DNA of 64,000 bases. Source: Aliiroseovarius pelagivivens (GTDB lineage Bacteria > Pseudomonadota > Alphaproteobacteria > Rhodobacterales > Rhodobacteraceae). Both the position numbers and the translations under genes were made by a program. The first letter of the stretch is position 1. Each line of letters opens with the position of its first letter. The DNA lies in NCBI RefSeq assembly GCF_900302485.1, contig NZ_OMOI01000001.1, forward strand, positions 2,436,798 to 2,500,797. Direction: 5' to 3'. The notes beneath the pieces were generated by a model. That model ran no database searches. It saw only the letters and a program-made list of their open reading frames with translations, and was not told the DNA's origin. Of this stretch, positions 1-64,000 are shown piece after piece.

Positions 1-507
1 GCTTTCGGAATGCGATCCGGTGCCAGAGGGGCGTAGCACGATGGTTTTGCCGCGCGACCCCAAATAGGGCGAGCCAAGCACGGCCCCGCGCGCGTGATCG
101 CCACCCCAGACATAGACCAGCACGCGGCCCTCGGGATGGTTCAGAAGCTTGCGCAGGCTGCGGGTGCCTTGAAGACGTTCGGCCTCGGCCTTCGGCAGGA
201 ACGCGAAGTAGAGTGCAAGGTTGCGGTCATCGCCGCCCTTCTGGCGCAGATCCGTTGCCGGAACCGAACTGTCCACCGCCCAACGCCAACTGGCCCTGCG
301 TGCGTCCCAATCCTTGGGGGCCAGTCGGTCATAGGTGATCGACACCGATCCATCCGCCGTCACGCCAATCGCGCCCTCGGACGCGGCGAATGTGACTTTC
401 GAAAAGAAGGCAAACCAATGCGTGCGCCATGAATTGAAATTCACAGGACCTGCGGCGGCCATCGAGGCCGTCAGGATCAGGGCAAGGGTCGCGGTCAGGA
501 TACGCAT
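1..507 (-). CDS. DUF3047 family protein, 3' end beyond the window
   Basis: The minus strand is open from an ATG at 507 to the left edge, giving 169 codons without a stop. The N-terminus (MRILTATLALILTASMAAAG) looks like a Sec signal peptide, so the protein is probably periplasmic. The mature part carries the W-R-W-A-V-D core, the TDLRQKGGDD segment and the LVYVWGG and SPYLGSRG stretches that I associate with DUF3047, a family of unknown function. It lies 96 bp downstream of lolD on the same strand and could be co-transcribed, but no shared function is evident. The C-terminus is missing only because the window ends. Confidence 0.72.
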   Translation of the reverse strand, partial: MRILTATLALILTASMAAAGPVNFNSWRTHWFAFFSKVTFAASEGAIGVTADGSVSITYDRLAPKDWDARRASWRWAVDSSVPATDLRQKGGDDRNLALYFAFLPKAEAERLQGTRSLRKLLNHPEGRVLVYVWGGDHARGAVLGSPYLGSRGKTIVLRPSGTGSHSES

Positions 508-603
508 TGGAAGCTCCGGCAGGACATTACTACGCCTGCCAGATTGCCGATCCCGCGCGGGCGTGCAATCGGGTCTCACGCGATTGTCAGAGGGTGCGAG
601 CGG

Positions 604-1281
604 CTAGAGGATTTCGCCGCCTTCAAGACGCAAGGTGCGATCCATACGCGCGGCGAGCTCAAGGTTATGCGTTGCGATCAGCGCCGACAGACCGGTGTCA
701 CGCACCAGTTCCATCAACGCCGAAAAGACAGTTTCCGCAGTATCTGGGTCCAGGTTCCCTGTCGGCTCATCCGCCAAAAGCAGCGCTGGCCGGTTGGCAA
801 GCGCGCGGCAGAAGGCGACGCGCTGTTGCTCGCCACCGGACAGTTCGGCGGGGCGGTGACTGGCGCGGGTGTCTACGCCGACGCGGGCCATCAGCTCCAA
901 CGCGTGATCGCGTGCGGCACGTTCGCCCACGCCATTCGCCAGTTGCGGCAGGACGATGTTTTCCAGCGCGGTAAATTCCGGAAGTAGGTGGTGGAACTGA
1001 TAGACAAAGCCCACTTCGTTGCGCCGAGTGGCGGTGCGGCGACGGTCGGATTGGCCGTCCATCTTCTGCCCGTTGATCGACACCTCGCCCGCATCTGCCG
1101 CGTCCAGCAGCCCGGCGATATGCAGAAGCGTCGATTTGCCGGACCCCGAGGGCGCAACCAGCGCCACAACCTCGCCCTTGGCAATCGACAGGTTCGCGCC
1201 GCGCAGCACGCGGATTTCTCCGGGCGTGTCTTCATTATAGGTCTTGGTGATGCCCGAGAGGCTGAGAACCGTGTCACTCAT
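604..1281 (-). CDS. lolD: LolD lipoprotein-releasing ABC transporter ATPase
   Basis: A 225-residue ABC ATPase that powers release of outer-membrane lipoproteins from the inner membrane. Visible motifs are the Walker [10 protein letters not shown], the Q-loop [11 protein letters not shown] typical of the LolD/MacB group, the signature [11 protein letters not shown], the Walker [10 protein letters not shown] and the switch His in IATHN. The gene overlaps the 3' end of the permease gene by 8 bp (ATG at 1281, permease stop at 1274), the usual lolC/E-lolD operon order. Length is normal for LolD. Confidence 0.95.
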
Positions 1282-2560
1282 AGCGCAGTGCCTCCACCGG
1301 GTTCATCCGCGCGGCTTTTCGCGCCGGGAACAGGGTCACAACAAAAGACAGGGTCAGCGACAGGCCAACAGCTGAAGCGACATCCCAGAACTCCAACTTT
1401 GCGGGCAGGTGATAGATGCCCCGGATCGACGGATCCCAGACGCCGCCGCCCGAGAAATAGTTCACCACCGCAAACACAGTGTCGATGTTCAGGGCAAACA
1501 GACAACCAAGGATCACGCCCGCGATTGTGCCGACAATTCCCGTCAGCGACCCGCACAGGAAGAACACCCGCAAAATGGACCCTTCCGTCAGCCCCATCGT
1601 GCGCAGAATACCGATGTCGCGCCCCTTGTTCTTCACCAGCATGATCAGGCCGGACGTGATGTTCATCGAGGCAATAAGCACCAGCACAGACAAGATGATG
1701 AACATGACGTTGTCCTCCATATCCAGTGCCCGCAGGAAGGCGCCCGACCGGTCGCGCCATGTCCAGACACCACTGGGGTCTTCGACGGCCTCCATGATCG
1801 GCAACAGCAATTCGTCGATGCCTTCCGGATCTTTGACCATCACTTCGATCTCGTCCGCCAGCCCTTCGCGGTTGAAGAAGCTCTGTGCCTCGGCGATGGG
1901 AAGATAGACGCGGGTGCGGTCAATGTCCCAGCGACCAGCGGTAAAGATATAGGTGACCTCATACGCATTCACGCGCGGGCTGGTACCGAAAGCGGTCTTC
2001 ACCCCATTGGGCGAGATGATCTTGATCTTGTCGCCGATCCCAACATTCAGCTCAGCGGCAACACCCGACCCGATGGCAACGCCCCGCTCGAAGTCAGATA
2101 GCGCGCCCGCCGAGCTTTCCGGTTCAACAATGCGCGGAATGGTCAGGATGTCCTCATAGGCGATCCCGAAGACCTCGACCCCTGCATTATACTGGCCCCG
2201 GTTCGCCATGACCTGCCCCTTGACCAAAGGCGCAGCACGGACAACCCCCGGAACCGTCAAGATCCGGTCAGCCCAGACTTCATAGTTTGAAATGGTGCGA
2301 TCCAACCCGCCATTCGCAGTGATCCGGCTTTGGGCATAGACCTCGACATGGGCATTGGCGCCCAGAATGGTGTCGACAAATTCGTCCCGAAATCCGGTAC
2401 GCACAGCCAGCGTAATGATCAACGCAGCGACTGCCAGCGTGATCCCGATCAGGCTGATCCACGTCATCGTGCTGACGCCACCTTCGGCACGGCGCGCGCG
2501 CAGATACCGCCACGCGATCTGCCATTCAAAACGGGAAAACGGGGCTGTTCGCTTGGGCAA
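1274..2560 (-). CDS. lolC: LolC/E family lipoprotein-releasing permease
   Basis: Inner-membrane permease partner of LolD. The N-terminal [13 protein letters not shown] motif (here [15 protein letters not shown]) precedes a first membrane helix. A large periplasmic domain follows, then three C-terminal helices with the FtsX/MacB-type segment ending in [16 protein letters not shown]. An upstream GTG/ATG would give 462 residues, but the protein similarity begins just after a TTG at 2560. AGGAG lies 6 nt before that TTG, so I use it (428 residues). Alphaproteobacteria often carry one hybrid LolC/E, so assignment to C or E is arbitrary. Confidence 0.9.
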
Positions 2561-2874
2561 CTGGGGCTCCTGACGGGGTAAGATTTGCGCCAAACTGGGG
2601 GTTCTGGCCCACAAGGTCAAGCACATGCCCCCAAGGTGGCCTGAAACTGCCACCCCACCCACAATCCGTTAACCTGTGGAGAAACAAAAGTTTTCTGTGG
2701 ACAACTCGTTTAACAGGCAAAGTTTCACTTTACAGAGAGCAATGCGGGTGACACCATATCTAGTAAGGCAAGGCGCAAAGAACGCTGAACCTTGTACAGG
2801 CATCAAGCATTTGTAGCCATTAACGGTCGCTGCCACGAACCCGCCACAAATGCTGAAACCAAGGGGGGCATATC

Positions 2875-3378
2875 ATGGCCGCAACCGAGCAGTACATCGA
2901 AAGCGAAGATCTTCACCCGATCGACATCGTCGAAACCATCGCGCAACACCACGCATGGGAATTTGACCGTGTCGCTGAAGACCAGATTGCCATGGCCGTC
3001 GAAGGTCAGTGGCGTACATACTCGATCACGTTGGCTTGGTCGCCATACGATGAAACCCTACGCCTGATCTGCACCTTCGAAATGGAGCCGCCCGAAGACA
3101 GCCTGCCGCGCATCTATGATGTCCTGAACCGCATCAATGACCAATGCTGGACTGGTGCCTTCACCTATTGGGAAGAGCAGCGCCTGATGGTCTGGCGTTA
3201 CGGTCTGCCCCTGACTGGCGGACAGTTTGCGGGCCCCGAGCAGATCGACCGCCTGATCGCCTCGGCTGTGTCGGCTTCGGAACGCTACTATCCCGCGTTT
3301 CAGCTGGTCGCATGGACTGACCGCAGCGTCGAAGACGCCCTGCAGGTCGCCATCGCCGAGGCTTACGGCCGAGCCTAA
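2875..3378 (+). CDS. YbjN domain-containing protein
   Basis: A 167-residue soluble protein of the YbjN family, a fold related to type III secretion chaperones with no settled molecular function. The run from HHAWEFDRVAEDQIAMAVEG through FTYWEEQRLMVWRYGLPL is characteristic. The ATG at 2875 follows a G-rich Shine-Dalgarno stretch (AAGGGGGG). It stands alone, divergent from lolC/E, with a weak hairpin after its stop codon. Confidence 0.85.
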   Translation: MAATEQYIESEDLHPIDIVETIAQHHAWEFDRVAEDQIAMAVEGQWRTYSITLAWSPYDETLRLICTFEMEPPEDSLPRIYDVLNRINDQCWTGAFTYWEEQRLMVWRYGLPLTGGQFAGPEQIDRLIASAVSASERYYPAFQLVAWTDRSVEDALQVAIAEAYGRA

Positions 3379-3399
3379 CCCCACCACTCACTATGCCAG

Positions 3400-3420
3400 C
3401 CGCGCCTACCGGCGCGGTTT
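3400..3420 (+). terminator. Weak intrinsic terminator after the YbjN gene
   Basis: CCGCGCC (3400-3406), a 4-nt loop, and GGCGCGG (3411-3417) form a perfect 7-bp stem followed by only three T. It sits 22 bp after the YbjN stop and before proC. The short T-run makes termination uncertain. Confidence 0.45.
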
Positions 3421-3486
3421 CGGCTTGCGCCGACCGTGCTGCGCTCTAATCTCGCATCCAAGTAGGAAACGGGATGGGGCATCAAC

Positions 3487-4302
3487 ATGATGGATCAGGT
3501 AAAATCGCGCGGTCTGGTGCTGCTGGGCTGCGGCAAGATGGGATCGGCCATGCTGGAAGGCTGGCTGTCGGACGGACTGCCCACAAGCTCGGTCTGGGTA
3601 AACGACCCCTACCCGTCGGACTGGCTACAATCGCTGGACGGGCTGAACCTGAACACGCAGCTTCCCGAAAACCCCGCCATCGTTTTGATTGCCGTGAAAC
3701 CGCAAATGATGGCCGAGGCACTGCCGTCCTTGAAAGCCCTTGGCAACGGAACAACCCTGTTCCTGTCGGTCGCCGCGGGGACGCCGATCTCCACCTATCA
3801 AGATATGCTGGGCGACCAGACCCCGATCATCCGCGCCATGCCCAACACCCCTGCCGCCATCGGGCGCGGAATCACCGCGATTTGCGGCAATGATCATGCA
3901 TCTGCAGTCGACATGGATCTGGCCCAAGCGCTGCTGTCCGCAGTCGGGCAAGTCGTCCGTCTGGACGGAGAGCATCAGATGGACGCCGTCACAGCGGTCT
4001 CTGGCTCTGGCCCCGCCTATGTGTTCCATCTAATCGAGACGCTGGCCGCCGCAGGCGTCAAACAGGGCCTGTCCGAAGAGCTCTCCATGCAATTGGCAAA
4101 AGCCACCGTGGGCGGCGCTGGGGCTTTGGCGGAAGAAGCTGATGACGACCCCGCCCAACTGCGCATCAATGTCACCAGCCCGGGCGGCACCACCGCTGCG
4201 GCCCTATCTGTCCTAATGGACGAAAACATGGGCTTTCCCGACCTTCTAACCCGCGCGGTAAAAGCCGCCGCCGACCGTTCCAAGGAGCTTGCCAATGGCT
4301 GA
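3487..4302 (+). CDS. proC: Pyrroline-5-carboxylate reductase
   Basis: Catalyses NAD(P)H-dependent reduction of 1-pyrroline-5-carboxylate to L-proline, the last step of proline synthesis. The 271 residues begin with the dinucleotide-binding GLVLLGCGKMGSAML. They contain AVKPQ and RAMPNTPAAIGRG and end with the family signature region SGSGPAYVFHLIETLAAAGV and TSPGGTTAAAL. Length is standard. It heads a three-gene run in which each gene overlaps the next (tRNA-binding protein, then hydroxyacid dehydrogenase). Confidence 0.96.
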   Translation: MMDQVKSRGLVLLGCGKMGSAMLEGWLSDGLPTSSVWVNDPYPSDWLQSLDGLNLNTQLPENPAIVLIAVKPQMMAEALPSLKALGNGTTLFLSVAAGTPISTYQDMLGDQTPIIRAMPNTPAAIGRGITAICGNDHASAVDMDLAQALLSAVGQVVRLDGEHQMDAVTAVSGSGPAYVFHLIETLAAAGVKQGLSEELSMQLAKATVGGAGALAEEADDDPAQLRINVTSPGGTTAAALSVLMDENMGFPDLLTRAVKAAADRSKELANG

Positions 4303-4633
4303 GATCTCGTTTGATGACTTCATGAAAGTCGATATCCGCAAGGGCACCATTGTGCGCGCCGAACCCTTCCCCGAGGCCCGCAAGCCCGCCATCAAGCTGT
4401 GGGTCGATTTCGGGGACGAGATTGGTGAAAAGAAAAGCTCGGCCCAGATCACCGCGCATTACGACCCCGAAGCGTTGATCGGGAAAGAGGTCTTGGCCGT
4501 GGTGAACTTCCCGCCCCGCCAGATCGGCCCGATGCGCAGCGAGGTTCTGGTTCTGGGTCTGCCCGACCCGGACGGCGAAGTCGTGCTTCTGACCCCCGAC
4601 AAATCCGTCCCCAACGGCGCGCGAATGTTCTGA
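4295..4633 (+). CDS. csaA: tRNA-binding domain protein, CsaA-like
   Basis: A 112-residue stand-alone OB-fold tRNA-binding domain protein. The family includes Bacillus CsaA, described as a secretion-related chaperone. Diagnostic segments are FMKVDIRKGTIVRAEPFPEARKPA, split here as FMKVDIRKGT and PFPEARKPA, then KKSSAQIT, VVNFPPRQIGP and PNGARMF. The ATG at 4295 has AAGGAG (4282-4287) seven bases upstream. An in-frame TTG at 4289 is too close to that site. The gene overlaps the proC stop by 8 bp, so translation is probably coupled. Confidence 0.88.
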   Translation: MAEISFDDFMKVDIRKGTIVRAEPFPEARKPAIKLWVDFGDEIGEKKSSAQITAHYDPEALIGKEVLAVVNFPPRQIGPMRSEVLVLGLPDPDGEVVLLTPDKSVPNGARMF

Positions 4634-5583
4634 TGAAGCTTTTCATCTCGCGCCCTCTGCCCGATCCGGTTCTGACCCGCGCCCTCGACGCCTATGACAC
4701 CACGGTGCGCGACATCACGACCCCGATGACGCGGGACGAGATGATTGCAGGCCTACAGGACTATGACATCGTCTTGCCGACATTGGGCGACCTCTATACG
4801 GCCGACATCTTCGCCGATGCGGGAAACATCCGCACCCGGCTGCTGGCGAATTTCGGCGTGGGCTACAACCATATCGACGTGGACGCGGCCAAAGCGCACG
4901 GCCTTCAGGTGACCAACACCCCCGGCGCCGTCACCGACGCCACCGCTGACACCGCCATGACGCTCATCCTGATGACCGCCCGGCGCGCAGGCGAAGGCGA
5001 ACGGATGCTACGTAGCGGCGCGTGGGAAGGCTGGCACCCAACTCAGCTGCTGGGCATGCACGTGTCCGGCAAAACCGTCGGCATCATCGGTATGGGCCGC
5101 ATTGGTCAGGCCATCGCCAAACGCTGTCATTTCGGTTTCGGCATGAACGTGGTGTTCTATAACCGCTCCCCCAAAACGCCGGACCTGCCCGCGCAGCAAT
5201 TGGCCAGCATCGAGGACGTCGCCCATGTGGCAGACATCCTTGTCATCGCCGTTCCGGGTGGGGCCGATACGCGCCACCTGATCGACAAAAGCACGTTCGA
5301 CGCGATGCAGCCCCATGCACTCCTGATCAACATTGCGCGCGGCGAGATCGTCAATGAGGCCGCCCTGATCGACGCCCTGGAAACGGGCCAGATCGCGGGC
5401 GCCGGTCTAGACGTCTACGAGTTCGAACCCAAAGTGCCCAAAGCCCTGACCGACCGCGAAGACGTGACGCTGCTGCCCCATCTGGGCACTGCAACGCTCG
5501 AAGTACGAACGGATATGGGCATGCTGGCGATGGACAATGTCGACGCTTACGCAAACGGAAAGACGCTGCCGACACCCGTCTGA
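4633..5583 (+). CDS. D-isomer-specific 2-hydroxyacid dehydrogenase (glyoxylate/hydroxypyruvate reductase type)
   Basis: A 316-residue NAD(P)-dependent oxidoreductase of the D-2-hydroxyacid family, probably reducing glyoxylate, hydroxypyruvate or another 2-oxoacid. The Rossmann motif GMGRIG is at about 153-158. The catalytic triad is visible as Arg236 (NIARGE), Glu265 (YEFEP) and His283 (LPHLG). The start codon shares bases with the preceding stop (TGATG), so it is the third gene of the proC operon. The exact substrate cannot be read from sequence. Confidence 0.92.
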   Translation: MKLFISRPLPDPVLTRALDAYDTTVRDITTPMTRDEMIAGLQDYDIVLPTLGDLYTADIFADAGNIRTRLLANFGVGYNHIDVDAAKAHGLQVTNTPGAVTDATADTAMTLILMTARRAGEGERMLRSGAWEGWHPTQLLGMHVSGKTVGIIGMGRIGQAIAKRCHFGFGMNVVFYNRSPKTPDLPAQQLASIEDVAHVADILVIAVPGGADTRHLIDKSTFDAMQPHALLINIARGEIVNEAALIDALETGQIAGAGLDVYEFEPKVPKALTDREDVTLLPHLGTATLEVRTDMGMLAMDNVDAYANGKTLPTPV

Positions 5584-5605
5584 TCTCATAATCTTACTGG
5601 AAAAC

Positions 5606-6184
5606 TCAGCCCCCGGTCGCCTCGCGCCAGTGGCGGCGGCACAGGGACACATAGGTCTCGTTCCCGCCGATCTGCACCTGATCGCCATCAGTCAAAGCGC
5701 GCCCCTGATCGTCTTGCCGTACGACCATCGTGGCCTTTTTTCCGCAGTGACAGATCGTGCGCACTTCGCGCATCTCGTCTGCAAGGGCCAACAGCGCGGC
5801 GGACCCCGGAAACAGATTGCCCTGAAAATCCACCCGCAGCCCATAACACATGACCGGCACTCTCAGATCATCCACGGCGCGGGCCAATTGCCAGACTTGC
5901 TCGCGGCTGAGAAACTGCGCTTCGTCAATGAACACACAGGCACAGGGGCCTTCTGCCTGCCGGCGCGCGATCTTGTCGAACAGATCCTCGCCCTCGGCGA
6001 ATGTGTCTGCCTCCGTGCCGATCCCGATCCGGCTGCCAATTCGTGCCTCGCCTACGCGATTATCAAGCTGCGCGGTAATCAGATAGGTCTGCATCCCCCG
6101 CTCGTGATAGTTATAGCTGGCCTGAAGAAGCAGGGTCGATTTCCCCGCGTTCATGGTCGAATAGTGAAAATAGAGCTTTGCCAT
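5606..6184 (-). CDS. tdk: Thymidine kinase, type II
   Basis: Phosphorylates thymidine with ATP in nucleoside salvage. The 192-residue protein has the P-loop STMNAGKST near the N-terminus, the Walker B-like VFIDEAQFL, the lasso-region YGLRVDFQGNLFPGS, and a zinc site suggested by CHCGKKA and CRRHWRE. It is convergent with the hydroxyacid dehydrogenase (22 bp between stops) and appears monocistronic. Confidence 0.96.
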   Translation of the reverse strand: MAKLYFHYSTMNAGKSTLLLQASYNYHERGMQTYLITAQLDNRVGEARIGSRIGIGTEADTFAEGEDLFDKIARRQAEGPCACVFIDEAQFLSREQVWQLARAVDDLRVPVMCYGLRVDFQGNLFPGSAALLALADEMREVRTICHCGKKATMVVRQDDQGRALTDGDQVQIGGNETYVSLCRRHWREATGG

Positions 6185-6383
6185 ATCTCTGAATTACGCG
6201 CCCACGGGACACGGTTCAACCGTTCGTTTCACCTACAATCAGCCGTAGCAGTGAAACCTTACATGTTATCGTGGAGAGCATAGAAAAGGAGAAAGCGGAC
6301 GCGAACACACACATGGTCAGAGGGCATAGCCCGGGGATGGAATTGACCGTTACAATCGTAAACCGACACATCCAGCTTTCTCT

Positions 6384-6432
6384 TGCAGGCGATTGGCCTG
6401 CATCCCGCAGCGCTAGCACTGCGGGTCTTTTC
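6384..6432 (+). terminator. Tandem hairpins ending in a T-rich tract; possible sRNA terminator
   Basis: Two perfect 7-bp hairpins lie one base apart. TGCAGGC/GCCTGCA occupies 6384-6402 with a 5-nt loop. CCCGCAG/CTGCGGG occupies 6404-6425 and is followed at once by TCTTTTCC. The second has the form of a plus-strand intrinsic terminator. The next upstream plus-strand gene ends at 5583, with tdk on the opposite strand in between, so any transcript ending here probably starts within 6185-6380. The rest of 6185-6599 holds no convincing protein gene. Confidence 0.6.
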
Positions 6433-6599
6433 CTACCGACGCACGTGGCATCGGGCACTTGTCAAAACTCTCTTACTCGCAAACAGCAAAAGATAACTCG
6501 CTACACTTCTGAAATAAGCCATTCCCTTACCGCAAAAATAATGGGAAAAGAGGTGTGGAATTCCCCACACGTATGCAGGGAAGACAAAGGAATAAGAGT

Positions 6600-7061
6600 A
6601 TGGCTGGTGTTGGAAGCTATCTAAAGAAACATACAGAGGCCCTCGTCAAAGACGTCGGGTTGGAAGCCGCCTGTGCTGCCACGGGCAAATCCAAGGCCAC
6701 TCTGGGACGTTACTATTCCGACAGCGACGAGCACGCAGATCGCTTCATGCCCATCGACGCCGTTGCCGCACTGGAAGAGGCCGCGCGCTATCCGCACGTC
6801 ACCAGCGCTTTGTCCGAGCTTCGGGGGATCACTCTTTCATATGATTCCGACCGCAAGAACTCGCCCGAAGGCGGGGTAAACAGCGACGTGATTGCCCTAT
6901 CACAGCGCTTTGCGATGTTGATGGCTGAATACCAGCAGTCCATCGAAGACGGCATCATCACGATCAATGAGGCCAAGCGCCTTTTGCGTGAAACACTGGC
7001 GCTTCAGCATGTTCTGATCGACATGAAGCTGCATCTGGAAGAAGAAACCGAGATCGGCTAG
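6600..7061 (+). CDS. Conserved hypothetical protein with a possible N-terminal helix-turn-helix
   Basis: 153 residues from the ATG at 6600, which is preceded by AAAGGAATAAGAG. The first 50 residues (LKKHTEALVKDVGLEAACAA, then TGKSKATLGRYYSD) read like a helix-turn-helix of the type in phage and plasmid regulators. The C-terminal third is helical (LLRETLALQHVLIDMKLHLE) and may oligomerise. I do not recognise a named family. An 18-bp hairpin, GTGTGG/CCACAC (6553-6570), lies just upstream of the ribosome site. The gene is convergent with dgkA, with 6 bp between the stops. Confidence 0.72.
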   Translation: MAGVGSYLKKHTEALVKDVGLEAACAATGKSKATLGRYYSDSDEHADRFMPIDAVAALEEAARYPHVTSALSELRGITLSYDSDRKNSPEGGVNSDVIALSQRFAMLMAEYQQSIEDGIITINEAKRLLRETLALQHVLIDMKLHLEEETEIG

Positions 7062-7067
7062 GACTGA

Positions 7068-7421
7068 TCACCCCAACAAGATCACCAGCCACGCAACTCC
7101 ACACGCAATCGCCGTCAGCCCGACAAAGGCGCTGCCTGTGTCCTTGGCTTCGCGCGCAAGGTCATGTTCTTCTCGGGTGACCAGATCCACGGTGCGTTCG
7201 ATTGCCGTGTTGATCAGCTCGGACGCAACGACCAGCAAGCTGAGTGCCAGCAACAGCGCGGTTTCTCCGCGGCTCAGATCCAACCACAGCGCCGTGGAAC
7301 ACGAGATCAGGCAGACGACCGTCCATTGCCGCAACGACGCTTCTGTCCGCCATGCGGCGCGCCATCCGGCCCAGGACCACACGCACGTCATCCAGAAACG
7401 ATGCAGATGCTTCTTCAGCAT
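7068..7421 (-). CDS. dgkA: Diacylglycerol kinase, prokaryotic DgkA type
   Basis: A 117-residue integral membrane kinase that recycles diacylglycerol to phosphatidic acid. Three membrane segments are apparent. The catalytic/substrate region ELINTAIERTVDLV and the following AKDTGSAFV match the family signature. Its start overlaps the stop of the upstream YigZ family gene by 7 bp, so the two are co-transcribed. Confidence 0.93.
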   Translation of the reverse strand: MLKKHLHRFWMTCVWSWAGWRAAWRTEASLRQWTVVCLISCSTALWLDLSRGETALLLALSLLVVASELINTAIERTVDLVTREEHDLAREAKDTGSAFVGLTAIACGVAWLVILLG

Positions 7422-7801
7422 GTGTCGCCCTCAAGCGTCGCGTTTTCGAGGTAGTGATGCACTGAGTCCTGCACCCGGCGAAACCGATCGCCGCCCAGCT
7501 TGGTGCCTCCAAACCAGCGGGTTACCACGATGATGTGTCCCGTAACGCCTTCACGTTCCAGCATCCGCAAAATGACCATTCCCGCGCCGGCCTCGCCATC
7601 GTCGCCCTTCACACCGCCCTCTTCTGGCAGGATCGCCGCCCAAGTGTTGTGCGTGGCCTTGGCATAGCGTTTGTCGCGGGTCAGGGTCTTCAGAAATGCT
7701 TTCACATCGGCGCGGCTGTTCACCGGCCCGCCCGAGACCGCATATTTCGATCCCCGGTCCGTCAGAAACCCGCTGAATTGCTGCATATCTGTCTTGCCCA
7801 T
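7415..7801 (-). CDS. YigZ/IMPACT (UPF0029) family protein
   Basis: 128 residues matching the N-terminal domain of the YigZ/IMPACT family. Diagnostic features are the THNTWAA segment, DDGEAGAGMVIL, and VVTRWFGGTKLGG. The second, C-terminal domain found in longer YigZ proteins is absent. The family is conserved but its biochemical role is poorly defined. It is the first gene of a two-gene unit with dgkA. Confidence 0.88.
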   Translation of the reverse strand: MGKTDMQQFSGFLTDRGSKYAVSGGPVNSRADVKAFLKTLTRDKRYAKATHNTWAAILPEEGGVKGDDGEAGAGMVILRMLEREGVTGHIIVVTRWFGGTKLGGDRFRRVQDSVHHYLENATLEGDTC

Positions 7802-7878
7802 GAGAATTGTATAGCCGCCGATCTATCGCTTCACCAGATCACTCTGGTCTTTGCCGCCCAAGCGATTACAGTTGAATC

Positions 7879-8130
7879 ATGTTTACCATCGAACACGAAT
7901 TTGACTCGACCGTCGTCACTCTGGTGGACGAGGGCGATGATGCCGACGGCCCCCATCTGAACGAGGACGTGACCATCAACGCCTTTGCCGATTGCGTCAC
8001 GCTGGAACAATGGGATCCGCGGACCGATCAGGTGCACAAGATCACCCTGTCCCCGGCACAGTTGCGCGACCTGACCGCAGCCCTAAACTTGCCCGAAGGG
8101 ATCTATCGTTCGGAGATCAAGGGCGACTAA
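7879..8130 (+). CDS. Small conserved hypothetical protein
   Basis: An 83-residue acidic soluble protein ([20 protein letters not shown] at the start). No motif is recognised. The ATG lies 77 bp from the divergent YigZ gene. Its 3' end overlaps the convergent glpK 3' end by 14 bp, so the last codons of both genes share DNA. The clean codon use and conservation-like pattern ([20 protein letters not shown]) argue that it is real. Confidence 0.7.
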
Positions 8131-9583
8131 GGGTCCGCGCCACCGCGTCTTTCCACCCCGCATAGCGGCGGGTGCGGGTGTCGCTGTCCATCTGCGGCGC
8201 AAAACTGCGCTCTAGCGCCCAAGTGGCGGCGAACCCGGCCTGATCGGGATAGATTCCAGCCTTCATGCCCGCCAGCCAAGCAGCGCCCAGCGCTGTAGTT
8301 TCCAAAACCGTTGGACGGTCCACATCGGCACCGTTGATGTCGGCCAGAAACTGCATCGCCCAGTCGGACGCCGCCATGCCACCATCCACGCGCAGCACCG
8401 TTTCGCTGGCATTGCCCATGTCGGCCTGCATCGCCTCGAGCAGATCTCGGGTCTGGAAACCTACGGCCTCCAGCGCGGCACGGGCGAACTCTTTCGGGCC
8501 GGACCCTCGGGTCAGGCCAAAGACCGCGCCCCGGCATTCCGCATCCCAATAAGGCGCGCCCATGCCGGTGAAGGCTGGCACCAGAATGACCTCTTGCTCG
8601 GGATCAGCTGCATCAGCCAGCGCGGTGGTTTCAGCCGCATCGTCGATGATGCCCAGCCCGTCGCGCAGCCACTGCACCGCGGCACCCGCGATGAAGATCG
8701 AACCTTCCAGCGCATAGGTGGGCTTGCCGTCCAACTGATATGCAATCGTGGTCAGCAGACGGTTTTTCGACACGACTGGCACATTGCCCGTATTGAGCAG
8801 CGCAAAACACCCGGTGCCATAGGTTGATTTCAGCATCCCCGGCTGGAAACACGCTTGCCCGATGGTCGCCGCCTGCTGATCGCCCGCCACACCCAAAATA
8901 GGCACCGGCGCACCCAAAAGGTCGGTCACGCCGAAGTGAGACGCGCAATCGCGCACCTCGGGCAGCATGCTCATCGGGATGTTCAACAGCGCGCAGATAT
9001 CCGCGTCCCACGCCCCCCGTTTGATGTCATAAAGCATCGTCCGCGCGGCATTGGTGGCGTCGGTCACATGTGACGCGCCGTCCGTCAGCCGCCAGATCAG
9101 GAAGGTATCCACCGTCCCGAACGCCAGCTCTCCGGCCTCAGCCTTGGCTCGCGCGCCGTCCACATTGTCCAAGATCCACGCCAGCTTCGTGGCCGAGAAA
9201 TACGGGTCCAGCAACAGCCCCGTGCGGTCCGTCACCATCGCTTCGTGCCCATCCGCCTTCAGATCAGCGCAGGTCTGAGCGGTCCGGCGGTCCTGCCAGA
9301 CAATCGCATTGTAGATCGGAGCCCCGGTCACACGGTCCCAGACCAGCGTGGTCTCGCGCTGGTTGGTGATGCCGATGGCCGTGACCTCTTGCCCTTCGGC
9401 GGCTTCCAGACAGGTCGCACACACGGTCTCCCAGATTTCTTCCGGGTCATGCTCGACCCAGCCCGAGGCCGGGAAATGCTGGGTGAATTCCTTTTGCGCC
9501 ACAGAACTTGGCCGCATATCCCCATCAAACAAGATCGCCCGGGACGAAGTTGTGCCCTGATCAATGGCAAGGATATGGGTCAT
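8117..9583 (-). CDS. glpK: Glycerol kinase
   Basis: ATP-dependent phosphorylation of glycerol to sn-glycerol 3-phosphate (FGGY family, 488 residues). The N-terminal phosphate-binding loop [15 protein letters not shown], the segment [31 protein letters not shown] and [10 protein letters not shown] are all present. The ATG at 9583 has AAGGAG seven bases upstream; an in-frame codon at 9604 extends beyond the family start. No other glp genes lie next to it. Confidence 0.96.
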
Positions 9584-9679
9584 GGGGGCTCTCCTTCTTG
9601 GCATCGCGCGCAGTTCTTTCTAGAAGTTATCGCTAGCACCTTGCCAAATCCAAGTCACGCACATCCCGAAGGACCCGAT

Positions 9680-11086
9680 ATGGACATTCTAGACGCCCTG
9701 CGCAGCATCACCGGCCCGGACCATGTTTTGACCGGACCCGATATGGCAGGGTTCGCCACGGACTGGGTTGGAAAGTACCAAAACACGCCCCTGGCGGCCG
9801 TGCGTCCCGGATCAGTCGAGGACGTCTCGCAGATCATGAAACTGGCAAATGACACGCAAACGCCCGTCGTGCCGGTCTCAGGCCACACCGGACTTGCAGG
9901 TGGCGCCCACGCACCCGAAGGCAGCCTGATGCTGTCGCTGTCACGGCTGAACACGATCCGCGAAATCAAGCCAGACGCCCGCCTTGCCATCGTCGACGGC
10001 GGCGTGGTTCTGGAAGCCCTGCACAACGCGGTGGCCGAGCATGGTTTACGTTTCCCGATGACCTTCGGCGCGCAGGGGTCGTGCCAGATCGCCGGGATGC
10101 TGGCCACGAATGCGGGCGGGTCGAACGTTCTGAAATTCGGCAACACCCGCGCGCTGTGCATCGGGATCGAGGCCGTCTTGCCCGATGGCCGCGTGTTGGA
10201 CCTGATGAGCCAACTGCACAAAGACAACTCCGGCTATGACCTGCGCGATCTGCTGATTGGCTCGGAAGGCACGTTGGGTGTGATTACCGGCGCGGTGCTG
10301 AAGCTGGTCCCTGCCCCCGCCGCGCGTGCGACGGCAATGCTGGCGCTGGACAATCTGACCGATGCGCTGTCCGTTCTAAACCGCCTGCAAGAGGCCACCG
10401 GCGGCACGGTTGAGGCATTCGAATACATGCCCGCGCGTTACCTGACTGCGGTGCACACCCACTTCCCTGACCTGAAGCCCGTTTTCGACGCCGACCACCC
10501 GGTAACAGTGCTGGCCGAGATCGCTTCGACCGCGCCAACAGATGCCCAGCCCGACCCGGATGGCAGCCTGCCGCTGGTCAGCACGTTCGAGGCGCTGCTG
10601 GCCGACGCGATCGAAGCGGGGCAAATCCAAGATGCAATCATCGCCCAGAACGACACCCAGCGCAGCCAGATTTGGGCCCGCCGCGAAGCCGCCGCCGAGG
10701 TCTGCCTTGCCCGCAGCCCGTTGGTGAACAACGACATCGCCCTGCCGCTGGATCAGGTCGACCCCTTCCTGACCCGCATGACAGATGAGCTCGCCGCTCT
10801 GGATCCGAAGGCCGATGTGTTGGAGGTCGCGCATCTGGGCGACGGCAATATTCATTATACGGTTTTCCCGAGCGACCCTGCGCTTTGTGACCCGATCATG
10901 GAACGGGTCGAAGACGTGGTGCGCGAGATGGGCGGCAGCTTCTCGGCCGAGCACGGGATTGGCCTAACTAAGCTGCCCTCGATGCAGCGCCGCAAGGATC
11001 CCGTTGCGTTGGAGGTGATGGGCCAGATCAAGAATGCGCTAGATCCGAAGGGGATCATGAACCCGGGGAAAGTGTTGCCAACGTGA
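9680..11086 (+). CDS. FAD-binding oxidoreductase, D-lactate / D-2-hydroxyglutarate dehydrogenase type
   Basis: 468 residues from the ATG at 9680, with GAAGGA (9668-9673) six bases upstream. The N-terminal FAD_binding_4 domain shows PVSGHTGLAGGAHAPEG, MLATNAGG and LLIGSEGTLGVITGAVLKLV. The C-terminal FAD-oxidase domain shows EVAHLGDGNIHY, EHGIGL and the tail DPKGIMNPGKVLP. Family members oxidise D-2-hydroxyacids and pass electrons to a quinone or flavoprotein. The substrate could be D-lactate, glycolate or D-2-hydroxyglutarate. It is divergent from glpK (96 bp apart). Confidence 0.92.
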   Translation: MDILDALRSITGPDHVLTGPDMAGFATDWVGKYQNTPLAAVRPGSVEDVSQIMKLANDTQTPVVPVSGHTGLAGGAHAPEGSLMLSLSRLNTIREIKPDARLAIVDGGVVLEALHNAVAEHGLRFPMTFGAQGSCQIAGMLATNAGGSNVLKFGNTRALCIGIEAVLPDGRVLDLMSQLHKDNSGYDLRDLLIGSEGTLGVITGAVLKLVPAPAARATAMLALDNLTDALSVLNRLQEATGGTVEAFEYMPARYLTAVHTHFPDLKPVFDADHPVTVLAEIASTAPTDAQPDPDGSLPLVSTFEALLADAIEAGQIQDAIIAQNDTQRSQIWARREAAAEVCLARSPLVNNDIALPLDQVDPFLTRMTDELAALDPKADVLEVAHLGDGNIHYTVFPSDPALCDPIMERVEDVVREMGGSFSAEHGIGLTKLPSMQRRKDPVALEVMGQIKNALDPKGIMNPGKVLPT

Positions 11087-11196
11087 GCTACCACTCATTC
11101 CTCGAATAGTCTGCGTCGCGCCCATACTGACCACGGCACTTTCAGCTTTTGACCTGCGTCATTACCCCTTCTGACAGACCCTGATAGCATGCCGGA

Positions 11197-12021
11197 ATGA
11201 AGCTTAATCAATATATCTGTGCCATTTTCATGGCAATCTCTGGCTATGCGCATGCGGAAAATACACCGTATTCGGTTGAGAAAGACATTCGCTTTGGCAA
11301 TCTCCCGCAGCACGTTTTGGATATCTACTGGCCGGAAGCGGTGAAGTCGGGCACAGCTGTGCTAATCTTCTTCTACGGAGGTGGTTTTTCGCACGGGGAC
11401 AAGTCGCAAATCCGGCGGATTGGGGAAAGCTTCTCGAAAGCCGGGATCATCGTCGTCGCACCCAACTATCGGCTCCACCCGGAAGCCTCTTTCCCGGACT
11501 TCGTAAAGGACGCGGCCTTGGCTGTATCCTATGTCTGGCAGAACCTTCGCGACGAGGCCACGCTTCCTCGACCGATTTACATCGGAGGATGGTCGGCAGG
11601 TGCCTATATTGCTGCCTTGATTTCATACGATGGGCGCTATCTGGAGGAGGTAGACACACCAGCCAACGCGATCGCAGGCTTTATTGGCCTGGCGGGCCCC
11701 TATGAAGGTGGTCTCTGCGCTGGGGAAACATGTCCGCACACATTCCCCGAAAGTACCGCGCCGGATTGGCCCGTTGCTCGTTTCGTCGACACCACCGAAC
11801 CGCCCATGCTTTTGGTAAGAGGAACCCATGATCTTTTCGTGGAGAAAAGCAATCTAGAGGATCTCGCGGCGTCGGGAAATTCGGCCGGAATCGCAGTCAC
11901 GACACTGGTTATCGAAGACGCATTTCATGACGATGTACTGTCCGAAATCGAACAGCCCGGCACATCGGTTCGTGAAGCCGTCGATGTCTTCTTGGGAAGC
12001 GCACTTGTTGGCGAGGAGTAA
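11197..12021 (+). CDS. Secreted alpha/beta hydrolase (esterase/lipase-like)
   Basis: A 274-residue hydrolase with a signal peptide (MKLNQYICAIFMAISGYAHA). The oxyanion-hole region reads FFYGGGFSHGD, the nucleophile elbow is GGWSAGAY (Ser133), and the likely triad partners are Asp212 (RGTHDLF) and His244 (DAFHDD). This resembles the HSL/BD-FAE-like carboxylesterases. Substrate unknown. It stands alone, convergent with gshA. Confidence 0.85.
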   Translation: MKLNQYICAIFMAISGYAHAENTPYSVEKDIRFGNLPQHVLDIYWPEAVKSGTAVLIFFYGGGFSHGDKSQIRRIGESFSKAGIIVVAPNYRLHPEASFPDFVKDAALAVSYVWQNLRDEATLPRPIYIGGWSAGAYIAALISYDGRYLEEVDTPANAIAGFIGLAGPYEGGLCAGETCPHTFPESTAPDWPVARFVDTTEPPMLLVRGTHDLFVEKSNLEDLAASGNSAGIAVTTLVIEDAFHDDVLSEIEQPGTSVREAVDVFLGSALVGEE

Positions 12022-12055
12022 CCGACCAGCGACCGTTTACTCCGGCAACCGGACC

Positions 12056-13426
12056 TTAGTAGCTATACTCGTCGTAAATCCGGCTTAGATCGCCATCCCA
12101 TTCGCCGTGATACTTGCCTAGCAACTCACAGGCAGGCGAGCGGCCTTCTTCGACGCTTTCTTGCAGCGCGTTCAGGAAGTGGGTCTCGTCCGGCACCATG
12201 CCACCGCTGCCGACACGGGCGCGGGCTTTCAGACCGCCTTCAGCAATCTTCACAACATCGCGTGCCAAGTCGATCATCCGGATGCCATTCACTTCGGCCT
12301 GCAACCCTTCGACGGATGCGGCAACGCGCAGCGCCTCGCGGGTTTCTGCGTCCCAGCCTTTGGCCAGATCCCACGCCGCATCAAGGCTGCTCTGGTCATA
12401 CATCAGGCCGACCCACAGGGCGGGCAGAGCGCAGAGGCGACGCCACGGGCCACCATCGGCGCCGCGCATCTCCATGTACTGTTTGATCCGCGCCTCGGGG
12501 AAAATCGTCGTCAGGTGATCGGCCCAGTCGCTTAGCGTCGGGGTTTCACCGGGCAGCGCGGGCAGTTTGCCTTGCATGAAGTCGCGGAAGGACTGGCCCA
12601 GCGCGTCGATATATTGCCCGTCGCGATAGACGAAATACATTGGCACATCGAGCGCATAGTCGACATAGCGCTCAAACCCCATGCCGTCTTCGAACACAAA
12701 CGGCAGCATGCCGGTACGCGCGCCATCCAGATCGCGCCAGATGCGCGAACGCCACGATTTGTGACCGTTGGGCTTGCCCTCGAAGAAGGGCGAATTTGCA
12801 AACAGCGCGGTCGCAACGGGCTGCAGCGCCAGCGCAACGCGGAACTTCTGAACCATGTCGGCCTCGGACGCGAAATCGAGGTTCACCTGCACGGTGCAGG
12901 TCCGGTACATCATCTGTTTTCCGTGGGTGCCGACCTTGTCCATATAGTCGGTCATCAGCTTGTAACGCCCCTTGGGCATCACCGGCATTTGTTCGTGGGT
13001 CCACTCGGGCGCAGCACCCAGACCGATGAAGCGCGCGCCAATCTCGTCGGCGATCTCGTGCACTTCGCGCAGGTGTTCGTTCACCTCGTCACAGGTCTGG
13101 TGGATGTTGTCCAAGGGCGCGCCGGACAGTTCGAACTGTCCGCCCGGTTCCAGCGAGATATTCGCCCCGTCGCGTTCCAACCCGATCAGATTGCCCGCCT
13201 CGCGGACCTCGGACCAGTTGTACCGGTCGCGCAACCCTTCAAGCATTTTCAGGATCGAGCGGTCACCGTCATAGGGCAGCGGCTTCAGCGTATCTTTACA
13301 ATAGCCGAACTTCTCGTGCTCGGTGCCGATTTTCCATGTGTCACGCGGCTTGCAGCCGTCTTCCAGCAATTGCGCCAGCTGATCGTGATGGGTGATTGGA
13401 CCACCACCGGACTGAGGAATGGACAT
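12056..13426 (-). CDS. gshA: Glutamate-cysteine ligase, plant/alphaproteobacterial type
   Basis: First step of glutathione synthesis, joining glutamate and cysteine with ATP. The 456-residue length and motifs (WKIGTEHEKFGY, LERDGANISLEPGGQFELSG, MMYRTCTVQVNLDF, IKQYMEMRGADGGPWRRLCA) place it in the plant-type GCS2 group typical of alphaproteobacteria. In plants this class is redox-regulated by disulfides; whether that holds here is unknown. It is separate from the rsmE unit, 63 bp after the stop of the upstream small membrane protein gene. Confidence 0.95.
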   Translation of the reverse strand: MSIPQSGGGPITHHDQLAQLLEDGCKPRDTWKIGTEHEKFGYCKDTLKPLPYDGDRSILKMLEGLRDRYNWSEVREAGNLIGLERDGANISLEPGGQFELSGAPLDNIHQTCDEVNEHLREVHEIADEIGARFIGLGAAPEWTHEQMPVMPKGRYKLMTDYMDKVGTHGKQMMYRTCTVQVNLDFASEADMVQKFRVALALQPVATALFANSPFFEGKPNGHKSWRSRIWRDLDGARTGMLPFVFEDGMGFERYVDYALDVPMYFVYRDGQYIDALGQSFRDFMQGKLPALPGETPTLSDWADHLTTIFPEARIKQYMEMRGADGGPWRRLCALPALWVGLMYDQSSLDAAWDLAKGWDAETREALRVAASVEGLQAEVNGIRMIDLARDVVKIAEGGLKARARVGSGGMVPDETHFLNALQESVEEGRSPACELLGKYHGEWDGDLSRIYDEYSY

Positions 13427-13489
13427 GTTCGGCTCCTGTAGAAAACGCCCTTATGGGGGCTCCAGTCGTGGGGCAACGCGCGCCCGGTG

Positions 13490-13996
13490 TCAATGCAGCT
13501 TTACGACGGCACGACCCCAGATCACGACAGTGTCAGCGGGCGGCGTGTTGACCGCGCGTATTGCGGCGGCGATATCCGCGCCAGACAATGCGGTGAGCGC
13601 ATCAAATATTGCTTCAGCGCCTTCGGCACGCGCAGGGACCACCAGCACGTTGCCGGGTTGATGAAACCGCCAAACGGACAGCCCCGCGCGGTCTTTTGCG
13701 ATTTCGATCAAACGCAGATCATCAAGCGAAGCGAAACCTCCCCCTACCGGTGCCAGATAGGTCACTTGGCGTTCGTCAATCTGCACCACACCAACGCCAC
13801 CATGAGCCGAGCGGATCCGCGCACGGCGCAAGCCGGACCACAGAATCACCGCACCGAAGCCCGCCAAGGCCAGCCCCATCCACGTGATCAGCCCAAGCGA
13901 CCCCCATGCCCACCAGAGACCCAGCAGGATGATGCCAGCCCCCACAAGGGCTTCTCGGTAACGGATCAGTTCGGCCCGCAGCTCTGGCCGGATCAT
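13490..13996 (-). CDS. Hypothetical membrane protein
   Basis: 168 residues from an ATG at 13996 that overlaps the rsmE stop codon (ATGA). Two closely spaced hydrophobic helices (ALVGAGIILLGLWWAWGSLG and ITWMGLALAGFGAVILW) are followed by a soluble C-terminal domain. This resembles the small membrane-anchored proteins often found downstream of rsmE in Rhodobacteraceae. No function is evident. Translation is probably coupled to rsmE. Confidence 0.78.
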   Translation of the reverse strand: MIRPELRAELIRYREALVGAGIILLGLWWAWGSLGLITWMGLALAGFGAVILWSGLRRARIRSAHGGVGVVQIDERQVTYLAPVGGGFASLDDLRLIEIAKDRAGLSVWRFHQPGNVLVVPARAEGAEAIFDALTALSGADIAAAIRAVNTPPADTVVIWGRAVVKLH

Positions 13997-14718
13997 CCCC
14001 AATCCCCCAGCACTTGTTGCCACATGGTCATGGCGGCGACGGCGGCAGTATCCGCGCGCAGGATGCGCGGGCCGAGGCTGACGGGGTGGGCGTTGTCCAT
14101 CGCATGAAGCCGTGCGCGTTCGCGGTCAGAAAAGCCGCCTTCGGGACCAATGAAGATCGCCCAGCGGTGACCGCTTGCAGCGGTGAGCGTCTCGGCGGCA
14201 CCCACCAAGGCCTCGTCGCAGAACATGATTTGGCGGTCGTCGGGCCATGCATCCAGCAGCTTATCCATGCGCATCAGGTCGACGACCTCGGGCACATAGG
14301 TGCCGCCGCATTGCTCGGCGGCCTCGATGGCGTGGGCCTGCAGGCGGTCGCGGCGGATCCGTTCAGAGTTGGTGAACTCGGTCGACATGGGCTGGATCAG
14401 GGCAGCACCCATCTCGGCTGCCTTCTCGACGATGAAGTCGGTGCGCGCCTTCTTGATCGGTGCAAAGCACAGCCACAGATCGGGCGGCATATGCAGCGGG
14501 CGCGACTGCTCAAGGCACTCCAAGACACCCTTGCGTTTTCCGGCCTCAATCACACGGGCAGGAAACTCGCCCTCGCGGCCATTAAACAGCGCCACAACAT
14601 CGCCCACGCCCAGCCGCATCACCCCAAAAAGATAGTGCGCCTGATCGCGATCCAGCGAAACGGTTTGCCCCTGACCCAAGGGGTGATCTACATAGAGCCG
14701 AACTTTTGCCTGTTTCAT
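13993..14718 (-). CDS. rsmE: 16S rRNA (uracil-1498-N3)-methyltransferase
   Basis: A 241-residue SPOUT methyltransferase that methylates U1498 of 16S rRNA. Family features include the N-terminal PUA-like part (QAHYLFGVMRLGVGDVVALF), FIVEKAAEMG, RLQAHAIEAAEQCGGTYVP and the SAM-binding knot region AIFIGPEGGFSDRE, LGPRILRADTA. It heads a two-gene unit with a small membrane protein and is divergent from ubiA (11 bp apart). Confidence 0.94.
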   Translation of the reverse strand: MKQAKVRLYVDHPLGQGQTVSLDRDQAHYLFGVMRLGVGDVVALFNGREGEFPARVIEAGKRKGVLECLEQSRPLHMPPDLWLCFAPIKKARTDFIVEKAAEMGAALIQPMSTEFTNSERIRRDRLQAHAIEAAEQCGGTYVPEVVDLMRMDKLLDAWPDDRQIMFCDEALVGAAETLTAASGHRWAIFIGPEGGFSDRERARLHAMDNAHPVSLGPRILRADTAAVAAMTMWQQVLGDWG

Positions 14719-14729
14719 GAGGGAAATCT

Positions 14730-15698
14730 ATGACCCCCAACGCCGATTTGCCAGACCCCAAGGGGCAGGTTTCTGATGCCTATACGGGCAATTGGGTAGA
14801 TCATCGTGCGCCAGCGTGGTCGCGGCCCTATCTGCGGCTCAGCCGTGCGGATCGCCCGATTGGCACGTGGCTGCTGTTGATCCCTTGCTGGTGGAGTCTA
14901 CTTCTGGCCACCGCAAGCACTGGGCGGTTTGGTTGGTTTGATGCATGGATCATGCTGGGCTGCGCCATCGGATCGTTCCTGATGCGCGGCGCAGGCTGCA
15001 CGTGGAATGACATCACGGACCGCGATTTCGACGGCAAAGTCGAGCGTACCAAATCCCGCCCGATCCCATCGGGACAAGTGACAGTCAAACAGGCGCTGAT
15101 TTGGATGGGGCTACAGGCGCTGATTTCCTTTGGCATCCTTCTGACATTCAACTGGGCCACGATTCTTCTGGGCATCGCTGCCCTTCTGCCCGTGGCGGTC
15201 TATCCCTTTGCCAAACGCTTTACGTGGTGGCCGCAGGTTTTCCTTGGCATCGCCTTCAATTGGGGCGCTCTGGTGGGGTGGGTTGCACACACCGGATCGC
15301 TTAGCATGGCCCCCATCACGCTGTATGCTGCCGGGATCGCGTGGACCCTGTTTTACGACACGATCTATGCCTATCAGGACACCGAAGATGACGCGCTGAT
15401 CGGCGTGAAATCCACCGCCCGCCTGTTCGGAGAGAACAGCCGCACGTGGCTGCGGATGTTTCTGATCGCCACCGTGACACTCACCGCACTTGCCGTCATT
15501 CTAGCCTTGGTGCCCAGCGCACATGTGCTGACACTGGTCATCGCTCTTGGGGGCGCATGGTTCATGGGATGGCATCTGGTGTGGCAGCTGCGCAAACTGG
15601 ACACAGACAGCCCGGAAATCTGCCTGAATCTGTTCAGATCCAACCGCGATGCGGGACTTATTCTTGTGCTGTTTCTCGCCGCAAGCCTAATCGTTTGA
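14730..15698 (+). CDS. ubiA: 4-hydroxybenzoate polyprenyltransferase
   Basis: Integral-membrane prenyltransferase that attaches the isoprenoid tail to 4-hydroxybenzoate in ubiquinone synthesis. The 322-residue protein has about eight hydrophobic segments. Both aspartate-rich motifs are visible: NDITDRDFDGKVERTKSRP and YDTIYAYQDTEDDALIGVKS. Its start is only 11 bp from the divergent rsmE start, so promoter elements of the two genes must overlap. Confidence 0.94.
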   Translation: MTPNADLPDPKGQVSDAYTGNWVDHRAPAWSRPYLRLSRADRPIGTWLLLIPCWWSLLLATASTGRFGWFDAWIMLGCAIGSFLMRGAGCTWNDITDRDFDGKVERTKSRPIPSGQVTVKQALIWMGLQALISFGILLTFNWATILLGIAALLPVAVYPFAKRFTWWPQVFLGIAFNWGALVGWVAHTGSLSMAPITLYAAGIAWTLFYDTIYAYQDTEDDALIGVKSTARLFGENSRTWLRMFLIATVTLTALAVILALVPSAHVLTLVIALGGAWFMGWHLVWQLRKLDTDSPEICLNLFRSNRDAGLILVLFLAASLIV

Positions 15699-15762
15699 TT
15701 GCACCCTGCCCCAACACCCCATAATAAGCTTAAAACCAAAGAGATAACGGACCCACATTCGT

Positions 15763-18045
15763 ATGCGCCCTTCGCAAATTCTTCTGGTCCCGGCCTCGCT
15801 TGTGGTCGGCGCTTTTCTGGCCCTGTTTGCGGCCATCCTTTCGGTCAACGCCATCGAAAGCTACTCGGAAGATGCGGTGCATGACGCCCTGACGCTGCGC
15901 GGCCATGAATGGGCCGAAGTTCAGTCCGACGGCTTGCAGGTCGTACTTTCGGGCAGCGCACCCAGCGAAGCCATGCGCTTTCGCGCGCTTTCCATCGCCG
16001 GAGGCGAGGTCGACGCGGCCCGAGTCATCGACAATATGACCATTCCCGCAGCCGAGATCGTGAAGCCGCCTCGGTTCTCGATCGAAGTTCTGCGCAACAA
16101 TTCCGGGATCTCGATGATCGGCCTGATCCCAACGCAATCGGACCGTGAAAGTCTGGTTGACGAAGTGGGGGATATCGCCGGAAAAGCCGAGGTCACCGAC
16201 CTTCTGGAAGTGGCTGATTACCCCATCCCTGCGAATTGGGACACCACCTTAGAGTTCGCTCTGTATGCGCTGAAACAGCTTCCGCGCTCGAAGATATCGA
16301 TGGATGCGAACAAAGTATCGATCACTGCTGTGGCCGATAGTGCGGAAGAACAACAAGATTGGGCGCGCCGCCTGAAGCGCAAGGCCCCGCGTTCGATCCT
16401 TCTGTCCATCGACATTTCCGCTCCGCGCCCGGTGATCACGCCGTTCACGCTGCGCTTCCTGATCGACGAAAACGGGCCGCGATTTGATGCGTGTTCGGCC
16501 CATAACGCTATCGGGCGCGCGAAAATCATTTCAGCCGCGACCGAAGCCGGGCTTGAAGGCGTGACCAACTGCATCATCGGCTTGGGCGTGCCATCGCCCG
16601 ATTGGGCGGAAGCCGTCGAGATGGGTATTAACGCCGTGTCGGTGCTTGGCGGTGGGTCGGTCACCTTCTCGGACGCAGATGTCACTTTGGTCGCGCTGGA
16701 TACTACACCGCAGGCCGAATTCGACGTCATCGTGGGCGAGCTTGAAAGCAACCTGCCCGACCTCTATTCGCTGCACTCGGTCCTGCCGGAACCTGTTAAG
16801 ATCGACGGCACTGGCGAAGGCGAGGCCACACCCGAGTTCGTCGCGACCCTCAGCCCCGAAGGTCAGGTACAGCTCCGCGGCCGCCTGTCGGACGAAGCCC
16901 TGCGCAGCGCGGCCGAAAGCTTTGCCCGCGCCAAGTTCGGGTCCAGCGCCGTCTATCCGGCAACCCGCCTTGATCCTGATCTACCCAGCAATTGGCCGAC
17001 GCGCGTTCTGGCTGGCCTTGAGGCCCTGTCGCTGGTCCACAGCGGCGTGATCGTCGTTCAGCCCGACATCGTGGACATTCGCGGGCGTACCGGAGATCCG
17101 GAAGTTGGCTCTGAAATTTCGCGCCTACTGGGCGAAAAGCTTGGGGCCTCGGAAAACTTTCAGGTCAATGTCACCTACGAAGAAAGCCTGAACCCGACCC
17201 TGAACCTGCCCAGCCCGGAAGAATGTGCGGCAGATATCAACGCAGTTCTGGCTGAGACGAAAATCACCTTCGCCCCCAGCTCGGCCAACATCGAAGCCTC
17301 TGCGGCCGATACCGTTGATAAGATTGCCGAGATCATGCGCGAGTGCTCGGATGTACGGATGGAAATTGCGGGCTTCACCGACAGTCAGGGCCGCGAGGAA
17401 ATGAACCTTGCCCTGTCGCAGAACCGCGCTCAGGCCGTCCTGTCAGCTCTTCTGTCACGCAGGATCCTGACTTCGAACCTGTCCGCCGTCGGCTATGGCG
17501 AGGAAAACCCCATCGCCGACAATGGAACCGAGGAAGGCCGCGAAGCAAACCGCCGGATCGAATTCCGCCTGCTTGGTGGGGTTTCGCAGGACAGCGATGA
17601 AGATGCGAACGAAGCCGACGTCGCATCGGATGCGGGAGCGGAAGCCACCGACCCTGAGGCGACGGACGCAGAAGAAACCCCGGCCCCCACTGCCGACACC
17701 CCGGCCGAGGACACAGACGTTGACGCATCTGCCGAAGTAGAGGCATCTCCGGAAACCGAGGATGCAGTTACTGAAGAGGCACCCGAGGAAACCCCCAACG
17801 CGCCCGACGCAGTGCCCAACTCTGATGCCGAAGACCTGCCCGCGACCGAGCCATCCGCAACGGACACCGACCCAACCGAGAGCGTCGCAACTGATGCAAT
17901 CGCGCCCGAAGTCACTGCAGGTGACGCACCAGACACGACCGCCACAGAATCAAGTGAAGACCCCGCCGATCCCCCCTATAGTGGTCCCGCGATCTTTGCC
18001 CCCGACGCAGACGACGTTCGCCCGGCCCCGCGCCCGGAACGTTGA
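15763..18045 (+). CDS. OmpA family envelope protein with a long acidic C-terminal tail
   Basis: A 760-residue protein with an N-terminal membrane segment (about 7-30). A large periplasmic region follows, with BON-like repeats around residues 50-100 and again near 110-160. An OmpA/peptidoglycan-binding domain lies at roughly 500-605 (ITFAPSSANIEASAADTV, GFTDSQGREEMNLALSQNRA, then NRRIEF near 597). From about 605 to the end is a low-complexity tail of Asp, Glu, Ala, Thr and Pro with almost no basic residues. It probably tethers the envelope to peptidoglycan. The next gene starts 22 bp later. Confidence 0.85.
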   Translation: MRPSQILLVPASLVVGAFLALFAAILSVNAIESYSEDAVHDALTLRGHEWAEVQSDGLQVVLSGSAPSEAMRFRALSIAGGEVDAARVIDNMTIPAAEIVKPPRFSIEVLRNNSGISMIGLIPTQSDRESLVDEVGDIAGKAEVTDLLEVADYPIPANWDTTLEFALYALKQLPRSKISMDANKVSITAVADSAEEQQDWARRLKRKAPRSILLSIDISAPRPVITPFTLRFLIDENGPRFDACSAHNAIGRAKIISAATEAGLEGVTNCIIGLGVPSPDWAEAVEMGINAVSVLGGGSVTFSDADVTLVALDTTPQAEFDVIVGELESNLPDLYSLHSVLPEPVKIDGTGEGEATPEFVATLSPEGQVQLRGRLSDEALRSAAESFARAKFGSSAVYPATRLDPDLPSNWPTRVLAGLEALSLVHSGVIVVQPDIVDIRGRTGDPEVGSEISRLLGEKLGASENFQVNVTYEESLNPTLNLPSPEECAADINAVLAETKITFAPSSANIEASAADTVDKIAEIMRECSDVRMEIAGFTDSQGREEMNLALSQNRAQAVLSALLSRRILTSNLSAVGYGEENPIADNGTEEGREANRRIEFRLLGGVSQDSDEDANEADVASDAGAEATDPEATDAEETPAPTADTPAEDTDVDASAEVEASPETEDAVTEEAPEETPNAPDAVPNSDAEDLPATEPSATDTDPTESVATDAIAPEVTAGDAPDTTATESSEDPADPPYSGPAIFAPDADDVRPAPRPER

Positions 18046-18067
18046 TTGACACTGAAGGACAGCCCCG

Positions 18068-18394
18068 ATGAACAGAACCGAGTTTATCATCGTCACCGCC
18101 ATCATTCTTTTCGTGGCCTTCGTGCTGGGCTGGTTTGCCCACTGGCTGATCCATCGCTTCGTGCAGGTTCAAGGCAGCGAAATGAGCGAGCTGGACAAGA
18201 TGGCACAGGCCTTGCATGACGCGGAAGAAACCCGCGACGAAGCAATCGCCTATTTGCAGTCGCGCGAGGCCGAGATGGCAAACCAGCTGTACCAGACCGA
18301 GGCCGAACTGCGTGCCGCAATGGACGGCCTGCGCGATGCCCGCCACGAAGCGGAAGAGCTGCGCGCATATATCGAACGCACGCAGCAGGCATAA
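18068..18394 (+). CDS. Small membrane-anchored coiled-coil protein
   Basis: 108 residues: one N-terminal transmembrane helix (FIIVTAIILFVAFVLGWFAH), then a charged heptad-like region (MSELDKMAQALHDAEETRDE onwards) predicted to form a coiled coil. It follows the OmpA-like gene by 22 bp and probably shares its transcript, suggesting an envelope role. Not a family I recognise. Convergent with the flavoprotein gene, 2 bp between stops. Confidence 0.78.
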   Translation: MNRTEFIIVTAIILFVAFVLGWFAHWLIHRFVQVQGSEMSELDKMAQALHDAEETRDEAIAYLQSREAEMANQLYQTEAELRAAMDGLRDARHEAEELRAYIERTQQA

Positions 18395-18396
18395 GC

Positions 18397-20442
18397 TTAC
18401 AGGTCTTTCACCAACCTCAGCGCGTCATAGATGGCAGCATGCGTGTTGCGTGCTGTCACGGCGTCGCCAATGCGGAACAGTTGGAACTGCCCGTCAGGGT
18501 TTGTACGGATGGTCTGCGGGCGCCCCTCGATCAGCGCATTGTGGTCCACTTCGCCCCGGTTTGATGACTGCTCTTTCAGGTCGAAATACAGATCATCCAT
18601 CGGCATCGTGCCGTAGTTCACCACCACCTGATCATAGGTCGCCTCGCGGGTGAACTCGGAATAATCGGTACCCAGCGTGACCCTCAGGCGATTGCCGTCG
18701 CGCTGAATGCCTTTCAGGCGCTCGGTCACGGTGAACCGCACCCCTTTGGGCTGCAGCGACCGCATATAGGGCACAAGGTTCATTGCCATGATATCCGGGG
18801 CGAATACGCGATCAGGTGTCATCACCTCGACCTTCGCACCGGCCTCAGAAGCGATCTCGGCGGCCTGCAGCGCCGGGTGGTCGCCGCTTTCGTCATAGAT
18901 CAGCACATCACCCGCGCATTTCACGTCGCCCGCGATCACGTCCCACGCGCTGACGGCCAAATCCTGCGCGCCCTTGGTCTCGAACAGTTCAAGGTTCGGC
19001 AGGCCGCCGGTGGCAACGATCACCACATCGGGGTTCAGGGCGGTCACGTCATGGGTCTCGGCCCATGTGTTGAAATGGAAGGTGACATCGCGGGCCGCAC
19101 ATTGCGCCATGCGCCAATCGACAATGCCGATCATCTCGCGCCGACGCGGCGTCTGAGAGGTCAGACGCACCTGCCCGCCGGGATCAGGCTGCGCTTCAAA
19201 GACGGTCACGTCGTGTCCACGCTCGGCGGCTACCCGCGCGGCCTCAAGCCCCGCAGGCCCAGCGCCCACGACCACCACCTTGCGGGGGGTGTCTGCAGGG
19301 GCAATCTCGTGCGGCATGGTCAGCTCGCGCCCGGTGGCAGCATTATGTACGCAGAGTGCATCGCCCGCCTGATAGATCCGATCCAGGCAGTAGGTGGCAC
19401 CAACACAGGGGCGAATGTCTTCTTCGCGCCCCTCGATGATCTTCTTCACGATATGCGGATCGGCCATGTGCGCGCGCGTCATGCCCACCATATCCAACTG
19501 CCCAGACGACACCGCGTGGCGCGCGGTTGCGACATCCGGAATGCGGGCCGCGTGGAAGGTGGGCATACCGATTTCCTTGCGGACCCGGCCTGCGAAATCC
19601 AAATGCGGCGAGGCCGGCGCGCCCTGAATGGGGATCATATCCGTCATCGCGGGGTCGGTATGAATGCGGCCCCGGTTGATGTTCAGGTAATCCACCTGCC
19701 CGCAGTCGCGCAGCATCCGCGCGATCTCCAGCCCCATATCTGGATCAATGCCGCCGGTCTCGACCTCGTCCGGTGCAAACCGAACCCCCACGATGAACTC
19801 ACGTCCCACGCGTGCGCGCACGGCTTCAATGATATCCATCGTCAGCTTCATCCGCCCGGCAAGATCGCCGCCATAGGGGCCTTCCAATCGGTTGGTCAGG
19901 GGCGAGATGAACTGGTCCAACAGGTGCCCGTGGGTCATCACCTCGACCCCGTCCATGCCGCCCTCTTTCATCCGCTCGGCTGCGTCAGCGAAGTCGGAAA
20001 TGATCCGCGAAATATCCCAATCCTCGGCCATTTTAGGGAAGGCCCGGTGGGCAGGCTCACGATGCGGAGTCGAGCACACAGGCGGCATCCAATCGCCCTT
20101 GTTCCACCCCGTACGCCGCCCCAGATGGGTCAGCTGGATCATGCAGGCCGCGCCATGTTCGTGCACCGCATCCGTCAGGTTTCTGATCCACGGAATAACC
20201 TCGTCCTTATAGGCAAGGATGTTGTTGAAGACGGGCGGACTGTCTTTCGACACCGCCGCTGATCCCGCCGTCATGGTCATCGCCACACCCGCCTTGGCGC
20301 GCTCAGCGTGATACGCAGCATATCGCTCTTTCGGCATCCCATCCTCGGGATAGGCCGGTTCATGGCTTGTCGTCATGATCCGGTTTCTCAGGGTCAGATG
20401 CCCCAACTGATATGGCTGCAAAAGTGGATCGTTCGACATCAT
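18397..20442 (-). CDS. NADH:flavin oxidoreductase of the trimethylamine/dimethylglycine dehydrogenase group (StcD/DgcA-like)
   Basis: 681 residues. The N-terminal two-thirds is an FMN TIM barrel of the Old Yellow Enzyme/TMADH group (PYQLGHLTLRNRIM, MTHGHLLDQFISPLTNR). The C-terminal third is an FAD/NAD-type domain (VVVGAGPAGLEAARVA). This architecture is that of trimethylamine and dimethylglycine demethylating dehydrogenases. Of the four Cys that bind the 4Fe-4S cluster in TMADH (345, 348, 351, 364), the counterparts here are Cys346, Ala349, Cys352 and Cys364, so one ligand is missing. It lies downstream of the MttB-like gene and probably demethylates a methylated amine. Confidence 0.85.
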   Translation of the reverse strand: MMSNDPLLQPYQLGHLTLRNRIMTTSHEPAYPEDGMPKERYAAYHAERAKAGVAMTMTAGSAAVSKDSPPVFNNILAYKDEVIPWIRNLTDAVHEHGAACMIQLTHLGRRTGWNKGDWMPPVCSTPHREPAHRAFPKMAEDWDISRIISDFADAAERMKEGGMDGVEVMTHGHLLDQFISPLTNRLEGPYGGDLAGRMKLTMDIIEAVRARVGREFIVGVRFAPDEVETGGIDPDMGLEIARMLRDCGQVDYLNINRGRIHTDPAMTDMIPIQGAPASPHLDFAGRVRKEIGMPTFHAARIPDVATARHAVSSGQLDMVGMTRAHMADPHIVKKIIEGREEDIRPCVGATYCLDRIYQAGDALCVHNAATGRELTMPHEIAPADTPRKVVVVGAGPAGLEAARVAAERGHDVTVFEAQPDPGGQVRLTSQTPRRREMIGIVDWRMAQCAARDVTFHFNTWAETHDVTALNPDVVIVATGGLPNLELFETKGAQDLAVSAWDVIAGDVKCAGDVLIYDESGDHPALQAAEIASEAGAKVEVMTPDRVFAPDIMAMNLVPYMRSLQPKGVRFTVTERLKGIQRDGNRLRVTLGTDYSEFTREATYDQVVVNYGTMPMDDLYFDLKEQSSNRGEVDHNALIEGRPQTIRTNPDGQFQLFRIGDAVTARNTHAAIYDALRLVKDL

Positions 20443-20454
20443 CCATCCTTTTCG

Positions 20455-20532
20455 ACTTGGGGCTTTCCCGCCCGTATTTTCTTACCACAAATATCCTGGG
20501 GGAGCGTCACAGACGCGGGGGCAAAGCCCCCT
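20455..20532 (-). repeat. Probable Rhodobacteraceae repeated extragenic element
   Basis: Between the two minus-strand genes lies a perfect hairpin, GGGGGC-AAA-GCCCCC (20517-20531). It is followed on the minus strand by GCGTCTGTGACGCTCCCCC and an AGGATATTTGTGGTAAGAAA tract. I recall this combination of a GGGGGCTTTGCCCCC stem and a GGATATTT tail as a common intergenic repeat in this family. No second copy was noticed in this window. It may attenuate transcription between the MttB-like gene and the flavoprotein gene. Confidence 0.5.
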
Positions 20533-20538
20533 CCACCC

Positions 20539-22098
20539 TCAATACCAGGCGTCATCCATCGAGGCTTTCTTGCGCGCAACAAAATCCTTCAACGCCTCAT
20601 CTGTTGCCGGATCCATCCCCGGCGCCTCATACGCCGCAAGTTGGGCCTTCCAGCGGGTGTTGGCACGGGTTGCCATGTCGATCTCGCCCTGTTCGTCCCA
20701 TGTCTCCCACGGCTGGTTGTCGTCCAGCGCGCTGTCGTAATAGGCCGTTTTATAGTGCCGCAAAGTATGGGCGGTCGCGAACAGGTGCTCACCCGGTCCT
20801 TTTTCGGCCAACGCGTCAAAACCCAACGTATCCTCGGTCACCACGACCCCATCGTAATAGGAATGCAGCGCGCCACACAGGTCCAGATCCAGCATGAACT
20901 TCTCATAGGACATGGACAGAAGCCCATCCAAGAAGCCCGCCGAGTGCAGCAGATAATTCGCCCCGCACTGCACCGCCGACATCATCGACATCATCGCCTG
21001 CTGCATCGCCTGAGCATCGGGAAGCTTCGAGGTCGAGAAGTTGCCCGCACAGCGCAGGGGAAGGTTCAAGCGGCGCGCCAACTGGCCATAGACCAGACTG
21101 CCCACCGCAGGCTCCGCCGTCCCAAATGTCGGTGAACCCGAGCGCAGCGACATCGAGCTAAGGAAGCTGGCAAGCACCACCGGCGCACCGGGACGTTCCA
21201 GCTGCGCCACCGCGCAGGACACCATGCTTTCCGCCAGACATTGCGCGATGGACCCAGCCATCGTCAGAGGCGACACCGCCCCGCCCAGCAAGAACGGCAA
21301 ATGAATCGAGCCCTGCCCCGCCTTGGCATACTCGCGAATGCCCTGCGTCGTGATCCCGTCCATAACCAAGGGGCTGGTGGTGTTAAAGTTCCCCATGATG
21401 ACGCAGTTCTGGTCGACAAAATCCGCGCCGAACAGCACGCGGCACATCTCGACACTATCGGCGGCGCGTTCTGGCGCAGTGACCGAGCCAAGAAACGGCC
21501 GGTCGGAATAGCGCATGTGGGCATAGACCATATCAAGATGGCGTTTGTTCACCGGCACATCGGTCGGTTCGCAAACCGTTCCGCCGGAATGGTGCAGCCA
21601 CGGGCTCATCTGGCCCAGCTTCACAAAGTTTTGGAAGTCCTCAAGCGTGCCATAGCGGCGACCCTTGTCCAGATCCATCACGAAAGGGCTTCCATACGAG
21701 GGCGCGAAGATCACATTGTCCCCGCCGACCTCGACATTGTTGGCCGGGTTGCGGGCGTGCTGAGTGAAGACCGCCGGTGCTGTCTTCAGGATCTCGCGGA
21801 TCATACCGGGCGCGAACTTGGTGTTCCACCGCGTGTCGTCCAGCTGCGTGACCTCGCCGCCAGCCTTGCGGAACATCTCGACCGTGTCGGAATCATCGCG
21901 AAACTCGATACCAATCTCGGCCATGATGCGGTCGGCTGTTGCCTCGATCTGCTGCAACGCGTCTTCACCAAGAATGTCGTAGGTAGGGATGCCGCGCTTG
22001 ATATAGGGACGCTCCAGATGCGGGTTCTGCCCCGGCGCACCATCGCGTGCCTCCCGTTTACCACGGCTGCGCCGCCGTCCTGTGCTTGGTTCGCTCAT
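20539..22098 (-). CDS. Trimethylamine methyltransferase (MttB) superfamily protein, non-pyrrolysine
   Basis: 519 residues from the ATG at 22098, with GGGAGGA a few bases upstream. Several in-frame codons further upstream run into the operator and are unlikely. The sequence (YDILGEDALQQIEATADRIM, YGSPFVMDLDKGRRYGTLED, NFNTTSPLVMDGITTQGIREY, FGTAEPAVGSLVYGQLARRL) matches the MttB superfamily. The frame has no internal TAG, so it is the non-Pyl type. Characterised members such as MtgB transfer a methyl group from a quaternary amine to a corrinoid protein. No separate corrinoid protein gene is seen nearby. Confidence 0.87.
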   Translation of the reverse strand: MSEPSTGRRRSRGKREARDGAPGQNPHLERPYIKRGIPTYDILGEDALQQIEATADRIMAEIGIEFRDDSDTVEMFRKAGGEVTQLDDTRWNTKFAPGMIREILKTAPAVFTQHARNPANNVEVGGDNVIFAPSYGSPFVMDLDKGRRYGTLEDFQNFVKLGQMSPWLHHSGGTVCEPTDVPVNKRHLDMVYAHMRYSDRPFLGSVTAPERAADSVEMCRVLFGADFVDQNCVIMGNFNTTSPLVMDGITTQGIREYAKAGQGSIHLPFLLGGAVSPLTMAGSIAQCLAESMVSCAVAQLERPGAPVVLASFLSSMSLRSGSPTFGTAEPAVGSLVYGQLARRLNLPLRCAGNFSTSKLPDAQAMQQAMMSMMSAVQCGANYLLHSAGFLDGLLSMSYEKFMLDLDLCGALHSYYDGVVVTEDTLGFDALAEKGPGEHLFATAHTLRHYKTAYYDSALDDNQPWETWDEQGEIDMATRANTRWKAQLAAYEAPGMDPATDEALKDFVARKKASMDDAWY

Positions 22099-22127
22099 CA
22101 CGTCCTCCCTTGTCATGAGTCGCATAG

Positions 22128-22164
22128 TTGACACAGGTGACATCTGATTTGACACATGTGTCAA
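22128..22164. promoter_or_regulatory. Divergent operator: perfect 16-bp palindrome plus a related imperfect copy
   Basis: TTGACACATGTGTCAA (22149-22164) is a perfect palindrome. A second site, TTGACACAGGTGACAT (22128-22143), shares its left half and is an imperfect dyad 21 bp away (about two helical turns). Both lie in the 86-bp gap between the divergent MttB-like and tetR genes. This is the expected position for TetR binding and control of both directions. Confidence 0.75.
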
Positions 22165-22176
22165 GTCACCTATGAT
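22149..22176 (+). promoter_or_regulatory. Near-consensus sigma-70 promoter for tetR
   Basis: TTGACA (22149-22154), a 16-bp spacer and TATGAT (22171-22176). The -35 box lies inside the perfect palindrome, so repressor binding would exclude polymerase. Transcription should begin at about 22183, only a couple of bases before the tetR ATG at 22185, implying a nearly leaderless mRNA. Confidence 0.7.
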
Positions 22177-22184
22177 GCGGGACT

Positions 22185-22802
22185 ATGGCTAAAAACGACA
22201 TACCCCGCCCGCGCGCCTCGGAACGCATGTGGCTTGATGCCGCGCTAGAGCTTTTGATTACCGTTGGTGTGGATGGGGTGAAGATCATGCCGCTGGCCAA
22301 TCACCTCGGCCTGACACGCACCGGATTCTATCACCACTTCCGCGACCGCGAGGCGCTGTTGGACGCTATGATCAAACGGTGGGAGGACAAGAACACAGGC
22401 AATTTGGTTGCCCAGTGCGCGCTCTATGCCGAGACCATCTGCGAAGCGATGTTCAACCTTCAGGATTGTTGGTTCCAGAAAGACCTTTTCGATGCCCAGC
22501 TTGACCGTGCCATCCGCAACTGGGCTGATCATGACGCAGACCTAGAACGGCGGGTGGAAGCCGCCGACGCCCAGCGCAAAGCTGCCATCAAAACGATGTT
22601 CGAACGCTTCGATTATTCCCCCGACGACGCCGAGGTGCGGACCATGGCGATCCTCTATACGCAGGTCGGCTATATCGCGATGGAGATCAAAGAAGACCCC
22701 ATCGGCCGGATCGACCGCGTTCCACTATATGTCGAACTTTTCACGGGTCAGTCACCCTCGGAAAACGAGATCCGGCGTTTTCGCGCACGGAACGGATATT
22801 GA
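22185..22802 (+). CDS. TetR/AcrR family transcriptional regulator
   Basis: 205 residues with an N-terminal TetR DNA-binding domain (AALELLITVGVDGVKIMPLA, then LGLTRTGFYHHFRDREALLD) and a C-terminal ligand-binding domain without obvious relatives. It is divergent from the MttB-like gene and 84 bp upstream of the reductive-dehalogenase-like fusion. It is the natural candidate for the palindromic operator in the 86-bp gap. The ligand is presumably the substrate of the locus; this is inference. Confidence 0.9.
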   Translation: MAKNDIPRPRASERMWLDAALELLITVGVDGVKIMPLANHLGLTRTGFYHHFRDREALLDAMIKRWEDKNTGNLVAQCALYAETICEAMFNLQDCWFQKDLFDAQLDRAIRNWADHDADLERRVEAADAQRKAAIKTMFERFDYSPDDAEVRTMAILYTQVGYIAMEIKEDPIGRIDRVPLYVELFTGQSPSENEIRRFRARNGY

Positions 22803-22886
22803 ATCCAATTTTTCTCTAGCGTCTGTTTTCCATCCATGCTTTTGGTATTCTAACACCTTATATACCTGACCGGACCGAAGGCAGCT

Positions 22887-25800
22887 TTGGCGTTTCCGGC
22901 AGAATGGACGACCGACATGCGCCTGTTTTCGACCCGCAATCGGCCCGTGGATCTGGGCCCCTACCCGCTTGAACGCCTACGCCGTTGCGACACGGCGCCC
23001 GGACTGGATCAGCTCGGCCTAGATCCGCATCTGTCCTTTGATCGGCCCGACCGCCCCGAAAGCCTTGTCAACGCAATGGCCCCTTATCAGGCGGCGCTGG
23101 ACGCGATCCGGGATGGAGAGATCAATCCAACCCGCTCGACCATTCCCGATGATCCAGACGAGCGCGCGCGTCACCTGAAGGCCTTTGGCTATTTCTCGGA
23201 CGCGTCGATGGTCGGGATCACACGGTTGGACGCGGATGCCCGTCGCCACACACCCACCGAAAATCCCGGCATTCAGGAGCTGGTCACGGCCCTCGGCACC
23301 CGCGAGGTCCAGACGCTGGCCGCCGGGATCGACACGTTGATGGCCGAGTTGAAGGAAAGCCTGTCTGCTGGCATCCGCCCCGTGTCGGGTCACAGCCACG
23401 CGATAGTCTTTCTGTACGAACACCACCGTGCCCCCCGCGCAGACGAGCCGGGCGCGGATTGGATCATGGACGCGCAGGACCACCGCGCCTGTCTTCTGTC
23501 CTCGGAAACCGCCATCGTAATTGCGAACTATCTGCGGCTTTTGGGGTTCGACGCGAAGGCCCACACGGGTGCGGCCAGCGATGTCTGGATGTCTCGGCTG
23601 TCCGTACAGGCCGGGCTGACATGGGCAACGCCGGATGGCCCACGTGCCCCGTGGGTCGGCGACCAATTCGGCATTGCCGTCGTCACCACCGATCTTGAGA
23701 TCACGCCCGACCGCCCCCTTGCCCCCGAGGCTGAGCAATCGAACCTGACCGGTTTGCGGTGGAAGCTGGGCGTGGACAGCGCCAAATCCGGCATGAACCG
23801 CGATCCTTATGTACGTCGCGACTATGCCCAAGGCCCGCTGCCCTTCGAGCGGTTGAAGCGTGTCGACAAGCCCACGTCCTATATCGACGAAGAAAACGTC
23901 GCGCGCGTGCCGAAACGATCCGACATGTTCGCCCGTGCGCAGTTTGGCGATATGGGCAAGCACCTGCACGAGCATTCCTCGGGCGGGATGTATGTGCGCA
24001 AAGCCGCCCCCAGCTATGCCCAGCGCCGCGCGCTTGGGGTCTTTACGCCGCTGCAAGATGGTCCTGTGGCGAAGGGCGCGCGACCGACAGACGCGGAAAA
24101 CAACGCCGCCGCCCTGCGCGCCGCCAGCTATTTCCTTGGGATCGACGCGGCCGGGACTAGCCGCTGCCCGGACTGGGTTTGGTACAGCCACGACGCCACC
24201 GGGGCCGAGATCGTGCCGACCCATCACAACGCGATCTCGATGATCGTGGATCAGGGCTTTGAAACGATGGAGGGCGCGTCCGGCGACGACTGGATTGCGG
24301 TCAGCCAATCCATGCGCGCCTATCTGCGGTTCTCGCTGATCGGAGGCGTCATCGCCCAGCAGATCCGCAACCTCGGCTATTCCGCCAAGGCCCATACGGT
24401 GATGGATGGTACGGTGCTACAACCGCCGCTGCTGCTTCTCGCCGGATTGGGCGAAATCAGCCGCATCGGCGAGGTTATTTTGCATCCCCTGCTTGGCCCG
24501 CGTCTGAAATCCGGCGCGGTGACGACGGACATGCCGCTGTCCCATGACAGACCAATTGATTTCGGCCTGCAGAAGTTTTGCGAATCTTGCAACAAATGCG
24601 CCCGCGAGTGCCCCTCGGGCGCGATCACAGCCGGACCAAAGAAGATGTTCAACGGCTATGAGATCTGGAAATCGGACAGCCAGAAATGCACCACCTATCG
24701 CGTGACGCAGCCGGGCGGCGCGATGTGTGGGCGCTGCATGAAGACCTGCCCGTGGAACCTTGAGGGGCTGTTTGCGCAGACGCCGTTCCGCTGGGCAGCT
24801 TCAAACCTGCCGGGGGCAGCGCCTGTCTTGGCGAAGCTCGATGATGCGGTCGGCAATGGCGGCCTGAACGAGGTTAAGAAATGGTGGTGGGATTTGGAGC
24901 TGGGGCCGGATGGCGGCTATCACGCACCGGTCGAGCCGGTGAACCGTCGTGGTCTTCAGCGCGAGCTTGACCTGAAGCCCGAGGATCAGACCCTTGCGAC
25001 CTATCCCGCGCCCCTGGCCCCGCCGCCCTATCCCTATCCGTTCCCGATGGACCGCGAGGCCGGGATTGCGGCCTATGACGCGATGATCACGGCCAAGGAG
25101 TATCGCGATCGCAAAGCACGTGGCGATCTGTCGATGATCCACAAGTATTTCGTCCCGCAAGACAGCCCCGTGCTGCAGCTGACCCTGTCGAAGGTCGAAC
25201 AGATGACGCCGAACGTCACAAAATACGAGCTGTCCGCGCTGGACGGATCGGATTTGCCCGCATGGACCGCCGGGGCGCATCTGGATGTGCTCGTCTCGCC
25301 CGATTTCTTGCGGCAGTATTCGATGTCCGGCGATCCGGCTGACCGCAGCCGCTATCAGATCGGCGTCCTGCGCGAAGACGAGGGGCGTGGCGGCTCGGCT
25401 CTTTTGCACCGCATCTTCACCGAGGGCCGCAAGGTCTTCGTCTCGCACCCCATCAACCACTTTGAACTGGTCGAGGACGCCCCCAAGACCTTCCTGATGG
25501 GAGGCGGTATCGGTATCACCCCGATGATCGCGTTCGCGCACCGTCTGCACACCATCGGTGCGGATTTCGCACTGCATTACTCGGCCAGCAGCCGGAAGGA
25601 TGCGGGGTATCTGGACGACTTGGCCGCGATGCCGTGGGCCGACCGCGTACATCTGCATTTCTCGGACGAAGGCAGCCGTGCTGATTTCAATACTGTGTTC
25701 ACAGACGCCCCGGATGGCGCGCATGTTTATGCCTGTGGGGCGGATCGTTATATGGACGCCGTGATGCAGGCCGCGGCCACTCAAGGCATCCCCGAGGACG

Positions 25801-26114
25801 CGCGGCATCTGGAGTATTTCAGCGTGCCCGAGCAGCCTGACTATGAAAACCACCCGTTCTCCTTGCGCCTGAAAGATGGTCGCAAGATCGAAGTCTCTGC
25901 GGATCAAACCGCTGCAGACGCCTTGAACGGCGCTGGGTTCCATGTCGACGTCAAATGCTCGGACGGGATCTGTGGCGTGTGCAAATGCGGCGTGCTGTCA
26001 GGCGAAGTCGAACACCGCGACTTTGTCCTGTCCAACGCCCAGCGCGAAGGCGCCATGATCCTGTGCCAAAGCCGTGCAAAGGACCCGGACGGAGAGATTG
26101 CGCTGGATCTGTAG
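22887..26114 (+). CDS. Reductive-dehalogenase-type B12/Fe-S domain fused to an NADH-dependent flavin/2Fe-2S reductase
   Basis: About 1075 residues. The first 640 or so match the cobalamin-dependent reductive dehalogenase/CblC-like fold, with two 4Fe-4S motifs: Cys565, 568, 571, 575 and Cys601, 614, 617, 621. The rest is a phthalate-dioxygenase-reductase-like module: flavin motif RQYSMSG (809-815), NAD motif GGGIGITPM (872-880) and plant-type 2Fe-2S ligands Cys1024, 1029, 1032, 1060. This is the self-sufficient architecture described for BhbA and the Nitratireductor RdhA. There is no Tat signal, so it is cytoplasmic. The TTG at 22887 has GAAGG five bases upstream; the ATG at 22917 is the alternative start. 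Substrate unknown. Confidence 0.87.
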   Translation: MAFPAEWTTDMRLFSTRNRPVDLGPYPLERLRRCDTAPGLDQLGLDPHLSFDRPDRPESLVNAMAPYQAALDAIRDGEINPTRSTIPDDPDERARHLKAFGYFSDASMVGITRLDADARRHTPTENPGIQELVTALGTREVQTLAAGIDTLMAELKESLSAGIRPVSGHSHAIVFLYEHHRAPRADEPGADWIMDAQDHRACLLSSETAIVIANYLRLLGFDAKAHTGAASDVWMSRLSVQAGLTWATPDGPRAPWVGDQFGIAVVTTDLEITPDRPLAPEAEQSNLTGLRWKLGVDSAKSGMNRDPYVRRDYAQGPLPFERLKRVDKPTSYIDEENVARVPKRSDMFARAQFGDMGKHLHEHSSGGMYVRKAAPSYAQRRALGVFTPLQDGPVAKGARPTDAENNAAALRAASYFLGIDAAGTSRCPDWVWYSHDATGAEIVPTHHNAISMIVDQGFETMEGASGDDWIAVSQSMRAYLRFSLIGGVIAQQIRNLGYSAKAHTVMDGTVLQPPLLLLAGLGEISRIGEVILHPLLGPRLKSGAVTTDMPLSHDRPIDFGLQKFCESCNKCARECPSGAITAGPKKMFNGYEIWKSDSQKCTTYRVTQPGGAMCGRCMKTCPWNLEGLFAQTPFRWAASNLPGAAPVLAKLDDAVGNGGLNEVKKWWWDLELGPDGGYHAPVEPVNRRGLQRELDLKPEDQTLATYPAPLAPPPYPYPFPMDREAGIAAYDAMITAKEYRDRKARGDLSMIHKYFVPQDSPVLQLTLSKVEQMTPNVTKYELSALDGSDLPAWTAGAHLDVLVSPDFLRQYSMSGDPADRSRYQIGVLREDEGRGGSALLHRIFTEGRKVFVSHPINHFELVEDAPKTFLMGGGIGITPMIAFAHRLHTIGADFALHYSASSRKDAGYLDDLAAMPWADRVHLHFSDEGSRADFNTVFTDAPDGAHVYACGADRYMDAVMQAAATQGIPEDARHLEYFSVPEQPDYENHPFSLRLKDGRKIEVSADQTAADALNGAGFHVDVKCSDGICGVCKCGVLSGEVEHRDFVLSNAQREGAMILCQSRAKDPDGEIALDL

Positions 26115-26207
26115 CCTCACGCGCACCTCACAGAAACGTCATCACAATCGGTGATCCGGACCCGGAAGCCCCCCGTACTCCTTGTATCTGAAAACAAGGA
26201 GATCAAC

Positions 26208-26693
26208 ATGCTTCGTCGTACATTCATCGCCGTCACCGCTGCCGCCGCCTTTGCCGCTCCGGCTTTCGCAGATGACCATTCCAAGGACATCGTCGATACT
26301 GCGGTCGGCGCAGGCAGCTTCACCACACTGGTCGCCGCCGTTCAGGCCGCCGGTCTGGTCGACACCCTGAAGGGCGACGGCCCCTTCACCGTCTTCGCCC
26401 CAACAGATGATGCTTTCGCAGCCCTGCCTGAAGGCACAGTCGAAACGCTGCTGATGCCGGAAAACAAAGACAAGCTGGTATCAATTCTGACCTATCACGT
26501 GGTCCCCGGCAAAGTGATGTCCGGCGATCTGTCGGACGGCATGATGGCCGCCACCGTGCAGGGCGCTGAGGTCAAAATCGGCACCATGTCCGGCGTAACC
26601 GTTCAGGGCGCCAACGTCACCGCTGCCGACATCGAAGCCTCGAACGGTGTGATCCATGTAATCGACAGCGTGATCCTGCCCCCGGAAAGCTAA
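26208..26693 (+). CDS. Secreted fasciclin (FAS1) domain protein
   Basis: 161 residues from an ATG with AAGGAG six bases upstream. A signal peptide ([20 protein letters not shown]) precedes a single FAS1 domain with the two typical segments: [20 protein letters not shown] and [16 protein letters not shown], ending [17 protein letters not shown]1 proteins mediate adhesion or surface interactions. It is a monocistronic gene closed by a clear terminator. Confidence 0.93.
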
Positions 26694-26717
26694 AGCTTTC
26701 TTCCCCTCACGGCAGGC

Positions 26718-26745
26718 AAGGGGTCGCCCAAGCGGCCCCTTTTCT
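26718..26745 (+). terminator. Intrinsic terminator after the fasciclin gene
   Basis: AAGGGG (26718-26723) pairs with CCCCTT (26736-26741), with an inner CGC/GCG extension around a CCAA loop. The stem is followed by TTTTCTTT. It lies 24 bp after the stop. Confidence 0.8.
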
Positions 26746-26756
26746 TTGCCCGCAGC

Positions 26757-28139
26757 TCACTCTGCGATATTGCGCGGCAAGGTGATCAGGAAGGCCGTAC
26801 CGGTGTCGTCGGAGCGTTCCAGCTTTAGCGTGCCGCCATGCCCACGCACCAATTCCGCCGAGATCGCCATGCCCAGACCGGACCCCCCCTTACGGTTGGT
26901 GCCAGCAAAGGGCTGGAACAGATGATCCCGAGACGATTTGGGAAGTCCCGGGCCGGTATCCACCACGCGGATCTGCCAATCACTTTCGGTTTCGCTGGCC
27001 TGCAACGCAATCTCGCCCGGTTTGCCAGACGCCACGATCGCCTGACGCGCGTTGCGCACAAGGTTCGAGAGCACGCGATAAAGCTGCTCGGGGTCGGCGC
27101 GCAGGTTCAGCCCTGCGGGAATGTCTTCCGCAAAGGACAGGTCGTGTTCGCCCGCCGACAGACGCTCGCTTTCGATGATGTCGGCTGTCAGCTCGGCCAG
27201 ATTGAAGCGGTGCATCGTCGGCGCGGGCTCTTCCGCCTTGCCAAAGGCCAGTGTGTTTTCACACAAGCTGACCGCGCGGGTGATCGAGTTCACAAGTTTC
27301 GGCACCACCCGCTTCACCATTGGATCTTCGCTGGTCTCCATCCGGTCGGCAAACAGCTGAGCTGTGGTCAACACATTGCGCAGGTCGTGGCTGATCCGGG
27401 CGACCGCGCCACCCAATTGCGCCAGCCGCTCTTTCTGCTTCAACGCGCCAGTCAGGTCGGTTTGCAGACTACGCAGGGTGACTTCTGCTTCGCGCAGTTC
27501 AGTTACGTTTGTTCCGGGGGCGATAATACGCCGCGCATCTTCGGGATCGGCGGCATAGGCCTTCATATTGCCCACGACGCCCTTGATCGGGCGTACGATC
27601 AGCCGTTGCACCGCAAGGAACAGCAGAAGCGCGGTAATAACTGAAATGACAGCCGACAGCAGTAAGATGTTCAGGCCATAGTCAATCATCGCGGCGCGCA
27701 GTTTGGCGGTCCACATCGTGATCTCGATCACCAGACCACCTTCACGTACAGGATCCCCGATGACGCGGATCACCTCGGGTTCGGGATTGAACAGGCGCAT
27801 CATCGCATCCCCGATCAGGGTCATTGCGGATGCATCGCGCAGATCATAGTCGTGCGTGACCGCCCCGGGTGGCGGCGATGACAACATCAGTTCGCGCATC
27901 TCATCGCGGCGCAGAACGACGTTGTAGACCTCCGCATTTTCCAGAAGTTCGGCTTCCAGTTCCGGTGCGATCATATCATCGGCCAGCAACGCCAACGACG
28001 CGATCTGCGCCCGTTCCAGACGATCCTGCAGGTAATCGGCCCGAAAGCGCGCGACCGACGGTACGAAGATCAAAATCTCGGCCAGCATGACGAACAGCGT
28101 CGTCAGGATCAGAAAACGGCCGGAAAGAGTATTGAACAC
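26757..28139 (-). CDS. Sensor histidine kinase, orphan
   Basis: 460 residues with two membrane helices (about 8-28 and 155-178) flanking a periplasmic sensor domain, then a HAMP-like linker and the kinase core. Phosphoacceptor His251 lies in RISHDLRNVL, the N box is LVRNARQAI (Asn362), the G1 box DTGPGLP (393-399), and the G2 box GGSGLGMAIS. The H-box form HDLRN suggests a Bacillus-type HWE-unrelated, HPK4-like kinase. No response regulator gene is adjacent. Confidence 0.9.
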   Translation of the reverse strand: MFNTLSGRFLILTTLFVMLAEILIFVPSVARFRADYLQDRLERAQIASLALLADDMIAPELEAELLENAEVYNVVLRRDEMRELMLSSPPPGAVTHDYDLRDASAMTLIGDAMMRLFNPEPEVIRVIGDPVREGGLVIEITMWTAKLRAAMIDYGLNILLLSAVISVITALLLFLAVQRLIVRPIKGVVGNMKAYAADPEDARRIIAPGTNVTELREAEVTLRSLQTDLTGALKQKERLAQLGGAVARISHDLRNVLTTAQLFADRMETSEDPMVKRVVPKLVNSITRAVSLCENTLAFGKAEEPAPTMHRFNLAELTADIIESERLSAGEHDLSFAEDIPAGLNLRADPEQLYRVLSNLVRNARQAIVASGKPGEIALQASETESDWQIRVVDTGPGLPKSSRDHLFQPFAGTNRKGGSGLGMAISAELVRGHGGTLKLERSDDTGTAFLITLPRNIAE

Positions 28140-28162
28140 CTGCGCGCCCTCGTCAGTTGGGG

Positions 28163-29533
28163 TTACGGGATAAATTTCTGCACGAAACCTACCACCCGCT
28201 TGACCATAGGATTATCAAAAAGTCGAGGCGAGAAATAGGCCCCAGCCGCCCGCTTGCTGATTTCCGCCATGGTGGGATAGGGGGCGACCATGCCAGCGAT
28301 CTGCCCCATTTTCAAACGGTTGGCGATGGCCAGCGCCCAAAGGGTGATCATCTCGCCCGCACCGGGGCCAACGATGGATACCCCAACTGGGCGTCCCTTG
28401 ACGATCATCACCTTGATCAGACCCTTTGTCTGCTGGGTCGCAATGGCGCGGTCATTCCCAGCGAAGTCGAACCGGGCAACCTCCAGCTTGTCACCGTGAG
28501 TCTTGCGCGCCTCAGCTTCGGTTAGGCCGATCTGTGCCAGTTCCGGCGCAGTATAGGTTGCCCACGGGATGTGATCTGTTCGCTGCTTGGACGGCAGGCC
28601 GAACAGCATCGAACGGATAATGACGCCCGCATGGTATCCAGCGACATGGGTAAATTGCAGCCCACCCGCGACGTCTCCAATGGCATAGACCTTCTTGTTG
28701 GTGGTGCGCAGGCTGGCATCGACCTTGATGCCTGTGCGGGTGGGTTCAATGCCCGCAGCCTCAAGGTTCAGCTTGTCTGTATTTGCTTTGCGTCCAACAG
28801 CCATCAGAAGATGGGTACCTTTGAAGACCTGACCATCCTTGGCCTCGATCTCGATCGCACCCGCCTTGCCGCGAATTTCGGCGGCCATTGCGTCTTCTTC
28901 AATGGCGATACCTTCGTCGCGCAATGCGTCCAGCACGTGCGCGGCCATCTCGGGATCGTCCCGGCCCAGCGCCTTCATGCCTTCAATCACGGTGACCTCA
29001 CAGCCAAGGCGACGGTGCGCCTGCGCCATTTCCATTCCGATGGGACCGCCGCCGATGATCAGCAGATGGTCGGGACGGGTTTTCAGGTCAAAGATCGTCT
29101 CGTTGGTTTCATAAGGCACATTCTCGATGCCCGGAATCGGCGGCACCAGCGGCGACGAGCCGGTCGATATCACGAAGCGCCGTGCCTCGATGACATAGTC
29201 GCCCGCTTGCACCTCTTTCGGCGAGATGAACTGGCCGTATTCGGTGATCACCCGCACGCCCAAACCCTCGAACCGCTCGACCGAGTCGTGAGGTTCAATG
29301 GTCGCGATGGTCTGGCGCACGTGGTCATGAGCCGCGTCCCAGCCCATCGCCGACTTGCCTGCATGGAGCAGTGCCTTGGACGGGACACAGCCATAGTTCA
29401 GGCAGTCTCCACCCATCTTGTGGCCTTCCAGCAGCACGACTGATGCGCCCATCTGCACGGCCCCAGCTGCGACAGACAACCCGCCCGAGCCTGCGCCGAT
29501 GATACAGACATCCGTCTTGATACGTTCAGCCAT
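28163..29533 (-). CDS. FAD/NAD-dependent disulfide oxidoreductase, mercuric-reductase-like
   Basis: 456 residues. The FAD motif IIGAGSGGLS and redox-active pair GGDCLNYGCVPSKAL (Cys44 and Cys49) are intact. The second nucleotide-binding motif is LLIIGGGPIGMEMA, and the C-terminal dimerisation domain ends with the family. The usual His-Pro-Thr-x-x-Glu active-site base reads YPTMAE, with Tyr for His. It lacks the Cys-rich tail and NmerA domain of true MerA. It is 1 bp from the TVP38-like membrane protein gene, a frequent pairing. Confidence 0.86.
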   Translation of the reverse strand: MAERIKTDVCIIGAGSGGLSVAAGAVQMGASVVLLEGHKMGGDCLNYGCVPSKALLHAGKSAMGWDAAHDHVRQTIATIEPHDSVERFEGLGVRVITEYGQFISPKEVQAGDYVIEARRFVISTGSSPLVPPIPGIENVPYETNETIFDLKTRPDHLLIIGGGPIGMEMAQAHRRLGCEVTVIEGMKALGRDDPEMAAHVLDALRDEGIAIEEDAMAAEIRGKAGAIEIEAKDGQVFKGTHLLMAVGRKANTDKLNLEAAGIEPTRTGIKVDASLRTTNKKVYAIGDVAGGLQFTHVAGYHAGVIIRSMLFGLPSKQRTDHIPWATYTAPELAQIGLTEAEARKTHGDKLEVARFDFAGNDRAIATQQTKGLIKVMIVKGRPVGVSIVGPGAGEMITLWALAIANRLKMGQIAGMVAPYPTMAEISKRAAGAYFSPRLFDNPMVKRVVGFVQKFIP

Positions 29534-29534
29534 G

Positions 29535-30278
29535 TCAGGCGTCCTTCTTGAAAAGCTTCAGCACCATCGGAAGGGCTGCCAGCGCGGCAAGCCCCAGAAT
29601 GGGCAACAGGATGTGCGGCTCGAAGATGATGCCCAGATCCGGGGTTTCGCCACGGGCAAAGACTTCGCCCAGACCGGCGCCGACCGATGTATAGACCAGT
29701 CCCCCGGGAATAATTCCGAAGAAGGTCGAGATGACGAAACGATGCAGCGGCACGCCGACCAGCGCGGGAATCAGGTTCGCCACGAAGAAGGGCACGGCAG
29801 GGACCAATCGGATCAGGAACAGGACAGACCACTGATTCTCGTCGATCCCATCTTTGATATTCTTTACGGCGCCCTCGCTGCCCTCCATCTTGGCGGCCAG
29901 TTTTTCACCCAGCCCCCAGCGGGCAGCCAAGAAGATCAGCACAGCACCGATTGTGGCGGCCGTCACATTAAACAGCACACCCGGGAAGGTCGAAAATAGG
30001 AACCCTCCGGTCAGTGTCGCAATGGTCGCGCCGGGCAGTGAAAATCCGACAATCACCACATAGGCTGCGATGAAAGCGCCCACTGTCAGCAGATAATTGG
30101 CGTCCCGGAAGGCCAAAAGTGCCTCGCGGTTTTGCGCCAAAGTCTCGAAACTTAGATAGTCGCGCAGGGTAAATGCTCCGATCACGGCCACGCTTAGGAT
30201 CGCAATCAAGGGCAAACGACGCAAAAGCGCGTTTGGCGTGGGCTTCGACATTTTCGTGTCGGGGTCGGTCATCATCAT
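29535..30278 (-). CDS. TVP38/TMEM64 (VTT domain) membrane protein
   Basis: A 247-residue polytopic membrane protein of the DedA/VTT superfamily. The core GATIATLTGGFLFSTFPGVL and the segment VRLVPAVPFFVANLIPALVG, then FFGIIPGGLVYTSVGAGLG, are typical. Some members act as lipid scramblases or in selenite/metal handling. It is first in an operon with the disulfide oxidoreductase gene. Two successive Met codons start the frame; either could be used. Confidence 0.87.
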   Translation of the reverse strand: MMMTDPDTKMSKPTPNALLRRLPLIAILSVAVIGAFTLRDYLSFETLAQNREALLAFRDANYLLTVGAFIAAYVVIVGFSLPGATIATLTGGFLFSTFPGVLFNVTAATIGAVLIFLAARWGLGEKLAAKMEGSEGAVKNIKDGIDENQWSVLFLIRLVPAVPFFVANLIPALVGVPLHRFVISTFFGIIPGGLVYTSVGAGLGEVFARGETPDLGIIFEPHILLPILGLAALAALPMVLKLFKKDA

Positions 30279-30442
30279 GGGTCTTTCCGGTCAATACAGC
30301 ACGTTCGCGATTAGGCCGCGGTGGTTGATTGCAACATGAGCGCAATCGCCCGGCTTGCCCACCCACCTCACGCTTGCTTGAACAGGGGTGAAGAAATCGC
30401 GTACGGATGTAACAAAAGGGGCGAAAATATTTCATCAGGCAT

Positions 30443-30471
30443 TTGACTTGCCCCAGAATGCCCCCTATAGA
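30443..30471 (+). promoter_or_regulatory. Strong sigma-70-like promoter for rpmH
   Basis: TTGACT (30443-30448), a 17-bp spacer and TATAGA (30466-30471). The expected start is near 30478, leaving a leader of about 57 nt before rpmH. This fits the high expression expected of a ribosomal protein gene. Confidence 0.72.
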
Positions 30472-30534
30472 CCGGGCTTCGAATGACACACGCTCCGAAT
30501 CCACCGGGATTGGGAGCATTAACGGAGACGGGCG

Positions 30535-30669
30535 ATGAAACGCACATACCAACCTTCGAACCTGGTTCGCAAACGCCGCCACGGCTTTCGCTCGCGCATG
30601 GCTACCAAAGCCGGTCGCAAGATCCTGAATGCCCGCCGCGCACGTGGCCGGAAGTCGCTGAGCGCATAA
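30535..30669 (+). CDS. rpmH: 50S ribosomal protein L34
   Basis: A 44-residue highly basic protein: [20 protein letters not shown] followed by [19 protein letters not shown] and KSLSA. This is the canonical L34 sequence of the large ribosomal subunit. A GGAGACGGGCG stretch precedes the ATG. It heads the conserved rpmH-rnpA-yidD order. Confidence 0.97.
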
Positions 30670-30686
30670 GCGCTCGGGTCGCAGTC

Positions 30687-31127
30687 ATGTCTGCGCCCAA
30701 TGCTGACAAAACGAAGACCGCCGAGGCCGAAGGGCCTGCGGCGGTTTCCGTTTGCGTGGATGATCGCAAACTGATCACCCTGACCGAGCGGCGCGACTTT
30801 TTGGCCGCCGCCCGTGCCCGCCGTGCACCGGCGCCTGCGTTTCTGTTACAGGCTCGTAAACGGCGTGACGGCGAAAACGCCGAGCCCGATCAAATCCGCA
30901 TCGGATTTACCTGCTCAAAAAAGGTTGGCAACGCCGTTGTCCGCAACCGCGCCAAACGTCGCCTGCGCGCCATCGCGCACGAGGTTCTGCCCAGTCTGGG
31001 CAAACCCGGCTGGGACTATGTGCTCATCGGTCGCGCTGAAAAAACCGTGTCGCGTGACTATATGGATTTGAAAGCGGACCTTGCCCGCGCCATTGACCAG
31101 ATCCACGCCCCGCGAAAGAAATCATGA
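30687..31127 (+). CDS. rnpA: Ribonuclease P protein component
   Basis: 146 residues from the ATG at 30687, 17 bp after rpmH. The protein subunit helps the RNase P RNA mature tRNA 5' ends. Visible features are the [20 protein letters not shown] segment, [20 protein letters not shown] with the RNR motif, and [11 protein letters not shown]. The N-terminal ~25 residues before the conserved domain are an extension of uncertain start. Confidence 0.93.
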
Positions 31128-31372
31128 GCCCCGCAGCCTTCATCTTGTCCCTGCCGATCCGGGCCTATCGCCTGATCTTCAGCCCTTGGGTTGGGTTCAA
31201 CTGCCGCTATCAACCGACCTGTAGCGCTTATGCGCTGGAAGCCCTGCAAAAGCATGGGGCCTTCAAAGGCGGCTGGATTGCGGCCAAGCGGATCGCCCGC
31301 TGCAACCCGTGGGGATCGTGCGGATACGACCCGGTGCCCGGCAAAAAGCACGATTGCTCTACGCATGACTGA
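31124..31372 (+). CDS. yidD: Membrane protein insertion efficiency factor YidD
   Basis: 82 residues with the family signature [20 protein letters not shown], the following [17 protein letters not shown] and the [15 protein letters not shown] end. YidD assists YidC-dependent membrane protein insertion. The ATG overlaps the rnpA stop (ATGA), so translation is coupled. In this genome yidC is not adjacent but about 4 kb downstream. Confidence 0.94.
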
Positions 31373-31404
31373 GGTCAGCGTGTCCTGACGGCCACAGACT
31401 GTTG

Positions 31405-31424
31405 CAACTTTCACTTGAAACTTG
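31405..31424. promoter_or_regulatory. Imperfect 20-bp dyad upstream of the leader ORF
   Basis: CAACTTTCACTTGAAACTTG matches its own reverse complement at 16 of 20 positions. It overlaps a TTGCAA hexamer (31402-31407) that is 19 bp from ATCTGA, a spacing like MerR-family promoters. The -10 match is poor, so this is tentative. Confidence 0.3.
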
Positions 31425-31487
31425 AGATCTGAGCTGTTTGCGCTAAACAGGCGCCATCCGCAACGCTCAAACAGAAGGAGGCGTTAC

Positions 31488-31553
31488 ATGACGAATACCA
31501 ACGCTCTCCGCCAAACCTGTGTTGCGGCCTATTGGGGCACTCACGCCTCGTGA
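31488..31553 (+). CDS. Short 21-codon ORF with an excellent ribosome site; possible leader peptide
   Basis: The peptide MTNTNALRQTCVAAYWGTHA plus a final Ser is preceded by AAGGAGG (31475-31481), six bases from the ATG. The stop codon (31551-31553) is inside a perfect 6-bp hairpin, CGTGAC/GTCACG (31549-31566 with one flanking base). The strong ribosome site on so short a frame, followed by several hairpins and two related small genes, suggests a regulatory leader peptide. No run of a single regulatory amino acid is present. Not a known leader to me. Confidence 0.42.
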   Translation: MTNTNALRQTCVAAYWGTHAS

Positions 31554-31719
31554 CCTTTGCGTCACGCGCCTGACCGCCCCAACCAGCCCGTATGCCGGGC
31601 TTCTCGATAGCTGACATGTAACACAAGACCACGGTCGCATTGTGTCCGTCGTTTCGGATCATTTCAGTTCTCTTTGCAACCAAAACAAAACTCCAAAGAA
31701 GGACCGGCATTCTGCCGGT
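31549..31719 (+). other. Structured leader: three perfect hairpins before the first DUF1127-like gene
   Basis: Stem 1 is CGTGAC/GTCACG (31549-31566), over the stop of the 21-codon ORF. A wider GGGGC (31534-31538)/GCCCC (31576-31580) pairing could enclose it. Stem 2 is AGCCCG/CGGGCT (31585-31601), followed by TCTC. Stem 3 is ACCGGC/GCCGGT (31703-31719). Stem 3 sits between a GAAGGA ribosome site (31697-31702) and the ATG at 31729 and would bring them close when folded. This could be an attenuator or translational switch. Confidence 0.45.
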
Positions 31720-31728
31720 GACAAACCC

Positions 31729-31953
31729 ATGATGGACTCGAATTTTCATTCCGAACCTGTCCGGCTGAACGAACTGCTGGATGACTTGATTGCCAATCAC
31801 GGCGCGATCCGCGTGGTGCGCGCGCTTGCGATGCGTCTTGTATCGCAGCGCGTGCGTCGACCTCAGGCAGATAATCTGTCCGACCACCTGCGTCGGGACG
31901 TCGGGCTTCCGCCTGGCCACCCTCCGCCACCGTTCCGCGAACCGCGGCTGTGA
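31729..31953 (+). CDS. Small DUF1127-like protein, first of a tandem pair
   Basis: 74 residues. The core LLDDLIANHGAIRVVRALAM, then a basic linker, then LSDHLRRDVGLPPG, resembles the Arg-rich DUF1127 (YjiS-like) C-terminus, in which an L-x-D-x-(L/I)-G-L element is typical. It shares LI-x2-HG-x2-RVVRA and H-x-RRD with the next small gene. A small DUF1127 protein of Rhodobacter (CcaF1) binds RNA; a similar role here is only a suggestion. Two adjacent ATG codons (31729, 31732) are possible starts. Confidence 0.65.
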   Translation: MMDSNFHSEPVRLNELLDDLIANHGAIRVVRALAMRLVSQRVRRPQADNLSDHLRRDVGLPPGHPPPPFREPRL

Positions 31954-32002
31954 TCCTTCGGGCCGTCCAAAGCGCCAGACGCGGACGGTCCAAAAATAAC
32001 TC

Positions 32003-32033
32003 TTGACCTAAAGTTCACTTGAGGTCCGAGGAT
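32003..32033 (+). promoter_or_regulatory. MerR-type promoter with a SoxR-box-like operator
   Basis: TTGACC (32003-32008) is followed by a 19-bp spacer and GAGGAT (32028-32033). Centred in the spacer is the dyad GACCTAAAGT/TCACTTGAGGTC-like element (32005-32026), pairing at 9 of 11 positions. The inner CCTAAAGTTCACTTGAGG matches the E. coli SoxR box CCTCAAGTTAACTTGAGG at 16 of 18 bases. The 19-bp spacer is the hallmark of MerR-family control. The -10 box is weak. No soxR gene lies in the window. Confidence 0.55.
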
Positions 32034-32060
32034 CGCAAAATATCGCTAGGAGACCCCGAA

Positions 32061-32291
32061 ATGACACATGTTTTGACACTTCCCCCACGCAGCCGGCACC
32101 GGCCCAGGCTGCAATCCGCGCTGATCGGTCTGATCGAGCGTCATGGCCGTTGGCGCGTGGTCCGGGCCGCATTGTTTGCACGCCCGTCGCAAAAACTGCG
32201 CAGCGAGGATCTGACCCCGCATATGCGTCGTGATCTGAACCTGCACGCGCCATCGGACAGCTTGCCGTCAGCGCGTCAGCACCTGTTGTGA
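32061..32291 (+). CDS. Small DUF1127-like protein, second of a tandem pair
   Basis: 76 residues from an ATG preceded by TAGGAG. The core LIGLIERHGRWRVVRAALFA and DLTPHMRRDLNL aligns with the preceding 74-residue protein, so the pair is a tandem duplication. It is strongly basic (rich in Arg and His), consistent with nucleic-acid binding. It follows the SoxR-box-like promoter by 28 bp. The VOC family gene begins 3 bp after its stop, so the two are likely co-transcribed. Confidence 0.68.
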   Translation: MTHVLTLPPRSRHRPRLQSALIGLIERHGRWRVVRAALFARPSQKLRSEDLTPHMRRDLNLHAPSDSLPSARQHLL

Positions 32292-32294
32292 TCC

Positions 32295-32684
32295 ATGGAC
32301 CTGAACCAGATCACTCAGAATGTCACCGATTTCGACGCAGCCCTAACGTTCTATGAAACGCTGGGGCTGCGTCTGATCACCTCGGCGCGTGGCGAATACG
32401 CGCGGTTCGAACTGCCTTCGGGCAGCACGACCCTGTCGCTGCACCTGTCCGACGCCCCAACGGTGAACGGCCCGACGCTGTATTTCGAGGTCGATGACAT
32501 CGATCACCGCTATGAACAGCTGAAATGCGCCGGGATCATCTTCGATACGCCCCCAGAAGACATGAGCTGGCGTTGGCGCGAGGCGCGGTTTCGCGATCCC
32601 TCTGGCAATCTTCTGTGTCTATTCCACGCGGGCCTTGACCGGCGCTTTCCGCCGTGGCGCATCGACGGCACACCACGCGGCTGA
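32295..32684 (+). CDS. VOC (glyoxalase/bleomycin resistance) family protein
   Basis: 129 residues of the vicinal oxygen chelate fold. The pattern [20 protein letters not shown], then [29 protein letters not shown] and [13 protein letters not shown] is the usual glyoxalase-like series, with probable metal ligands His and Glu. The substrate is not predictable. It begins 3 bp after the small DUF1127-like gene and precedes ttcA. Confidence 0.85.
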
Positions 32685-32722
32685 CCCTTGCCCGGCGGAT
32701 CATTTTCCCCTATGCCGCGCCC

Positions 32723-33571
32723 ATGTTGGACGATCTCGACGATATTCACCCGCTGTTTCACGGCGCCCCCTCGACCACCGAGTTCAAGAAGCTGCGCAAG
32801 CGCATCATGCGCAATGTGCGCGAGGCTTTGGACCAATACGGCATGGTCGAACGCGGCGCAAAATGGCTTGTCTGCCTGTCGGGCGGCAAGGACAGCTACA
32901 CCATGCTGGCAGCGCTGTACGAGCTGAAATGGCGTGGCGTTTTGCCGGTCGAGATCCTTGCCTGCAACCTCGATCAAGGTCAGCCTGGCTTTCCGGCCAC
33001 TGTCCTTCCTGAGTTTCTGGAAAAGATGCAGGTGCCCAACCGGATCGAGTACGAGGACACCTATTCCATCGTCATGGACAAGATCCCGCAGGGCCGGACG
33101 TTTTGTTCGCTCTGTTCACGCCTGCGCCGCGGCAACCTCTATCGCATTGCGCGCGAGGAAGGCTGCTCGGCCGTGGTTCTGGGTCACCACCGCGACGACA
33201 TTCTTGAAACCTTCTTCATGAACCTCTTCCACGGAGGACGCTTGGCGACAATGCCGCCCAAGCTGGTGAACGAAGAAGGCGACCTTTTCGTCTATCGTCC
33301 ACTGGCCCATGTCGCCGAGGCTGATTGCGAGAAATTCGCCACTCAGATGAACTATCCGATCATTCCCTGCGACCTGTGCGGATCGCAAGATGGGTTGCAG
33401 CGCCAGCAGGTGAAAAAGATCATCGACGGGTGGGAGGCGAACTTCCCTGGCCGCCGTCAGATCATGTTCAAGGCGCTTATGAACACGCGCCCCAGCCACC
33501 TTCTGGACCCGCAAATATTTGATTTCGCTGGACTAACACGCGACCCTTCGAAAGTTGACGGGAATTCCTGA
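32723..33571 (+). CDS. ttcA: tRNA 2-thiocytidine synthetase TtcA
   Basis: Adds sulfur to C32 of tRNA using ATP and an Fe-S cluster. The 282-residue protein has the PP-loop [12 protein letters not shown], the cysteine pairs [10 protein letters not shown] and CDLCGSQDG, and the segments [20 protein letters not shown] and [12 protein letters not shown] typical of TtcA. The ATG at 32723 is chosen because similarity starts at [12 protein letters not shown]; a clear ribosome site is lacking. The T-rich stretch after the stop may aid termination. Confidence 0.93.
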
Positions 33572-33688
33572 TAAATTTTTTATCTTTTTTTCGGTGCACG
33601 TTAATACCTGATTGACCACATGTTCCTACTTTGTCCAAAGCGCCCGGCAACCCGGGCCGTGTTTGGTGTATATGTTTAGGAACCCGTC

Positions 33689-35221
33689 ATGGCTGCCAGC
33701 TTTGGTCCAAAATCCCTCAAAAGCGCTGTTCGAAGCCTTCTGACCAGCCCCCAGTTCACTGCCATCCTTCCCGCGGCATTGCTGTTGGCCACTTGGTTGG
33801 GGGGTGAAACCGCCCTTTTGCTCTTTGCCATCCTGTTTCCTGGATTGTTTGCACTGGGCGGCGCGCTGACGCGCACGTCGTCGAAGAACCAATGGGCTGC
33901 CGATCCAGTAACGGGCTTACCCATGCGCGGCAAACTAGTGAAAATGCTGGACGCATGCTTCCATGACCCTGAAGTAAATGAAAAAAACTGCTTGGTGTTG
34001 GAGGTGGATGCCTTCTCGCAACTGGCCGACCACTATGGGTTTGATGCGCGAGACAAGATAGAGGCGCGACTGGGCGAAGCTCTTCGGTCAATGCTGCGCG
34101 TGACTGACCTGATTTGCTCATTGGGGCGAGGACGATTTGGGATTGTAATTGACCGTGCAACGCGTGCCGATCTCGAGGTTGTGCTGCAGATCGCCACGCG
34201 ACTGCAGTCGGTAATAATGACCCCCATCGATCTGGACGAGACGCGCCTACACCTGACAGCCAGTGTCGGCTTTGCGTTACCCCAACGCGTACCCGACGCA
34301 ACGGGGGAATCGCTTTTACATGCCGCAGAGAGCGCCCTTCAGAACGCCCAAGTCGCCGGCCCAGGTTCAATTCGCGCCTTCTCCAATGGCATGGCCCCAA
34401 AGGCCGCACCTTCAGAGCACTCCGAAGCCGAGCTTTCCGAGGCGCTGGAAACTGGCCAGATGACCCCGTGGTTCCAACCTCAAGTCTGCCTGCGCACTGG
34501 GCGCCTGACGGGGATGGAAGCGCTTGTACGCTGGCACCACCCCAGTTTGGGCTTAATTGCCCCTGCGGCCTTTCTGCCCGCACTGGCTCAAGCCGGACTT
34601 ATGGAACGCCTCAGCGAGGTGATGCTGTTCGAATGCCTGACCAGCATCTGCAAGTGGGACCAGTTGGGGCATGAGGTGCCAACCGTGTCGATCAACCTGA
34701 CATCAGAGGAGCTGTCCAATCCCAAACTATTTGAAAAAATCCGCTGGGATCTGGACCGTTTTGATGTGTCGCCAGAGCGTTTGACGCTGGAGATCTTAGA
34801 AAGCGTCATTGCGCAGAGCGACGATGACGTCATTGCGCGTAACATCAACGCTTTGGCACGCATGGGTTGCAACATTGATTTGGATGATTTCGGCACTGGC
34901 CATGCTTCGATTGCACATATCCGGCGTTTCAATCTGAATCGAATTAAGATTGACCGCTCTTTTGTCACCCATGTCGACACTGATACAAACCAACAGAACA
35001 TGATTTCCGCCATCCTGACGATGGCCAAGCAGTTGAAAATCGGAGCGCTGGCTGAAGGGGTCGAAACCCACGGTGAATACACCAAATTGGGCGAACTGGG
35101 CTGCTCAGATGTGCAGGGCTATGCCGTAGCAAAACCCATGCCGATGGATGCAATCAGCCTTTGGATCAGGAATCACAAATCCACCTCGGATCGCATCCAC
35201 CACATCCCAAAGCACGCCTAG
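33689..35221 (+). CDS. Membrane-anchored degenerate GGDEF plus EAL protein
   Basis: 510 residues: two N-terminal hydrophobic helices (about 23-60), a GGDEF domain (about 70-230) and an EAL domain (about 250-500). The GGDEF signature has decayed to GRGRF (146-150), so cyclase activity is unlikely. The EAL catalytic set is intact: Glu277 (MEALVRW), Asn336 (SINLTSE), Glu368 (TLEILES), Asp399/Asp400 (DDFGTG), Lys420 (KIDRSF) and Glu456 (AEGVET). It is therefore probably a c-di-GMP phosphodiesterase. Confidence 0.9.
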   Translation: MAASFGPKSLKSAVRSLLTSPQFTAILPAALLLATWLGGETALLLFAILFPGLFALGGALTRTSSKNQWAADPVTGLPMRGKLVKMLDACFHDPEVNEKNCLVLEVDAFSQLADHYGFDARDKIEARLGEALRSMLRVTDLICSLGRGRFGIVIDRATRADLEVVLQIATRLQSVIMTPIDLDETRLHLTASVGFALPQRVPDATGESLLHAAESALQNAQVAGPGSIRAFSNGMAPKAAPSEHSEAELSEALETGQMTPWFQPQVCLRTGRLTGMEALVRWHHPSLGLIAPAAFLPALAQAGLMERLSEVMLFECLTSICKWDQLGHEVPTVSINLTSEELSNPKLFEKIRWDLDRFDVSPERLTLEILESVIAQSDDDVIARNINALARMGCNIDLDDFGTGHASIAHIRRFNLNRIKIDRSFVTHVDTDTNQQNMISAILTMAKQLKIGALAEGVETHGEYTKLGELGCSDVQGYAVAKPMPMDAISLWIRNHKSTSDRIHHIPKHA

Positions 35222-35327
35222 AGAGTTCGTAGACCCGCATTTCTTGGGACATCGGGATAAACTGCTTGACCTTTGGGCCCTTGCCCTGTTGAACCACTTT
35301 GACCGAAATCTATGAGTGGTAGGCACG

Positions 35328-37130
35328 ATGGACGACCAGAATAAGAACCTGATCTTGGCAACGGTTCTCAGCTTTATTGTCATCACAGGCTGGTTGATTG
35401 TGTTTCCACCAGCCGAGCCCCCACTGCCTGCCGAACCGGCTGCGCAAACGACGCAAGACGCAGCGACCGCCGCTACGCCTGCGGCTTCGGCTCCTGCGGA
35501 TGCAGCCCCAGCGGATATTTCCACACAACAGGCCGAAGCTGGCCGGGTGGACATCGACACGCCCAAGCTGGCTGGATCGATCTCGCTTCTGGGTGGTCGT
35601 ATCGACGATCTGAAGCTGAAAGAATACCATGTTGAGCTGTCGAAAGAGAGCGACATTGTCACCCTATTGCGACCTGCTGGTGAACAAGACGCCTACTACA
35701 CGCTCTATGGATGGGCCCCGGGTGGTACCACCGCACTGGAAGATGTCCCGGGTCCGAACACCGTGTGGGCCGTGGAAAATGGCACCAAGCTAACACCGTC
35801 CACGCCCGTCACTCTGCGCTGGGACAGCCCGGCAGGCCTGATCTTCCGCCGCACGCTTTCCGTCGACGAAAACTTCATGTTCTCGATCGAACAAGCTGTT
35901 GAGAACACCAGCAGCGCCGCCCAACGCATGGCCCCCTATGGCGTGATCGCTCGCCACGGCGAGCCGCAGGACCAGAAGGGTTTCTTCATCCTGCACGAGG
36001 GCCTGATCCGCCAAGTTGATGGCGAACTGGAAGAAAGCGATTATTCGGATATCGCTGACCTTAGCTATGACGAGCGCGAAGCTTCGTTGGCCGACGTCCA
36101 ACAGGTTGAAGAAAATGGCTGGCTTGGCTTCACCGACCACTATTGGATGACAACGCTGATCCCGGAACCCGGAGAGCCTTTCACCTCGGTCGTGCGCTAT
36201 GCTGACAAAGCTGACATCTATCAGGTCCAATTCCGCCTGCGCGCACAAGACGTTGCCCCGGGTGCGACAGCCAGCGCCACAACCCATTTCTTCGCTGGCG
36301 CCAAGGAATGGGAAACCATCCGCGCCTATGAAAAAGAAGACGGCATCTACAACTTCATCGACTCGATCGACTGGGGCTGGTTCTTCTTCCTGACCAAGCC
36401 AATCTTCGCCGTGCTGCACTGGCTGAACGCGCTGATCGGCAACATGGGCTGGGCAATCATCGGCCTGACCATCGTGATCAAGGCGATCCTCTTCCCGCTG
36501 GCTTATAAATCCTATGTTTCCATGGCGAAGATGAAAGAGCTTCAGCCCGAGATGGAGAAGATCAAGGAACGCGCTGGCGATGATCGCCAGAAGGTCCAGC
36601 AAGAGATGATGGAGCTGTACAAGAAGGAAAAGGTAAACCCGGCCTCGGGCTGTTTGCCGATCCTTCTTCAGATCCCGATCTTCTTCTCGCTCTACAAGGT
36701 GATCTTCGTCACGCTTGAACTGCGTCACGCACCGTGGATCGGTTGGATCAATGACCTTTCGGCCCCGGATCCCAGTTCGATCCTGAACCTGTTCGGCCTG
36801 CTGCCCTATGCAACCCCTGGCCCGGAAAGCATCCTGGCCATTATCTCGCTTGGTGTTCTGCCGATCTTGCTGGGTATCTCGATGTGGTTGCAGCAGAAAC
36901 TGAACCCGGCACCCACCGACGCGACGCAGGCGATGATCTTTGCCTGGATGCCGTGGGTCTTCATGTTCATGCTGGGCGGCTTTGCCTCGGGTCTTGTTGT
37001 CTACTGGATTGCGAACAACACCATCACGTTCATCCAGCAATACACGATCATGCGCAGCCACGGGCACAAACCCGACGTGTTGGGGAACGTGCTGAAAGGC
37101 TTCAAGAGAAGCCCGAAAGACGCAAAATGA
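35328..37130 (+). CDS. yidC: Membrane protein insertase YidC
   Basis: 600 residues from the ATG at 35328 (MDDQNKNLILATVLSFIVIT). It has an N-terminal anchor, a Pro/Ala-rich linker, the large periplasmic domain and the five-helix insertase core. The core is recognisable from WAIIGLTIVIKAILFPLAYK, then SYVSMAKMKELQPEM, NPASGCLPILLQIPIFFSLY and PWVFMFMLGGFASGLVVYW. It inserts inner-membrane proteins with or without SecYEG. Its stop overlaps the MOSC gene start (ATGA). Confidence 0.96.
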   Translation: MDDQNKNLILATVLSFIVITGWLIVFPPAEPPLPAEPAAQTTQDAATAATPAASAPADAAPADISTQQAEAGRVDIDTPKLAGSISLLGGRIDDLKLKEYHVELSKESDIVTLLRPAGEQDAYYTLYGWAPGGTTALEDVPGPNTVWAVENGTKLTPSTPVTLRWDSPAGLIFRRTLSVDENFMFSIEQAVENTSSAAQRMAPYGVIARHGEPQDQKGFFILHEGLIRQVDGELEESDYSDIADLSYDEREASLADVQQVEENGWLGFTDHYWMTTLIPEPGEPFTSVVRYADKADIYQVQFRLRAQDVAPGATASATTHFFAGAKEWETIRAYEKEDGIYNFIDSIDWGWFFFLTKPIFAVLHWLNALIGNMGWAIIGLTIVIKAILFPLAYKSYVSMAKMKELQPEMEKIKERAGDDRQKVQQEMMELYKKEKVNPASGCLPILLQIPIFFSLYKVIFVTLELRHAPWIGWINDLSAPDPSSILNLFGLLPYATPGPESILAIISLGVLPILLGISMWLQQKLNPAPTDATQAMIFAWMPWVFMFMLGGFASGLVVYWIANNTITFIQQYTIMRSHGHKPDVLGNVLKGFKRSPKDAK

Positions 37131-37882
37131 CCGGGGTTGTCGCCGGCATCTGGCGGCACCCGATCAAATCGCATGGGCGCGAGGAACTGCTTCGCGTTCC
37201 CGTGACCGAGGGGCATTGCTTGCCCTTCGATCGCAAATGGGCTGTCGCACATGAGGCGGCCAAACTTGAAGACGGTAAAAGCTGGGTGCCCTGCTCGAAT
37301 TTTTCGCGCGGGTCTAAAGCTCCCAATCTGATGGCTATATCCGCTGTCACCGACGAGCTAACGAACACGATCACGCTGACTCATCCGTCGCAACCCGGCA
37401 TCACGATCAACCCGGATCGCGCCGAGGAGCAAGATAGGTTCCTGAACTGGATCAAGCCCTTGTCGCCCACCAACCGCGCCCAGCCAGAGCAACTGGTGAC
37501 CGTTGGCCGAGGCATGACTGATACGGACTACGAAAGTGTTTCATTCATCAACCTCGCCTCTCACCGTGCTGTGGAAGAGAAGCTGGGCCGTGAGATCTCG
37601 CCGCAGCGATGGCGCGGAAACTTCCTGTTGGAAGGTTTCGAACCGTGGGAAGAGCGCAGCTGGATTGGCAAAACTATCCGCATCGGAGAGGCTGAGTTTG
37701 AGGTCCGCGAACACATCACACGTTGCATGGCCACAACAGCTAGCACCCGTACCGGCGAGCGCGACGCAGATACGTTGGGCGTCTTGAATCAGAACTGGGG
37801 ACATCAGGATTGCGGCGTGTACGCCGTGGTGACCAAACCCGGCGTCGTGGTTCGCGAAGAACCGATAGAGGTGATCGGATGA
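37127..37882 (+). CDS. MOSC domain-containing protein
   Basis: 251 residues with the N-terminal beta-barrel start GIWRHPIKSHGREEL and a C-terminal MOSC domain (FINLASHRAVEEKLG, RWRGNFLLEGFEPWEERSWI, CMATTASTRTGERDADTL), as in molybdenum cofactor sulfurase C-termini and YcbX/mARC-like proteins. It may handle molybdenum cofactor or sulfur, but its substrate is unknown. It sits between yidC and engB with ATGA overlaps on both sides, so the three are one transcript. Confidence 0.88.
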   Translation: MTGVVAGIWRHPIKSHGREELLRVPVTEGHCLPFDRKWAVAHEAAKLEDGKSWVPCSNFSRGSKAPNLMAISAVTDELTNTITLTHPSQPGITINPDRAEEQDRFLNWIKPLSPTNRAQPEQLVTVGRGMTDTDYESVSFINLASHRAVEEKLGREISPQRWRGNFLLEGFEPWEERSWIGKTIRIGEAEFEVREHITRCMATTASTRTGERDADTLGVLNQNWGHQDCGVYAVVTKPGVVVREEPIEVIG

Positions 37883-38532
37883 CAATGCTTCCATTTCCCA
37901 TGGCGGAAGAACCGGATCAGGCGTCGAAGGAAAAAGGTCGCCTGTTGTTCGCAGGTGCGACCGACTTTCTGAAAGGTGTCGTCGCGATGGACGGCCTGCC
38001 CGCGCCGGACCGGATCGAGGTATGCTTTGCCGGACGCTCGAACGTTGGTAAATCCAGCCTGATCAATGCGTTAACTGGCCGCGTCAAGCTTGCACGCGCA
38101 TCGAACACACCCGGCCGCACGCAGGAAATCAACTTCTTTACCACGACTGGTGGCCCCTATCTGGTGGACCTTCCGGGTTATGGCTATGCAAATGCGCCTG
38201 TGAAGATTGTCGAGAAATGGCAGCGCCTTCTGAAGAACTATCTGTCAGGCCGTCAGAACCTTCGCCGGGCATTCGTTCTGATCGATTCGCGCCACGGCGT
38301 GAAGAAGGTTGATGAAGAGATCATGAGCCTTTTGGACAAGTCTGCCGTGACGTTTCAGGTGGTGATGACCAAGGCTGACAAGGTCAAGGAAAATGACCGT
38401 GCCAAGATGCTGGAGCAGGTTCGCAAAGCGCTGTCCAAGCACCCAGCAGCCTATCCGGAACTGGTCCTGACATCATCTGAAAAGGGCGACGGGATCGAGA
38501 CACTGCGCGCGATCATCGCGGGACTGGATTAA
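37879..38532 (+). CDS. engB: Ribosome biogenesis GTPase EngB (YsxC/YihA)
   Basis: A 217-residue GTPase required for 50S subunit assembly. The G-motifs are G1 AGRSNVGKSSLI, G2/G3 NTPGRTQEINFF and DLPGYGYA, G4 TKADKV and G5 TSSEKGDG. The start ATG at 37879 overlaps the MOSC gene stop; earlier in-frame codons lie inside that gene. Length is normal. Confidence 0.95.
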   Translation: MTMLPFPMAEEPDQASKEKGRLLFAGATDFLKGVVAMDGLPAPDRIEVCFAGRSNVGKSSLINALTGRVKLARASNTPGRTQEINFFTTTGGPYLVDLPGYGYANAPVKIVEKWQRLLKNYLSGRQNLRRAFVLIDSRHGVKKVDEEIMSLLDKSAVTFQVVMTKADKVKENDRAKMLEQVRKALSKHPAAYPELVLTSSEKGDGIETLRAIIAGLD

Positions 38533-38600
38533 CGCGCTGCTGCTTCAGTGCAGTCAGCTTCATTCCCTGCCCGACACCAGCTTCCGCACCAACTGCTGTG

Positions 38601-39335
38601 CTACACGTGCTGCGCGCCGTTCACTTCGATCTCGGCGCCCGAGATGTACGAGCTTTCGTCAGAACACAGGAAATAGATCGCCGAGGCGACTTCCTCGGGC
38701 TGACCAAGACGCTGAAGCGGCAGTTTCTCGACAATCTTTTCGGTGCCGGGGGACAAGATGGCGGTTTCGACCTCGCCCGGGGCGATGGCATTGACGCGTA
38801 CGCCCATCGGCCCGAAGTCATGCGCCATTTCGCGGGTCAACGCCGCAAGCGCGGCCTTGGAGGTCGCGTAAGCTGCGCCCGCAAAGGGATGCACGCGTGA
38901 CCCCGCGATCGAGGTCACGTTTACGACCGCCCCCTTGGCTGCGGCCAGTTCGGCGCGAAGGCCACGGGCCAGAACAACCGAGGCAAAGAAATTCACGTGA
39001 AAGACTTTGCCCCAATCCATCAAATCGGTGTTGAGCGTATTTAACCGCGCACCTTCCGGCCCTTTGGGCGAGATGCCCGCGTTGTTCACCAGCGCATCAA
39101 GCCGGCCGTTCAGACGTTCCCGAATGACGCCCACGGCCTTGATCGTATCCGACGGATCGGCCAGGTCCAGCTGGACATGGTTTTCCTCGCCTCCGCCCCA
39201 GGGGCATTCGTCTGGGAAGGGATGACGCGAACAAGTAATCACGCGCCAACCTTCGCGGTTGAACTTGCGCACGGTGGCGTGTCCGATACCTCGGCTTGCG
39301 CCGGTCAGAAGCAGGGTTTTGCGGTCGTCACTCAT
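38601..39335 (-). CDS. SDR family oxidoreductase
   Basis: A 244-residue classical short-chain dehydrogenase. It has the cofactor motif [14 protein letters not shown] ([15 protein letters not shown]), the catalytic Ser and YATSK of the YxxxK motif, then [13 protein letters not shown] and the C-terminal [15 protein letters not shown]. The substrate cannot be told from sequence. The ATG at 39335 is the family start. It is convergent with engB and divergent from argB. Confidence 0.92.
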
Positions 39336-39472
39336 TGAAGCCTCGCGGTCAGGTTTGGGAAATTGCTGGCATCCGCTTGCGTGATGCACCCTATCAGTCT
39401 GCGCCCGCGCTGCAATGCCCCTTGGCAGGTCGCTTGCAAGCGCGTAACAGGGTTGGAACGAAGGACCAGCAG

Positions 39473-40333
39473 ATGAAGACCCAGAACATGAACCGCGATT
39501 GGATCGCCACCGCCCGCACATTGTCACAAGCCCTGCCCTATCTGCAGCGCTATACCGGCGCGACTGTTGTTATCAAGTTTGGCGGCAACGCCATGGGTGA
39601 CGACGAAGAAATGGCCAGCTTTGCACGCGACATCGTTCTGATGCGTCAGGTGGGCGTTAAGCCTGTGGTCGTGCATGGCGGCGGGCCGATGATCAACGCA
39701 ATGCTGGACAAGCTTCAGATCGAAAGCAGTTTTGTGAACGGCAAGCGTGTCACCGATGCGGCCACGGTCGAAGTGGTCGAGATGGTGCTGTCGGGCCGTG
39801 TGAACAAACGGATCGTGCAAGCCATCAATGCCGAAGGTGGCAAAGCCGTGGGCCTGTCGGGCAAGGATGCCGGACTGGTTACCTGCGTTCAAACCAACCC
39901 AGATCTGGGCTTTGTCGGCACGCCGTCGGACGTCGATGTGTCGGTTCTGCATGATCTTGCAAACGCCGAGGCCATCCCGGTCATCGCCCCCTTAGGCGCG
40001 GGCCGCAACGGCGAGACCTTCAACATCAACGGCGACACGATGGCGGGCGCGATTGCAGCAGCGCTGAAGGCGGATCGCCTGCTTCTGCTGACCGACGTTG
40101 AAGGCGTTAAAGGCGCTGATGGAGAAGTTCTGACCGAGCTGACACCGACGAAGATCCGCGAGATGACGGCATCGGGTGTGATTGCGGGCGGGATGATCCC
40201 AAAAACGGAAACCGCGCTGGATGCAATCGACGGCGGCGTACGCGCCGTGGTCATTCTGGACGGTCGCGCGCCAAACGCTTGTCTGCTCGAGCTTTATACC
40301 GATCACGGTGCCGGATCGCTGATCCGCGCGTAA
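39473..40333 (+). CDS. argB: Acetylglutamate kinase
   Basis: Phosphorylates N-acetylglutamate in arginine synthesis. 286 residues from the ATG at 39473, with AAGGA seven bases upstream. Diagnostic motifs are [69 protein letters not shown] and [13 protein letters not shown]. The N-terminal helix before the kinase fold suggests the arginine-inhibited hexameric type. No other arg genes are adjacent. Confidence 0.96.
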
Positions 40334-40367
40334 CGCGCACCTCTTCGTGAGTTGAAGTTCCGGGGGG

Positions 40368-41180
40368 ATGATTTACATTCCCCTTGTGGAATATGAAATC
40401 CTGATCCGTCTGGGCAGCTTTCTGCTGCTCTTTGCCCTCTTTGCAATGGCCGAGGCGCTTGCCCCGCGCCGTGCACGCGTGCAGCCGCGCTCGGGCCGGT
40501 GGTTCACCAATCTATCACTGGTGATCATCGACAGCCTCACCTTGCGGCTGATGAGCCTGCTTCTGCCTCTTTTGGCCGTCGGTGCCGCGGTTGATGCCAC
40601 AGCCAAGGGCTGGGGCCTGTTTAACGTCATCGGCCTGCCCACCTGGATAGAGGTCCTAGCCGCGTTCCTGATCCTCGATTTCGCAATCTGGGCGCAGCAT
40701 CTGGTCTTTCACAAGGTGCCCGCGCTGTGGCGTTTACACCGCGTGCACCACGCAGACCGAGATTTTGACGTCTCAACCGCGCTTAGGTTCCATCCGATTG
40801 AAATCGCAGCCTCCATGCTGATCAAGATCGGGTTGGTGTACCTGATCGGCGCGCCGGCGATTGCGGTGATCCTGTTCGAGGTCGTTCTGAACGGATCCGC
40901 CATGTTCAACCACGCCAATTGGCGGCTTCCACTGGCTCTGGATCGCGCCTTGAGACTTGTTCTTGTGACACCCGACATGCATCGTGTGCATCATTCGGTG
41001 CACCGCCACGAGACGGACAGCAACTATGGGTTCTGCCTGTCGATCTGGGATCGGTGGTTTGGCACCTATACCGCCCAACCGCAGGACGGGCATGACGACA
41101 TGGTGATAGGACTGGAATGGCAGGACGAGAAACCGATGAAGCTGGGCTGGAGCCTGATGCTGCCGTTCAGGCGGAAATAG
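40368..41180 (+). CDS. Fatty acid hydroxylase / sterol desaturase superfamily protein
   Basis: A 270-residue membrane-bound di-iron enzyme. The three histidine clusters are visible as HLVFHKVPALWRLHRVHHAD, then FHPIE, then HRVHHSVHRHETDSNYG. About four membrane helices are predicted. Members hydroxylate or desaturate lipids, sterols, carotenoids or alkylglycerols; the target here is unknown. The next gene, a ferredoxin-like protein, starts within its 3' end and might supply electrons. Confidence 0.88.
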   Translation: MIYIPLVEYEILIRLGSFLLLFALFAMAEALAPRRARVQPRSGRWFTNLSLVIIDSLTLRLMSLLLPLLAVGAAVDATAKGWGLFNVIGLPTWIEVLAAFLILDFAIWAQHLVFHKVPALWRLHRVHHADRDFDVSTALRFHPIEIAASMLIKIGLVYLIGAPAIAVILFEVVLNGSAMFNHANWRLPLALDRALRLVLVTPDMHRVHHSVHRHETDSNYGFCLSIWDRWFGTYTAQPQDGHDDMVIGLEWQDEKPMKLGWSLMLPFRRK

Positions 41181-41794
41181 ATCACGCGGCCGAGGCACGC
41201 GCCGTTCAGCTCGAAATCTTCGGTATGTTGCACGAGGATAGCGGCACCATCCTTCTTCTTGGACCGCACGAGCCGGGGTTCTGGGCGGCGTTTTCTGACA
41301 CACCCGAGGCACGTGACGGTGCAGCGGATCCAATAGACCGCTGGTCAAAACGGGTGCTCAACGACCTTGCCCAGCGCTGGGGCGGCAGTGCGGTGTTTCC
41401 GTCGGATGGGCCACCATACCCACCCTTTCAGGCATGGGCGCGGGCTTCGGGCCGGGCGTGGGGCAGCCCGGTGGGCATGTTGGTGCACGACACGGCAGGT
41501 TTGTGGGTCAGCTATCGCGGAGCCATCCGCATTCCGCATTTGCTAGACCTGCCAGACACGGGAACGAAACCCTGCCTGACCTGCGACGCACCTTGTCTGA
41601 GCGCCTGCCCGGTGGATGCCCTTGGTCCCGATGGCTACGACGTGCCTGCCTGCAAATCCCATCTCAACGCAGAGGATCAAGCAGGTTGCATGACGCAAGG
41701 TTGCGCAGTGCGGCGCACTTGTCCTGTCAGCCAAACTTATGGCAGGTTGCCCCTTCAATCCGCATTTCACATGAGAGCTTTTAACCCGACATGA
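41117..41794 (+). CDS. Ferredoxin-like 4Fe-4S protein
   Basis: 225 residues from the only in-frame upstream ATG, overlapping the hydroxylase gene by 64 bp. The start is uncertain because the conserved region begins near TILLLGPHEPGFWAAFSDTP. Two cysteine clusters are present at the C-terminus: CLTCDAPCLSACPVDAL and GCMTQGCAVRRTCPV. This is a pattern seen in uncharacterised Rhodobacteraceae ferredoxins. The stop overlaps the SixA gene start by 4 bp. Confidence 0.75.
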   Translation: MAGRETDEAGLEPDAAVQAEIDHAAEARAVQLEIFGMLHEDSGTILLLGPHEPGFWAAFSDTPEARDGAADPIDRWSKRVLNDLAQRWGGSAVFPSDGPPYPPFQAWARASGRAWGSPVGMLVHDTAGLWVSYRGAIRIPHLLDLPDTGTKPCLTCDAPCLSACPVDALGPDGYDVPACKSHLNAEDQAGCMTQGCAVRRTCPVSQTYGRLPLQSAFHMRAFNPT

Positions 41795-42294
41795 CCTTGA
41801 CCCTGATCCTGACCCGTCACGCGAAGTCCAGCTGGAGCGAAGCGGACCTTGATGACCATTCCCGCCCGCTGAACAAGCGGGGGCGCGCCTCGGCCAAGGC
41901 CATTGGGCGTTGGCTTGCAGATCATGGGCACACCCCGGGCGAGGTGCTGTGTTCGGATGCCGCCCGGACGCGCGAGACCTGGGCGCTGATCGCGGACAGA
42001 TTGGTGGGCGTGCCGCAGGCAAGCTATCAGTCTGCGCTCTATCTGGCGGATCCGGAAACCATGTTGGCTAAGCTGCGCGGTGCCTCGGCGGGGACCGTGA
42101 TGATGGTCGCGCACAATCCCGGATCGGCCTATATGGCGCGACGACTGGTAGCTGAGCCGCACCCGCATGAAAAATTCCATCACTATCCCACCGCGGCGAC
42201 ATCCGTGATCGAGTTTGATGTGGAAACCTGGGCGGATGTGAATTGGGGTACGGGCCGCGCTGTGGATTTCGTGGTCCCGCGCGAACTGATCTGA
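41791..42294 (+). CDS. SixA-type histidine phosphatase family protein
   Basis: 167 residues of the histidine phosphatase (phosphoglycerate mutase-like) superfamily. The catalytic RHG-type motif is LTRHAKSSWS, followed by SDAARTRETW and a second His in VAHNPGS. E. coli SixA acts on phosphohistidine of ArcB or PTS proteins; the target here is unknown. Translation is coupled to the ferredoxin-like gene through an ATGA overlap. Confidence 0.88.
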   Translation: MTLTLILTRHAKSSWSEADLDDHSRPLNKRGRASAKAIGRWLADHGHTPGEVLCSDAARTRETWALIADRLVGVPQASYQSALYLADPETMLAKLRGASAGTVMMVAHNPGSAYMARRLVAEPHPHEKFHHYPTAATSVIEFDVETWADVNWGTGRAVDFVVPRELI

Positions 42295-42309
42295 TCGACC
42301 CTACGGGGA

Positions 42310-42855
42310 TCAATCCCCACGCAACGTCCGCTCGAACGGGACGCCCGCCTGATGGATCTTGTCCATCAAAGCCCGGATGGAATACCCGGTATATTCCCGC
42401 AGCTGAATCGATGGGTGATCGTGGAAATGCACCCAGTACTGGTTCTCTTCGGCTTCATCTGAGCGGTAGATCGTAATGTGCTCTAGCTCCTTGATGGCGA
42501 CGAGTGGCACATGGAATCCCTCTTCCGGGCCATGAGCATGATCAGGCACCTGCCAGAGAAGATCATCCTGCGTCAGGCGAAACCGCCATTCCCCAGTCGT
42601 ACCAACGGCGCGGCGCGCAAAGAAGATCAGTTTTGCCAGATGGTACAGCGCTGTGATGATCAGGAAGAGGCCGAGAAACCCCCATAGGGTCCACGTCTCA
42701 AGCGCCTCGAAGGACAGGGCCCAGACCGCATCAGCGGGCACCAGCCACAGCCCCGCACCAAGGAACAGAGCTACAACAACCGGCATGATGATCATGTATT
42801 CCAGATTGCGTCTGGAAACTGATTTTCGAATGTCGAATATCGGTTTTGCGGTCAT
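42310..42855 (-). CDS. Hypothetical two-helix membrane protein
   Basis: 181 residues with two transmembrane helices (about 20-42 and 55-75). A cytoplasmic beta-rich domain follows (FRLTQDDLLWQVPDHAHGPE onwards) that resembles a PH-like fold. I do not recognise a named family. It is 21 bp downstream of rpiB on the same strand and may share its transcript. Confidence 0.75.
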   Translation of the reverse strand: MTAKPIFDIRKSVSRRNLEYMIIMPVVVALFLGAGLWLVPADAVWALSFEALETWTLWGFLGLFLIITALYHLAKLIFFARRAVGTTGEWRFRLTQDDLLWQVPDHAHGPEEGFHVPLVAIKELEHITIYRSDEAEENQYWVHFHDHPSIQLREYTGYSIRALMDKIHQAGVPFERTLRGD

Positions 42856-42876
42856 GGGCGCCCTGCCCTCTGCTGA

Positions 42877-43326
42877 TTAGCCTTCGATCGCTTCCATCAT
42901 GTCCACACGGGTGGCGTGACGTCCACCCTCGAACTCGGCGTCAAGGAAGGCGTCGACGATGTGCAATGCCAGATCCTGACCGACAACGCGCGCGCCGATG
43001 GACAGCATGTTGGCGTTGTTGTGTTCGCGGATCATACGGGCCGAGAACGCCTCGGAGCACACACCGCAGCGGATGCCATCAACGCGGTTGGCCGACATCA
43101 TGATGCCCTGACCGGTGCCGCACAGGATGATGCCCAGCGCACAGTCGCCCGAAGCGACCTTCCGAGCAGCAGCTTCGCCGTGTTTGGGGTAATGTGTGCT
43201 TTCAGGGGTCATCGGGCCGATGTCGACAGCCTCGTACCCTTTGGCAACAATGTGATCCGCGATCATCTTGCGCAGATCAATGGCAGCGTGGTCGCTTGAA
43301 AGAACGATACGTTTGTTGGCAGTCAT
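42877..43326 (-). CDS. rpiB: Ribose-5-phosphate isomerase B
   Basis: Interconverts ribose 5-phosphate and ribulose 5-phosphate. 149 residues with the RpiB signature SSDHAAIDLRKMI, HYPKHGEAAARKV, the active-site Cys region IILCGTGQGIMMSANRVDGI, and EHNNANMLSIGARVVG. The ATG at 43326 is the family start. It lies downstream of the bzt terminator, so it is transcribed separately. Confidence 0.95.
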   Translation of the reverse strand: MTANKRIVLSSDHAAIDLRKMIADHIVAKGYEAVDIGPMTPESTHYPKHGEAAARKVASGDCALGIILCGTGQGIMMSANRVDGIRCGVCSEAFSARMIREHNNANMLSIGARVVGQDLALHIVDAFLDAEFEGGRHATRVDMMEAIEG

Positions 43327-43382
43327 GATGTCATTCCGTGATTGAGGTGACCGTGTTGGCCGCGTTCTAGCACCCTCGCAAC

Positions 43383-43412
43383 AAAAAAGCCCCACCAAAA
43401 TGGCGGGGCTTT
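43383..43412 (-). terminator. Intrinsic terminator of the bzt operon
   Basis: GCCCC (43389-43393) pairs with GGGGC (43405-43409), with an inner CC/GG pair. On the minus strand the stem is followed by TTTTTT. It lies 20 bp after the bztD stop and separates the operon from rpiB. Confidence 0.88.
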
Positions 43413-43431
43413 GGATTGTTTTGTCCGAAGA

Positions 43432-44217
43432 TCAGAGGATCTGGCTGAGGAACAGCTTGGTGCGTTCCGATTGCGGGTTGTTGAAGAACTCTTCCGGTTC
43501 ATTCTGTTCCACAATCTGGCCGGCATCCATGAAGATCACGCGGTTGGCGACCTCTTTCGCGAAGCCCATCTCGTGGGTCACGCAAATCATGGTCATGCCC
43601 TCTTCGGCAAGCTCTACCATGGTTTCCAGCACTTCCTTGATCATCTCAGGGTCAAGCGCCGAGGTGGGTTCGTCGAACAGCATAATGCGCGGCATCATGC
43701 ACAGCGAGCGGGCGATCGCCACACGCTGCTGCTGACCACCCGAAAGCATGCCCGGGTACTTATGGGCCTGTTCCGGGATCTTCACCTTCTCAAGGAAGTG
43801 CATCGCGCGCGCTTCAGCCTCTTTCCGGGGCTCTTTGCGCACCCAGATCGGGGCCAGCGTGCAGTTTTCCAGAATGGTCAGATGCGGGAAGAGGTTGAAG
43901 TGTTGGAACACCATCCCCACTTCCGAGCGCACCTTATCGACGTTTTTCAGGTCCGAGGTCAGCTCGGTCCCGTCAACGATGATCTGACCTTCCTGGTGCT
44001 CTTCCAGGCGGTTGATACAACGGATCAAGGTGGATTTACCCGAGCCCGACGGGCCCGCGATAACGATCCGTTCGCCCTGATAGACGGTCAGATCAATGTC
44101 GCGCAGCACGTGGAACGAGCCATACCACTTGTTCATGTTGCTGATTTCAATTGCCACCTCGTCCGAGACGGCCATCTTGCTGCGATCAACGTGGTGATCG
44201 AGAGAAATAGAAGACAT
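43432..44217 (-). CDS. bztD: Amino-acid ABC transporter ATPase (BztD/AapP)
   Basis: A 261-residue ATPase of a polar amino acid importer. Motifs are Walker [11 protein letters not shown]-loop [12 protein letters not shown], signature [15 protein letters not shown], Walker [13 protein letters not shown] and switch His (CVTHEMGFA). It is the last gene of the glutamate/aspartate/glutamine/asparagine-type uptake operon, 12 bp after bztC. Confidence 0.94.
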
Positions 44218-44229
44218 GTAGTCTCTCCT

Positions 44230-45513
44230 TTAGCGGTGATCGGTGGCGAGACGACGTTCCAGCCACTGCGAGTATTGTGAGATGCCGTAGCAGACGACGA
44301 AGAATAGGAGTGCGGCAAAGCCAAGCAGTTCCCAATACACCCCGTTCCATTCCTGCGATGCCAAGATCGGGCCGCGGATCATGCCGACAAGGTCGAACAT
44401 CGAGATCACCGAGACCAGTGTGGTGTCCTTGAACAGGCCAACCGCAACGTTCACGATACCCGGGATCGAGATCTTGAGCGCCTGCGGAAGGATGATGAAG
44501 CGCATGGCCTGCGGATAATCCAATCCAAGGCTATCAGCCGCTTCGTACTGTCCCTTCGGCAAGGCAGCCAGACCACCCCGGATCACCTCGGCGATATAGG
44601 CCGACGAGAACAGAGTAATCATGATCACCACGCGCAGGAACAGATCCACAGTTGCTTCTGGCGGGAAGAAATAGGCCAGCATCACCGATGCCACGAACAG
44701 AAGCGTGATAAGCGGAACCCCACGAATAAATTCGATGAAGACCACGCAGACGCCTTTGATCAGCGGCATGCTGGATTGACGGCCCAGCGCCAAGGCGATC
44801 CCCAGGGGAATCGAAAGGGACACACAGGTCACACCCAGCATAAGGTTCAGCATGAACCCACCCAAGTCACGCGAAGCAACCGGGGTCAGCAGAGGGCTTT
44901 CGCTTGCCATCGCATCCACCAGAGCGCCGCCAATGAACCAAAGGACAAATGCAACGGCAACTGCCCCCAAGGACCCGGCGGCAAAACTTGCCGTGCTATA
45001 GCGTTCGAACACCAGATAGGCTCCGACGAGACCGACAAAGGCGGTCAGAGGGACACCGATCGGGCCTCCCCAGACCAACCAGTAAGCAATGAAGGGATAG
45101 ACGGCTGTAAACAGCAGCAGCTTACGCGGCAGATCAAAGAACAGCACCGGAGCAATAGCAAAGGCCAGCAGAACCAGCGCAATGTTGGGGCGCCAATACA
45201 GCTCGCTTGGGTATTTGAACCCATAGATCAGCTGGTTCCAGCGCTCGGTCAGGACCGAGAAACAGCCACCTACTTCGCCTTGAAGAACTTCGCGGCATTC
45301 AGACAGGCTGGACGTGGTCCAGACACCACCAAAGATCCACGGAAGCACATTCGCAAGGGCAAGATAGATCACATAGAACGCAACAATTGTCAGAAGCGCA
45401 TTTGGCAAGGTCGAGAACAAGTTGGTGCGCAGCCATTTGACCAGGCCCACCTCGTTCGCGGGCGGCGCCCGCTCGGGCAGCATTTCAGAGCGTACAAATG
45501 AAAGATTGGTCAT
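44230..45513 (-). CDS. bztC: Amino-acid ABC transporter permease (BztC/AapM)
   Basis: A 427-residue inner-membrane permease. The N-terminal half carries extra helices typical of the Aap/Bzt group. The C-terminal half carries the HisM-type permease core with the EAA loop region GQYEAADSLGLDYPQAMRFI. It pairs with bztB and starts 1 bp after the bztB stop. Confidence 0.93.
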   Translation of the reverse strand: MTNLSFVRSEMLPERAPPANEVGLVKWLRTNLFSTLPNALLTIVAFYVIYLALANVLPWIFGGVWTTSSLSECREVLQGEVGGCFSVLTERWNQLIYGFKYPSELYWRPNIALVLLAFAIAPVLFFDLPRKLLLFTAVYPFIAYWLVWGGPIGVPLTAFVGLVGAYLVFERYSTASFAAGSLGAVAVAFVLWFIGGALVDAMASESPLLTPVASRDLGGFMLNLMLGVTCVSLSIPLGIALALGRQSSMPLIKGVCVVFIEFIRGVPLITLLFVASVMLAYFFPPEATVDLFLRVVIMITLFSSAYIAEVIRGGLAALPKGQYEAADSLGLDYPQAMRFIILPQALKISIPGIVNVAVGLFKDTTLVSVISMFDLVGMIRGPILASQEWNGVYWELLGFAALLFFVVCYGISQYSQWLERRLATDHR

Positions 45514-45514
45514 A

Positions 45515-46756
45515 TTAACGCTCCTTCAGCTTAACGGATTTGTTGTAGAAGTTCATCCCGACCGAGATGAGCAACGAAATCGTCAGATAGAAGAGCATCA
45601 ACAGAAGCACACATTCGATCGCACGACCGGTTTGGTTCAGCGTGATGCCGCCAAGGGTTGCGGTCACATCGGCATAGCCCACTGCAATCGCCAGAGACGA
45701 GTTCTTGGTGATGTTCAGATAGTGTGAAATCAGCGGCGGAATGATGACCCGCAGGGCCTGAGGCAGGACCACGAGGTTCATTGTGCGACGCGGGCGCAGG
45801 CCCAGAGCTCCTGCAGCTTCCGTTTGCCCCTTGCTGATCGCCTGAATGCCCGCACGGACGTTCTCGGCGATGAAGGCACCGGTATAGATCGACAGGGCGA
45901 ACCACAGAGCGATCAGTGCGCCACCGATTTTGATGCCACCCTTGAAGTTGAACCCCTTAAGGGCCGGAGCTTCCCATGCCAGCCCCATGACCAACAAAAG
46001 CAGGCCTACCGGGACAAGCCAAATGGCCAGAGAGTAGTACCAGGTGGTCGGGCGCAAGCCGGACTGTTCTTGAACAGCCGTGGCCCAACGGCCGAGACGA
46101 CGTGTTGCAAACAGGCTGCCAGCCAGTACCGCCAGCACCAGCACCCAGTTCAGGAACGGGTTCGCGAAAAGAGGCGAGGTGAAGAATGGGCCCGGGATAT
46201 AAACGCCACGGTTGGTGAAGGCGAACATGTCCAGCAGCATCGAGGCTTCGGGGGTATCACCCCGGAAGTCGCGCGGTGCAGGCATCACTGCAGTCATGAT
46301 CGTGAAAATGATGATGATCCAGATCAGCACCGGAATGTTGCGGAAGATTTCGACGTAGACGGCCATGAGCTTGGACACCAACCAGTTGTTGGACAAGCGC
46401 AAGACGCCGGCGACAACGCCAAAGACTGTAGCTGTTAGGCAAGCCAGGAACGACACAAGAAGCGTGTTCAAGATGCCGACGATAGAGGCACGCGCGTGCG
46501 ACGATTGGCTGTCATACTCAACCAAGCGCTGACTGATATCGTACCCCGCGGGATCGCCCAGGAAGCCGAATGAGATATTCAGGCCAGCCGCGCGAAGGTT
46601 TTGCATAAGGTTGTTACCCAGGTACCAAATCACCAGTGCCAAGATGATGGCAGCGATGGCTTGGTAGGTCAGTGAACGATAGCGTGTATCGTTAAACAGC
46701 ATGGATAGCCGGAACTGGCCCTGATGAGGGTCGGTCATAGATGTCATGTGATACAT
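45515..46756 (-). CDS. bztB: Amino-acid ABC transporter permease (BztB/AapQ)
   Basis: A 413-residue permease with N- and C-terminal HisM-like membrane regions (LVIWYLGNNLMQNLRAAGLN, then VAGVLRLSNNWLVSKLMAVY, and the EAA loop GQTEAAGALGLRPRRTMNLV). Several Met codons lie close together (46756, 46747, 46738); the first is used here. It is separated from bztA by 112 bp that hold a strong hairpin. Confidence 0.92.
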   Translation of the reverse strand: MYHMTSMTDPHQGQFRLSMLFNDTRYRSLTYQAIAAIILALVIWYLGNNLMQNLRAAGLNISFGFLGDPAGYDISQRLVEYDSQSSHARASIVGILNTLLVSFLACLTATVFGVVAGVLRLSNNWLVSKLMAVYVEIFRNIPVLIWIIIIFTIMTAVMPAPRDFRGDTPEASMLLDMFAFTNRGVYIPGPFFTSPLFANPFLNWVLVLAVLAGSLFATRRLGRWATAVQEQSGLRPTTWYYSLAIWLVPVGLLLLVMGLAWEAPALKGFNFKGGIKIGGALIALWFALSIYTGAFIAENVRAGIQAISKGQTEAAGALGLRPRRTMNLVVLPQALRVIIPPLISHYLNITKNSSLAIAVGYADVTATLGGITLNQTGRAIECVLLLMLFYLTISLLISVGMNFYNKSVKLKER

Positions 46757-46830
46757 CCCCGTTGCCCTTGGCGTTTTGATTATAGGCGCGGCTTAGACCG
46801 CGGTGCCAAGGTGCGTTCAGATGGAAAGAA

Positions 46831-46857
46831 AAAGGGCGTGGATCAACCACGCCCTTT
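46831..46857 (-). terminator. Intercistronic hairpin between bztA and bztB, probable partial terminator
   Basis: AAAGGGCGTGG (46831-46841) and CCACGCCCTTT (46847-46857) form a perfect 11-bp stem with a 5-nt loop and a T-run on the minus strand. It lies 11 bp after the bztA stop, and no new promoter is obvious before bztB. This arrangement usually keeps the binding protein in excess of the permeases. Confidence 0.82.
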
Positions 46858-46868
46858 TCATGAGTGTT

Positions 46869-47897
46869 TTAGCGGAAGGGCGGAGCGTACAGCAGGCCGC
46901 CTTGGGTCCACTGTGCGTTCAGGCCGCGTGCCAGAGCGATCGGTGTATCTTCACCAAGGTTTTTGGCGAAGAGTTCGCCATAGTTGCCGCCCGCCATGAC
47001 GGCGCGTTTGGCCCATTCAGCATCCAGACCCAGCATTTCGCCAAGGGTCCCTTCAGAGCCCAACAGGCGGTTGATTTCCTTGTTCTTGCCTGGGGATGCT
47101 GCCAGCTCACCGATGTTAGCCGAGGTCACGCCCAGCTCTTCAGCAGCGATCAGAGCGTTCAGGGTCCAGCGAACCACGTCACCCCAGTTGTTGTCGCCGT
47201 GGCGGACCAGCGGACCGAGCGGCTCTTTCGAGATGATCTCGGGCAGCAGGATGTGTGCCGAAGGATCTTCGAAGGTTGCACGCGTTGCAGCCAGACCCGA
47301 AGCGTCGGTGGTGTACACGTCACATGCACCCGCCAGATACTGCTGCTGAGCTTCTGCGTTGGTTTCGATCGGAACCGGCTCATAGCTCATGTCGTTGGCA
47401 CGGAAGAAGTCGGCCAAGTTCAGCTCTGTGGTGGTGCCGGTCTGTACACAAACGGTTGCACCGTCCAGTTCTTTGGCCGAGGTTGCACCAAGATCCTTGG
47501 CAACCAGGAAGCCTTGGCCGTCATAGTAGTTCACACCAACGAATTCGAACTTCAGGTCGACATCGCGCGAGAAGGTCCAGGTGGTGTTACGGGCCAGCAT
47601 ATCGATTTCGCCAGAAGCAAGCGCGGTGAAGCGGGTCTTGCCGGTGGTCGGAACGAATTCAACAGCGTTGGCGTCGCCCAATACGGCGGCAGCAACAGCG
47701 CGGCATACGCCCACGTCAAAGCCCTGCCATTCGCCGTTTGCATCCGGAGCCGCGAAGCCAACCAAACCAGTGGTCACACCACAGTTCAGCTTGCCGCGCT
47801 CTTTGACCTGATCAATTGTCGACACGTCCTGAGCCATGGCAGCGCTAGCAGCGATGCCAGCAACAGTGAGTGCGCCAAGAAAAGCGGTTCTCTTCAT
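46869..47897 (-). CDS. bztA: Amino-acid ABC transporter substrate-binding protein (BztA/AapJ)
   Basis: A 342-residue periplasmic binding protein with signal peptide MKRTAFLGALTVAGIAASAA. It contains the family segments RGKLNCGVTTGLVGFAAPDA, then GFDVGVCRAVAAAVLGDA, TVCVQTGTTTELNLADFF and EPLGPLVRHGDNNWGDVVRW, typical of AapJ/BztA. It binds acidic amino acids and their amides. It is the first gene of the operon. Confidence 0.95.
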   Translation of the reverse strand: MKRTAFLGALTVAGIAASAAMAQDVSTIDQVKERGKLNCGVTTGLVGFAAPDANGEWQGFDVGVCRAVAAAVLGDANAVEFVPTTGKTRFTALASGEIDMLARNTTWTFSRDVDLKFEFVGVNYYDGQGFLVAKDLGATSAKELDGATVCVQTGTTTELNLADFFRANDMSYEPVPIETNAEAQQQYLAGACDVYTTDASGLAATRATFEDPSAHILLPEIISKEPLGPLVRHGDNNWGDVVRWTLNALIAAEELGVTSANIGELAASPGKNKEINRLLGSEGTLGEMLGLDAEWAKRAVMAGGNYGELFAKNLGEDTPIALARGLNAQWTQGGLLYAPPFR

Positions 47898-48106
47898 ATT
47901 TACCTCTTCCTGATTATGCCCATTTTTTTTCGGGCTTTATTTGCGGATTTACGCCCGCAGTGAGTGGTGCAGAAAGGGTATTTCCCTTTCAACTGCGACA
48001 GATTTTGAAAGGATTGATCATATTTCGTCAAGGGTTACATCGCGATTTGCGATGCTTAACCTAGGGGAAAGCAATAAAATTAGCCCTACTTAACGCTTTG
48101 GTTGCA

Positions 48107-48823
48107 TTAAGTTTCGTCACCGATTGCAGCGAAAAACCATGCTGCAAGAGCAAAGTCCTTGGTCTTCTTTTCAACCAATTCCTGCGCTTCTTCGTCTTTG
48201 CCCCACAATTCTTCCTGCCAAAGCTCGTCCAAACGCGACAATTCCCATGCTGCACCTGCATCCAAATGCTTGTGCGTTACGGCGAATGCCAAGATCAGCG
48301 AGCCGGACATCGACACGAGATCGTGAAACGCGGTCAATTGAAAAGGAGCGAAACTGTGGACCAAATCCGTCAGTTTCCGAACAGAATGCGCATCCTGAGC
48401 TTCGTGCATCACGCCAGCGACGGGTTTAAGCCGCACATCAAGAGAATCGACCGCCCAGTCAAGGATTGGGTCCCAATTCTCGGCCTGACGGGTGACAAGC
48501 TCACGCGGTTCGGTGGCACGGTAACACAAAAGATCACTGTCACCATAGGCGGCCAGCATGTCCGCAACGGCGGCGTGTTGCACCGATACCTTGTCGATCG
48601 CCGAGTTCGACATACGCGTAACTGGCATAGCGTTGGGATCCACGGCGTCCTCTTGCACGTCCCATTCGGCAGCCATGGCTTCAGCCAGTGCGCGCGATGG
48701 CACGACCAGAGGGGACTTCGCTGGCGTTTTGACCGCGCGCCCATCCAAAAGCACCTGAAAGCCGCCATCGGCTTCGCCTACTGTGGTTTCTTTCCAGAAC
48801 CGTTTTGCCGCCCAACCGCTCAT
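48107..48823 (-). CDS. ATP12 family F1-ATPase assembly chaperone
   Basis: 238 residues from the ATG at 48823. The sequence WAAKRFWKETTVGEADGGFQ, VLLDGRAVKTPAKSPL, EWDVQEDAVDPNAMPVTRMS and DLLCYRATEP matches the ATP12 family, which helps assemble the F1 alpha subunit in mitochondria and alphaproteobacteria. Its start overlaps the stop of the HAD phosphatase gene (ATGA). Confidence 0.93.
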   Translation of the reverse strand: MSGWAAKRFWKETTVGEADGGFQVLLDGRAVKTPAKSPLVVPSRALAEAMAAEWDVQEDAVDPNAMPVTRMSNSAIDKVSVQHAAVADMLAAYGDSDLLCYRATEPRELVTRQAENWDPILDWAVDSLDVRLKPVAGVMHEAQDAHSVRKLTDLVHSFAPFQLTAFHDLVSMSGSLILAFAVTHKHLDAGAAWELSRLDELWQEELWGKDEEAQELVEKKTKDFALAAWFFAAIGDET

Positions 48824-49503
48824 GTTGTTCCCCAAAGTTCGTCCAGCGCTGCGGGCAGTTCCGCAAACGCATCAATCAAGATATCTGCGCCAGCCGCGAT
48901 CAGTCGCTCTCGGGGGTGATAACCCCAAGTGACACCGATAGTGCGAAACCCGGCAGCTTTGCCCATGTCCATATCAAAGCTTGTATCGCCGATCATCACC
49001 GCGTTGATCGCCTCGGCACCGGTCTCGGAAAGTGCCCGTTGCAACATCGACGGATGCGGCTTCGATGGGTGATCGTCGGCGGTTTGATGAGTCACGAAAA
49101 ACTTGCGAAGATCATGCGCATCATAGGCGTGATCCAACCCGCGCCGCGCCTTCCCGGTCGCCACGCCCAACAACAACTCGTCGCGCGGGTGCAGGACTTC
49201 CAAAGCTTCGCGCGCGCCGGGATACATCGGCGCAGCAGCCTCGCCACCCTTTTCAGCGCGCAGTTTGATAAACATGTCTTTGTACTGCTGGGCCGCGATG
49301 TCGACGTCGCGGTCTGACAGGTCAGGAACCAATTGCGCGATGGCGTCATGCAGGGACAGACCGACGATCGACAAAACCTGTTCGCGGCTTGGAAGCGCCA
49401 CGCCCATTTCGCCAAAGGCACGGTTCATCGCTTCAACGATAAAGTCCTGACTGTCGATCAGTGTGCCATCTACATCGAAGACGGCAAGTTTAAGGGTCGT
49501 CAT
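48820..49503 (-). CDS. HAD family phosphatase, phosphoglycolate phosphatase-like
   Basis: 227 residues. The HAD motifs are I (VFDVDGTLIDS), II (LGVATGKARRGLDHAY), III (SKPHPSMLQRAL) and IV (MIGDTSFDMDMGKAAGFRTI). The cap domain is the Gph/PGMB helical type. The substrate may be phosphoglycolate or another small sugar phosphate. It lies between the RluA and ATP12 genes with a 1-bp gap and a 4-bp overlap, so it is one operon. Confidence 0.9.
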   Translation of the reverse strand: MTTLKLAVFDVDGTLIDSQDFIVEAMNRAFGEMGVALPSREQVLSIVGLSLHDAIAQLVPDLSDRDVDIAAQQYKDMFIKLRAEKGGEAAAPMYPGAREALEVLHPRDELLLGVATGKARRGLDHAYDAHDLRKFFVTHQTADDHPSKPHPSMLQRALSETGAEAINAVMIGDTSFDMDMGKAAGFRTIGVTWGYHPRERLIAAGADILIDAFAELPAALDELWGTT

Positions 49504-50544
49504 TCAGAGCGCCTCGAACGGATCATCAGCGGCTAGATCCGGTGTCCAGCCGAAGGTATTGAACGTATCCGCCATATGGGGTGGCAGTTCAGCGGTGACG
49601 GTAATGGGCTTCTTCGTCACGGGATGCTCAAACGTCATCGAGCGCGCGTGCAGATGCAGTTTGCGAGAAATGTCGCCACCAATCATCGCGCCCCAGCCGT
49701 CGCCCATGTTGTCCTGAGATGAGCCACCATATTTGCCGTCGCCGATAATCGGGTGTCCGATTTCGGCCATGTGGGCGCGCAACTGGTGAGTGCGGCCGGT
49801 GATCGGCTCCATCGCGACCCAGGACGCACGGCTTGCGACGCGATAGAGCGTTGCATAGAGCGTGTGCGCGCGCTTGGCGTCTGGGTAGTCATTCATCGCG
49901 CGCGGATGCACACAGATCATCTTTTCGCCCGCACCGCGTCCGCCACCCGCTGCTTTGAACAGGCCGTAGCGGATCTCGCCCAGATAGGGGGTCGGCACGC
50001 CAGCCACGACGGCCCAGTATATCTTGCGGGTTTCTTTGTGACGCATCGCAGCGGTTAGCCCCGAGGCCGCTGCCTGCGTACGCGCCAGCAACAGAACGCC
50101 AGAGGTGTCCTTGTCCAAGCGGTGCACAAGGCGGGGTTTTTCATCCCGGTCAAACTTCAGCGCCTCTGCCAGCCCATCAACATGCTTAAGCTGCTTCGAT
50201 CCGCCTTGCGTAGGCAGACCAGGAGGTTTGTTCAACGCAATCACATGGTCATCGCGGTAAATGACACAGGATTGGATCATCTTGGCATCCGCCGCCGAAA
50301 CAGCCGCCTTGGCCTTGGGCTCGGTACGCTCGTTTTTCGAGACGGGAAGTGGCGGCAAACGCACTTCATCCCCCGGGCCGATACGGGTCGAGGATTTAAC
50401 CTTCGCACCATTCACGCGAAACTCACCCTTGCGGCAGCCTTTCTCGATCCGGCCTTGTCCCGCATGGGGGAACATCCGTTTGACCCATCGGTCCAGACGT
50501 TGTTCGGCCTCGTCCGGGCCAAGTGTAATGTGTTGAACGCTCAT
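49504..50544 (-). CDS. RluA family 23S rRNA pseudouridine synthase
   Basis: 346 residues with an N-terminal S4 domain (QRLDRWVKRMFPHAGQGRIE) and the catalytic RluA motif PRLVHRLDKDTSGVLLLART with its Asp. PITGRTHQLRAHMAEIGHPI and GDGKYGG follow. It is closest to the RluC/RluD group, which modify the large-subunit rRNA; which uridines are modified is not certain. Its start overlaps the crcB stop by 4 bp. Confidence 0.93.
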   Translation of the reverse strand: MSVQHITLGPDEAEQRLDRWVKRMFPHAGQGRIEKGCRKGEFRVNGAKVKSSTRIGPGDEVRLPPLPVSKNERTEPKAKAAVSAADAKMIQSCVIYRDDHVIALNKPPGLPTQGGSKQLKHVDGLAEALKFDRDEKPRLVHRLDKDTSGVLLLARTQAAASGLTAAMRHKETRKIYWAVVAGVPTPYLGEIRYGLFKAAGGGRGAGEKMICVHPRAMNDYPDAKRAHTLYATLYRVASRASWVAMEPITGRTHQLRAHMAEIGHPIIGDGKYGGSSQDNMGDGWGAMIGGDISRKLHLHARSMTFEHPVTKKPITVTAELPPHMADTFNTFGWTPDLAADDPFEAL

Positions 50545-50918
50545 GCCAGTACCATTCGAGCCACCAAAAGGCCCGCCATCAAAGCCGCGATCGAGATCAC
50601 AACGGACCCCAAGACATAGCCCATCGCCGCCATCACCTGCCCGCGCTCAAACAAGGTAACAGCATCCAGCGAAAAAGCCGAAAACGTAGTGAAGCCCCCA
50701 AGCAGCCCGGTCATCAGGAAAGGCGCAGCCGCTTGGCCGCCTTTCTTGGCCAGCACCACGACCAACGCCCCCATCAGGAAAGAGCCGACAACGTTCACCA
50801 CCATGGTCCCGGCCGGAAAGCCGTGGCCCAAAAGTCGGGTGACCGTTGTGCCGGTCAGATAGCGGGCCGAAGCGCCAAGTGCGCCGCCCAAGGCAACTTG
50901 CAAAAGGGGTGTCATCAT
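50541..50918 (-). CDS. crcB: Fluoride exporter CrcB/Fluc
   Basis: A 125-residue four-helix membrane protein that exports fluoride as a dual-topology dimer. Signature elements are LGGALGASARYL, FPAGTMVVNVVGSFLMG and GLLGGFTTFSAFSLD. No fluoride riboswitch (crcB motif) is apparent in the short 31-bp upstream gap, so it is probably expressed with its neighbours. Confidence 0.94.
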   Translation of the reverse strand: MMTPLLQVALGGALGASARYLTGTTVTRLLGHGFPAGTMVVNVVGSFLMGALVVVLAKKGGQAAAPFLMTGLLGGFTTFSAFSLDAVTLFERGQVMAAMGYVLGSVVISIAALMAGLLVARMVLA

Positions 50919-50949
50919 GAGGTCTGACTGAGGCCAAGCGCCTGTGTTG

Positions 50950-51564
50950 TCAAGCGTCGGGGTGGTCCTTGCGCACCTCTTTCCAGCCTGTGATCATCGG
51001 TTTTACAAGGTTTTCACGCTTCCAGAAGCGATAAAACAGGATTGCACCAAGATGCAGCACGATCAGCGCCAGAAGTAGAAGTGACAGGCGATAATGCAGC
51101 CCCGCCGCGGCACGCGCTGTGTCATAGCTGACCCAATCCACCAGCGGGCCGGTGTTGATGAAGTCATCCGCGTCGATGAACAGTCCCGTCCCAACCTGCA
51201 AGATCAGAACACCAAGAAGCGCGAAGACTGACAGGGCACCCACCGGGTTGTGGCCGGGCCAATAGCTTGGTTTGCGCTTGGGTAAAGTCGCCACATAGCT
51301 CAGCGTCTTCTTCGGGCCGAACAGAAAATGGCTGAAACGCGCGGGGCGCGAGCCAACAAAGCCCCAAAGAATACGGAAGGCCAGCAGGCCAATCACTACG
51401 TAACCTGCATAGAAATGCAGGGTCATGATGTTGGGCCCAAACCGGCCCAACATCCAGCCCGTGACGACACAGACAACCAGCGCCCAGTGAAACAGGCGCA
51501 GGGCCGTGTCCCACAGCTTGACGCGCTCGACGCTTTCGGGAAGCTGCTCGTCCATGTCGCTCAT
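50950..51564 (-). CDS. Cytochrome b561 / Ni-Fe hydrogenase-type cytochrome b
   Basis: A 204-residue membrane protein with four helices and conserved His residues for two b hemes (RLFHWALVV, HFYAGYVVIGLLAFRILWGF, LHYRLSLLLLALIVLHLGAI). It ends with a cytosolic tail. It lies 6 bp after the cytochrome c' gene, and such b561-type subunits often pass electrons to a small c-type cytochrome, which fits this pairing. Confidence 0.9.
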   Translation of the reverse strand: MSDMDEQLPESVERVKLWDTALRLFHWALVVCVVTGWMLGRFGPNIMTLHFYAGYVVIGLLAFRILWGFVGSRPARFSHFLFGPKKTLSYVATLPKRKPSYWPGHNPVGALSVFALLGVLILQVGTGLFIDADDFINTGPLVDWVSYDTARAAAGLHYRLSLLLLALIVLHLGAILFYRFWKRENLVKPMITGWKEVRKDHPDA

Positions 51565-51570
51565 ACCTGT

Positions 51571-52017
51571 TTACTTAGCGCGGTAGGTGTCGTGGCATCC
51601 TTTGCAGGAACCACCCAGCGGGCCAAGTGCGCCAGCCATCTGGTCCTTGCCTGCTCCGGCCACGGCCTGCATGGCCTGCACGGCACCAACAAAGGCCGTA
51701 CCTTTTTCCTGTACGCCGGGGAAGTCTTCCCAGATCGCCGGCAAAGCGCGGGTCTTGTCTGAATCCGCGCTGGAAGTGCCGGGCATGAAAAGATGCGACA
51801 TGTTATACATGGTCAGCGTGCCCATGTTGTCAGCAGCGGTTTGCGCGGCGGCGGCGTCATATTCGATCTCGCCTTTGGCCATGCCGGCCAGCACGCCCAT
51901 ATTGGCGCCCAGAAGCTTGTAGAAACCTTGGCGGGCTTCAACCACATCCTGAACCGGGTCAGCGGCAAGTGCGACAGTGGGGAGGGCAAGAGCTGCTGCA
52001 AAAATAGCAAAACGCAT
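51571..52017 (-). CDS. Cytochrome c' / c556 family protein
   Basis: 148 residues from an ATG with AAGGAG upstream. A signal peptide (MRFAIFAAALALPTVALAAD) precedes a four-helix bundle. The heme attachment motif CKGCH sits near the C-terminus in GGSCKGCHDTYRAK, as in all cytochromes c'. The family binds NO or CO and may act in NO detoxification or electron transfer. A perfect inverted repeat (52084-52102) lies about 70 bp upstream. Confidence 0.93.
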   Translation of the reverse strand: MRFAIFAAALALPTVALAADPVQDVVEARQGFYKLLGANMGVLAGMAKGEIEYDAAAAQTAADNMGTLTMYNMSHLFMPGTSSADSDKTRALPAIWEDFPGVQEKGTAFVGAVQAMQAVAGAGKDQMAGALGPLGGSCKGCHDTYRAK

Positions 52018-52083
52018 GAAATTACTCCTTAGAATGCGTGGGCGTAGATTGGTGAGCGTAATACGGATCACGCCCAATTTTCC

Positions 52084-52102
52084 GTCGATAAATTCTATCG
52101 AC
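52084..52102. promoter_or_regulatory. Perfect 19-bp inverted repeat upstream of the cytochrome c'/b561 genes
   Basis: GTCGATA, a 5-bp AATTC spacer and TATCGAC form a perfect dyad in the 99-bp gap between the rarA 3' end and the cytochrome c' start. It is AT-rich against a GC-rich background and is not followed by a T-run, so an operator is more likely than a terminator. The cognate regulator is unknown. Confidence 0.5.
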
Positions 52103-52116
52103 AAGAGAATAAATTG

Positions 52117-53430
52117 TCACAGCCGTTTTCTGCGCAGTTTTGCGAAGTAGTCTGTGCGTTTTTTTAGCTCTCGTTCGAAACCGCGTTCGACCGGCACATA
52201 ATAGACCCCACGCTTCATATCGTCGGGGAAATAGTTCTGCCCCGAGAACCCGTCGGGCGCATCGTGGTCATATGCATATCCGTCACCATAGCCCTGCTCT
52301 TCCATCAATCGTGTTGGTGCATTCAGGATGTGCTTAGGGGGTGGTGCAGAGCCGGTTTTCTTGGCCGCAGCCATCGCCGCCTTGAAGGCCACGTAGTTGG
52401 CGTTGGATTTCGGAGCAAGCGCCAGATAGATCACCGCCTGCGACAAGGCCAGTTCACCTTCCGGGCTGCCCAAACGTTCGTAAGTTTCCCACGCATCCAG
52501 ACAGACCCGGTGCGCCTGCGGGTCGCCGAGACCAATGTCCTCGACCGCCATGCGGGTCAGGCGGCGGGCCAAAAAGCGGGGATCCTCGCCACCGTTCAGC
52601 ATCCGCGCAAACCAATAAAGCGCCGCGTCCGGGTCCGAGCCACGCACGGATTTGTGAAGGGCGGATATCAGGTTGTAGTGCTCATCACCTGACTTGTCAT
52701 ACACGACAGCCCGCTTCATCAAGCGCGAGGACAGACCTTCAACGTCCAGCTTGCCTTCGATCTTCCATGCCGTGACTTGCTCCACCAGATTCAACAGCGC
52801 GCGACCGTCGCCATCTGCCATTTCCAAAAGTGCTTCTCGTGCCTCGCCAGTCAGAGGCAACGCCTTCCCCAGCTCTTGTTCCGCACGCTGCACCAGCCGT
52901 TCCAGATCTGCCAACGACAGGCGTGTCAGCACCAGAACCTGAGACCGCGACAGCACAGCTGCGTTCAGCTCGAATGAAGGGTTTTCCGTGGTGGCACCGA
53001 CCAACAGAATGGTGCCGTCTTCCATATAGGGAAGGAACCCGTCCTGCTGGGCTTTGTTGAAGCGGTGAATCTCGTCCACAAACAGAAGCGTCCCCTGCCC
53101 GTTTGCGCGGCGGTGCTTAGCTGCCTCAAACACTTTGCGCAGCTCAGGCACGCCGGAAAAGATCGCGCTGATCTGAACAAAATGCAGGTCGGTCTCGCGG
53201 GCCAGAAGGCGGGCAATAGTGGTCTTGCCCACACCGGGAGGTCCCCACAGGATCAGTGACCCAAGACTGCCAGCCGCCAGCATCGTGCCCAAGGGGGCCT
53301 CGGGTCCAAGCACCTGCTCTTGCCCGATCACGTCCGACAGGGATTGCGGACGCAGCCGATCCGCCAAGGGGCGCGGTGCATCATGACCGCGATCCGGGCG
53401 GTCGGTGGAACTGTCAAACAGGTCTGCCAT
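52117..53430 (-). CDS. rarA: Replication-associated recombination protein A (RarA/MgsA)
   Basis: A 437-residue AAA+ ATPase acting at stalled replication forks. The N-terminal PLADRLRPQSLSDVIGQEQV, Walker A WGPPGVGKTTIARLLA, Walker B LLFVDEIHRFNKAQQDGFLP, sensor 1 (GATTENPSFELN) and the C-terminal RarA domain (ALYWFARMLNGGEDPRFLAR) are all present. It ends upstream of the cytochrome c' gene on the same strand. Confidence 0.96.
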   Translation of the reverse strand: MADLFDSSTDRPDRGHDAPRPLADRLRPQSLSDVIGQEQVLGPEAPLGTMLAAGSLGSLILWGPPGVGKTTIARLLARETDLHFVQISAIFSGVPELRKVFEAAKHRRANGQGTLLFVDEIHRFNKAQQDGFLPYMEDGTILLVGATTENPSFELNAAVLSRSQVLVLTRLSLADLERLVQRAEQELGKALPLTGEAREALLEMADGDGRALLNLVEQVTAWKIEGKLDVEGLSSRLMKRAVVYDKSGDEHYNLISALHKSVRGSDPDAALYWFARMLNGGEDPRFLARRLTRMAVEDIGLGDPQAHRVCLDAWETYERLGSPEGELALSQAVIYLALAPKSNANYVAFKAAMAAAKKTGSAPPPKHILNAPTRLMEEQGYGDGYAYDHDAPDGFSGQNYFPDDMKRGVYYVPVERGFERELKKRTDYFAKLRRKRL

Positions 53431-53482
53431 ATGCCGAAACTATGCGCCTGCGCGGGTGGGGAAAAGAAGAAAACGACCGGTT

Positions 53483-54094
53483 CTAGATATAGCGGTTTTC
53501 TTGCGCGCGCTGAATGGCCTCGGATGTGGTGCGGGCCGACAGACGATCACGTGCACTGCTCAACCGAGCCTTAAGCGCACTTTCCGAGATTCCCAATTTT
53601 GCCGCCGCTTCCGCGTGGCGAAACCCCTTAGCAACCAATTGCAGAGCGGCGCGCTGTGCAGGGGTCAGGCTTTTCGGAGGCTGCGTGCCCAGATGAATTT
53701 CGGTTATCACCTCAAGCAAGTGCTGCATTTCCGTGTCAGTAAATTCCCGATCAGCACGCGCAAACCCACCGATGCTACGTGATGTAATCGGCCCGATAGA
53801 CACGGCGACACCGTATTTAGCCCCGTAGCTTGCTGCTTGTGCAAAAACCTTGTGTGGGTCCGGGAACTCCAGATCGCTCCAGCGAATGGCGCCTTCATTT
53901 TGGACCCCCCAGAGCACCAACGGATCGACCATCATATAGCCTTCATCGACGTATTTCGCGGACCATTCAGGATCATAGGTTTGCAGCAACATAAACGGCG
54001 CACCATTCCGCGCATGCAGCCCCAACGCATATCCGGACGGTGCGAGACTATCCACAATCGTCAATCTTTCGCTGAGGTCGGTCTTCCACTGCAT
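53483..54094 (-). CDS. LuxR family regulator with an autoinducer-binding domain (LuxR solo)
   Basis: 203 residues with an N-terminal AHL-binding domain and a C-terminal GerE-type helix-turn-helix (LTPAQRAALQLVAKGFRHAE, then AAAKLGISESALKARLSSAR). The invariant ligand residues of TraR (Trp57, Tyr61, Asp70, Trp85) correspond to Trp44, Tyr48, Asp57 and Trp72 here with identical spacing. No luxI synthase gene is in the window. The upstream 54095-54180 stretch is AT-rich. Confidence 0.9.
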   Translation of the reverse strand: MQWKTDLSERLTIVDSLAPSGYALGLHARNGAPFMLLQTYDPEWSAKYVDEGYMMVDPLVLWGVQNEGAIRWSDLEFPDPHKVFAQAASYGAKYGVAVSIGPITSRSIGGFARADREFTDTEMQHLLEVITEIHLGTQPPKSLTPAQRAALQLVAKGFRHAEAAAKLGISESALKARLSSARDRLSARTTSEAIQRAQENRYI

Positions 54095-54249
54095 ATCTGG
54101 TAGGCCACCCTGCGTAATTTCAAGAATTCATCAATTCAGGTAAAAACTATCTATTTAATATAGCTGCAAAAAGTCAAACAACCTGAGCTTGCAATTTGAC
54201 GTAAGGTCAAGCAGTGCGTTGGGTGCTCACCACTTAGGGGCGAAAAGCA

Positions 54250-54275
54250 AAAAACCCCGCACAAGGCGGGGCTTT
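54250..54275 (-). terminator. Intrinsic terminator after rplQ
   Basis: CCCCGC (54255-54260) pairs with GCGGGG (54266-54271) around a 5-nt loop. On the minus strand the stem is followed by TTTTTT. It closes the ribosomal protein/rpoA operon. Confidence 0.88.
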
Positions 54276-54297
54276 TCTAGAACGACTTGGGTCGATC

Positions 54298-54726
54298 TTA
54301 TTCTTCGGCGTCTACCAGAGCTTCTTCAGCTTCCAGACGGGCGCGGTCAGCTGCGCCTTTGGCATCGGCATCGCGTTCTACGAATTCGATGATCGCCATC
54401 GGAGCCATGTCGCCATAGCGGAAGCCCGCTTTCAGAACGCGAACGTAACCACCCTGACGGTCCTGATAGCGCGGGCCCAGAACGTCGAACAGTTTAGCAA
54501 CCAGAGCTTCCTGCTTCAGACGGGCCGAAGCCTGACGACGAGCGTGCAGGTCGCCACGTTTGGCCAGCGTGATCATTTTTTCGATGATCGGGCGCAATTC
54601 TTTGGCCTTGGGCAGGGTGGTCTTGATCTGTTCGTGTTCGATCAGCGATCCAGCCATGTTAGCGAACATGGCTTTACGGTGTTCATGGGTGCGGTTCAGG
54701 CGGCGGTAACCACGAGCGTGACGCAT
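54298..54726 (-). CDS. rplQ: 50S ribosomal protein L17
   Basis: 142 residues beginning [20 protein letters not shown], the universal L17 N-terminus. The normal L17 core follows and ends in an acidic tail (ALVDAEE). It is the last gene of the rpsM-rpsK-rpoA-rplQ cluster. Confidence 0.97.
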
Positions 54727-54882
54727 TTTCTTAATCCTTCTTTGGTGCTCTTGAACGAGCGGTGCTTTGTCTGAGAACCGATGCGTGTCGGTCCCTCTCC
54801 TTGGGGCAGGATTGCCCAGATGTTCCCCACTACTGTGGGCATTTCGGGGGCCGCTCTACGCCGCCCCCGGAAACTTGTCAAA

Positions 54883-55899
54883 TCAGAACTGGTCTTCGAA
54901 TTTCTTCGCCAGCTCTTCGATGTTCTCAGGCGGCCATTCCTCGACATCCATGCCAAGGTGCAGACCCATGCCCGAAAGCACTTCTTTGATCTCGTTCAGC
55001 GACTTGCGGCCGAAGTTCGGAGTGCGCAGCATCTCGGCTTCGGTTTTCTGGATCAGATCGCCAATGTAAACGATGTTGTCGTTCTTCAGGCAGTTTGCCG
55101 AACGTACCGACAGTTCCAGCTCGTCCACTTTCTTCAGCAGAAGCGGGTTGAACTCGAGACCATCGTCTTCGTCCTGACGGCCAGCTGCTTCCGGCTCGTC
55201 GAAGTTTACGAAGATCGACAGCTGATCCTGCAGGATGCGCGCAGCATATGCCACAGCATCTTCCGGGGTAACCGAACCATCGGTTTCCAGCTTCAGGGTC
55301 AGCTTGTCATAGTCCAGAACCTGACCTTCACGGGTCGGCTGAACATCATACGACACTTTCTTGACCGGCGAATAGATCGCATCAACCGGGATCAGGCCAA
55401 TCGGCGCATCTTCCGGCTTGTTCTTGTCCGAAGCCACATAGCCTTTGCCAGTGTTGACGGTCAGTTCCATGAACAGATCTGCGCCGTCATCCAAGTGACA
55501 GATCACGTGATCTTTGTTCAGGATCTCGATGCCAGCGGATTCCGAAATCGCTCCTGCGGTGACAACCATCGGGCCTTTGGCCGAGATTGACAGGCGCTTG
55601 GGGCCTTCGACTTCCATGTTGATCGCTACACCTTTGAGGTTCAGAACGATGTCGGTGACGTCTTCACGTACACCAGCAACCGAGCTGAACTCGTGCAGAA
55701 CGTTGTCGATTTGAACCGACGTAATAGCGGCACCTTGCAGCGAGCTCATCAGCACGCGGCGCAGGGCGTTGCCCAAGGTCAGACCAAAGCCACGCTCCAG
55801 CGGTTCGGCAACAACAGTTGCCTGACGTGCAGGGTCATTACCCGGCTTTACGTCCAGCTGTGTCGGCTTGATCAATTCTGCCCAGTTCTTGTGGATCAT
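54883..55899 (-). CDS. rpoA: RNA polymerase subunit alpha
   Basis: 338 residues from the ATG at 55899 ([20 protein letters not shown]), with GGAGGGA just upstream. An in-frame ATG at 55911 is too close to that site. The N-terminal dimerisation domain ([20 protein letters not shown]) and the C-terminal DNA-binding domain ([20 protein letters not shown]) are intact. The alpha subunit nucleates core polymerase assembly. Confidence 0.97.
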
Positions 55900-56007
55900 G
55901 CGTCCCTCCATACTTGTCCTGTCCCCATGTCCAAAGGGCAGGACGCCCGAGGTGAAAATGACGGAAACCGGGCCTCGCTTCGTGCGGGGCCCGGCCGTAA
56001 AATGTTC

Positions 56008-56397
56008 TTATACGCGACGGCGCTTCGGCGGGCGGCAGCCGTTGTGTGCGATCGGGGTTACATCACGGATCGAGGTGATGTTGAAGCCGATGGCAGCCAG
56101 AGCGCGCAGAGCCGATTCACGACCCGAACCGGGGCCCTGAACTTCAACTTCCAGCGTCTTAACACCGTGTTCCTGAGCTTTCTTGCCTGCATCTTCCGCA
56201 GCCATCTGAGCAGCATACGGTGTCGATTTACGCGAGCCTTTGAAGCCCATGGTGCCAGCCGACGACCACGAGATGGCGTTGCCTTGCACGTCCGAGATCA
56301 GGATCTTGGTGTTGTTGAACGAGGAGTTCACGTGAGCAACACCGGATGCGATGTTCTTACGCTCTTTACGCTTCGTACGAGTCTTATCACGAGCCAT
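56008..56397 (-). CDS. rpsK: 30S ribosomal protein S11
   Basis: 129 residues with the universal S11 core: [55 protein letters not shown] and [17 protein letters not shown]. It lies between rpsM and rpoA as usual. Confidence 0.97.
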
Positions 56398-56412
56398 TCG
56401 TCAAACCCTCCC

Positions 56413-56781
56413 TTACTTCTTCTTACCGGCAATGGCCTTTGCGGGGCCTTTGCGGGTACGTGCGTTGGTGGATGTACGCTGACCGCGTACGGGGAGGTTG
56501 CGACGGTGACGCAGACCGCGGTAGCAGCCCAGGTCCATCAGACGCTTGATGTTCATCTGAACTTCACGGCGCAGGTCACCTTCAACGGTGTAGGTCGCGT
56601 CGATGTGCTCGCGAATTGCCAGGACTTCGGCGTCCGACAGTTCGTTCACACGACGGGTTACGTCGATGTTCACAGCTTCGCAAATGGCGGCAGCCGAAGT
56701 ATGGCCGATACCGGTAATATATGTCAGGGCGATCGGGACCCGTTTATGGGTCGGGATGTTTACGCCAGCAATACGTGCCAC
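56413..56781 (-). CDS. rpsM: 30S ribosomal protein S13
   Basis: 122 residues starting [20 protein letters not shown], with [20 protein letters not shown] and [16 protein letters not shown] at the end. It is first in the rpsM-rpsK-rpoA-rplQ unit, after a terminator that follows adk. A promoter-like sequence lies about 160 bp upstream. Confidence 0.97.
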
Positions 56782-56936
56782 GTAGTCTTTCCTTTCGTTG
56801 CGGATCCGTAACTCCGGAACCTTTTTTCACAACGGAAGCCCGCCGGATTTTTCCCACGGGCCGCGCTGAATTCTTTGGTCTGGTGCGGTTTGGGGAGCGA
56901 CCCCTTAGACACACCGATTCCCGTTAGGGATGGGGT

Positions 56937-56965
56937 GACTTAGATGGGAATGAACCATTCGTCAA
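56937..56965 (-). promoter_or_regulatory. Candidate promoter for rpsM-rpsK-rpoA-rplQ
   Basis: On the minus strand TTGACG (56965-56960), 17 bp, TAAGTC (56942-56937). The -35 is good and the -10 weak. It lies between the adk terminator and rpsM, where an independent promoter is needed. Confidence 0.45.
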
Positions 56966-57010
56966 CCCATCAAAGAACCAAGCGCTGTTAGCGCCCCTGC
57001 CCCGCCCCAA

Positions 57011-57043
57011 AAAGCAAAAGCGCCACGTCGAGAACGCGGCGCT
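57011..57043 (-). terminator. Intrinsic terminator after adk
   Basis: AGCGCC (57019-57024) pairs with GGCGCT (57038-57043), with two further inner pairs. On the minus strand the stem is followed by TTTGCTTTTT. It lies 26 bp after the adk stop and separates the secY-adk transcript from rpsM. Confidence 0.82.
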
Positions 57044-57068
57044 CTGCAATTCATCTTTGGCGTCTGTA

Positions 57069-57647
57069 CTAGGCGCCCAGAACTTCGGCGATCTCGGCCT
57101 GCACTTCGTCGATTGTGCCCAGACCGTTGACCGACTTCAGGTCACCCTTGGCCCAGTAATAGCCAATCAGCGGCGAGGTCTTCTTGTAGTATTCCATCAG
57201 ACGGATCTTCAGGCTTTCCTCGTTGTCGTCGGCACGCACAGGCTGACCGGCTTTGCGGGCTTCCTCGGCGCGGCCGACGATGCGACCGACCAGAACGTCG
57301 TCATCCACACGCATTTCAACAACGGCGTCCAGCGTCTGACCGTGCTTCTCAAGCAGAGCACCCAGAGCGTCCGCTTGAGGCAGTGTGCGGGGGAAGCCGT
57401 CGAAGATGAAGCCGCCTCCGGTGTCGCCTTCCAGCTTTTCTTCGATCAAGCCGATGACGATCTCATCGGTGACCAGTTCGCCCGCGTCCATGATGGCGGC
57501 AACTTTCTTGCCCATCTCTGTGCCCGAGGCTTTCGCCTCGCGCAGCATGTCCCCGGTCGACAGCTGGATCATGCCACGCTCTTCAACCAGTTTGGCGGCT
57601 TGAGTGCCTTTGCCGGCACCCGGCGGTCCAAGCAGAATAATGTTCAT
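57069..57647 (-). CDS. adk: Adenylate kinase (short-lid type)
   Basis: 192 residues. The P-loop is [20 protein letters not shown], with [16 protein letters not shown] and [20 protein letters not shown]. The LID is short and lacks zinc-binding Cys, as in alphaproteobacteria (family members with a long LID are about 215). Its start overlaps the secY stop (ATGA). Confidence 0.96.
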
Positions 57648-58996
57648 CGGCGCGACGGAGCCTTCTTACGTTTCTTGCCGCGCAGCTGAGACTTCTCGAT
57701 GAGACCCTCATACTGGTGAGCCAGAAGGTGAGATTGAACCTGCTGAATCGTGTCCATGGTCACCGATACAACGATCAGAACCGAGGTGCCGCCGAAGTAG
57801 AACGGGATTGCCAGCTGGCTGCGCAGGATTTCCGGCATCAAGCAGACGGCGGCCAGATAGATCGAGCCGAGCGTCAGCAGGCGGGTGACAACATAGTCCA
57901 GATACTCGGCGGTTTTCTTACCGGGGCGAATGCCGGGCACGAAACCGTTTTGGTTTTTCAGGTTGTCCGCGACCTCGTCCGTCTTGAACGCAACTTCCTT
58001 GGTGTAGAAGAAGGTGAAGAACATGATCATCGCCGTGAAGAACAGCAGATACAGCGGCTGACCGGGGCCGAAGTAGGCCAGAATGGTCGACATGATCGGG
58101 CCGGACTGACCGGACGAGAAGGTCGAAATCGTGGTCGGCAGCAGCAGAAGCGCAGAGGCGAAGATCGCCGGGATAACGCCCGCCGGGTTCACCTTGATCG
58201 GCAGGTGGGACGAACCACCATCGTACATCTTCATACCAACCTGACGGCGCGGGTACTGGATGTGAACCTTGCGCAGCGCACGTTCCATGAACACAACGAA
58301 GCCAATTACGGCCACGACCATCACCAAGACGCCGATGATTACGGCGGGGCTGATCGCACCCGAACGACCCGAAGCCAGGAACTGAGCCAGTGCAGCGGGA
58401 ATTTCAGCTACGATTCCCACGAAGATGATCAGCGAGATCCCGTTGCCGATGCCGCGTGCGGTGATCTGCTCACCCAGCCACATCAGGAACATGGTGCCGC
58501 CAACCAGAGTAATCACACAGGCCGCAATAAAGAAGCCGCCGGGGTTGGTCACCAGATCGCCAGCTTGCAGCGAATTCGCCAGAGCGAAGGCCTGACCCGT
58601 GGCCAGCAGAACGGTGCCATAGCGGGTGTACTGGTTGATCTTCTTACGGCCTTGCTCGCCCTCTTTCTTCAGCTGCTTCAGCGGCTCCCACATGGAAGAC
58701 AGAAGCTGCACAATGATCGAGGCCGAGATGTACGGCATGATGCCAAGGGCAAAGACACCCATCCGGCTAAGCGCGCCGCCGGTGAACATGCCCAGCACGC
58801 CGGCGATGCCGGATTGTGCTTGGTCCATGAACTCTCGCAATGCGTTCGCGTCGATTCCCGGAACAGGAATGAACGTGCCAAGACGATAGATGATCAGAAG
58901 CCCGATCGTGAAGAAGATGCGCTGGCGAAGCTCGGTCGCCTTGCCGAAGGCGCTCCAGCTCATGTTCGACGCCATTTGTTCTGCTGCAGATGCCAT
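57644..58996 (-). CDS. secY: Protein translocase subunit SecY
   Basis: A 450-residue channel-forming subunit of the SecYEG translocon. Ten membrane helices are expected. Landmarks are [55 protein letters not shown] and [19 protein letters not shown]. The ATG at 58996 has AAGGGGG upstream; an in-frame codon at 59014 is not needed. Confidence 0.96.
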
Positions 58997-59102
58997 AAGG
59001 CCCCCTTGGATCAAGTAAAACGCCGCCGGACCGTTCCCGGCTCCGGCGGCGCTTGAAAACGTGATTAGACATGTAAGGGGCTGGCGCGCCCCTCACAAGG
59101 TC

Positions 59103-59573
59103 TTATTCAGCAGCAGCCGGAGCAGCGACGGTCAACTTACCGCCAGCTTTTTCGACAGCTTCAACAGCCGATTTCGACGCACCGGTCACGGTGATGTTGG
59201 CTTTGGTGGTCAGTTCACCTTTGGCCAGAACACGGATACCGTCCAGTTTGCGGCGCACCAGACCCGAAGCAACCAGAGTGTCTTCGGTGATGTCTTTGGC
59301 GTCGATTTTCTTTTCGTCGATGAACTTCTGGATCAGGCCCAGGTTGATCACAGCGAACTTCTTGCGGTTCGGCTTGTTGAAGCCACGCTTGGGAAGACGC
59401 TGGTAGAGGGGCATTTGGCCGCCTTCGTAGCCATTGATAGCTACACCCGAACGCGACTTTTGACCTTTGATACCACGGCCACCGGTTTTACCAGTGCCCG
59501 AACCGGGACCACGACCAACGCGTTTGCGGGGTTTGGTTGCGCCAGGATTGTCGCGCAGTTCATGCAATTTCAT
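59103..59573 (-). CDS. rplO: 50S ribosomal protein L15
   Basis: 156 residues from the ATG at 59573 ([20 protein letters not shown]), with the [20 protein letters not shown] loop and the typical [16 protein letters not shown]. In most bacteria rplO follows rpsE and rpmD. Here the next gene upstream is a sulfotransferase, so rplO is the first ribosomal gene of this block. Confidence 0.97.
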
Positions 59574-59668
59574 TTCGCTTCTCCTTTGCCGGAACTGGCC
59601 CCAGAAGCGATACGGGGCCAAACACGGCTTTTCTTGGTTTTGATTCTGTGACGCAAGGCCACCGGGGG

Positions 59669-59697
59669 CATATAGACGACCCTCTTATGCCACGCAA
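59669..59697 (-). promoter_or_regulatory. Candidate promoter for rplO-secY-adk
   Basis: On the minus strand TTGCGT (59697-59692), a 17-bp spacer and TATATG (59674-59669). The expected start is near 59662, giving a leader of about 90 nt to rplO. The rest of the 194-bp gap (59574-59767) holds no gene. Confidence 0.58.
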
Positions 59698-59767
59698 GCC
59701 TTATGGGAAACGCAAGCCCCCTATTGTGGCCCAATCAAGTCCTCATGCCCGCAGGACACGCCAATGT

Positions 59768-61360
59768 TCAGGCGCTTTCGGCAAGTTGCTTGGCATCACG
59801 GGCGGCTTTGTACTCTGCCCGTATCGCATCCACCGAATAGTAATCCCGAAGCAATTCATAGTCGTCTGCATAGTGGTTCAGGATATGCTCGAATGCTTCT
59901 TCAGACAGATCCCCAAGACCAACATCCGGGCCACCGGTCTGTTCGCGTGGCATATCCATTTCACGACCAACCATTTGCGAGACATCCTTGGCAATCTGCG
60001 CCATCTCCTCGATCGGATAGACGCGGTCCACAAAAGTCAAATCTCCGTTCAGAAACCACGACTGCGGCAACACATGATGCTCAAGCACCACGCACTGGTC
60101 TGCGAAATAGTCCAACCGCATGGCAAATTCGTTGATGTCCGGCAGGCGTATGATGATTCTTGCGTCGACCAAAGGATTCAGATCGCCGTGGTGGCAAACG
60201 CGGTTGCGGAAACAAGACACGAACCGCTTTACCGGATCCCGGACGATTGTGAACTTGAAGTGATCCTTCAGATGCTCGATCGAGTCCGTGTCCATAGCGA
60301 CCTTGAAGTGTTTGTGCAGATCTTCCGGTTTCTGAACATCCGGCTGTTGCGCTGAAAACAACAGAGCTGCGACCGACGTACAGCCACATTTTGGGATGTC
60401 AAAATATGCAACCTTCGGGGTTTCGACGGTCATCGCATGCCAGCGCTTCAACCCCAAGCGGCGAAACACGTATGCCGGAAGAACCCGACGGCCATCAATC
60501 AGATCTACTGCGTCATAGTAAGATTGATACAGCTTCCGCGCTGCACTGCTGTTCCCTTTGGCCCATTCTGTGTTCGCCTCTATGAGAAGCGGCCTATTTT
60601 TTCTTTTCCCAGACAGTTTAGGTACAGCGTAAGGACGGATCGATTTGGTTCTGAAACTATGCGGAAGCGAAAGCACTTCGGAGAGCTGGTCCTGATCAAT
60701 TTTGGCGCCGACGAACGAAAGCATGTCCCGGAAAACATCCGTTTGATTGACAACGTCATCATAGGTTACATGCACCGCATGGTCTGGATGGCTGCTGGCG
60801 TAGTCGGACAGGAAGCGACCGAAGGCCTGCATATTTGACACGACTTCATTTTGGTCGCGCTCAGCCCACCAGGCGCTGTTCGACGTCTCGCTTGGGTCGC
60901 GTGTCAATATGATGAACTTGCAAGGCTTCAAAGCTTTCAGCAAGTAGTCCAGATAGCCTTGCAAGAATTCCGGATCTTCAAGGAAGATGTCCAGATATCT
61001 CACCTCTTTGAACCCAACAACCGTTGCATCCTTTGGCGCATGATCAATCAGGAATGATCGCATACGCTGACGGGCCTGCCTGTTTACCTCTTGGACGTCC
61101 AGATTCTTATACCCAAACCAAGGAGAGGTTTCCGGCGAGGTGCGCGGGCCGTGTTTCTGATGCTTTTTGATTTTGCGCGCCGCCAACTGTTCTCGATATT
61201 GGTGGTACAGAACATTGGCGTTTTCACCATGAATGTGCCAGCCGGGGGCTCGGTTCAAGATGCCTTGCATCAAAGTTGATCCGCTACGCGCGTGGGTCAC
61301 GACAAGGACAAATGACTTGTCATCAGATCGCTTGAGCTTCCTGACCAGTTTCTTAGCCAT
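59768..61360 (-). CDS. Tandem-domain sulfotransferase family protein
   Basis: About 530 residues with two sulfotransferase domains. The first half has a PAPS 5'-phosphosulfate loop THARSGSTLMQGILNRAPGW and a 3'-phosphate motif FIILTRDPSETSNSAWW. The second half has VAYFDIPKCGCTSVAALLFS and FTIVRDPVKRFVSCFRNRVC. The first resembles the Sulfotransfer_3 group, the second the carbohydrate Sulfotransfer_2 group. The start is the ATG at 61360, or a GTG at 61369 with GGGAG eight bases upstream. It follows the glycosyltransferase gene by 14 bp, so it probably sulfates the product of that enzyme. Confidence 0.82.
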   Translation of the reverse strand: MAKKLVRKLKRSDDKSFVLVVTHARSGSTLMQGILNRAPGWHIHGENANVLYHQYREQLAARKIKKHQKHGPRTSPETSPWFGYKNLDVQEVNRQARQRMRSFLIDHAPKDATVVGFKEVRYLDIFLEDPEFLQGYLDYLLKALKPCKFIILTRDPSETSNSAWWAERDQNEVVSNMQAFGRFLSDYASSHPDHAVHVTYDDVVNQTDVFRDMLSFVGAKIDQDQLSEVLSLPHSFRTKSIRPYAVPKLSGKRKNRPLLIEANTEWAKGNSSAARKLYQSYYDAVDLIDGRRVLPAYVFRRLGLKRWHAMTVETPKVAYFDIPKCGCTSVAALLFSAQQPDVQKPEDLHKHFKVAMDTDSIEHLKDHFKFTIVRDPVKRFVSCFRNRVCHHGDLNPLVDARIIIRLPDINEFAMRLDYFADQCVVLEHHVLPQSWFLNGDLTFVDRVYPIEEMAQIAKDVSQMVGREMDMPREQTGGPDVGLGDLSEEAFEHILNHYADDYELLRDYYSVDAIRAEYKAARDAKQLAESA

Positions 61361-61374
61361 CTTAATCACTGGCA

Positions 61375-63750
61375 CTACTCCCACACACCACGTTTCAACA
61401 GGCTCATCGGCTCATACACATCAATCGAGTATCCTCCGACCCTAGACGTGTTCAAATGGATTGGCCTGATCCCCACACGATGAAGTATTTCACCGATCAT
61501 CACATCTTCAAAAACGGCCGGATGGTTGGGAACGCCATATTCACGCAGGCCCACAACCAGAATCTCTCTGAGGGCGCTGCGGGACAAATAGTACCCGCCT
61601 GCTCCGTTGCAGTATTCCACTTGGGAATGCACCGCGACACGCCTTTTTTCACCAACCTGCAGATTCCTGCCATGATGATAAACCGCGCTGTTCAGTTTGG
61701 TGAGATTCCCGAGATATGAAACGCCGGATTGCGAGCACATATCGATCATAGATTTCATCCTCGGGCCATCATGGACAAACACATCATCATCAATCTTGAA
61801 CACACCGCGACAGTTCGTATTCACCGCTAGGAACCGATAGGCCAGCAGAATTTTTCGCGGCAGTGCCTGATACCCATCAGAACACGGCACAACAAGTTCT
61901 GCGCCGAAATCGCGATCTTCAAGCGTAAAACCGCTCTGATCATCTTTGGCCCAAAGCAGGATCACATCCTTCCCACTCGCGTCATGAAGCTGTGCGGCCA
62001 GAACCCGTGCACGCGACAGGTTCGGTGCGCAGCTGAGCAAAAGAATCGCAACACGATCAGGCGACTTGCACATATATTTTGGCGAGGTTTCGGCGATGAA
62101 GCGCTTCATCCGAGTTACGTAGAGGCTGCTGCGTTTGTTCACAAAGCATGCACGCTCGTACCAGTTGTGAGCCTCTTGAAGGTTCCCGGCCTTGCGAGAT
62201 AGATCTGCAACGCGAGCGCAAACTGCGCCAGCGCTTGCTTGTGACGCGATAGTCGACAACACCAATTCTGCGCTGGCTTCCATATCGTTAAAAACTGCAG
62301 CAGTCCCGCCTTCGTCTTCAACTTGCTTTAGCTTCTTCATGCACGCATCAACATGCGAAGGGCTGCGCGGATAAGCTTTGAAAGCATGCTTGTTCGGCAT
62401 GATGGCGGAAAGCGCTTCCACCATGTCCTCGTCAATAATGGCGCCATCTTCCTCGGGCAGACTGTCAGCAATGCTCTGGATTTTCGAACGGGTGTCGCTG
62501 GTCGCCAGTTCCCGGATTGCTGGGTCTTCCGCGTAAAATCTTGGATCCTGTGTCGCGAGCGCAAGGCCACACCCGTATGAACGTTCAGTGTCTCCCATTT
62601 GGAACGATGCCTCAGCCAACACTTGCAGACAGATAGTGTTCAACGGATCATGGACGAGGTTTTTCGCGGCCCAATCGCGCGCATCGCACCAGTGCCCGCG
62701 TTCAAGTTCAATCGCGGCAAGCGTTTCATACTTGCCCAGCGTGTCAGGCTTTCGGGCCGAGATATAGTCGGCAACGTGATCTGCGAAAACGATCCACCCT
62801 TTAGAGATCAAGGCCGAATGCAACCGCGAGAGAGACTCATAGTTTTCGCAAAGCCGCACAGCTTGAATCGCTGTTTTCACCGCTCCAGTTGCGTCGCCAT
62901 GTGCTAATAGGATCTCTGTCTCAATCTTGAGCACATGAATATTGTCTCTAAATCCCTTTTCCTTCTGAACAAGTTTGAACGCCTGGCCCGTTTTCCTCTG
63001 GACCATTAGCTGTCGAAGCTGTTGGGCAAACTTGGGTGAAGTGCGTGGGTATCCGAATGTTGTGTCTGATTTACGGGGTTTCGCAAGTTGCTGGTGGCTT
63101 GGCATGTGACGGTCCAAGCGCGCCCGGTACTGGTTCAACTTTCCCGAACGATTGGGGAAATTCTTAGCAAATTCATTCAGAACAACCTCAGCTTCAGTAA
63201 GCAGTCCTAGGTTGATTAGTGATGAAAAATAGGCGCTGCTAATTGCAAAGCTTTCCTGAGATTTTTTGTAGAACAGCTTGATCGTTTGATGATCCAGCAC
63301 GCGATTGCTCTGCTGTGCTTCCAGCTTTGCCAGTTGAAAACTGTCTTCGTCGTTTAATAGCCCCATTTCCTTGTCACCGAGCAATAGTTGCAAATACTCG
63401 GCAGACCTTCCAAGCTCGGTCAAGGCGGTACCATAGCGTGCAGCGAAGGATCGGTTTCTTCGGTCCGATGCATAGAGCTTCTTCAAGATCTCTGCAGCCT
63501 CGTCCCAACGATCCTGCGCCTGGTACACCAAAGCAAGCCCCGACGAAGCTGTATCTTCATATCCTGGTCTAGCTCTAAGGAGGGTGAACATCTCTTCAGC
63601 GCTTTGAACTTGTCCTGAATTCAGAAGTTCCTGCGCCCGCTTTTCTAACAACAAACTTCCCGCTGAACCGGGAAGTTTCCAACCTTGTGACAAGAGTCTG
63701 ATCTTAACCCGATGTCGGCATTCTGCAGCCAACGCGTTCAAGCTAGTCAA
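61375..63750 (-). CDS. TPR-like protein fused to a GT31-type (beta-galactosyltransferase-like) glycosyltransferase
   Basis: 791 residues. The first ~530 are helical repeats of the TPR/HAT kind (ELLNSGQVQSAEEMFTLLRA, LVYQAQDRWDEAAEILKKLY). The last ~240 form a GT-A glycosyltransferase: ILLLSCAPNLSRARVLAAQL, the DDD metal motif in KIDDDVFVHDG, a VEYCNGAGGYYLSR acceptor-loop segment and FEDVMIGEILHRVG, in the GT31 (beta-1,3-galactosyltransferase) pattern. No signal or membrane segment is seen. The start is a TTG at 63750 with GGAGAG five bases upstream. It forms an operon with the sulfotransferase. Confidence 0.8.
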   Translation of the reverse strand: MTSLNALAAECRHRVKIRLLSQGWKLPGSAGSLLLEKRAQELLNSGQVQSAEEMFTLLRARPGYEDTASSGLALVYQAQDRWDEAAEILKKLYASDRRNRSFAARYGTALTELGRSAEYLQLLLGDKEMGLLNDEDSFQLAKLEAQQSNRVLDHQTIKLFYKKSQESFAISSAYFSSLINLGLLTEAEVVLNEFAKNFPNRSGKLNQYRARLDRHMPSHQQLAKPRKSDTTFGYPRTSPKFAQQLRQLMVQRKTGQAFKLVQKEKGFRDNIHVLKIETEILLAHGDATGAVKTAIQAVRLCENYESLSRLHSALISKGWIVFADHVADYISARKPDTLGKYETLAAIELERGHWCDARDWAAKNLVHDPLNTICLQVLAEASFQMGDTERSYGCGLALATQDPRFYAEDPAIRELATSDTRSKIQSIADSLPEEDGAIIDEDMVEALSAIMPNKHAFKAYPRSPSHVDACMKKLKQVEDEGGTAAVFNDMEASAELVLSTIASQASAGAVCARVADLSRKAGNLQEAHNWYERACFVNKRSSLYVTRMKRFIAETSPKYMCKSPDRVAILLLSCAPNLSRARVLAAQLHDASGKDVILLWAKDDQSGFTLEDRDFGAELVVPCSDGYQALPRKILLAYRFLAVNTNCRGVFKIDDDVFVHDGPRMKSMIDMCSQSGVSYLGNLTKLNSAVYHHGRNLQVGEKRRVAVHSQVEYCNGAGGYYLSRSALREILVVGLREYGVPNHPAVFEDVMIGEILHRVGIRPIHLNTSRVGGYSIDVYEPMSLLKRGVWE

Positions 63751-63891
63751 TGTAGCTCTCCATTTATCGTATCGCTCGAAGGTTTGTTTTTTCTTCCTCT
63801 ATCACCGAATGTATTTCAACTTAAAGTTGCGAAGTCGTCATTCTCGAAAGAAAGTCTCGGAGCTCCTATCAAGTTCTAAGCCCTCGAATGC

Positions 63892-63924
63892 AAAACGCCG
63901 GCAGCTTTTTGCTACCGGCGTTTT
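63892..63924 (-). terminator. Strong terminator of the rRNA operon
   Basis: AAAACGCCGG (63892-63901) and CCGGCGTTTT (63915-63924) form a perfect 10-bp stem that extends inward by AGC/GCT. On the minus strand it ends in TTTTG. It lies about 47 bp after the 5S rRNA end. No tRNA gene is present in between. 63751-63891 holds nothing else recognisable. Confidence 0.85.
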
Positions 63925-63971
63925 GTATTTAAGTCATCGTTTTGAGAGGATACGCTATTTGGTTCTTTATT

Positions 63972-64000
63972 AGGTTTGGCGGTGACCTACTCTCCCACGC
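63972..64000 (-). rRNA. rrf: 5S ribosomal RNA, 3' end only
   Basis: Read on the minus strand the last bases are GCGTGGGAGAGTAGGTCACC followed by GCCAAACCT, the conserved 3' end of bacterial 5S rRNA. The rest of the gene and the 23S/16S genes should lie to the right of the window. The terminator at 63892-63924 follows. Confidence 0.9.

Follow-up and report, generated by a model that had tools for sequence, protein, structure and literature searches.

The genes at positions 18397–26114 of the window, that is to say, the whole 64-kb stretch of DNA analysed, very probably constitute two independent catabolic modules, a betaine demethylation unit and a debrominase, which are neighbours here, rather than one new pathway.

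Gene organization of the locus

The initial annotation recognized four genes, and all four are real and correctly placed, with intact open reading frames for the flavoprotein, the MttB methyltransferase, the TetR regulator and the RDase–reductase fusion. The features of the locus, and two from elsewhere in the genome, are as follows.

18397..20442, − strand: OYE/TMADH-type flavoprotein of module 1 (PF00724 and Pyr_redox; intact frame)
20539..22095, − strand: MttB/MtgB-superfamily cobalamin methyltransferase of module 1 (PF06253; non-pyrrolysine; intact frame)
22128–22143: weaker copy of the palindrome
22149..22164, no strand: perfect palindrome TTGACACATGTGTCAA, presumed TetR operator for tetR and mttB, overlying a −35-like hexamer
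22185..22802, + strand: TetR-family regulator accompanying MttB and the flavoprotein (intact frame)
22803..22916, + strand: TetR–RDase gap, occupied by a sulfatase gene in several sister species but not here
22917..26114, + strand: RDase–reductase fusion, module 2 (NpRdhA-like RdhA plus a phthalate-dioxygenase-reductase-like domain; intact frame)
24321..24701, + strand: RDase catalytic set Y479 (24321–24323), K541 (24507–24509) and R605 (24699–24701), from alignment to NpRdhA Y426/K488/R552
25152..26111, + strand: C-terminal reductase of the RDase, residues 756–1075, with flavin/NAD(P)H and [2Fe-2S] ferredoxin domains (match to 2pia)
G000:C1:1490189-1490893, own genome: MtgC-like corrinoid protein, with a DUF1638 gene next to it
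C1:1248098-1250125, own genome: RACo/RamA-type activase

The MttB frame was listed as 20539–22164 (− strand), from a TTG at 22164 that lies inside the operator; the ATG at 22095 is the probable true start. The RDase frame, listed as 22887–26114 (+ strand) from the TTG at 22887, probably starts at the ATG at 22917.

The reductive dehalogenase fusion

Judged by its sequence, the fusion at 22917–26114 is a full-length catabolic, self-sufficient reductive dehalogenase of the NpRdhA/JtRdhA/BhbA type and not the divergent corrinoid acceptor of the initial annotation: (i) it scored 204.9 bits against the NCBIfam RDH model TIGR02486 and passed the cut-off (160.35), the model giving two separate matches in the frame, of which the first was weak (38.3 bits); (ii) it matched the NpRdhA structures 4ras and 6zxu at approximately 530 bits, in an alignment spanning residues 10 to 740 in two stretches; (iii) residues 756–1075 matched phthalate dioxygenase reductase (PDOR; 2pia) at 180.8 bits; and (iv) it has one 2Fe-2S motif and two [4Fe-4S] motifs (CxxCxxxC, starting at 568 and 614 in the numbering of the frame), and the latter two motifs and the Y/K/R set were invariant in all 62 aligned rows. 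The catalytic roles of NpRdhA Y426/K488/R552 have been described, and JtRdhA, which has the same architecture as the window RDase, debrominates with NADPH (PMC10463259).

JtRdhA (Jhaorihella thermophila) and BhbA (Comamonas sp. 7D-2) share the C-terminal PDOR reductase with the window RDase (PMC10463259). These two proteins and NpRdhA (4ras and 6zxu; RdhA part only) also share with it a vestigial and a functional cobalamin domain, two [4Fe-4S] motifs and the Y-K-R set. Unlike these proteins, some relatives of the window RDase sit with a sulfatase gene (described below). By homology, the RDase would be a soluble, catabolic, NAD(P)H-driven and cobalamin-dependent enzyme that strips ortho bromine or iodine off phenols. 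Its electrons would travel as hydride to the flavin and then through the 2Fe-2S cluster and the two 4Fe-4S clusters to the cobalamin, with Tyr479-Lys541 as the putative proton donor.

A catabolic RDase from the same bacterial group, Ros_A3X954 of Roseobacter sp. MED193, can be likened to the window RDase by group and predicted activity. It is a marine Roseobacter debrominase that acts on 2,6-dibromophenol and whose activity was lost in oxygen (PMC13101508). That loss fits an aerobic catabolic role poorly, yet JtRdhA is active in air.

The TetR–MttB–flavoprotein unit

TetR, MttB and the flavoprotein form a conserved unit with a recurring operator in many roseobacter genera. In a co-occurrence test over 197 genomes of different genera, with the window's own genome left out, MttB and the OYE flavoprotein were found together in 34 genomes (17.8 expected, p = 9e-11), and 34 of the 35 MttB genomes carried the flavoprotein; among 198 genomes of different genera, 36 had MttB. 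The flavoprotein was directly downstream of MttB at 20 of the 29 MttB loci examined. A match to the operator, with at most 2 mismatches in 14 positions, was located in or beside the MttB/TetR gap at 18 of 21 TetR–MttB loci, and the RDase was absent from 20 of these 21.

PF06253 covered MttB over its full length (701.7 bits, 2–499 of 500), and the frame was open, with no in-frame amber or other stop and no pyrrolysine codon. The flavoprotein consists of an OYE barrel (PF00724, 7–341) and an FAD/NAD-binding part (PF07992, 371–495). The flavoprotein lacks the complete four-cysteine [4Fe-4S] motif of FadH (1ps9); it has three of the four cysteines at an altered spacing, C-x5-C-x11-C, that recurred in all 23 relatives listed. 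A second flavoprotein, OYE2, had C-x2-C-x3-C in 8 of 13 rows, and the pattern was missing in the other 5.

The conservation of the unit and the recurrence of its operator support the earlier suggestion that a quaternary amine could lose methyl groups to an MttB-type methyltransferase and a StcD-like flavoprotein controlled by a single TetR. We consider that module 1 probably demethylates a betaine, perhaps one of the proline type. ProC-like and proline-racemase-like genes are linked to MttB-OYE in other genera, which hints at such a substrate. Some annotators name the flavoprotein family N-methylproline demethylase, and StcD is an N-methylproline demethylase. The activities of MtpB from Eubacterium limosum and of StcD would together amount to stepwise proline-betaine demethylation, a parallel to module 1 drawn through the family name of the flavoprotein; MtpB is the proline-betaine methyltransferase as cited within PMC12478193. 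For the homarine pathway as an explanation of MttB, literature titles showed nothing evidently tying the two.

The initial annotation had noted that the window lacks a small corrinoid protein and a RamA-type activase, and this was borne out: neither the corrinoid-protein domain PF02607 nor the RACo/RamA domain PF14574 was found within the 64 kb, and the single match of the genome to each is outside the window on the same contig. Both proteins fall short of the NCBIfam cut-offs set for the models named MtgC and RamA, and they appear to resemble the shared MtgC/RamA system of Ruegeria pomeroyi published in 2025. In the search for an MtgD pterin methyltransferase, a PF00809 protein was found encoded near RamA. 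In R. pomeroyi DSS-3, MtgBCD couples glycine-betaine demethylation to methionine synthesis, and a shared MtgC serves MtgB-type enzymes (PMC12478193). The window genome has in common with that system a PF06253 methyltransferase in an aerobic roseobacter, an MtgC-type corrinoid protein with DUF1638 as its neighbour, and a RamA gene at a separate place (PMC12478193). By contrast, the window MttB is grouped with TetR and a flavoprotein, and it may take another betaine.

Module 1 would be a regulated cobalamin-dependent demethylation unit, in which MttB would move a methyl group from the quaternary amine to the single MtgC-like corrinoid protein of the genome, presumably kept active by the RamA/RACo protein encoded elsewhere, and the StcD-like flavoprotein would then take the next methyl oxidatively.

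Distribution of the two modules

In the 197 genomes, the RDase was distributed independently of both MttB (11 joint genomes, 13.9 expected, p = 0.34) and the OYE flavoprotein (37 joint, 39.6 expected, p = 0.47), and when the MttB loci in these 11 joint genomes were all inspected together with their flanks, the RDase was nearby in none. A close MttB was present at 6 of 59 RDase loci from named genomes, all 6 in Aliiroseovarius. Within 21 genomes of this genus (labelled G0xx), the RDase and MttB were linked in 13 and apart in 5 (G006, G008, G009, G014 and G019); of the remainder, G012 keeps MttB-OYE-TetR although it has no RDase, G001 has no close MttB, and G010 is fragmented and undecidable. 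Independent distribution of the MttB-like and RDase-like genes, which the initial annotation had itself named as refuting its proposal, is seen at both genus and family level, and a single unit of four genes is not supported.

A likely sulfatase partner of the RDase

The RDase probably has a partner that seems not to have been reported before, an enzyme predicted to cut aryl sulfates. The RDase and an arylsulfatase-like gene were found together in 52 of the 197 genomes, compared with 31.3 expected (p = 1.2e-9, uncorrected for phylogeny). The two were within 10 kb of each other in 5 of the 52 joint genomes, compared with 0.27 expected by uniform placement, and in the other 47 they were separated by over 10 kb or lay on different contigs; at the cut-off used, the sulfatase was missing from 26 of 78 RDase genomes. 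Genome size was tested as the cause of the association and rejected: the association was weak in small genomes (10/22 versus 7/22, p = 0.54), but it was seen in genomes of middle size (p = 0.03) and in large genomes (p = 1e-5). This stratified test ran without 33 RDase-negative genomes for which no size was given; since all 33 are also sulfatase-negative, it leans against the association.

In Aliiroseovarius, the sulfatase gene is directly upstream of the RDase in 8 of 21 genomes, and it is near the RDase in several other lineages. The order TetR, sulfatase, RDase, with divergent MttB-OYE, is found in 5 of the 13 linked genomes (G005, G007, G011, G013 and G016), and 8 have no sulfatase at the site. 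The RDase site in the window's lineage is without the gene, a 70% homologue of which is on another contig. Around RDases outside the genus (50 loci; proteins of 120–800 aa within two genes; 114 cluster representatives), no dominant neighbour family was found; FAD-dependent oxidoreductases (6 members) and then LysR substrate domains (5) lead the first 25 of 166 families.

The RDase-linked sulfatase matched PF00884 at 150.2 bits. The signature C-x-A/P-S-R was present in 12 of 19 rows (CGASR in 11, CGPSR in 1); 6 rows had the atypical CGSSR, and 1 gene model, with its N-terminus missing, had none. The best structural matches were 4upl (790.7 bits) and 4upi (610.8 bits), both labelled "sulfatase family protein" in the PDB; we take these to be the enzymes named SpAS from Ruegeria pomeroyi, presumably with arylsulfatase activity. 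A formylglycine-type sulfatase would first release the phenol from its sulfate ester, and the RDase would then act on it; we infer that the pair serves the catabolism of halogenated phenol sulfates. In a search of the open-access literature, the pairing was not found, and literature titles on lanosol sulfate degradation held nothing to the point.

In G217, a genome of another genus, a sulfatase of the same family adjoins TetR–MttB and a betaine-type ABC transporter (in the order TetR, sulfatase, OpuAC-type transporter, beside MttB-OYE), and the RDase is on another contig; the substrate of the sulfatase therefore need not be a halophenol. A common origin of the G217 sulfatase with the RDase-linked ones was considered and rejected, as the sulfatase tree puts them in different groups: the Aliiroseovarius sequences group with G101 and G144 (99/97), and G217 belongs to a group supported at 87/85, with an inner fork drawn open (89/89).

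Alternative explanations for the neighbourhood

The initial annotation envisaged one demethylation pathway with the RDase-like fusion as the corrinoid partner of MttB, either accepting the methyl group or keeping cob(I)alamin reduced. The adjacency of RDase and MttB in 13 of 21 genus genomes and the window's lack of a corrinoid protein would fit it, but the RDase is distributed independently across genera, the modules are apart in 5 of the 21 and G012 has only the first, the catalytic residues of this canonical debrominase type are intact and invariant, MtgC-like and RamA-like proteins are encoded elsewhere in the genome, and the MtgB-type enzymes of R. pomeroyi draw on a shared MtgC (PMC12478193); we regard such a role as extremely improbable. 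It is very unlikely, too, that sulfatase, RDase, MttB and flavoprotein are all needed for one composite substrate, a sulfated, halogenated and N-methylated phenolic amine such as a brominated tyrosine or tyramine betaine sulfate. The gene order in 5 of the 13 linked genomes and that in G217 count in its favour; the independence of the RDase from MttB and OYE, and of the sulfatase from MttB (15 joint genomes, 14.0 expected), the proline-type amines suggested by the ProC-like and proline-racemase neighbours, and the 8 linked genomes with no sulfatase at the site argue against it. Its extended form is highly improbable: the Aliiroseovarius genes would make one inducible pathway for N-methylated phenolic amines of the tyrosine- or tyramine-betaine type that are sulfated as well as brominated or iodinated and that come from seaweeds, sponges or ascidians, with cobalamin serving twice, for demethylation and for dehalogenation.

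Regulation might be shared with no shared pathway, the tetR promoter now driving the RDase in co-regulation with mttB; we consider this possible but rather unlikely. TetR and the RDase are co-directional and 114 bp apart, counting from the likely RDase start codon, and in the gap we found no + strand terminator-like site and, at the settings used, no inverted repeat. TetR, the sulfatase (where present) and the RDase are co-directional in the linked genus genomes and the modules are adjacent, so transcription from the TetR promoter could read through. However, the RDase occupies the same chromosomal site with no TetR beside it in G006, G008, G009 and G014, and its upstream gap has no operator-like repeat. 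Of the shared operator proposed earlier, only the palindrome in the MttB/TetR gap was confirmed. Such capture is compatible with two independent modules. Under the two-module explanation, we propose that the modules are adjacent because a TetR cassette came to lie beside a sulfatase–RDase pair in some Aliiroseovarius species.

Implications

The proposed new B12-dependent demethylation pathway falls, and a false lead is spared. Further methylated compounds have been suggested as substrates of unassigned PF06253 proteins (2025 MtgBCD paper, PMC12478193), and the TetR–MttB–flavoprotein unit is a concrete candidate among these. Marine roseobacters may free bromophenols from sulfate esters ahead of reductive debromination. 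The sulfatase–RDase pair would connect the marine cycles of bromine and of sulfate esters, and it would provide a natural substrate for the widespread RDases of roseobacters.

Organization of the four genes and the predicted operator

The initial annotation described the four genes at 18397–26114 mostly correctly: all are intact open reading frames, and their family assignments were upheld by Pfam and NCBIfam.

18397–20442, minus strand: flavoprotein, 681 aa
20539–22164, minus strand: MttB-family protein
22185–22802, plus strand: TetR regulator
22887–26114, plus strand: reductive dehalogenase (RDase) fusion, 1075 aa

MttB probably starts at ATG 22095, because the longer listed start overlaps the operator, and the RDase probably at ATG 22917, because the longer listed start precedes that of NpRdhA. 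The nearest named RDase loci are from Aliiroseovarius (90–94% identity), with flanking genes identical in kind to those of the window. The window's RDase is followed by a fasciclin-domain gene (26151–26693), which some Aliiroseovarius species share and others lack (loci L010 and L012, for example).

The proposal that the genes share an operator held for the MttB/TetR gap, which contains a perfect 16-bp palindrome (22149–22164) and a weaker copy (22128–22143), but not for the TetR–RDase gap, where a search found no inverted repeat. These 2 sites are the only matches to TTGACAC-NN-GTGTCAA with at most 2 mismatches in the whole window (0.15 expected). The 21 loci in which TetR adjoins MttB include 20 that lack the RDase. 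Within or next to the gap, the closest match has no more than 2 mismatches in 18 of these 21 loci, 3 mismatches in L124, and 4 in L157 and L161. The exact TTGACA-N4-TGTCAA occurred in 11 of the 21 and in none of the 6 RDase loci without TetR (L127–L132); the single further match near an RDase (L148/L052, probably one record) lies within an upstream gene. Judged from these sequences, the predicted operator is part of module 1 (TetR–MttB–flavoprotein).

RDase and MttB are distributed independently

MttB, RDase, and flavoprotein were searched in 21 genomes of the genus, including the window's own (G000). RDase and MttB were linked in 13 (G000, G002, G003, G004, G005, G007, G011, G013, G015, G016, G017, G018, and G020; gene order was inspected in 9 of the 12 others and taken from coordinates in G003, G015, and G018). 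They were apart in 5 (G006, G008, G009, G014, and G019), with no MttB in the RDase flanks on either side; in G009, only part of MttB is present, at the edge of a contig. G012 has no RDase, G001 has no close MttB, and the G010 assembly is too fragmented for a linkage call. In G006, G008, G009, and G014, the RDase lies without TetR at its usual chromosomal site, between UbiA, OmpA-like, and 109-aa genes on one side and histidine kinase and FAD oxidoreductase genes on the other; G019 has the kinase side alone in common. In G012, TetR–MttB–flavoprotein occupies this site. Therefore, each module can be gained or lost singly.

Among RDase loci of named genomes, a close MttB (at least 88% identity) was within 10 kb of the RDase in 6 of 59, all Aliiroseovarius; 15 loci end at contig edges, and some are the same records as the G genomes. 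Another named locus, from Aliiroseovarius, is a fragment of 4 kb; L040 has a 31% MttB homologue 3 kb from the RDase. The family set comprised 198 genomes, one per genus, or 197 with the window's genome excluded, in which the best 3–7 candidates per genome were scored at E cut-offs of 1e-200 (RDase, sulfatase), 1e-220 (MttB), and 1e-250 (flavoprotein). The positives numbered 78 for RDase, 79 for sulfatase, 35 for MttB, and 100 for flavoprotein. With kinship ignored, MttB and flavoprotein co-occurred in 34 genomes (17.8 expected, p 9e-11), RDase and MttB in 11 (13.9 expected, p 0.34), and RDase and flavoprotein in 37 (39.6 expected, p 0.47). Each of the 11 genomes with both RDase and MttB has them on separate contigs or separated by 90 kb or more, and no RDase was found in the flanks of any of the 11 MttB loci. 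The single pathway proposed for the four genes thus fails, because RDase and MttB are distributed independently, an outcome named beforehand as its refutation.

The RDase is probably of a known debrominase kind

The initial annotation called the fusion divergent. This was not confirmed: it matches NpRdhA (4ras/6zxu; residues 10–740, about 530 bits), passes the NCBIfam reductive dehalogenase cut-off, and keeps the catalytic residues. The NpRdhA residues Y426, K488, and R552 (described in PMC10463259) correspond to Y479, K541, and R605, which, with six tested CxxCxxxC cysteines, are identical in all 62 rows of an alignment of the window protein and 61 relatives (900 aa). Residues 756–1075 match phthalate dioxygenase reductase (2pia), and a motif scan found two [4Fe-4S] motifs and one [2Fe-2S] motif. 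JtRdhA and BhbA share this fusion architecture, including one vestigial and one functional cobalamin domain, and JtRdhA uses NADPH to debrominate phenols (PMC10463259). One Roseobacter RDase is reported to debrominate 2,6-dibromophenol and to lose activity in oxygen, and its authors regard putative bhbA homologues as widespread in the clade (PMC13101508). By homology, the window RDase is ordinary and probably an already known kind of debrominase.

One in-frame TGA occurs in each of two RDase genes (G009:C1:24204–27437 and G013:C1:49819–53031), the RDase of G007:C168 is split over two frames in a fragmented assembly, and the G006 sulfatase is cut to 291 aa; these are signs of decay of module 2, the RDase module, in some species.

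A sulfatase is the likely better partner of the RDase

In sister species, a co-oriented sulfatase gene (~551 aa, PF00884) lies directly upstream of the RDase. Of the 21 genomes of the genus, 8 have a full-length copy at the RDase site (G001, G005, G008, G011, G013, G014, G016, and G019) and two a shortened one (G006 and G007); the window's genome has a 70% homologue elsewhere (G000:C2:662643–664271) and none at this site. The signature is CGASR/CGPSR in 12 of 19 rows and the atypical CGSSR in 6, and the best structural matches are 4upl/4upi. Outside the genus, the RDase has a 62–68% identical sulfatase in its vicinity in L035, L046, L051, and L058, with differing gene orders; L048 has just a distant one (30%).

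Among the 197 genomes, RDase and sulfatase co-occurred in 52 (31.3 expected, p 1.2e-9, kinship ignored), and in 5 of these they lie within 10 kb (0.27 expected under uniform placement): G108, 191 bp; G181, 1.6 kb; G220, 5.2 kb; G125, 7.8 kb; G101, 9.7 kb. In the window's genome and 60 relatives, 27 have the RDase, 26 the sulfatase, and 23 both; G012 has neither. The association is weak among small genomes, and the sulfatase is missing from 26 of the 78 RDase genera at E 1e-200. Searches of an open-access library found no paper linking the two. The substrates inferred for the two enzymes are sulfate esters of halogenated phenols, for example the lanosol sulfates of red algae.

In G217, where the RDase is on a different contig, a related sulfatase lies beside TetR–MttB and a betaine transporter of OpuAC type, so halogenated phenols need not be what it acts on. 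At this locus (L150:8312–14130), TetR is followed by the sulfatase gene and by genes for a binding protein of OpuAC type, an ATPase of ABC type, and a product of 680 aa, divergent from MttB–flavoprotein, and no RDase adjoins them; together they might take up and desulfate a sulfated betaine.

The MttB–flavoprotein module

Of the proposed demethylation set, the MttB–flavoprotein half survives as probable, and the RDase half is not supported. The 29 MttB loci examined comprise 5 from the genus and 24 from the 35 other MttB-positive genera. The regulator beside MttB is a divergent TetR in 21 loci and of LysR type in 6 (L123, L154, and L164–L167; two clusters); the remaining 2 have neither there. 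In 20 loci, MttB is immediately followed downstream by the flavoprotein. The loci also encode a second flavoprotein, OYE2 (13 loci), a ProC-like reductase (PF03807; 7 loci), and a proline-racemase-family protein (PF05544; 2 loci); the LysR, ProC-like, and racemase labels come from one scanned member per cluster. Among the best 120 of 7998 flavoprotein matches, some relatives of ~78% identity are named N-methylproline demethylase and more NADH:flavin oxidoreductase. Chances are about even that the substrate is a proline-type betaine, a reading favored by the ProC-like and racemase neighbors and the N-methylproline demethylase names. In the flavoprotein (18397–20442) and its relatives, the four-cysteine [4Fe-4S] motif of TMADH type retains just three cysteines, in an unusual C-x5-C-x11-C spacing that all 23 relatives listed share.

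Where the RDase is apart, bhcABCD (beta-hydroxyaspartate cycle) adjoins the cassette in L118, L119, and L121 (G006, G008, and G014); all four exceed NCBIfam cut-offs in L118, and the same gene clusters occur in L119 and L121. This neighborhood could fit glycine- or glyoxylate-yielding amines.

The window's genome encodes three MttB proteins and a single PF02607 protein of 234 aa, which resembles MtgC/MtbC but scores below the cut-offs of those models and is followed by DUF1638. It also has one activase of RACo/RamA type, near which lies a pterin-binding protein (PF00809). In R. pomeroyi, as described in PMC12478193, methionine synthesis and the demethylation of glycine betaine share one MtgC; mutants of MtgC or MtgD fail at either process, RamA and a DUF1638 protein rise along with MtgC, and up to seven PF06253 proteins may use MtgC/MtgD in common. 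By analogy, these published results would largely answer the question of MttB's corrinoid partner. MttB–flavoprotein probably adds a new member to the MtgB-type demethylation systems; the RDase is probably a debrominase of known kind, with a sulfatase as its likely partner.
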